Part shown: one piece after another, positions 1-34,003 of the stretch
Numbering within the stretch: the first letter of the stretch is position 1
How the letters are laid out: each line of letters starts with the position of its first letter
Assembly: GCA_001969505.1 (NCBI GenBank)
Contig: LSSK01001135.1
Coordinates: 1 to 34,003 of the forward strand
Reading direction: 5' to 3'
From: Zancudomyces culisetae
Lineage: Eukaryota; Kickxellomycota; Harpellomycetes; Harpellales; Legeriomycetaceae
Length of the DNA: 34,003 nt
The notes under the pieces: generated by a model
Databases searched by the model: none
Seen by the model: the letters and a program-made list of their open reading frames with translations, nothing else
What the model was told of the DNA's origin: nothing
Made by a program: the position numbers and the translations under genes

Positions 1-108
1 TAAAATAAAATAAAATAATAATGACCTATTAATACGTAACACTTTTTTATTAACCCATCCAAACAAGCTAAATAATAACATTGGACTTGCCAAAAAGAAA
101 AAAATGGG

Positions 109-669
109 CTACACCAAATCGTTAGCCCAATTCGCTGCTTGGATCTCTGCATCAAGCGTGAAAATTTGTTTATCAAGATCATCAATCTGCTCTTGTATTG
201 CGTCGATATCCATGGTTGCAACATTCTCAATTTCAGTTATAGTATATCTCCTTTGTTGACGTGATGTGTATTTAACAACCGCACGCAAAATTCCGCGTAG
301 TCTCAGTAAACGCTCATGTTTTGCAACCGCTGCAATTAGGGTCATCCCACTTTCTGTCTTTGTATGCAAATTGGTGTTTTTGATTCTGATATCCAGGTCC
401 TCAAATTCACGTATCTTAGCATATAACTTGTAAAGAAGAATTTTAGGGTCTTCAGTTGGCGAGATTCCTTCTTGTACAACGGAGTTGGCTGTTATCCGGC
501 TCGTTATATCGTCTATGGTGATTTTGAGACCACTTCGCCGTTCCAGGGCTTCGGCTAACTTTATTATTGCAACATTTCCTTTTGAGGGTCGAGTATTTTC
601 TGGTGTTTTCACTTCTTTTGGAGTATGCATGGCTGCTATACTATTGCATAGTAATAGAAACGAAATCAA
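109..669 (-). CDS. DIP1984-family protein (bacterial-type helical protein, function unknown)
   Basis: This is a 186-residue uninterrupted frame. Family hallmarks run through it in order: LAEALERR near residues 38-45, the segment NSVVQEG then EDPKILL, the charged RIKNTN motif, GMTLIAAVAKHERLLRLR, then RRYTITEIENVATMDI, and the C-terminal LDAEIQAANWANDL. This order matches bacterial proteins of the DIP1984 family (often annotated septicolysin, a name that says nothing reliable about activity). The protein is predicted to be nearly all helical and has no catalytic motif I recognise. Bacterial members start close to the LAEAL motif, so the first 36 residues are extra. Residues 1-13 are hydrophobic and could be a weak signal peptide, or translation may start at Met14 (position 630). 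It lies 177 bp downstream of the ABC transporter on the same strand and has no introns. The family call is strong from the motif order; the role is unknown. Confidence 0.8.
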   Translation of the reverse strand: MISFLLLCNSIAAMHTPKEVKTPENTRPSKGNVAIIKLAEALERRSGLKITIDDITSRITANSVVQEGISPTEDPKILLYKLYAKIREFEDLDIRIKNTNLHTKTESGMTLIAAVAKHERLLRLRGILRAVVKYTSRQQRRYTITEIENVATMDIDAIQEQIDDLDKQIFTLDAEIQAANWANDLV

Positions 670-845
670 CTATTTAAGTGCTATTCACCACCTTAATTAA
701 ATCGATTTTAAGTACTTCTGACAGGATTGCTGCGGAAACTTCGTCTATCTATTGACACAAAATACTACTGCGGATATACGACAAGTGAGTCACTTTATGA
801 TATTTATTGGGTGATTTTAAAAAATAAAAACAAAATAAAAAAGAG

Positions 846-3800
846 CTAGCTAGAATCGTTTTGTACAAACGAAGCCAGGGTTCCATTATCAAGTGTCAAA
901 GTGTAGTCATAGTCATACACGGTGTTCAATCTATGTGCAATTGTAATAATCGAACACTTGTGTACCACATTTAACTGCTTTATGGCACGGATAAGCTGCT
1001 GTTCGGTGCGGTAGTCGACAGATGCCGTGGCTTCATCAAGAATGATAATCCTAGATGATGATCTGCGTAGCAGTGCGCGAGTAAGGCTCACAAGCTGCTT
1101 CTGCCCAGTTGATAAATTGGCTCCTTTTTCGTGAATGGTAAAATCTAGGGAGTCAATAGTTACACCATCAAACAAACCAGTCTCTGCAACCGCAGCAAGT
1201 AGCTGCTCATCAGGATATTCGTCAAAAAGATCCAGATTGTGTCGCAGTGATCCTGAGAAGAGTAGTGGATCTTGTGGAATAATGGTAATACTTTGGCGCA
1301 ATTTGGTGAGCGGAACAGATGAGATATCGACTCCGTCTATAAGAATATGAGAGTCCATTTTTTGAACGCGCTCAACTAGACGAAGTAAGGCGAGTGTTAG
1401 TGTAGATTTTCCAGAACCAGTACGGCCGACAACAGCGAGTGTTTTTGCAGGGGGCAGAGTAAACGAGATATTGTTAAGTGCAAATTTATCAGTGTTGTCA
1501 TATTTTACGGAAAGGTTCTTAACCACCAACTCGCCAGAGGAGGGCCACAATGAAGTTTCACCAGTGGTATTAGGTTGTGGGGGTATAGTTGATAATACTT
1601 GGACTTGCTGGGGAAGCCTATCTTCAAAGTACTGAGAAATGCGTTCCATGGCGTTCATTCCCAGTTCCAGGTCGGCATAGTCACGGATTGTCCACATGGC
1701 ATATATGTTGAAGCCAAGTGCGTAGCTCAGCACAAACCCAGCAAGGCCTGAGTCAAGCCCAGAGTTTGGGAAGTAATCGATGGCAATTATAATCATGAGA
1801 GAGGCAAAAAAGGAGACCAGCGATCCTATACTATCTGTGGTTAGACTAATCCAGCGATTTAGTGACCACTCAAGATAATAAGACCGGTTGTTTGTATCTA
1901 CACGCCGGGCCGTTTCCAAGATATAGTCATGAGTCTTGTTGAATGCTCTGATTACCGAGCTACCATTGCCACCTAGTTCGACAAAGATGCTGAGAACTGG
2001 CGAAAGCGTGTTGGAATCCAATCTTTTAATCTCGCGAATGGCGTTTAAATATTTAACTGAACGCGAGAGAAATATGGCAGTTACAGCCGCCGAAACGATA
2101 ATAAACGCTGGAGTTACTGAAATTACAACAACAAACACTGAGATAGCGCTGATAACGTGGCTCAAAAAATATGTAATATTTTCGATTATCCTTTCATCTA
2201 ACCGCATGGTGTCACGCGAAAATCGATTAATGATCCTCCCAACCGGTGTTACATCAAAAAACGAAGGTATAGCATTGGACACCGACTGCGTCAATCGGTA
2301 ATGAATTTCTTTGCTACTTTTTATTCCGCCTTTGTATATGCTATAGTTTGCCAATTGTTGTAGGACAACAAAGAGTATACCAACAAGCAAGTACATGCTT
2401 AGGAAGTACATGGAATTGCTAGCGCTGCTGCTGTTGTCTTCAGATTGAAGCCAAATCCTTATCAAGTAATTTTGGAAAATTTGTACAATACGACCGCCTA
2501 GTGCCAACGATACTACTGCAACCCAAAACCAAGAGCCCCCCATTGAAGAAAAGTATGCCCACCATACATCCAGTCGCAGTGTACCATACTCCCGCTGCTC
2601 CTCTCCAGCATCTTCAACGTCTTCTGCATCGCTCTCATCATCATTGTCATCATCACCACCCTCGCTGTTACGGTTTGATGTCAAGCGTGAGTTTTTCAAC
2701 TGTCTTTCTAGCTGTTTCTGTTGGTTAAATTCGTCCTCAGACGGGTCGCTTGTCTGTTTTTCCATTATTTGAGACAGAATTGGTTGAGTGTCATCTGTGG
2801 AGCTTGTTGAGAAGTAACTAAACACATTTCTTCCATCTCCCTGCTCAGCAACTCTCCCACTTTCCATAACCACAATCCAGCTGGCATATTTGGCAACCAA
2901 ATCGACCATATGTGTCACCAACACTATTGTTCGTCCCTCCATTATTTTGCTTCTGGTGCTGGGATCAAAGCAGTAGTAAACAATGTGGTGTGCTGTTTGT
3001 GAATCTACGGCTGACAGCACATCATCCAACAATACGCATTGTGCTTGCGAATACAGTGCTCGTGCCAAGCTGATTCTTTGCTTCTGTCCTCCAGAAAGTG
3101 TGATTCCGCGCTCACCTACTTGACTTTGGTCACCATTAACCAACTGCCTGAAATCTGCCTTTAGTGCTGTCATTTTCAGTACTTGTTCGTATCTCTCAAC
3201 GTCATACTCAGATCCAAACAGGATGTTGTCTCGCACGGTTGCGTTCCTCAGCCATGATTCCTGGGGTACATAACCAATCATACTACCCCCAACAGATCCT
3301 GGCCGTGTGGTTGCTGCTTCCGTTGTTGCTGCTCCTCTTGGATACATCATGTATCCCTCAACAAGCTTCATCTCCCCTAACAACGCTCGCAACATTGAAG
3401 TTTTTCCTGACCCTACTTTTCCTGTTATAATTGTAAGTTTACCCCTCAAGAATTTTATGTTTAGGTTTTGTAACTTGAATTCGTTACTTTTAGTTGCATC
3501 TCCATTGTCAACATCTAAAAGTGGTGTGTTTTCGTTGCTTTTATGTTTGCAATCCCCTTGGTTTTGAGGTTGTGAATACTCCCAGGATAGTGTTGCATTA
3601 ACAAAACCAAAATCACCTGTACTGGCACTCTCAGTTTCATCACTTTCTGATTGACCTGTCTTTGAGATATCATGCGAGTTATCCTCAATAAAACTCTCGA
3701 GTCGTCTTAATGACACTAACGCGCTAAGGTGATATTTGATATCCTCGAAGAACATATCAAACACTACTTTCAAAATCTCAAACACACTCAGCGATGTAAA

Positions 3801-5345
3801 CACAATACTGTTTGTCATTTCGTGCCCCAATATCACGGAATATATCAGAAACGAGCTAAAAAGCACCAAAATTGGGATGAACAACGTTCCAAACCCAATA
3901 GTTATCCATATCTTATTGATTTCCCACAAATATCCCAGTTGGGTTGATCGAAGCTTTGTTATTTTTTCTACAAACTTTTCTTCCCACCCAAACAGCTTGA
4001 CTGCACGCATCCCACCGATCATTTCAGATACTGCTGATATTCGCTTATCCAATGCTGAGTTCTTCCTGTCTTCCAGATCTACCACTCGGTTAAATGTTGA
4101 CTTTGTAAGTGGGTAGTAGCTTGCCATAATCACTATTCCGAATAGTGAAGATGGACCCAATAATTTATACAAATAAATTATTGCCACCAATGCTTGGATA
4201 AGACTGATAAAACAAAAGTCTATATATCCCGAGTACTCGGATACACGTGTTAGATCTGTGCTCACTAAACCTAGTGCCTCTCTCGTGCTGTTTTCTTGCC
4301 CAGATGTGTCTCCTTCCTGTTGTGCATTGTTGGATTTGACAGCTTCCTCTTCACCTCCTGAGCCCAGCGAATTTAGTGACTTTTCTGCAATTTCACAGCT
4401 CAGTGCATTTTTTAGTTTAATAGACAGCTTCCTTCCTATCCACAACGATTGGTTTTCCATAATATATTGAATTGTTGTAAATATTAACAACCCGACACAG
4501 TACCCGTATATTTCTGCTCGTCCATTTTGTTTTTCATTTCCCTCTTTGTTTTCCAAGTAATTCGGTATCTGGTTTATAAAGAATGGCCCGCTAAACTTAA
4601 ACACTGTCAACAACAATCCTACAGAAACTTTGAGGATCAGTTCCCATTTAAGAAGAATAGCCAGCCTCATTAGTAATGAGCTCTTTTTACTTTTATTTGT
4701 AGTGCTGCTAGCATCAGTTTTCTTGAATCGTTTCCAGCATGCACCCGGAAGATCATTGCCCTTAAACTTGAATAAATCTATATACTCTAACTTTACTCGA
4801 CCTGCTTTTCCAATAATTTCGTCAAGCCATGTAAAATACATGCGAGAAAGGAATGATGCCGAATATTCGGGTGATTCTACTAATTTAGTTGCGGATATAT
4901 ACACATTTCCACCTTCTCGAGTTTGTTTGTGCTCCTGACCTGTACCTCCTTCTTGAACCTGTTCTTCGTTCTCATCTACTTTTTCAAGTTTAACTCCGGT
5001 GTATGCGAGACCCACTACCATTGCATTGCCAATAACTATAAACCAAATTATTAGATGGCATACTAGATTACGCAGCATTTCATCTTTCACCAAGTCTGAT
5101 TCACTAGATAAAAATCCAAGTAAACTATAAGTCTCGTACAAGCTAGCCAGGAATAGGAAAAAAATAGCTTGTGTAGTTGCCAAAGATACTCGATGTGAAA
5201 GGAATTTTCCTGTCTGATCAATGCTTTCAACGATTTTTCTCCCCGTGTACATCACCATTAATGTCCATGAGAGTGACATACTGAGTATTTCTTGTTTATT
5301 GCTTGGATAAATATTCTCATTTAATACTATTACACTTATATTCAT
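846..5345 (-). CDS. ABC transporter, subfamily C (MRP/Ycf1-like)
   Basis: This intronless gene encodes 1499 residues with the full MRP layout TMD0/L0-TMD1-NBD1-TMD2-NBD2. About three hydrophobic helices lie before residue 120, then a cytosolic linker, and TMD1 spans roughly 225-560. NBD1 has Walker A GKVGSGKT (about 641), signature LSGGQ (about 749) and Walker B CVLLDD (about 770). A very acidic linker (about 890-920) precedes TMD2 (about 925-1230). NBD2 has Walker A GRTGSGKST (about 1306), signature LSTGQ (about 1411), Walker B IIILDE (about 1432) and the AHRL H-loop (about 1470). NBD1 has Asp where the catalytic Glu normally sits after Walker B, as is usual in MRPs, so NBD2 probably does most of the hydrolysis. 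Relatives export glutathione conjugates and other organic anions across the vacuolar or plasma membrane; the substrate here cannot be read. The Met start is supported by an in-frame stop two codons upstream. TMD0 looks shorter than the usual five helices. Confidence 0.95.
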   Translation of the reverse strand: MNISVIVLNENIYPSNKQEILSMSLSWTLMVMYTGRKIVESIDQTGKFLSHRVSLATTQAIFFLFLASLYETYSLLGFLSSESDLVKDEMLRNLVCHLIIWFIVIGNAMVVGLAYTGVKLEKVDENEEQVQEGGTGQEHKQTREGGNVYISATKLVESPEYSASFLSRMYFTWLDEIIGKAGRVKLEYIDLFKFKGNDLPGACWKRFKKTDASSTTNKSKKSSLLMRLAILLKWELILKVSVGLLLTVFKFSGPFFINQIPNYLENKEGNEKQNGRAEIYGYCVGLLIFTTIQYIMENQSLWIGRKLSIKLKNALSCEIAEKSLNSLGSGGEEEAVKSNNAQQEGDTSGQENSTREALGLVSTDLTRVSEYSGYIDFCFISLIQALVAIIYLYKLLGPSSLFGIVIMASYYPLTKSTFNRVVDLEDRKNSALDKRISAVSEMIGGMRAVKLFGWEEKFVEKITKLRSTQLGYLWEINKIWITIGFGTLFIPILVLFSSFLIYSVILGHEMTNSIVFTSLSVFEILKVVFDMFFEDIKYHLSALVSLRRLESFIEDNSHDISKTGQSESDETESASTGDFGFVNATLSWEYSQPQNQGDCKHKSNENTPLLDVDNGDATKSNEFKLQNLNIKFLRGKLTIITGKVGSGKTSMLRALLGEMKLVEGYMMYPRGAATTEAATTRPGSVGGSMIGYVPQESWLRNATVRDNILFGSEYDVERYEQVLKMTALKADFRQLVNGDQSQVGERGITLSGGQKQRISLARALYSQAQCVLLDDVLSAVDSQTAHHIVYYCFDPSTRSKIMEGRTIVLVTHMVDLVAKYASWIVVMESGRVAEQGDGRNVFSYFSTSSTDDTQPILSQIMEKQTSDPSEDEFNQQKQLERQLKNSRLTSNRNSEGGDDDNDDESDAEDVEDAGEEQREYGTLRLDVWWAYFSSMGGSWFWVAVVSLALGGRIVQIFQNYLIRIWLQSEDNSSSASNSMYFLSMYLLVGILFVVLQQLANYSIYKGGIKSSKEIHYRLTQSVSNAIPSFFDVTPVGRIINRFSRDTMRLDERIIENITYFLSHVISAISVFVVVISVTPAFIIVSAAVTAIFLSRSVKYLNAIREIKRLDSNTLSPVLSIFVELGGNGSSVIRAFNKTHDYILETARRVDTNNRSYYLEWSLNRWISLTTDSIGSLVSFFASLMIIIAIDYFPNSGLDSGLAGFVLSYALGFNIYAMWTIRDYADLELGMNAMERISQYFEDRLPQQVQVLSTIPPQPNTTGETSLWPSSGELVVKNLSVKYDNTDKFALNNISFTLPPAKTLAVVGRTGSGKSTLTLALLRLVERVQKMDSHILIDGVDISSVPLTKLRQSITIIPQDPLLFSGSLRHNLDLFDEYPDEQLLAAVAETGLFDGVTIDSLDFTIHEKGANLSTGQKQLVSLTRALLRRSSSRIIILDEATASVDYRTEQQLIRAIKQLNVVHKCSIITIAHRLNTVYDYDYTLTLDNGTLASFVQNDSS

Positions 5346-7098
5346 GTGTTAATACCACTTGCTATATTCATTATTAGAAATGAAAAAAATTGGTGGAGGA
5401 TGTTTAGGTGCTTCAAAAGTTTTTTCATTGATTCATCAAATGGAAAAGCACAAGCCAACTGGACCCAGCCTAAAATAAAACTAGATCCACTTCCCCCATT
5501 TTTAGATATCCCATTTCATATGTGAATATTATTCCCAAGTTTTGTTTTAAAGGGTAGTAGGATTATAAAGGCTAAATAATACCCAGATGAATTTAAAATA
5601 TCCACTAACCCCCTCCCCCTAGTGGTCTTAACTTGATTTAGATTCAAAGCTAGATGGATTAAACATGTTTTAGTGGGTTTTTATATTGACTGAGTGAAAC
5701 TCAGCAAAAAACTGTGGCACACTTGGCAAACTACCAATATAATTTTATCAATACCCGATCCCCTGATTTTGGCTGGTTTGAATTGTTTGAACTTCCTTGG
5801 GGTCCACAAAAGATAAAGTATAGTATAAATAGCATGTACTCACTACTAAAAAAGGTATTGTTTTAGAACACCATACTTTCTCTGATATCTTATCAAATCT
5901 GGTGAATGGTGGAGTTATTATATTAAATCTACTCATACCCTTGTAATTGATAAAAGAATACACTAAAAAACTTAACTGATGATATTCGACTACTAGCTGT
6001 GCAATTCGTTAAAATAGAGTCAGGTGAGAATATTGAAACTATAATCGATGAGTACACTTTTATTCATTTGATTATAAGCTACATCTAGAGGTAAAATCTC
6101 ATCCAGGCACTTGGATTTTTACTTAGGAGACACAACATTCCATGGGAATTTGAGGTAAGCGATTATACAAAATTCTAAAATGAAAACCTGTGTCTGTGTT
6201 CATGCAAAAAATGTTGAACTAGGTCGTTAACAAGCAAATCCATCGACACACATAGACAAGTGAAAATAATAAAAACAAAGAATATCCCATATTGAGAATA
6301 AGTTAAGTAGACACCCGTTCAGCACTCCTAGAGTATAAAATAATCATAGAAAATTAACTCACAGCACTTTTTAATATTTTTTAGAATAAAATTAAAGAAC
6401 GAGATGTTGATACCCAGCATAGTATTAAACCCTATCAGTCCTGTTTGAAAATTCCTTGCTTACCAGAACTAATCACTGTGTGGCATGATGGTGGTAACAA
6501 TCAATATTCTATTTATTATTATTATTAAAAAAGCACATACTATTAAGAAGATGAAAATGTATTATCACCCTGAGTAAGAAACGGGTTTCGCTAGGGAAAT
6601 TCAGACAAAGCCAAAAGGTAAAAATCGTATAAATGGTTTATAAATGTTTGGTTTTTCAATTGTTTTTTTTTTTTCATTTCAACATCGAATGGTTACGATC
6701 ATATATGAATATTTTGGAGTAATCCTAATGAAGAGTGTACTATTTCGTGTGTGTACATTTATCGCATTAAATACCAAGCCACCATATTATTGATGACAAA
6801 TTGTAAATCTGCTTATTATACTCCCAGATCCTCGGGCCATAGAAGCTTTTTTATAATTTTTTTGTATAATTTTGGGGGGTCAAAGTGCCTAAAAGTTAAA
6901 AGTATAATGCTCTGTGAATTAACACGCTATAGTTACTATATAAAGAGAGAAAGAAAAGCGTTTTAGAATGATTTAAAACTCTTTTACACCAAATTAGATT
7001 TACATAGCCCCTACTACACCTAAAAAACACTAACCAATTTTGCAATACATCGCTTTCTATTGCGCATCTATATATTTTTTATAAAGTTAGTTTGAATT
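5346..7098. other. Intergenic, no supported gene
   Basis: This is about 1.75 kb of AT-rich sequence. Open frames are at most about 70 codons, with no family resemblance and no consistent splice signals. It contains simple runs, a short ATT repeat near 6510-6530 and a T-run near 6661. The right end must hold the promoter of the subtilase gene and the left end the promoter of the ABC gene. Confidence 0.6.
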
Positions 7099-8478
7099 AT
7101 GAAGCTGAGATCACTTTTCCTGGTATACTTGAGCGTAGACACGGCTCTTGGTATTGCTACTTCAATCACCAACAGTGATAGGAATAACAATACCAGTATC
7201 AATAACATTGATAGTGGTGATGGAAATGTCAGTGGTGACGGTAATGAAAATATAGGAGGTGATGATGGTGGAGATGTAGGTGGTGACGGTAATGGAAACG
7301 TTGGTGGTGATGGTGATGGTGATAGCGATGATAGGTACAAATATATTGTGGTGCTCAAGCCTGGTGTTAAGCCCTCAGATAGTGGATTTATCAAGCATTT
7401 CGAAGACTTAAATTTAGATATCGCAAAACATAATGCTCATAATATCTACCCGTGTAATGCATTGGAAAACGTGTATGAAGACTCAATAGTTGGATATTCG
7501 GGAGTTTTTAGTGACCATATTGTGGATTCAATAAAGAATTCCGATATTGTTGAATACGTAGAAAAGGATATAAAGGTATCTAGTAGCATTGTTCAGACAT
7601 CTTCGCCTTGGGGGTTGGCGAGAATATCTCATAGAAAAAAACTAACCGCTCAAACGTATCAAACATATTTATATAACTCGAGATATTATCAGAATGCTAC
7701 GGTGTATATACTAGATACAGGAATTAATCTCGGGCATCAAGAGTTTGAGGGAAGAGCTTCATGGGGTGCGACATTTGCTAGAAATTCAACAAACGTAGAT
7801 GATAATGGACATGGAACCCACGTTGCGGGTATAGTTGGAGGAAAGACATATGGTGTAGCCAAGAAAGCCAACCTTGTTGCAGTCAAGGTGTTGAACGCAA
7901 ATGGCACTGGTTATATATCAGATGTTATTGCAGGAATAAATTATGTGTTGAGTAGAGTTAAAGCTCAAAACAGTGCCACAGTAAATGGATCAGTAGCAGT
8001 TACCAATATCATTAACATGTCACTTGGAGGATCTTTCAGTGCGGCTCTGAACCAGGTTATTAATAGTTCAACAAATTCTGGAGTACTGTTTATATCGTCA
8101 GCTGGAAATTCTAACGATGATGCATGTAAATATTCACCAGCATCTGCAAATGGAGTAATAGCAGTTGGAGCAATGGATATTAGAGATTCTAGGGCATCAT
8201 TTTCATGCTATGGAGCCTGTGTAAATATTTTTGCACCTGGAAAAAGTATTGTTTCGGCATTTAGAGGGTCTAATACAGCAACTGCAGTCTACTCAGGTAC
8301 CAGTATGGCTTCACCGCATATTTCAGGGCTTGCAGCATACTATATTATGACCTCGCAAAACAAATACAATGCGCAACAGTTGTATAACAAGGTACTTTCC
8401 TCAGGAACCAAAGGTGTACTTTCAAATATTGGTGCTGGGTCGCCAAATTTGTTGGGATACAACAGTATCAGTGGATAA
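7099..8478 (+). CDS. Secreted subtilisin-like serine protease (S8A, proteinase K type)
   Basis: The product is a 459-residue preproenzyme. Residues 1 to about 22 form a signal peptide with a basic start and the hydrophobic stretch LFLVYLSV. An Asp/Gly/Asn-rich spacer follows (about 35-77). Next is an I9-type inhibitor propeptide, opening with YIVVLKPG and ending near EYVEKDIKV (about 79-155). The catalytic domain starts around the PWGLARISH motif. The triad is complete: Asp206 in ILDTG, His238 in GHGTH, Ser402 in GTSMASPH. The oxyanion-hole Asn337 lies in SSAGNS. Family knowledge: such enzymes are exported, cleave off their propeptide and degrade proteins outside the cell; in fungi they serve nutrition or host contact. 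The gene has no introns and stands alone. The spacer before the propeptide is unusual. Confidence 0.96.
   Translation: MKLRSLFLVYLSVDTALGIATSITNSDRNNNTSINNIDSGDGNVSGDGNENIGGDDGGDVGGDGNGNVGGDGDGDSDDRYKYIVVLKPGVKPSDSGFIKHFEDLNLDIAKHNAHNIYPCNALENVYEDSIVGYSGVFSDHIVDSIKNSDIVEYVEKDIKVSSSIVQTSSPWGLARISHRKKLTAQTYQTYLYNSRYYQNATVYILDTGINLGHQEFEGRASWGATFARNSTNVDDNGHGTHVAGIVGGKTYGVAKKANLVAVKVLNANGTGYISDVIAGINYVLSRVKAQNSATVNGSVAVTNIINMSLGGSFSAALNQVINSSTNSGVLFISSAGNSNDDACKYSPASANGVIAVGAMDIRDSRASFSCYGACVNIFAPGKSIVSAFRGSNTATAVYSGTSMASPHISGLAAYYIMTSQNKYNAQQLYNKVLSSGTKGVLSNIGAGSPNLLGYNSISG
7205..7335 (+). repeat. Asp/Gly/Asn-rich low-complexity coding tract
   Basis: Imperfect GGTGATGG-type repeats encode a run of Gly, Asp and Asn (units like GDGN, GGDG) between the signal peptide and the I9 propeptide of the subtilase. 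The period is irregular, consistent with microsatellite-like growth in frame. Confidence 0.85.
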
Positions 8479-11171
8479 ATGACCACCAATGGTAGTAGTC
8501 AAATGATATAGACTTGTGCTTATTCAAATTTACACCGATTAATTTCCTCTCTTTTGTTGTTATTATTCTTATTAAACCATTCAGGTTCATAATCATATAA
8601 TTATTTATTCTAAAATCAAAATTTACACAACTTGGATAAATAAAGAAGTTGCATACCTGGCAAAGAAATGGATAGGTTTATCCCGCTGTATGACTGCCCC
8701 ACGCCTGCGCCTCTTCATTAAGATATATTTTTTTCGGTCTTTATTTGGTTTTCGATCTCTCATGCTTGACTTTTTCAGATATATATACCAACGTTTTTAC
8801 CATTATATTTTAAATTTTTCTTTAAAAAATACTATGGATTAGCATCAAAAGTGTGTAAACCTAGGTTATGCCATATTAGTAGGACAAGGGCTGTTTTCTT
8901 CAAATCGTGAAGAGTTATAAAGAAAAAAAAAGATAGCTATAACGGATGATGTAAGAACAAGCATCAAACGTAACGGGGGTTGAGCAGATAATACCACCAG
9001 ACATGTATGGGCTAGAATTAATTGATTTTTTTCTTGTTTGGAGAGTACACGCACAGTGCGTGTGTTTCGAGCCAAATAAACCTCAGAGATTTGGTAAATA
9101 GTATCCAGATGGAATATCAGTATATTTGTTGATCCTGTCAGAGTTATTAAAAATAATAGCTTGATAAGTGTTGTTTATATGAGCAGATAATAAGAAATAG
9201 TCTAAAAGTAGTAACCGAATCGAAAAATGGTATTCCATTCTACTCCACTTTCTGTTAGATATACTGTGACCAATGGTAGAATGTTGTGTGAGATGTGCAC
9301 TGAATGCACTTGGTACCACATCAGTCATAACCGCAGTTTGCCATAGTAGGTCATGTAAGTTGTATTTATGGAGAATAAACCTAATTTACAGCACGGTTGT
9401 GCAATAGGGTAATCATCGCAGAATTTATGTCATACCGGCGTTTATTCAAATTTACTACTCTTTTATGATGGTTTGGCTAGGGATTGTTCTTAAATCAAAA
9501 AATAGAATTATAGTAGATATATTTGAAAAGAATACAAAAATGTTGAATCAAATATATTACTATAGAAAGGCAGTCCGCTTATTAGTCTCAGTAAAATTGG
9601 AAATATAAATAGTTTAGTATAAAGCAATAGTGGGCGCGCAAGTAGAATCTATAGTCAAAGAAAATATAATTTATTGATTATTGGAGTAAACGCGAAGCTG
9701 ATAAAATAAACGGTTCAGCTTTTGATCAGGTTATGTGCTCGACCAAAGTAAATTCAAAGTTTACAACGACCCCACATATCTAATTCTTGACCTATTTATA
9801 TTGATTATTAAAAAAATGGAGAAAACAAAATTCAATACAATAGCAGAGGTAATGTCGCAAGAACAATGGGCGCTTAACACAAATAATATTCAATCCATGG
9901 TTATGAACTTCAAGTTTCAATTGTATGTATGTTTTTTTTTAACAAGAATGATGAATAAAAACGGACATCAAAACCGCCACACATTAGGCGAATTACTCAT
10001 TTTTCTTGAAATAAAAAGCACCGTTTGCAAAAGATCGAAACATTTCTAGTTTATTGCGGTTAGATTCACCAACACATTCGTCATTTTATTATTATCTTAT
10101 TTTTTTTTGTCTTTTTTAGCATTTTCATATTTCCATTCCCAAGATTTGCCCACCCAATGCCAAGATAAAAGGCAAGTGTACATATGAGCTTGAAAACAAT
10201 TTTATGCGTTTTGGTGTTTAGCTTGCAAACGCTTGGATTAGATGCAATGTAACCAATGGTTTTCGAATCAGAGATAATATTATTTTTTTCGCCAATTTTC
10301 AAACAATTTGGCCATTAAGATCATACCAAATTTATTCACCATTTGTAATTTACCAACAAGTTAACCACTACAAAAACCCGTGATAAACTGCATTTGGTGT
10401 TTTATCTGCGAAAAATGTTACTATCACCCTGCTTTGACTTCACAATTAGCGTCAATGATTGGAAAAAACAAACCAATTACCCTTAAGTTTTGTACCACAC
10501 ACACCAGCAGTAATTATCCAGAAAGCTCAAATTTTCATCCAAATTTCGCGCCAATTGGTTTTTGAGATTCGGTGTTGGGTTCGGAAGTAAACAAGTGTGA
10601 TGATACTTTTATTGGGAGGGGAAAACTGGCGAGGTCAAATTCCAGGTTGGTGCAGGGTAAATTGTCAAATTTGGTCAAATGATAGATATATTATTGTGCT
10701 GAAAGAAAAAAGAACAAAAAAAACTATAGAGTAGAAAAAGAAGAGCTGTATTTATACTTAAAACACAGACGAGTATACCACACAAAGATAGTCAGTATAC
10801 TAGTAGGTCATTTATCCCCGACCACTCACATTTTTTTACGGAAAAAAGGGGAAAATAGAACGGGGTTCGATTCAGGATTTTTTTAAACGTGTTGTATATG
10901 ACTGATTGAAAAATTCCAATTAATAAGTAGAAATACAAAGATTTAAGTCGATCAATTCCATTTCAATCAACTAGCGCCTTTTGGGCCTGACTTGCTTTTG
11001 ACTAAAAGAAAATATAACAAGAAATAGCATTGGACTGACAAAATAAGCTTCGACCTATTTGATAAAGCAACGAAATAAAGGATAGTATCGTATAGTAACA
11101 AATTGAAAAAACGAGCAATTAACAGGTTTACAACAAGGGAAAAGCTTTATGAATTGAGGTAAAATTTTACA
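8479..11171. other. Long intergenic region, no supported gene
   Basis: This is about 2.7 kb of AT-rich sequence between the subtilase and the RhoGEF. The longest open frame is 104 codons (9735-10049, plus strand). It is Lys/Asn/Ile-rich as expected by chance, without a motif or splice structure. A tRNA B-box-like string near 10865 was checked and does not fold into a T-arm. The right end presumably carries the RhoGEF promoter and 5' leader. Confidence 0.6.
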
Positions 11172-14100
11172 ATGAGCACAAGGAGGAAAAAGACAATCAA
11201 AAGATATGTTGATCCAAGGTTACATTCGCATTTCTATAGCCAAATGTCCCGTACACCAACGCTAGTATTAAATAAGGCATTTGGAAAAAGGGAGTATGAA
11301 AGTGATGAAGAGTACGAATATATTGATGGAAGTTCTGATGAGAACACGCAGCAGGAGATAGAGTTGAACTCTGGACGTGCTTCTGATACCATCGATGCCG
11401 TTGATGTAGAAAGTATATCGGTGGGTGTGGATATAAAAAGCAAAAGACCGTCTTTAAAGGTAGTTGCAGACCCAGTTGATACTGAGGAGGCAGATAAAAA
11501 CTATTCAAAGGTAGGCCAAAAACCCAAAAATACAGGCGAGGGTCTGAACATTGCTGAGGTTATTACCGATGTAAGTGAAGAGGAGGATTTTTTCAAAACA
11601 ATTACATCGGATAAACAGTGGTTATCTGACAGTGCTGAACTGAAAAATGAATACGCAACAAAAAGAGAGAAGCGCGAAAGTAAGGTTGAGGTAGGAGTCA
11701 CACCGAATAATTTGGATAGCCTGTGTGAAATACAAACAACGGAATGTGAGTCAGGTGATAGAAACCATTTGGAAAATTATGATCAAAACCTACAGAAAAA
11801 TGATGAATTGCAACCATACAGCTGTAGAAGGGTAGAACAGGTGGAGCAAATCAGTTCGGAGCCGGTGGCTATTCCTAACGACGTTGAAGTGGGAGAGGTT
11901 GCGCCTATACTTGAAAATCTAGGTGTTGAGAATGTACCTGGTGCTGGTGAGCTACAAGATGAACGTTTAAGTACAGTTAAAGATGACATAGATTTAAACC
12001 CAGTTACCTGGGATGATGTAGGTAGTAAAACAATGCCAACTAAGTCACACTCTACATTTTTTTCGCTTAGAGGTGAGAGAAGACCTCTTCCAAGCATCCC
12101 CAACAGTGATAGTAAAAGAATCAATCAGGAGATGCGAGGTGGCTCAGCACCTATACTACAAGACGCAGAAAATACAATATCACCCACAACCAGCGCCGAA
12201 TTTAGGAGTACTAGAGTTCCTGGTTCTGGCTACAAACGCAGACCGCTACCTGATATCCCAAAACTAAAAAAAGAAGACACTGAGAAAATGCAGCTACGTG
12301 GTAAACCTTCACTTATAGATGACTTGGAGCTAGACGATCAGAAAAAACACGGAAAGAAATTAAACAGTGCAGGCGAAACTGAAATGTTTCACAAAGAAAA
12401 AGATCCAATAGCCAATAATTTTGAAAAATCGAAAGAAATGAAGCATTCCAACTTAATGTATGATGGAAAAATAGCTATGGAAGTTAATAATGTTACTAGG
12501 CTAGAGGATAGCTCCCGTGGTGGTTCTGTTCAAGGAAAATCAAAGCTACAGAATGTAATCAGCGAAAGGGAAGGCGATACGGGTCGAAATAAACGCTCAA
12601 AGGAAACAAAACCACCAATCCCAAAAAAACCGCGACCTGTTATAAGACTTGGAAGCTATATCAAGAAGTTCACTGCGTTGGAGAGGGGCTCATCAGATAG
12701 TGATAAGGATGGTTCTAACAGTGACGAAGATGTTAAGCCCTTGGCGAAACCGGCGGAAAAAAAGCAGAAAGACTCGGATGGCACACGAAGTGAAGGGGTG
12801 CGTGGGAAGTTTGAAAGGAAAAGAAGGGTGAAGGGACCAAGGAATCCACCCCCAATTCCTAAATCGAGAAGTTCGTTGGGAATACCGCCGATTGACTTGA
12901 AATTCAAGGGTTTGAAACTTAAGAGTAAGAAAAATGAACAAGACGGTAGTGATTATAAAAATGATAGTAAAGGGAAGGCTTCGTTGTTTGAATACAGAAG
13001 TCAAATGCTTAATATTCTTGTTAATACAACAGAAGATCTGTGTAACAATTTTGTACAAAATGAAAAGAAAGAACACTCGAGTAAACAGGAGCCCGGGGCC
13101 GGGGGGATAGCAGCAAAAGTTATCAATAAGACCGTTCCATTTTATTTTTTTACTAACACAAGAACAAACAAGAGGATAGACGGACCTAGAGAGAACCAAG
13201 AACTTTTGGAAAATAAGAGTGTTGGGGCTGCTGTGAATTTGAATACTAACGATATAGTTAATGTAGAAAAGCATGAGAAAAATCAAAGAGAGAAGGGTTG
13301 TGGTGATTTGGGTACGGAGTCTTCTGGCGAGGCATTAGCATTGCCTGAAACAATTGTTGATAAAAGCAACGAGATTGAAAAACGAGTGTCAGAGCATTCA
13401 AGTAAGATTCATATGGATTCTTGTAACGAAAAAAAAGAAAGAGAGATTCAGTCAACGCTGGATATACTTTGTACAGCCAGTAAGGATAGAGTGGGTACGA
13501 GAACAAGCCGAAATTCCGGTGTTTTTGAAGAACAGGGATTGAACACTCGGCAGGGGCAGAGGCAAAGGAAGGTCGGAGAAAGTAAACCCACTATAAATGT
13601 TGAAACCGATGGAGGACCAGTGATAAATACTGAGGCTAAGAGTTTGAGCAAAGGTCGAAGAAGGGAATTAAAACGTGCTACGACTACAACTGTAGTTAGA
13701 CCGAAAGTGATACCTAACATTGTGCCTTTACATAGACAAAAGAGTATGGATGATATTAAAATGTATCGGGCAAAGGGTATCAACTTGGAAGAAATTAAAC
13801 AAGTAAAAAAGAAAATATTGGAACAACAGATGAATGAACTGAATACTAGCGGAAAACTACAGGGAAGAGAAAAGGAGGAGGGAGAAGCTGGGGTAGAAGT
13901 GTTTGGAGAGAGAATACGAACAGTAAACCAAGTGGCGGGGAAACGACACTCTTGGGATGGATCAGTTAAAAAAAAAAGTGGAGTAATAGTGGGTGAGGAA
14001 GTAGCACAGGAATGTTTTACAAGTGCTGGTATTCACGATGAAAAGCGAAATCAACTGCCTGAAGAGCAAAACTATAAACAAAGACAGGGACAGGGAAAAG

Positions 14101-16433
14101 AACAAGTACAAGATCAGGATCAGGATCAGGATCAGGATCAGATACAAGAGCAAGACAAAGAAAAAGAAAAAGAAAAAGAAAAAGAAAAACAGATGCAAAA
14201 AGAAGAGGATACAAACAAGGCTGCAAACGAATGGAATACCAAGGAAATTATGCGAATGCGAAGAAGAAAAGAAGCCATTCTGGAACTGTATCATACAGAG
14301 GTGTCATTTGCACAGGATATCGGGTTGCTTATTGAGCTGTTTTATATTCCTATTTCAAAACTAGAAGAGCCACAAATAGTGGATGCGATATTTGGAAACA
14401 TCAATGAAATATCGGTAATTAGTGCAAGGATTTGCAGCACGCTGGAAACTTTACTTTTGCCACTATTTACCATAGACGAAAGCGGTACACAGAGGGAATA
14501 TATTGGGTTTGATTACAGAAATTCAGTTGGTACAAATTCACGAATTTCAAATTCAACCTCAGGTAATAGTAAGAAATCAATTGATTCTTCACCAATATCA
14601 CCTGGTGACTACAATCGCGGGAACAGTTTTCCAATAACTAGGCTTGCAAGTAATGGCAGGGAAGTTGGCAGTGGGAGGAAAGAAGGGCATGCTAATGACA
14701 AATCAAAGCGGAAAACAGTGACGGGTTTGGAATCATCAGCATCTAACGCAAGGGGATTCGGTTCTAAACACAAAAGCACAATGTGTTTGAATGATGAAGC
14801 TGTGTGGTCGAACGACTATAAAGGAGGGATAAGAGTTCACCCAGCATTTACACCTGATTTCAAGCCTAAGCGATTTACACCAGCCATTGAAATGCCGAAA
14901 CTACTTGAAATGGATTCCCAAGCTGCTCATAAAAAATCGCTGGATGAAACGGTGTATTTAGCCAGCAAGGATAAAGTATTGGATTTGGCGGAGCAAGGTA
15001 AAACCGAAGAGAAAAAAAATAGTCCGGATTCTGTAATGAGCGGAAGAGAAGCGTCTAGCGAGTCGATTATATTGGACTTAGTCGATTCACTGCAGGTTGG
15101 AAGCACGCTGAGTGAAATGTTAAGAGATATTACAGAGGCATATACAGTCTATTCTGCAAACTATCCAAAAGCACTTTTGTATTTGACAAATTTGAGAAAA
15201 CTAAACTCCAAACTTACAAAGAAAGTCATAAGAGGAAATTATTCTGAGGGAATGGGTAGCATTTCATCAGTGATTGGGCTGGTGGGTGGTGTTGGTGGAA
15301 TTGGAGGAAATACTGGTACCAGTAGTGGTAATACTGGTAATTACAACAATAATAGTGGTAATAAAAACGGCAATATAAACTTGCAAGTATCAGAAATCAT
15401 AAAAGCTGGAGAAAAGGACAGGCGGATGAGACGGCTAGAACTGAGTGCATTTCTATTGACGCCAATCCAGCGACTAACAAGGTATCCGCTTTTGTTCAGA
15501 AGTATTTTACGATACACTCGAAAGCATAATGATCCAGACGAAAAGGATGAAGTCGCAGTTGGCGATAACGAAGATTATTTTGCGATATCGCAGGCAATTA
15601 TGGGTTTGGAAGAGATTGTGACACAGGTGAACAACCGAGCTGCCAAAAGGGCGTCTGATTATGTGATGGAGGAGTTACAAGAGCGACTGTACAACATTGT
15701 GAGTAGTGTATTTATCAAGGACTGCTTTATTGGACCAACATTGGTGATGGGTCAACGGAGATTGATAATGGAAGGTCAGTTAACAAAGGTATATAGCCGG
15801 AGAATGCTATACTTGTTTTTGTTTAATGATATGTTGATGGTAACAACCATGTCGATCCCCTCATCTTCTCCCTCCTTGTCAGTGACAAATAGTCTTATTA
15901 CTGGAGGAGGAGGTAGTAGCATTAATGGTATTAATACTGGAGGTGTTGGCGTTGGTGTTGGTAGTGGTAGTGGTAGCGGTAGTGGTGGAGGTAGTGGTAC
16001 TCAACCTCGTAAAGGAGGACCCGTGTACTCGTTATACTATCCAATAATAGAACCATGTGATTATGTGGTACAGAACATTTCGGCTTCATTTGGTAGTAAA
16101 GACAGAGTTGGAAATAGCAGCAGCAAAATCAACAATATTAGTAATAACAATGTCAGTAGTAGCAGTGTTGCTGGAAATGGACTAGGAGGAGGCAATAATG
16201 AAAGTTCATCATCTTCGTACCTAATCTCACTATACCTTGTAAAACTGCAGAAACAAGTATACTTGAAATCGTATAACCGCGAAAATGCCAAAAACTGGGT
16301 CAATGCGCTGCGCAAGGCCTCCGATGATCACTACAATGCGGTTTGTCAATCGCTTCGGGATGGAGTACATGTTGGATTTAGAAATAGTATTATGTCTTGT
16401 GAAATGCGAGAAAAGTATATAAATAGATATTAA
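11172..16433 (+). CDS. Rho-family guanine nucleotide exchange factor (DH-PH)
   Basis: This intronless gene encodes 1753 residues. The first ~1000 residues are charged and probably disordered. They carry four proline motifs that look like SH3 ligands: RRPLPSIP (about 302), RRPLPDIP (about 355), KPPIPKKPRP (about 479) and RNPPPIPK (about 556). A Gln/Asp then Lys/Glu repeat follows (about 980-1007). The DH domain starts at RRRKEAILELYHTEVSFAQDI (about 1025). It continues after a ~200-residue insert at about 1306, and its conserved third region LLTPIQRLTRYPLLFRSIL lies near 1425. A PH domain follows, from LIMEGQLTKV (about 1530) to KNWVNALRKA (about 1705), interrupted by Gly- and Ser-rich inserts. 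DH-PH proteins load GTP on Rho/Cdc42-type GTPases and steer polarity, wall synthesis and actin. I see no CNH, BAR or CH domain, so it is not a plain Rom2- or Cdc24-type protein. Confidence 0.93.
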   Translation: MSTRRKKTIKRYVDPRLHSHFYSQMSRTPTLVLNKAFGKREYESDEEYEYIDGSSDENTQQEIELNSGRASDTIDAVDVESISVGVDIKSKRPSLKVVADPVDTEEADKNYSKVGQKPKNTGEGLNIAEVITDVSEEEDFFKTITSDKQWLSDSAELKNEYATKREKRESKVEVGVTPNNLDSLCEIQTTECESGDRNHLENYDQNLQKNDELQPYSCRRVEQVEQISSEPVAIPNDVEVGEVAPILENLGVENVPGAGELQDERLSTVKDDIDLNPVTWDDVGSKTMPTKSHSTFFSLRGERRPLPSIPNSDSKRINQEMRGGSAPILQDAENTISPTTSAEFRSTRVPGSGYKRRPLPDIPKLKKEDTEKMQLRGKPSLIDDLELDDQKKHGKKLNSAGETEMFHKEKDPIANNFEKSKEMKHSNLMYDGKIAMEVNNVTRLEDSSRGGSVQGKSKLQNVISEREGDTGRNKRSKETKPPIPKKPRPVIRLGSYIKKFTALERGSSDSDKDGSNSDEDVKPLAKPAEKKQKDSDGTRSEGVRGKFERKRRVKGPRNPPPIPKSRSSLGIPPIDLKFKGLKLKSKKNEQDGSDYKNDSKGKASLFEYRSQMLNILVNTTEDLCNNFVQNEKKEHSSKQEPGAGGIAAKVINKTVPFYFFTNTRTNKRIDGPRENQELLENKSVGAAVNLNTNDIVNVEKHEKNQREKGCGDLGTESSGEALALPETIVDKSNEIEKRVSEHSSKIHMDSCNEKKEREIQSTLDILCTASKDRVGTRTSRNSGVFEEQGLNTRQGQRQRKVGESKPTINVETDGGPVINTEAKSLSKGRRRELKRATTTTVVRPKVIPNIVPLHRQKSMDDIKMYRAKGINLEEIKQVKKKILEQQMNELNTSGKLQGREKEEGEAGVEVFGERIRTVNQVAGKRHSWDGSVKKKSGVIVGEEVAQECFTSAGIHDEKRNQLPEEQNYKQRQGQGKEQVQDQDQDQDQDQIQEQDKEKEKEKEKEKQMQKEEDTNKAANEWNTKEIMRMRRRKEAILELYHTEVSFAQDIGLLIELFYIPISKLEEPQIVDAIFGNINEISVISARICSTLETLLLPLFTIDESGTQREYIGFDYRNSVGTNSRISNSTSGNSKKSIDSSPISPGDYNRGNSFPITRLASNGREVGSGRKEGHANDKSKRKTVTGLESSASNARGFGSKHKSTMCLNDEAVWSNDYKGGIRVHPAFTPDFKPKRFTPAIEMPKLLEMDSQAAHKKSLDETVYLASKDKVLDLAEQGKTEEKKNSPDSVMSGREASSESIILDLVDSLQVGSTLSEMLRDITEAYTVYSANYPKALLYLTNLRKLNSKLTKKVIRGNYSEGMGSISSVIGLVGGVGGIGGNTGTSSGNTGNYNNNSGNKNGNINLQVSEIIKAGEKDRRMRRLELSAFLLTPIQRLTRYPLLFRSILRYTRKHNDPDEKDEVAVGDNEDYFAISQAIMGLEEIVTQVNNRAAKRASDYVMEELQERLYNIVSSVFIKDCFIGPTLVMGQRRLIMEGQLTKVYSRRMLYLFLFNDMLMVTTMSIPSSSPSLSVTNSLITGGGGSSINGINTGGVGVGVGSGSGSGSGGGSGTQPRKGGPVYSLYYPIIEPCDYVVQNISASFGSKDRVGNSSSKINNISNNNVSSSSVAGNGLGGGNNESSSSSYLISLYLVKLQKQVYLKSYNRENAKNWVNALRKASDDHYNAVCQSLRDGVHVGFRNSIMSCEMREKYINRY
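14112..14190 (+). repeat. In-frame hexanucleotide repeats in the RhoGEF
   Basis: Five exact copies of GATCAG (14112-14141) are followed, after a short gap, by AAAGAA-type units. They encode alternating Gln-Asp and then Lys-Glu. The hexamer period keeps the frame, so copy number can vary without breaking the protein. Confidence 0.9.
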
Positions 16434-16560
16434 TTAATCTCTTCTTTTTATTTTGTAAAATTATTTTGGTTTATAAATATTTGTTTAGCGATATAATTTA
16501 GATATATACTATGTATATCAATATTAAAAGTATTTTAGGAAAAGAAATTAAAACAAACAG

Positions 16561-16593
16561 GAAGAAAAGAAAAGAAAAGAAAAGGGAAAAAAA
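16561..16593. repeat. AAAAG-type purine tract between converging genes
   Basis: A short run of about four AAAAG units sits just beyond the HBS1 stop, in the 160-bp spacer where RhoGEF and HBS1 converge. The spacer must hold both 3' ends. Confidence 0.7.
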
Positions 16594-18923
16594 CTAAATG
16601 TACAAGCCAGTAACAACCCCTGTGGCCAAACACTCGTTGTTTTTGAATAACGTAAATCTTCCCATGCAATTGTTGCAAGTTCTGTACAAATCAAGCAAAA
16701 TTGGGTGAGAAAGATGGTTTTGTTGGGTTATGTTGTGATGGTTATTGGTATCTGGTCCAGGACCGCTAGAATCAACCAAGAGTTTGATTTCTACAGACTT
16801 TGTGGGTAATAGTAGGTCACCACCACCGCTACTAGTACCTTTAGAAGACCTTCCGGAGACAACAAAAGTGGGTTGCTGCTTAGGTCCAATCCTTTTGATG
16901 ACAGCAGGAACAGTAGTGTTGTAGGCATGGAACATTACATTGAGACCTTTGGTCAAAATGCAATTGTTGTTGAATACAGTGACATCCGCTATCAGTCTAT
17001 TTGTTGGGAATATAATATCGGCGATGTTTACAGAGCCACTAGGAAGATTCGTGTTGGCTACAAGACTGTCATATGAAGCTAAGAATGACCCAACCCGATA
17101 GTTGTTAATATCAATACCTGTCAAGTTCAGCGTAACCATATCACCAGCAACTGCCCACAAATAATCGTTTCCATCATTACTATCACCACCATTGTTATCG
17201 CCGTCACCAAGAGATGAAACCAGCAGCGAATCGTGGTATAGATACTTGACAGAAGCAACCTCCAATTTGACAGCAGATGAGGCAGCACTAGCAGAAGTAG
17301 TGGTATGACCGTGTGTCAGGGTTGAAGATCCAGCGTTTGTGAGAGTATGAGTCGAAATGGGAATTGAAATCAACCTATCACCCACTTGTACGCTTCCTTG
17401 AACAACTCTACCGCTAACACTAACAGAAGTACTGGAGCCATGGCCACTGTCCTTGTAATAATCGTTTATAAGGATTCGAAGTGGTTTATCGATATCACCA
17501 CGATCAGGTAAGGGAACAGAGTCCAGTGCTTCGATTAAACTAAGCTGTCGTTTCTGATTATCTTCATCTTGCATTTCATCAACACTAACACTATTGGCAT
17601 TGGCATTGGCATTGACATTGCCGTTATCGTTGTTATACCATTCAGAAAAAGTTAGCAACGAAGGTGATTGAGCATTTTTGTCTATACGTTTGACCAGATT
17701 TACACCAGTCATCCCAGAAACTGGTACAAAACGAATCTTTTGCATGTCAAATCCATTGGTGATAAAAAAGTCGGTCATTTGCTGGATAATAAACTTAAAC
17801 CTGTCGACTGACCAATCACAATTTTCCATCTTGTTGACAGCAACAATGATGTTTTCAACACCAAAGCTCTTTACCAACATGGCGTGATCCTTAGTGGTTG
17901 AAGTTGAAGCTAGTGTTTGTGTGTGCGTGTGCTTCTGTGCCGAGTGGTGTTTACTGCTAGTACTGTTCGCTATGTTTTCAAAAAAGCCCGTTTCAAATTC
18001 ACCCTTGCTGGAATCAACCACAAGAATGGCTACATCGGCTTGTGACGCACCATTAATCATGTTGGATAGAAAATCACGATGGCCTGGTGCATCCATCAGC
18101 GTAAATGTTCGGTTGGCTGTCCGAAAGCTGTTGGTTGAAATGTCGATAGTTACCCCACGCTCCCGCTCCATATCCGTCTGATCAAGCACCCAGGCATACG
18201 CAAATGTCTTCTTGCCAATCTTTTCTGATTCCTTTTCGTACTTTCTCATTATTCGCTCGTTTACTTGCCCTCTTTCATATAGCAATCGCCCCATCAGCGT
18301 ACTTTTTCCTGAATCCACGTGTCCAACAACCACCAAATTCATATTGTGGTCGATTTCTCTCCGCTTTGCGTACTCCGCCTTTACATCTATTTTTTTCTTT
18401 CCCTTGGATATACTTCCTCTTCCTTTGTCGTCTCGAATGCTCAATGATGCCAAATCTTTATTTTAAAATATATTAGACTTCATTTTCACAAAATATTCAT
18501 CTTTTTACTTAACTAACTTTTGTACTAGAATGTAATTTACCCTTACCAATACCACTCGCCTTCCTGTCGCTGCCCTTGCTTTGAGCCGCAAAGACAACAT
18601 CATCAGGACTTGGTGTATCAAACCCAAACGCCTTAACATCGCCACCATCTCCGCTAACCACTCCTCCTTTACCTTTCCCTCCCTTTGGTTTTAAAGTAAC
18701 TTTGTTTCCACCCTTTGTCTTGTTAGCTACGCCTATTTCAATATTTAAAATTCCCACGTCAATAATTTTTTTAGTTTTAGATTCTGTGGTGGCTTTGGTG
18801 TTAATCTTGGCTTTGAGGTTGGGCTTGAGTTTAGGAATGAGTTTGATACTGGCTTTGATATTGGTATTGATATTGGTATGTTTTTCAGTTTTGTTCTCAT
18901 CAAGTTGCTGTTGTTGTTGCTGT

Positions 18924-18958
<35 letters not shown>

Positions 18959-20744
18959 TTGCTGTTGCTGTTGTTGCTGTTGCTGTTGCTGTTGTTCTTG
19001 TAAATATAATAGCAGTCTATTGTTGATTCTATCTATTCCACAGATTTCTATATTCTTCAACCTCCACACATTTCTTATATTTTCAGTCAAAGGAATATCA
19101 TTGTTTTCCAACAAAAATCTCGCAAAAGATGATCTTTGCGCAAGCAGTTGCGTTTCCGACTGATTTTTAACTAGAATACCAGTGGGTTCAACATGATTCT
19201 TATCCATCCTAGTGATTCCCGGTAGCCTGGGCATTAGGGGTCGTTGAATCTTTGGAATACTTGGTGTGGTTTTATTATCACCAGCTCTTGGTGCTATCCT
19301 TGGAATGCTGGTATTTAAAACCGGTAAGTTTTGGCTGGTTTTTCCAGTGTTATAATCCAGTAGGCTCCTCCGCAGACCTGCCAGTTCTGTTTTGGGTTTG
19401 GTATTATCCAAATCTCCAATTGAATCTAATGCGCCGGAAATCGCAACTGATGATAAGGCTGTTGATACGTTTGTACGTTCTCCCCGACTATCTTTGCCTA
19501 TAGAGAGACCCAGAATATCTCTGGTTTTCTTTTCTTCATGTAAACCTTTTTTCTGAAAACTACCAATTTTTGGTAATCCAAAGTTGGACTTGTTTAAGCT
19601 GGGGAGCCTAGGTAACTCTGGACCCTTAAGCTCCTTTTTCTCGGGTTGAGTAGGTTTTGATGTATTTAAAGTAACTACGCTCTTAGTCTTGTTTGTAAAT
19701 AATTCGGTTTCTTCCTGTTCCTCTTCTAGTCGGTAATTGCACAATAACATTCGCTTTTAATATATTCTTCCTTCGCATTTTACTCGCAGTTCGTGTTTTC
19801 ATTTCCACGTTGTTTACCAAAAAGAACCTCTTTGTATTCTTGACAAAGTATCACAAACCAGTATCCTGGTAACCATTAAACTCTCACCGTTTATCAAAAT
19901 CCATCAAAAAAAATCCAAAATTAACAATTAGCAATTAACTGCCAAATACTTTACACCTCTACCATTCACTATCTCCTTTTTCAACTCTTTTTTTTGATGG
20001 CCATTTACTCAAAATATTTCAAAGCATGGCTTTTCCACCTCTCCCCCATGCATGATATTCTCATTTTTTTAAAAGTAAATCCTAGCATAGTTGCTAGGTA
20101 AAAATTAAAACGATAATCCTATATGAACAAATTACCTTGACCAATATCTAATTTGTATTGCTCTATTTTATTTTATTGCCACAAACGTTGTTTTTATTTA
20201 ATATAATACATCAATACCTAAAAATTTCACTCCCCGCCCCTAATAAGCACTATATTTTCGATTTTCAAATACTTACTCTTTAGATATGACAACGTCTTGT
20301 TTTCATCAAAATAATAGTACCACAATGAATCTTTAATCTCCCGATCCGGAATTTTGTGATTCTTTCCCAACTTTTGCTTTATGCTTTTAACTCCATTTTC
20401 AAGCCGTTCTACAGTTCGTAGCAATTTGCAAATTAGAACTTACACTTTTCGATTCTACAAGATAAGTAGCTTCTCAATTCGTTAACTCTCCCGCCCCTTG
20501 TCCAGAAAATACATTTGTATGATTACCTAGATCAGCTTCGGAAATTTCTTCTTGATCATAGTCTTGGTCACTGTAATAATCTATTTTGGATTCATTGGCG
20601 AAAATGGTGGTGTATATTAGTCAATTTGTTTATCCCCTCCCCCCCTCTCTCTTTCAATAACTTTTGTTAATTCTGTATCCAATTGTTTCTTTTACCTTCC
20701 TCCTCCTCCAAATCTATCTTTTTAACTGCTCTGTGCCGCGACAT
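16594..20744 (-). CDS. HBS1: Hbs1, eRF3/EF1A-like ribosome-rescue GTPase, five exons
   Basis: Exons are 20744-20696, 20580-20527, 20408-20277, 19725-18547 and 18455-16594; joined they give 1091 codons plus stop. All four introns are phase 1. Exon 1 gives the family start MSRHRAVKK plus an acidic run. Exons 2-3 give the Hbs1 N-terminal domain (EISEADLE, then IPDREIKDSLWYYYFDENKT), which contacts the ribosome. Exon 4 is a long disordered linker with 30 Gln and ends in the family motif FDTPSPDDVVFAAQSK. Exon 5 is the GTPase and beta-barrel core: GHVDSGKS (about 516), DAPG (about 593), NKME (about 679), ending CLATGVVTGLYI. Hbs1 pairs with Dom34/Pelota to free stalled ribosomes in no-go and non-stop decay. 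The last exon has no Met start, which confirms splicing. The donor of intron 4 could also be 6 nt further on. The protein is much longer than the usual ~610-690 residues because of the linker and inserts in the G domain. Confidence 0.92.
18905..18994 (-). repeat. CAA/CAG repeat encoding 30 Gln in Hbs1
   Basis: Thirty uninterrupted glutamine codons, a mix of CAA and CAG, lie in exon 4 of HBS1. They fall between the N-terminal domain and the GTPase core, after the segment RLLLYLQE. Mixed codons suggest the tract is not a freshly expanded pure CAG run. Confidence 0.95.
19726..20276 (-). other. HBS1 intron 3 (551 nt), unusually long
   Basis: Donor GTAAGT at 20276 and acceptor CTAG ending at 19726 join exons 3 and 4 in phase 1 and restore the family reading frame. 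The other introns in this gene are 91-118 nt. Inside, a 12-nt segment (20147-20136) is flanked by TTAG and GTAATT and would keep the phase. It is a possible micro-exon, unproven. Confidence 0.6.
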
Positions 20745-20990
20745 TGTTTTACTGTGTTGATGTTTTCAACTCTTTCAATTACTAAATAAAAAATTAAGCT
20801 TTATTTACCAATTTATTTTCACTTTGATATTTTTAAACTCAAACTTTGCATTTATCACAGGATTTGGCTGTGTAATTGTTAAAAAAAAATTTTTGTGGTC
20901 ATTTGCTGGAGAATAAACAATCAGTAGAAAAATGTAACAAGCTTAAACTTCCGAAACTCTGATAAAAAAAAGGATAAAACCCAAGCGAAA

Positions 20991-21170
20991 ATGAAAAGTG
21001 GAAAAGATTGGATATCAGCACAAATCGAAAAAAACATTCCTCTGCTGGCCAATAGGTTCGTTGAACATAGCTACAACTCGAAGGCCTTTCATCAACCTGT
21101 GTACACTCAAACTTTAATGCACCGAGTGTTTGGTGTTACTGAAAATTCATGGGTATACATTATTTATTAA
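20991..21170 (+). CDS. Small unassigned ORF, possibly a first exon
   Basis: This 59-codon frame starts with ATG at 20991 and ends TAA at 21170. It lies 246 bp upstream of HBS1 in divergent orientation and faces the 3' end of the Arp9-like gene. The composition looks protein-like (Trp, His, Pro, aromatic residues; start MKSGKDWISAQIEKNIP). A GTATAC donor-like site follows Trp54 (21153), and a CCAAG acceptor-like site at 21207 leads to a short frame that stops at 21231. I recognise no family. It may be a genuine micro-protein, a first exon, or chance. Confidence 0.3.
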   Translation: MKSGKDWISAQIEKNIPLLANRFVEHSYNSKAFHQPVYTQTLMHRVFGVTENSWVYIIY

Positions 21171-21369
21171 AGAAAAGGCTTAAAAACCATATATTATATT
21201 ACCCAAGTGGTTTGTTGTGCACACAAAATAGTCGAAATCAATCATAATAAAAACTATCGTCGTAGTTATCGCTTTAATCAAAAAAAAATCAAATCAAGAA
21301 AATTGTTTGGCATGGATACTTGCCGGTCCCATTTCGTTATAATCCACCTTCGTAACATGATATTTTGCA

Positions 21370-24217
21370 TCATTCAGAGTCATCTATATTGTTAATTGTA
21401 AGATAAAAAAATACATAAAGAAACGGACGCGAACCCCAACAATCCAAACTGTCGGATATATAAAAACACGAGGATTTATGCTAAGAAATAAACAAAAAAA
21501 TGAATAAGATGTATGACTCTTACCTTTGCGGCCATCATGGCTCCCAAAAACGAACAATAATGGTTGCTATTTCTCCACCCATATAGATAATCGGGAAGAC
21601 TATTAAATTTACAATCTCTACTCTGGTATTCTGAAAAATGCTCGCTTTGCCCCAACACCGCCTTTTTCAATTGAATTTCCAAAACTTGGTTAAATCCTAT
21701 ATCACAAATAATCATTTGATTGAGAATGAGGTTCAGGTACATCCAATGTATTATTATTAAAACTTGGAAACGAAGAAAGTTCAATCCTGAGATTATTTTT
21801 CTGATACATTTTAACAACCTTCTCTTTTCCAGGCCACTGAAATAAAACTTACCAATGATTCTGGAAAAACTTCCAACAATGCTTATACTTTCCCATAGTG
21901 GAATCCGCTTCTCAAGTTCGCAGTTAACCACAGAGTACGAAATGGCATCAACTAGTCTACTATGAGTGTATGGCTTAATGCTTTCCGAAAACAAGAATTT
22001 CGCACATTTAAATCTCTCGTTTCCTAGCCTATACTTTTCTCCATTATATGTCACCTCTATAGACATATCCTCCTCCTTCTCCTTTTCGTTCTGTTCATTT
22101 GATTTTATTTGATTTTCGTCTTGGGGGTTCTCCACTTCATCTTCGACATAATCTCTTGCATTAAACCCACAAAAGCCGTTTTCAACCGCGTAGTGACAGA
22201 ACCCCAAAAGTTTATCCCTGTCATTCCCAAATTTGGAAAACAGCTCTGGATTTCTTGTAACAATCAGGTCACAAAGATTGTTGATGATATCGATCCCACC
22301 AACCTCCAGAACTTGAACAGAGTTGGGTTGTATTTGTGAGTCTATTCCCGAGGAAATGGCTATTAAATTAGAGTGGTTAGTATCTGTGCATAAAAGTTCC
22401 GGTGTTTACATTTTTAGTTTTTTATATCCATATTTTAACTTACTTGTTCGGTATTTTGATATTTCTATTACTATCCCTGAAACAGCGCTATACCCAAATA
22501 GTGCCATTACTGGTCTGTCCATAATCACAATCGCAGGAACATTAAAGTCTTCAAAAAACATCTTGGTTAGCAATTCGCGTTCGTATTTGGTCCATCCAAC
22601 CGGCACACTTAGCAAAACTGGTGAATCGTTGTTGATTATTGAAATCTTTAGTCGCTGGATCAAAATACATTTGCTATTTTTTCGTTAATGATTTGATGTG
22701 TTCAGTTGTATAGATATTTGAGTATTCAATTGCTGTCATAATATTTTTAAATAAGCTAATAGTCCCTACCAGAAATCTCGGAATGCTTCCCAGTTACATA
22801 TAACTCCTTCTTTTATGATACCTTCTGCCCTTATGGGCTCGCTCAACCCAATTTTCTCGATATCATCCCCAACTATACATTTTTGTTTGTACACTTTCTG
22901 TTCCACAACCATGTCGTTTTCGTTCGGCTGTTCAACTTCGGGTTTTGGTTCTGAATCAACTTCCATTTTTTCTACCTGGCTATCCACCTCCATCATCTCT
23001 TCGGTTTTATTTTCCTGCTCCGCCATATTGTTTCCTTCATCCTTGCCACTTTTTTCAACCTTTTCGTTCTCAAACCTGTCTACTTTATATTCAATATTAA
23101 TATTTGACTATTAATTCACTTTTAAATTTTTTTTGTTTTTTTAAAACCCCCACCCAGAGAGCAACTCTAGTAAGAAAGAGTCGAGACTTTATAGAGATAA
23201 GAACCATGTGTTAACTTTTTTTCAATTCATAACACCTTTGGTTAATAGTAATAGTGTGTGTACTTTTAACCAAAATACCTTTAGCTTCGCTTGTATCCAA
23301 CGTACTAATATTCGATACATCCGCCGATCCTTCACCTGCCTCAACGTTAGCGCTAGCCTCTGGTGTTTTTATGGCATCAGCAACAACTGTGCCCTCCGAT
23401 TTTTGCAGTTGTTCAATCTTTTCTTTTGGTTCTGTATTGTTGTGAGCCTCAGTAGATTTGCTTTCTATTCGCTCATTTAGGATATCTTTGGCGTCACCAC
23501 TTTTACCTACGGTATTCAAAGATTGAACAGCACCAGCCAAATTACTGTTTTTCTCGGGTTTTTGGTTTTCCGAATCTCCCATTTCTACCCTTTTTTGCTC
23601 TCCTTCCAGAGTAAGATTATTTCCTATTTCCGCAGAGAACTCGCCTTTAGGCTGGTTATCGCTTTTTTCACTGCAGAGAACGGTTTCTTTGCTCCCTACC
23701 ATTTCTTCCTTTTCATTCCTATTCTCACATTCCATCCGCTCGATATTCCCTTCATCCTCGTTCGTACTACGTTCCGTTTTTTCATTACTTGGTTCATCTA
23801 AACACAATAAAATTTAATCAAATTAACACTTGAACCTTACTAGAAGGTCTACTAATACAAAAATTTGTAAAGACCTACCATTATCTTTGACTGAATTCTT
23901 GCTTATCTCATACGATTCGGCCAGTTCCTTGCTTTTGGCATCCTCCTTTAATTCTTCATTGAAGTACCCGACCACGCTTTTGACTCTCTATAAAATCACA
24001 TTGGTGTTTTTGATTTAGAGCGAATCTTAGTCGAATTAAATGTATTCCTGCCAATGAAAATACCAAAAGTCAAGCCATTGTAATTTACTTGGTTATAAAT
24101 ACACATTTTACTTACAACATGTGGTTGTACATTTAGATTATTTACTCCCAAGATTGCAGTCGTCTCATACTCATCAAATTCTATTACAATGTATCTGTTC
24201 TCTCTGAATATATACAT
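21370..24217 (-). CDS. ARP9: Actin-related protein, Arp9-like (SWI/SNF-RSC type), about eight exons
   Basis: Supported exons: 24217-24116 (FRENRYIVIEFDEYETTAIL, the actin-like first strands), 23987-23879, 23797 to about 23279, about 23082-22770 (ending NWEAFRDF), 22673-22444 (SPVLLSVPVGW, then FNVPAIVIMDRPVMALFG), 22359-21853 (DSQIQPNSVQVLEVGG; later YRLGNERFKCAKFLF and SIVGSFSRIIG), 21696-21524 (FNQVLEIQLKKAV, then SFLGAMMAAK) and a last exon 21480-21370. With these junctions the protein is about 687 residues. Residues from exons 3-4 form an acidic, probably disordered insert absent from actin. The ATP-binding loops are degenerate, as in Arp7/Arp9. Family knowledge: Arp7/Arp9 pairs bind the HSA helix of SWI/SNF-class remodelers in the nucleus. 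The junction between exons 3 and 4 and the last exon are uncertain. Arp9 fits better than Arp4, Arp6 or Arp8, but subfamily assignment needs a tree. Confidence 0.75.
21697..21852 (-). other. Stop-free 156-nt intron in the Arp9-like gene
   Basis: Donor GTAAGT and acceptor GATATAG enclose 156 nt (52 codons) without an in-frame stop. Removing it joins SIVGSFSRIIG directly to FNQVLEIQLKK, the contiguous actin-fold sequence. Leaving it in inserts a hydrophobic stretch foreign to the fold. Confidence 0.8.
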
Positions 24218-24634
24218 TTTCGCTACCAATCTTTCTCACTTGCTTCTTTCATGAGATTTTCACCTGTAAACGTTTTATAATGCACTGATCCTATTGTATA
24301 TTTTTTTATAACGCAAATAGCAGCAAAATAAAAGTAAAAAATTAACCAAAAACGATTAAATACTTCAAAAATAAAGAAATCGAATACACGCGAATTCTAA
24401 CTTTTTCGTGTAAACAATGCCCGCGAATGCAAATGCCAAAGTTTCCTCTACCACAAAATCGATTGTTTGGATATTCTGATTTGGGATATACAATTTGTAA
24501 AGACCAGCTATTACTTCAGTTATACAATCCATCATAATCGTACTTTTACATTTTATTAATTCACTGACAACTTCGCTGCAAAGTTTTTTGATCCATACTA
24601 CAATATTTATTAATATTTATTAATATTTATTGAA
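24218..24634. promoter_or_regulatory. Shared divergent promoter region, ARP9-like / CHL1
   Basis: These 417 bp separate the two start codons and must drive both genes. It is AT-rich. Three exact 10-nt repeats (24602-24631) sit immediately before the CHL1 start. I see no clear TATA box placed for either gene. Confidence 0.6.
24602..24631. repeat. Three exact copies of AATATTTATT
   Basis: A perfect 10-nt tandem repeat ends three bases before the CHL1 ATG, so it lies in the 5' leader or core promoter. Confidence 0.95.
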
Positions 24635-27600
24635 ATGAAGGAGTATCTACCAGAAGACGGTTCATTGGAAATACCAGATTCCGGCGAAAAATACCACTTT
24701 CCGTTTGAACCATACCATGTTCAACTTGATTTTATGAAGAATGTATTTGAAGTTTGCGAAAACGGAAAATTTGGGATCTTTCAGAGTCCCACTGGTACAG
24801 TTAAGTAGTTTCTGTATTATGGATAGAGATGTCAAAGATTTTCAAACGAGTATGACTGTATCCACAAATTTGTAAACCCACCAATTAAACGATTATTATG
24901 TTATTATAACAGGGAAAGACGCTCAGCTTACTCTGTGGTGTATTGACATGGGTAAAGCTAGACCAAAACAGGATTGAACATGCTACTTTTAAAATAGATA
25001 ACGGTATGTGTTCTGAATACTAAACTCTTTTTTCTCTTGACTGGAATATATTAGAGATTTCAATTACTATAATGATTTATCATTTCTATTAGTATTATTC
25101 AGCAAATCGCCCATATGCTTCTATCATCCCTTTTATAATATAGGAAAAGAGCCTAGTTGGATTATGAAACAAAAACGAGAAAAAAGAGATAGGGAACGTA
25201 AAGAAGAATACAAAAAACAGCTTGAAAAATATGAAAAGTGGGTTAAAAAAATACGAGAACTAGAAATGGCTGAGTGCAAGAATAGTAGGAGGCTCTTGTT
25301 TATGAGTAGGCAGGTATGGTTTTGCATTCTGTGAGATCTATTATAAATGTATCCGCGAACAACGGAAACTATTTTAAAATCGAGTGTTTTTTAATTCAGA
25401 TCATAAAAAAACATGTTAGGCCAACATCAAGAGCAAAAATGATACGGGACTACAACATGAAGAGAACAACACAGGCGAGAATGAAAACGAAGTTCTCGAA
25501 GATTATAATAGTGACCCAGAAGTTGATGCTGGCTCAAAAGATAAGGATGTTAAGCTATGGCTAAAATCGTAAGAACGCTTACTATTTTTATAGATTATAG
25601 ATACATGTGCTTTTATGTATTCACTATCCCGCTAGAACTTCTTTATGGGTTGCATTTTTTAAGCGGGTTTGTTATGATTACATTTGTTATTTTCAACTAA
25701 AAACTTTTTTTTTAGATATAACAGTGGTGCTATTGATAAAGGATTTGAAACTAGCTCAGATGAAGACGATGATTATTTCTCAGGGAAGGGGAGGGGAAAG
25801 GGGGTTATGTTTCCTACTGAACCGGATACAAGACAGGTTGGTTTGTTTATTCTTTGTGTTTGTATGATACTTTACTTTGAGCTAGGTAACTTTTATTGTA
25901 TGATATTTTGTTTCATGTGGCTAAATTTTGTGTTGATAGGTTATATATGCATCGCGCACACATTCGCAACTATCTCAAACCCTAAAAGAATTTAAGAAAA
26001 CGCGGTTTTGGACAGAAGATGTTATGAAGGCAGTAACAGTTGGATCTAGGCAACAATTATGCATAAACAGCAAAGTCACGAGTTCATGTACCACTGTTGG
26101 GCAAATTAATGAAAGATGTATTGATCTTCAAAAGTCGACTACACCAAAGGCTAGAAGATGCCCTTATCTAACCAAAGAACACACACCGATGCTTGATTTT
26201 GCTGCAAAATGCAGGAGTGATGTATTAGATATCGAAGATTTGGTTGTAGTTGGTAAAAGCATGGATGTGTGTCCATATTATGGTGTGCGTAGAGCGTTAA
26301 GTGGATCCCAGCTTATTGCGGTCCCTTACAACTTGTTGCTAGTAAAAGAATCACGAGAAGCGCTTGGGTTGAATATAGAAAATACAATCGTTGTTATCGA
26401 TGAAGCACACAACCTGATTGAGTCTATTGCAAATGCATACGGATCTACTCTCAAGTGGGAAATATGTAAACGAGCTCATGATCTGGTTAAGATGTATTTT
26501 GACAAGTATTGGAAGCGGTTGAAGGGTCAAAACATAGTGTACATTCGACAGTTGATCACTCTACTGAAAATGATAGATAAATACTTTGCTACCAATGCGA
26601 AGGTTCTACAGCAGAGCAGAAATGCATACAACGAAAAAACGAACGATACCACAGTAAATACACCCTCTGGTGTACGTTCTGCAAAGGGTTCTAATGTCAA
26701 TGTACACGTGATGAATACTAATGAGTTGTTGACACAGCTAAGGATAGAAAACATTAACTTGCCTAAGTTGGTTAGGTTTTTACAAATTTCTCAACTTTCT
26801 CGAAAGCTTTCTATGTTTAACGACCGAATTGAGTCTATGAAGCAGGAGGCAGAAGCTTCGAAAATTCAAAATAGCAATTCAAACAAACGCGCACGCACAG
26901 AATCCTGTAAAAAAAACATTTCTGGTGCCGAATTGGAAAGAAGTCAAACGAGGAACATTGAAAACCAAGGTTATAGGCTTGAAAGCGCCATCTCACCGAT
27001 GGCAGCTTTATCTGCAGTTGAATCATTTATGTCGTGTTTGGGGATTTCTAACTCCAATGCCGGAAGAGTATTCTTGACACTGAGCGTGAACGAAGTAGCT
27101 GATGGTCAACTCTCATTTGAGGGAGAGCTGAAATACGTTTTAATGGATCCTTCTGATTCATTTTTTGATATAATTACGCTTCCTAGAGCGGTAATCTTGG
27201 CTGGTGGAACTATGAGTCCTATGGATGATGTAGTTGTACAGTTAGGTCTGAATGCAACAGAGCCCTCTCAGGAAACCACGGGATTAACGAATCGACATTC
27301 AAGTACAGACCCCTCGTCTAAGGCTACTACTCACGCTCTTAAGGTTGATAGCATCCAAAAGCGAAAACCGGTACATATCTTTGAATGTGGGCACGTGGTC
27401 CCTAGCAGTAGCATTTCGATGAACATCATCGGCTATGGAACTGGATCCAGTGAGCTGGTTTTGAATTTTTCAAACCAAAAAAACTCAAAACTTGTAAGTT
27501 TCTAATCTGTAGTATGTACAACTCATATATTCAAAACTTTTAGCTGTATGTAATAAAATTGAACCTTATAACATGTAATTTTATGGTTGTACTAATATAA

Positions 27601-28826
27601 AAAAATAGGTTGCTGAACTGGGAGAGTCTCTGTTTAGAGTCATAGATCCAATCCCGGGTGGTGTTGTAGCGTTTTTTCCTTCGTATTCATTCTTAAACAA
27701 TGCTGTAGCCAACTGGTCAAATTCGGGTATTATCAACAAAATAAGTTTGAAAAAAAAAGTATTTATTGAGCCTAAAATATCCAACAGCCGAACCATGCCT
27801 ACCACCGATGGTGGAAATTTCTCATATACTGCACCCCATGAGAATAAAAGGGTCGGGAAACCAAAAATGGCCTCTGGCAACGTTCAGGGTGTGCTTGCGT
27901 CATATGGGAGTGCAGTTAGAAGAAACAACGGTGCCATTTTGTTTGCAGTAGTGGGAGGGAATATGAGCGAGGGGATAAACTTTTCTGATGAACTAGCAAG
28001 GTATTTATATAGATCTTATTGTTTATCGGCCGTACATTATATGAGTTGGTTGGTTTCAAAACCGGACCGACATATTAGTATACACACATATACCTAACTT
28101 TTGCCTTTCGGGTATAGGGCAGTAATTATGCTAGGAATGCCATTCCCAAATCTTGGATCACCTGAACTTGCTGAAAAAATTAAGCACTACCAAAACAATC
28201 AAAGTTCAGGACTGTTCAAAAATACAAGAGCTATACCTACTCAAACCGCACGGCAGGGGTATATTGATAATAGCCCTGGTGAGTTCAAAATGGACTCAAT
28301 GGGGCTGAGCTACTATGAAAATATGTGTATGAGGGCTGTAAACCAATCCATAGGTAAAGTGAACAATTCTTTTTCCTTTTAATTTTTTTTTTATTCGCTT
28401 TGACGGTCAGTTCATTTCACCTATAATATATTCAACTTGTCAATACTTGGTAATAGGGAGAGCCATAAGACATATTAATGACTATGCCACCATTATTTTG
28501 ATGGATAAGCGATATTCAAATCCTAATATTTTCAAAAAACTTCCGGTGTGGGCCCTTGGAGCGGATACGACTAGTCAGAACATGTCAGCAGACACTCTAG
28601 TTAACAAAAGGTACCATTTTTAAATGCGCGTATATATACCAGCAACACGAAGTACAGACGATTTTAAAAAACACTATTTTTTATTATTCATTGCCTCTGA
28701 ATACCAAATAGGTCGCCTGAGGTACTTGATGTTGAGTCAGCTCTTAAAAAAATTAATCTTTTTTTTCGACAAAACTTCTACTCTCATCGTTCCTCTTTCT
28801 CCTCTGTGGCCAGTCAGGGCATGTAG
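24635..28826 (+). CDS. CHL1: Chl1/DDX11 family Fe-S DNA helicase, ten exons
   Basis: Exons: 24635-24799, 24913-25003, 25144-25313, 25420-25568, 25716-25836, 25940-27493, 27609-28000, 28118-28353, 28457-28610, 28712-28826. They sum to 3147 nt (1048 codons plus stop) with all phases consistent. Order of motifs: [14 protein letters not shown] (Q-type motif), SPTGTGKT Walker A at 51-58, a charged insert, then [11 protein letters not shown] (Ia). The four Fe-S cysteines are Cys273, Cys292, Cys306 and Cys343, followed by VVIDEAHNL at 384-392, LAGGTMSP, then [14 protein letters not shown] (V) and [14 protein letters not shown] (VI). This superfamily 2 XPD-like 5'-3' helicase acts in the nucleus in sister-chromatid cohesion and replication-linked repair. 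Closest relatives are Chl1 and DDX11; the LCIN and CPYYG contexts favour it over Rad3/XPD and FANCJ. The length (about 860-970 is usual) reflects a longer charged insert. Confidence 0.93.
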
Positions 28827-29844
28827 TGGGAAAATAACAGTCATTTAGCCCTCTGAGGGGTTCAGTAAGCGCTTCTAACAACAAATTAGCCATTTGGGTG
28901 CAATTTTATCACGGTAAAGTAGATATGCTTTCTATTGTGTTCATTTTGGTTTAGGTTTTGGTTTTGTTTTTGTTTTCAAAGTTTAGGAATTCTTGAGAAA
29001 CAGAATCCAACTAAAGGTTCTATCACCATCTTTATTATTTATCATCATTACAATCTAAATCAAACCAAACAAGGCGCAACAAAAATCGATATGTTTGTTT
29101 ACATATACTTTATAATGAGAATAATCGCTATTATACTTTACAAATTATACCACTCTGAGCTATAGTGATGGAAATATATCACGCACTCCACCTCCTTCCT
29201 TTCTCCACTTTTCTTTATTTTTGTTTAACTGTGCTTGTTCCCCAAGAGCCCAGCTATGAACTAAATAGAGAGGGAAATATGGGTAGCCGATACCTGCTAC
29301 CTGCTACCTACTACTGCCTCTGTTACCAATCGGAAACTGACATTTAGTAAAGTGAAGTAACACTCCCCCCCCCCCAGCCTTCATTAGGCATTCCGGCATT
29401 TTTTAACAGGGAGTTTCAAAGCAAAAAAATAAACTCATGATAAAATTGAGCACAGAACGTGATGCATCTATGACATTTAAATAAACTAAAGGGTAGCGTT
29501 AAAGCGGGGACATTAATGGGCAAAAGGCGGAAGTGTACCAAGGAGGGATAACATGTGCCAATAAAAACACGCTAAAAATGGCTACAGCCCAAGTTACAAA
29601 GAAAAGTCTATCTATAACTAATCCAGCGTTAACCCCCAAATTCGAAAAAATTAAAATGAATAATAAAATAATTCTATATCTCCAAAAAATGTTAAATATA
29701 GGCGCTCAATAGTCAATCATTTTAATTGTCCAAAGTGTTGTTAGTTTATTATTGGACTTTTTTCGACCTTAACCTATTTAAAACCAAAGTGCAGAGGGAA
29801 AAATGTACATCATGATTTGGAAATTGCAAAGTTCGTTAATGTGG

Positions 29845-29868
29845 TTTGCAAATTTTGCAAATTTTGCA
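29845..29868. repeat. Tandem TTTGCAAAT repeat
   Basis: Two full copies and one partial copy of a 9-nt unit. Each unit contains the near-palindrome TTTGCAAA. It lies about 420 bp upstream of the BiP start. Confidence 0.85.
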
Positions 29869-30043
29869 CACGATAGCACCTGTTATTGGTGGAGTTGGTA
29901 AATTACATTGCTCAAAATAACTGAGTCCGAAATTTAAACAATTAGATGGAAAAAATAAAAGCAAAAACAGAAAACAAAAAAGCTAGTAATCTAAAAAAAA
30001 GCCCCCTTTCTACCAGAAAGTGATGGAAAGAAATGTAATTGAT

Positions 30044-30051
30044 TTACGTGG
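30044..30051 (+). promoter_or_regulatory. UPRE-like element TTACGTGG upstream of BiP
   Basis: TTACGTGG matches the ACGTGG core bound by Hac1/XBP1-type bZIP factors of the unfolded protein response. It lies 241 bp before the BiP start and about 100 bp before the TATA box, a natural place for such a site. A match this short is suggestive only. Confidence 0.45.
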
Positions 30052-30143
30052 AAATTACTTTTTGCATGTAAAATGTAAATTATTTAGAAGGAAAAAGTTT
30101 AAGGAAAAAGCATTCTTGGAATAACAAATAGGCGGAATTAGTT

Positions 30144-30151
30144 TATAAAAG
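30144..30151 (+). promoter_or_regulatory. TATA box of the BiP gene
   Basis: TATAAAAG is a full TATA consensus about 140 bp before the ATG of a strongly inducible gene. It is followed by T-rich and AC-rich leader sequence. Confidence 0.65.
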
Positions 30152-30291
30152 GGGTGTTGGAGTATAGAAAATTTTTTTCTACAAGTTTGTTTAAGACTAT
30201 AAATAATCTTTCTTGATACTCTTTTTTGTTTACTTTTACGTTAAGCTAGTATTTTATCCTTGGAAAAGAGATAGAAGAGGGAAATAACAAA

Positions 30292-32283
30292 ATGAAGGTA
30301 TCACTATATTCAGCAGTGAGATATGCACTGCTTTGTACGCTTGGTCTCTCTGTGGTAAGCACAAAGTCAGATGAGGCTGAAGACTCAAAGGGAGCAAAGC
30401 ACAACTATGGAACCGTTATTGGTATTGATTTGGGAACAACATACTCTTGTGTGGGAGTTCACAAAAACGGACGGGTGGAAATTATTCCAAACGACCAAGG
30501 AAACCGAATCACACCTTCAGTTGTTGCCTGGACTTCAGACAATGAGAGGCTTATTGGTGATGCAGCAAAGAATCAAGCCGCATCAAATCCAGAAAAGACT
30601 TTGTATGATTCCAAGCGATTGATCGGTATGAAGTACAAGGACAAGGATATCCAGAGTGACATGAAGCACTGGCCATTCAAAATAAGATCTGTAAATGAGA
30701 AGCCAGTTTTTGAACTAGAGATCTCAGACTCAAAGGAACGTTTTACACCAGAACAGATTTCAGCAATGATTTTGTCAAAGTTGAAGGAGGACGCAGAGGC
30801 ATATTTGAACACCAAGATTACCCACGCTGTAGTAACTGTCCCAGCATACTTTAACGATGCTCAAAGACAGGCAACCAAGGATGCAGGAAAAATTGCTGGA
30901 CTTGAAGTAATAAGAATCATTAACGAACCAACAGCAGCAGCTATTGCCTATGGATTGGACAAGAAACAAGGTGAAAGACACATTTTGGTATTTGATCTTG
31001 GAGGTGGAACATTTGATGTTTCATTGTTGTCTATTGAAGAAGGAGTATTTGAAGTACTTGCAACATCAGGTGATACACACTTGGGAGGTCAAGACTTTGA
31101 TAACAACCTTGTCAGCCACTTTGCCGATCGTTTCAAGGAAAAGAATGGAGTAGACCCACGCAGTGATAAGAAAGCTATGGGTAAGCTCAAGAGCGAAGCT
31201 GAAAAGGCCAAGCGCAACTTGTCATCACAAACAAGTGTAAGAATTGAAATCGAAAACCTTTACAAATCTAAGGACTATTCTGATACCCTCACAAGAGCCA
31301 AATTTGAAGAACTCAACAATCATTTGTTCCGTAAAACCTTGGTACCAGTAGAACAAGTACTGAAAGACGCAAAGAAGGATAAGAAAGATATTGACGACGT
31401 TGTCCTTATTGGTGGTTCTACTCGTATTCCACGTGTCAGAAAGATGTTGGAAGACAAGTTTGGAGTAAAGAAGATCAACAAGGGAATTAATCCAGATGAA
31501 GCCGTTGCTTACGGAGCAGCAGTTCAGGCCGGTATTTTGACTGATCAAGAAGGCACAACCGAAATGATTCTTCTCGACGTCAACCCTCTAACTCTCGGAA
31601 TTGAAACTGTTGGTGGAGTCATGGCCAAACTCATTCCAAGAAACACTCAAATCCCTACAAAGAAAACTCAAATCTTCTCCACTGCTGCTGACAACCAACA
31701 AGTTGTATTGATCAAGGTATTTGAAGGTGAGCGCCCAATGACCAAAGACAACAACATTCTCGGACAGTTCGAACTTACTAACATTCCTCCAGCTCCACGT
31801 GGTGTCCCTCAAATTGAAGTAACCTTTGAAATTGACTCGAACGGTATCCTGATTGTAGGTGCCACCGATAAAGGTACTGGAAAGGGTGAGCAAATTAAGA
31901 TCAAGAACGATAAGGGTCGTCTTTCAGAAGAAGAAATTGAACGCATGATCAAGGATGCCGAGAAGTTTGCTGACGAAGACAAAATCCTCAAAGAACGCGC
32001 TGAGGCCAAGAACAACTTTGAAGCCTATGTGTTCTCTGTTAAGTCATCTGTAAGCGACCCTGACAAACTACGTGATAAGCTTGAGGCAAGCGACAAGAAA
32101 GCTATCAATGATGCTGTCAAGGATGCTGAATCTTGGCTCAGTGAAAACTCCGCAAATGCCACCAAGGAGGACTATGATGAACAACGCGAGGTCTTGGAGA
32201 GCGTTGCCAAGCCAATCATCACCAAGGTTTATGAGTCTGGTAAAGCTGGTGAAAAGCCTGCTGAAGAAAAAGATGAATTATAA
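30292..32283 (+). CDS. KAR2: ER chaperone BiP/Kar2 (GRP78), Hsp70 family
   Basis: The product is 663 residues from an intronless gene. Residues 1 to about 23 are a signal peptide (basic start, then [12 protein letters not shown]). The ATPase domain begins at [14 protein letters not shown] (about 43), with [14 protein letters not shown] (about 209), [11 protein letters not shown] (about 234) and [11 protein letters not shown] (about 380). Linker and substrate domain start at [12 protein letters not shown] (about 427), and a helical lid follows. The last four residues are KDEL, the ER retrieval signal. BiP binds nascent and unfolded chains in the ER lumen, drives Sec-dependent import and regulates the unfolded protein response. 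Budding-yeast Kar2 ends HDEL, so KDEL is a small lineage clue. Upstream TATA and UPRE-like sites agree with stress induction. Full length, no defects seen. Confidence 0.98.
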
Positions 32284-32652
32284 TCTTATTTTTCCTCCAA
32301 ATTCCTTTTTTTTCTTTATCATTCTATTTAGCTGGATTAAGAAAGATTAAACATATTTCATTTATAAATTTGTAAAACTGAATTTATTTTAAAATAAATA
32401 CTTTAAACTAAATGCAGATGGCCAAAAAAAAGTTACACTTGAACCAAACCTCAGGGTGGAATAAGGTTTTTCCTAGATTGGGGGGTTAGAATATTATCAA
32501 TCTAGTGAATATCTTGCTTTTTTATGACTATTTAGATTTATTTATTTAATCTTTTAAAAAGTATAACATAAATACAAAAAGTGGCACTAAATCCCCCATT
32601 AACAGCCTAAAATTTCAGTAGTATCCATACCATCTTCAGTTTCAAAGTCTTA
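32284..32652. other. 3' region of BiP, no gene seen
   Basis: AT-rich spacer between BiP and the minus-strand frames to the right. It holds the T-rich BiP 3' end and a few AATAAA-like strings near 32390-32400, but no supported coding sequence. Confidence 0.5.
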
Positions 32653-33935
32653 TTAATGATCCAAAATTGTTCTACACACCAAATGAACACTTGGTTCGTG
32701 TAATATCGCTCTTCTAAAAAGTTTCAAAGTATAGTAGATACAGTTTCTAGCATCAAGAGATTCAATTAAATTTGATTTTTCCTCGAATAGTACAAACCAT
32801 GAAACTAGTTCAGATAGGTAATATACCCACTCGTCATCCTCATCCAAGTAGTCCCGCTAATTTTTAATTGTTTTTCTCGCTATATTCTTGTTGAATCTTG
32901 CTTTGTAGATACATGGCATCAATCTCTGAAACATTACTCCCATATACTGTCGTTTCCACACACTTCTCAATCTCGACTTTCTGTTTTACCGTATTTAAAC
33001 ATTTATAAAAAGCAAACATTATTCCGATAAGCTGAGCTTCTGCATTAACGCTACTAATTGGAGTTTGTACTTTGTCTCTTACACACATTCTGTTTTTAAA
33101 GTTATAAAAGTTTATATGGCTGTATCAATTTCAGATTTTACGCTGATATTTATATTTTGTATTTTTAGATATAGCTGCGATATTGTTAGGTTGTTGCTTT
33201 TATCAAACCCAAAAATATCCAATATGTTTTGTACATAGCTATTGAGAGTGTGTTTGTCTCGCTCGCTGTCTCTGATACTTCTTAACACCGGTGTAATACA
33301 CTTATATATGTATTTATTGCTAGCCTGATTCATTAACTGCGTGATTCCACTTTTACTGTGTATCCTTCAGCTCAAGAGAATCATGATCGGTTTTTTTAAG
33401 CACTTTGTATTTTTGTATTGCGTTTCTATATTATCGTATTCAGTAAAAATCAAGTACTTGTGGTTGTCCTTTTTCCCCTCCTCTTTCAGTTTGGTTTCAC
33501 TATTAGAACGAGTATATAATTTCTCTAATTCATCATAGAAATGCATAAATGGTAACGACAGTATATAACTCAGGTTGTCAGTTTCCTCCTTTTCAACGAT
33601 AAATTTTATAAATCTTTTCTTCGCATCCTCCAGAAATTTGTGATCCACGCTGAACACCTCTTCGTCAGTAAAATCCGTCTTTATGTCTACTAATCTGAGT
33701 TCCTCATCTTCATATATTACCTCCTTACCCTTGAAAAATACAATATTAGATGTGAGAATATTTCTGATGAATGATGTAAACATATTGTCGTAGTTAGGAC
33801 TGATTTCATTTTTCTTTATTAATTCTCTATATTGAGTGTTATATATACAAGAAAAATTCATTAACAAACTTTGGTGTATATTTATGATTTTCTTGGTAAA
33901 CTCCTCCCGATAATGACAGGTATATTTGTTTTGTA
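32653..33935 (-). CDS. Unassigned multi-exon or decaying gene, 5' end probably outside the window
   Basis: Four minus-strand frames follow one another. Frame 1 (open from about 33935, first ATG 33861) ends at TGA 33369-33367 and contains SYILSLPFMHFYDELEKLY. Frame 2 continues in the same register from 33366 to 33112. Frame 3 spans 33088-32864, and frame 4 spans about 32856-32653, ending RTILDH. The residues look protein-like (conserved-type Trp, Tyr, Phe, amphipathic helices) rather than random, and small gaps with AG acceptors separate them. I could not connect all four with consistent donors. The TGA between frames 1 and 2 might lie in a 39-nt intron with a weak GTGCTT donor, or be a real nonsense change. 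No family recognised. It could be a partial gene continuing beyond the right edge or a pseudogene. Confidence 0.35.
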
Positions 33936-34003
33936 TTTACCAGTTGTATTAATCGGATATTTATAGTTATATATACTAAGCTTTATCTATTGAAAAAGTG
34001 CTT

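Follow-up and report, generated by a model that had tools for sequence, protein, structure and literature searches.

The gene at positions 109..630 (minus strand) of the window, the 34,003-nucleotide stretch of DNA analyzed here, encodes a full-length DIP1984/DUF6847 protein. It is very probably a resident nuclear gene of Zancudomyces culisetae (Kickxellomycota, Harpellales), a fungus that lives in the gut of insect larvae. The gene would be a rapidly diverging paralogue of a DIP1984/DUF6847 gene present in at least two fungal phyla. This explanation is supported by the family membership of the protein, its predicted fold, its placement in a fungal clade, a second copy in the same genome and the constraint visible between the two copies.

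Gene model and family membership

The open reading frame lies on the minus strand and runs from a first ATG at 628–630 to a stop codon at 109–111, yielding a protein of 173 aa; the initial annotation, which had read the gene as 109..669, is corrected accordingly. A form of 186 aa requires a TTG start (669), immediately after a stop codon. Initiation at this TTG appears unlikely in a fungus, and the in-frame stretch between the TTG and the ATG (631..669, minus strand), which is hydrophobic and contains no ATG, is probably untranslated. We enumerated 21 GT-AG models in which an intron would link an upstream ATG with the core, and none of them has a GTATGT or GTAAGT donor. The sole model using the ATG at 630 (donor GTGAAA, 54-base intron) was rejected, and a single exon is preferred. 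A two-codon upstream open reading frame (ATG CAA TAG) is located out of frame just before this ATG (641–649, minus strand).

The upstream neighbor, an ABC transporter gene of 1499 aa (846..5345, minus strand), has the same orientation. Its stop codon lies 176 bp from the TTG, close to the spacing of 177 bp annotated at first, and 215 bp from the ATG. At the other end, 108 bp separate the gene from the end of the contig, such that only one flank is visible.

The assignment to the DIP1984 family, originally made from sequence motifs, was confirmed by full-length profile matches. The window protein matches PF20935 (DUF6847) over model positions 1–141 of 141 (E 6.4e-35, 120.6 bits against a cut-off of 27) and NF038048 (DIP1984 family) over positions 1–149 of 149 (130.7 bits against a cut-off of 70), and the profile E-values exclude a chance match. 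All five motifs quoted initially (LAEAL, NSVVQEG, GMTLIAA, TEIENVATMDI, and EIQAANW) are found in the translation. The protein also matches PDB entry 3kdq, a conserved Corynebacterium diphtheriae protein (E 1.3e-15), and structural modeling predicts the core (112..561, minus strand) to adopt the four-helix fold of 3kdq. When the window protein was searched as a single sequence, none of 102 candidates matched at E 0.001; relatives were recovered only by alignment-based searches. Even with its own sequence placed first in the query, the window protein is absent among the 120 proteins listed, and public annotation may therefore lack the gene or model it differently. The PADLOC defense library gave no matches for seven proteins (three family members and four neighbors), the PHROGs phage library gave weak matches only, for two of three proteins (E 0.008 and 0.010), and scanning the window for tRNAs and Rfam families found nothing.

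Compared with the DIP1984 family and 3kdq, the window protein has a 22-residue N-terminal extension upstream of the ancestral start (565..630, minus strand), an ATA codon at the initiator position (562..564, minus strand), and changes at D34, R105, D106, and R157. An N-terminal gain had been noted before, and the extension is indeed present, but its length is 22 residues in the ATG form and not 36. It is predicted to be disordered, with a pLDDT of 49 in the first ten residues and 45 in the next ten, and is hydrophilic (4 K/R, 2 E, three prolines, net charge +2, GRAVY -1.13). For the ATG form, these properties do not support the targeting sequence that had been considered possible. In the TTG form, the first 13 residues are hydrophobic (mean hydropathy 2.0).

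Genomic setting, second copy and fungal relatives

We searched 23.1 Mb of genome sequence in 859 contigs, which may be a subset; the published draft of Z. culisetae is described as 1,954 scaffolds of 28.70 Mb with 35.52% GC (PMC5954228). On the window, Pfam matches identify Hsp70, RhoGEF, an EF-Tu-type GTPase, a subtilase, the ABC transporter, and a DEAD_2 helicase segment, in agreement with the eukaryotic setting proposed at the outset. An open reading frame of 413 aa at 18509–19750 contains a run of 30 glutamines, possibly a length-variable repeat, and has a weak TFIIA match below cut-off.

A second DIP1984 copy in the same genome (contig C196; AX774_g4670, UniRef name 'Septicolysin') is 151 aa long, has no extension, and is 49% identical to the window copy over the core. 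It has the usual ATG start, a short branch, and nearly all family-conserved columns, and the window copy differs from it in all three. Genes for an M3 peptidase, RNase H1, OTU, and PITH are found on the same contig. Two of these neighbors, an RNase H1 that includes its N-terminal domain and a segment of an OTU protease, were located at L007:5627-6742 and L007:7614-8687. The window has a GC content of 37.3%, and the overall GC of the window DIP1984 gene is like that of host genes; its GC3 is 0.347, compared with 0.392–0.411 in four other genes. Contamination is unlikely, because two diverged copies reside on two eukaryotic contigs and overall GC is host-like.

For phylogenetic placement, we used an unrooted tree of 72 rows, of which 19 belong to the fungal clade and 53 are bacterial (37 genome loci, 4 plasmid loci, and 12 database proteins). 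Out of 80 genome loci, we tried 38 and used 37, as L021 was dropped for an internal stop. The bootstrap of this first tree had not settled. A branch with a support of 99/99 separates the 19 fungal-clade rows from all 53 bacterial rows, and the support is 100/99 after eight long-branch bacterial rows were dropped. Nine of the 19 are from named fungi of two phyla: the Mucoromycota Gongronella and Hesseltinella (one family), and the Kickxellomycota, with two Coemansia, Furculomyces, two Smittium, and both Zancudomyces copies. The other ten are database proteins that only the tree places there.

The position of the window copy itself is less firmly fixed. Topologies that exclude it from the group of the other 18 rows are not rejected (p-AU 0.347). 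The duplication may lie at more than one point, with a p-AU of 0.097 for a grouping of the window and C196 copies and of 0.328 for Harpellales including the window copy. A Kickxellomycotina-only clade is rejected (p-AU 0.002) in a test that is unfair, as the constraint left out database proteins that are placed next to Coemansia. The broad fungal clade that the initial annotation had named as evidence against transfer is thus largely recovered, with 19 rows and two phyla, tempered by the alternative at p-AU 0.347. Judged from these sequences, there is no support for a transfer into Z. culisetae alone. Fungi may have acquired the gene earlier, with subsequent descent, loss, and duplication, which would fit; as the tree is unrooted, it gives no direction of transfer.

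Divergence of the window copy and alternative explanations

The window copy has a terminal branch length of 1.05, compared with 0.24 for the C196 copy. In an alignment of 76 rows (A4), 32 columns are conserved at ≥90% in the 75 rows besides the window copy. The window copy keeps 27 of these and the C196 copy 31, while each of the other 75 rows keeps at least 0.875 of the conserved columns (leave-one-out), making the window copy the lowest of the 76. Changed residues include the initiator methionine M23 (Met in 75 of 75 others), D34 (conserved in 72 of 75), R105 (74 of 75), and R157 (75 of 75); D106, an aspartate in 73 of 75 others and a glutamate in two, has become a glutamate. Identity between the two Zancudomyces copies at codon positions 1, 2, and 3 is 0.63, 0.70, and 0.38, the pattern expected of coding sequence under constraint, a signal common to both lineages.

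We infer that a DIP1984 gene was duplicated inside the fungal lineage, that the original ATG of one copy was lost (now ATA), and that an upstream in-frame ATG took over, the simplest reading of the start region. The former leader sequence would thereby have become the 22-residue disordered tail. Later divergence would have changed an R-D pair and a further arginine kept by nearly all relatives.

Two other origins for the window copy can be weighed against a resident, fast-evolving gene. A pseudogene in decay, or else a misassembled junction, would be in line with the lowest share of conserved columns among 76 rows, the loss of the ancestral start codon, the proximity of the contig end, and the absence of the window protein among the 120 proteins listed. 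Against either stand the full-length open frame, host-like overall GC, and codon-position constraint persisting at a distance where third positions are near-randomised (a signal shared by both lineages), and we regard this explanation as unlikely. A recent horizontal transfer directly from a bacterium into Z. culisetae is less plausible still. The family is chiefly bacterial in the match lists, as stated initially: most of the named proteins among the 120 matches listed, out of 5261 with E ≤ 0.001, come from bacteria, and the 80 genome loci with the family come from many phyla. Its bacterial distribution is patchy, with matches above cut-off in 7 of 194, 18 of 299, 13 of 201, and 12 of 296 genomes in four phyla, each set including its center genome, which was chosen as a carrier. 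The unrejected topology that separates the window copy from the other 18 rows and a GC3 somewhat below that of host genes also lean toward transfer. However, the 19 fungal-clade rows group together, overall GC matches the host, and in bit scores against 120 other proteins the eight best (125–139) are all fungal-clade rows, compared with 112 for the best other row.

The septicolysin label and a possible role in RNA repair

Septicolysin denotes a thiol-activated (cholesterol-dependent) cytolysin, a large secreted protein with a cytolysin domain and a conserved cysteine motif. The name is attached to some Acinetobacter and UniRef records of the present family (including H11, H42, and P0001), and this label, together with its use in papers, is what speaks for a pore-forming window protein. 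No cytolysin is found among the five Pfam families that the window protein reaches at E ≤ 1, or among the 25 commonest of the 227 families matched by 76 family members. Unlike thiol-activated cytolysins, the window protein has only 173 aa and no cysteine, and its maximum 19-residue hydropathy is 0.65 (ATG form). With a predicted fold that is the four-helix fold of 3kdq, a pore-forming activity is most improbable. Excerpts of the literature repeat 'pore-forming septicolysin' for the family (including PMC12239588 and PMC7426719; further excerpts drawn on were PMC10889530, PMC3358182, PMC5559437, PMC3228736, PMC6591175, and PMC12611240). In our analysis, neither sequence nor fold supports the toxin label used in papers on fungi and on hospital plasmids.

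Other fungal genes carry the same label and are likened to the window gene by that label, being absent from our tree. Malassezia is described as having a septicolysin-like gene, which is named as a candidate for horizontal transfer and is present five times in M. globosa (PMC7426719; PMC12239588), and Candida albicans as having a septicolysin-like gene, orf19.716 (PMC3851762; PMC6851284). Deletion of orf19.716 delayed agar invasion to 4 days, compared with 2, and gave fewer hyphae in the tongue (PMC6851284). Table 2 of that paper scores burden and weight loss as wild type, and its text places the mutant among those with different weight loss and the counts of all mutants below those of a control mutant (PMC6851284). 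The gene is also listed as biofilm-induced, is one of four genes common to Bcr1 target sets and regulated differently in two Candida species, and appears in a spaceflight expression table (PMC3851762). The role in fungi, initially given as unknown, has thus a published deletion phenotype; these data fix no mechanism.

Gene neighborhoods in bacteria offer a lead on function. Our survey started from 146 bacterial loci, of which 5 without a DIP1984 open reading frame in the frames were dropped, leaving 141 loci with 709 flanking open reading frames. Removal of 7 duplicates, from either the same genome or the same place, gave 134 loci (604,075 bases), among which near-duplicates such as L011 and L013 may remain. 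In the 141 loci, RtcB is present in 9 (13 open reading frames) and a PF09414 RNA ligase in 4 (4 open reading frames), and all 17 share the strand of their DIP1984 gene. The 134 distinct loci have RtcB in 8, RNA ligase in 3, and either in 10; in the other 124, including other Paenibacillus loci, none was seen within flanks of 1.5–3 kb that were often cut. RtcB ends 27–29 bp before the DIP1984 match in four Paenibacillus loci, and in the cyanobacterial locus L076 the DIP1984 gene is flanked by an RNA ligase on one side and an RtcB on the other. RtcB was Pfam-confirmed in L050, L066, L055, and L151 and assigned elsewhere by similarity to these; RNA ligase was Pfam-confirmed in L036, L033, and L076. 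Same-strand proximity of DIP1984 to RtcB and PF09414 ligases can be seen in L076:1006-4462, L050:1056-5452, L055:3573-4751, and L151:2-1297. The density in carrier genomes predicts ~0.16 RtcB (28 pieces in 108.9 Mb) and ~0.15 RNA ligase (13 matches in 52.1 Mb). This gives P ~2e-5 for RtcB taken as four lineages and P ~5e-4 for three RNA ligases, values that are rough, as the loci are non-random and the neighbor families were picked after looking.

Other neighbors recur as well. The cyanobacterial loci L026, L028, L033, and L109 have in common a protein of 471–496 aa; the three of these that were scanned gave weak VWA matches. L079 (1160-2461), L117, and L118 encode a coiled-coil protein of 434–442 aa, family unassigned, 39 bp upstream of DIP1984; a second DIP1984 copy is close by in L079 and present in the genomes of L117 and L118.

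The same-strand ligase neighbors at 10 of 134 loci suggest an accessory role in RNA repair in some bacteria. This is only a lead, because 124 of 134 loci show no ligase and the fungal genome (23.1 Mb) has no match to RtcB or PF09414. For the fungal copies the reading is weaker still: the ligase nearby that marks a bacterial RNA-repair cluster is missing, and the DIP1984 protein would act without either ligase. Tentatively, the family may consist of small intracellular helical proteins that bind RNA or hold an RNA-processing partner, serving as RNA-ligase accessories in some bacteria. A more speculative extension is that DIP1984 proteins could serve as subunits that bind RNA or act as scaffolds in mobile RNA-repair systems of bacteria (RtcB/DRB0094-like; Bacillota, Cyanobacteriota, and Actinomycetota), taken up once by fungi without a ligase, then duplicated, with a diverged second form in Zancudomyces. 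We met no proposal of an RNA-ligase-linked role in the excerpted literature on the family, in which RNA-repair reviews are incompletely represented.

The window gene is a new, diverged member of the known DIP1984/DUF6847 family, of which fungal 'septicolysin' homologues had already been reported. What was claimed as a cross-kingdom transfer becomes, on the reading we favor as very probable, an ordinary gene of fungi whose duplicate evolves fast, and the RNA-ligase neighborhoods of its bacterial relatives provide a testable idea of what the family may do.
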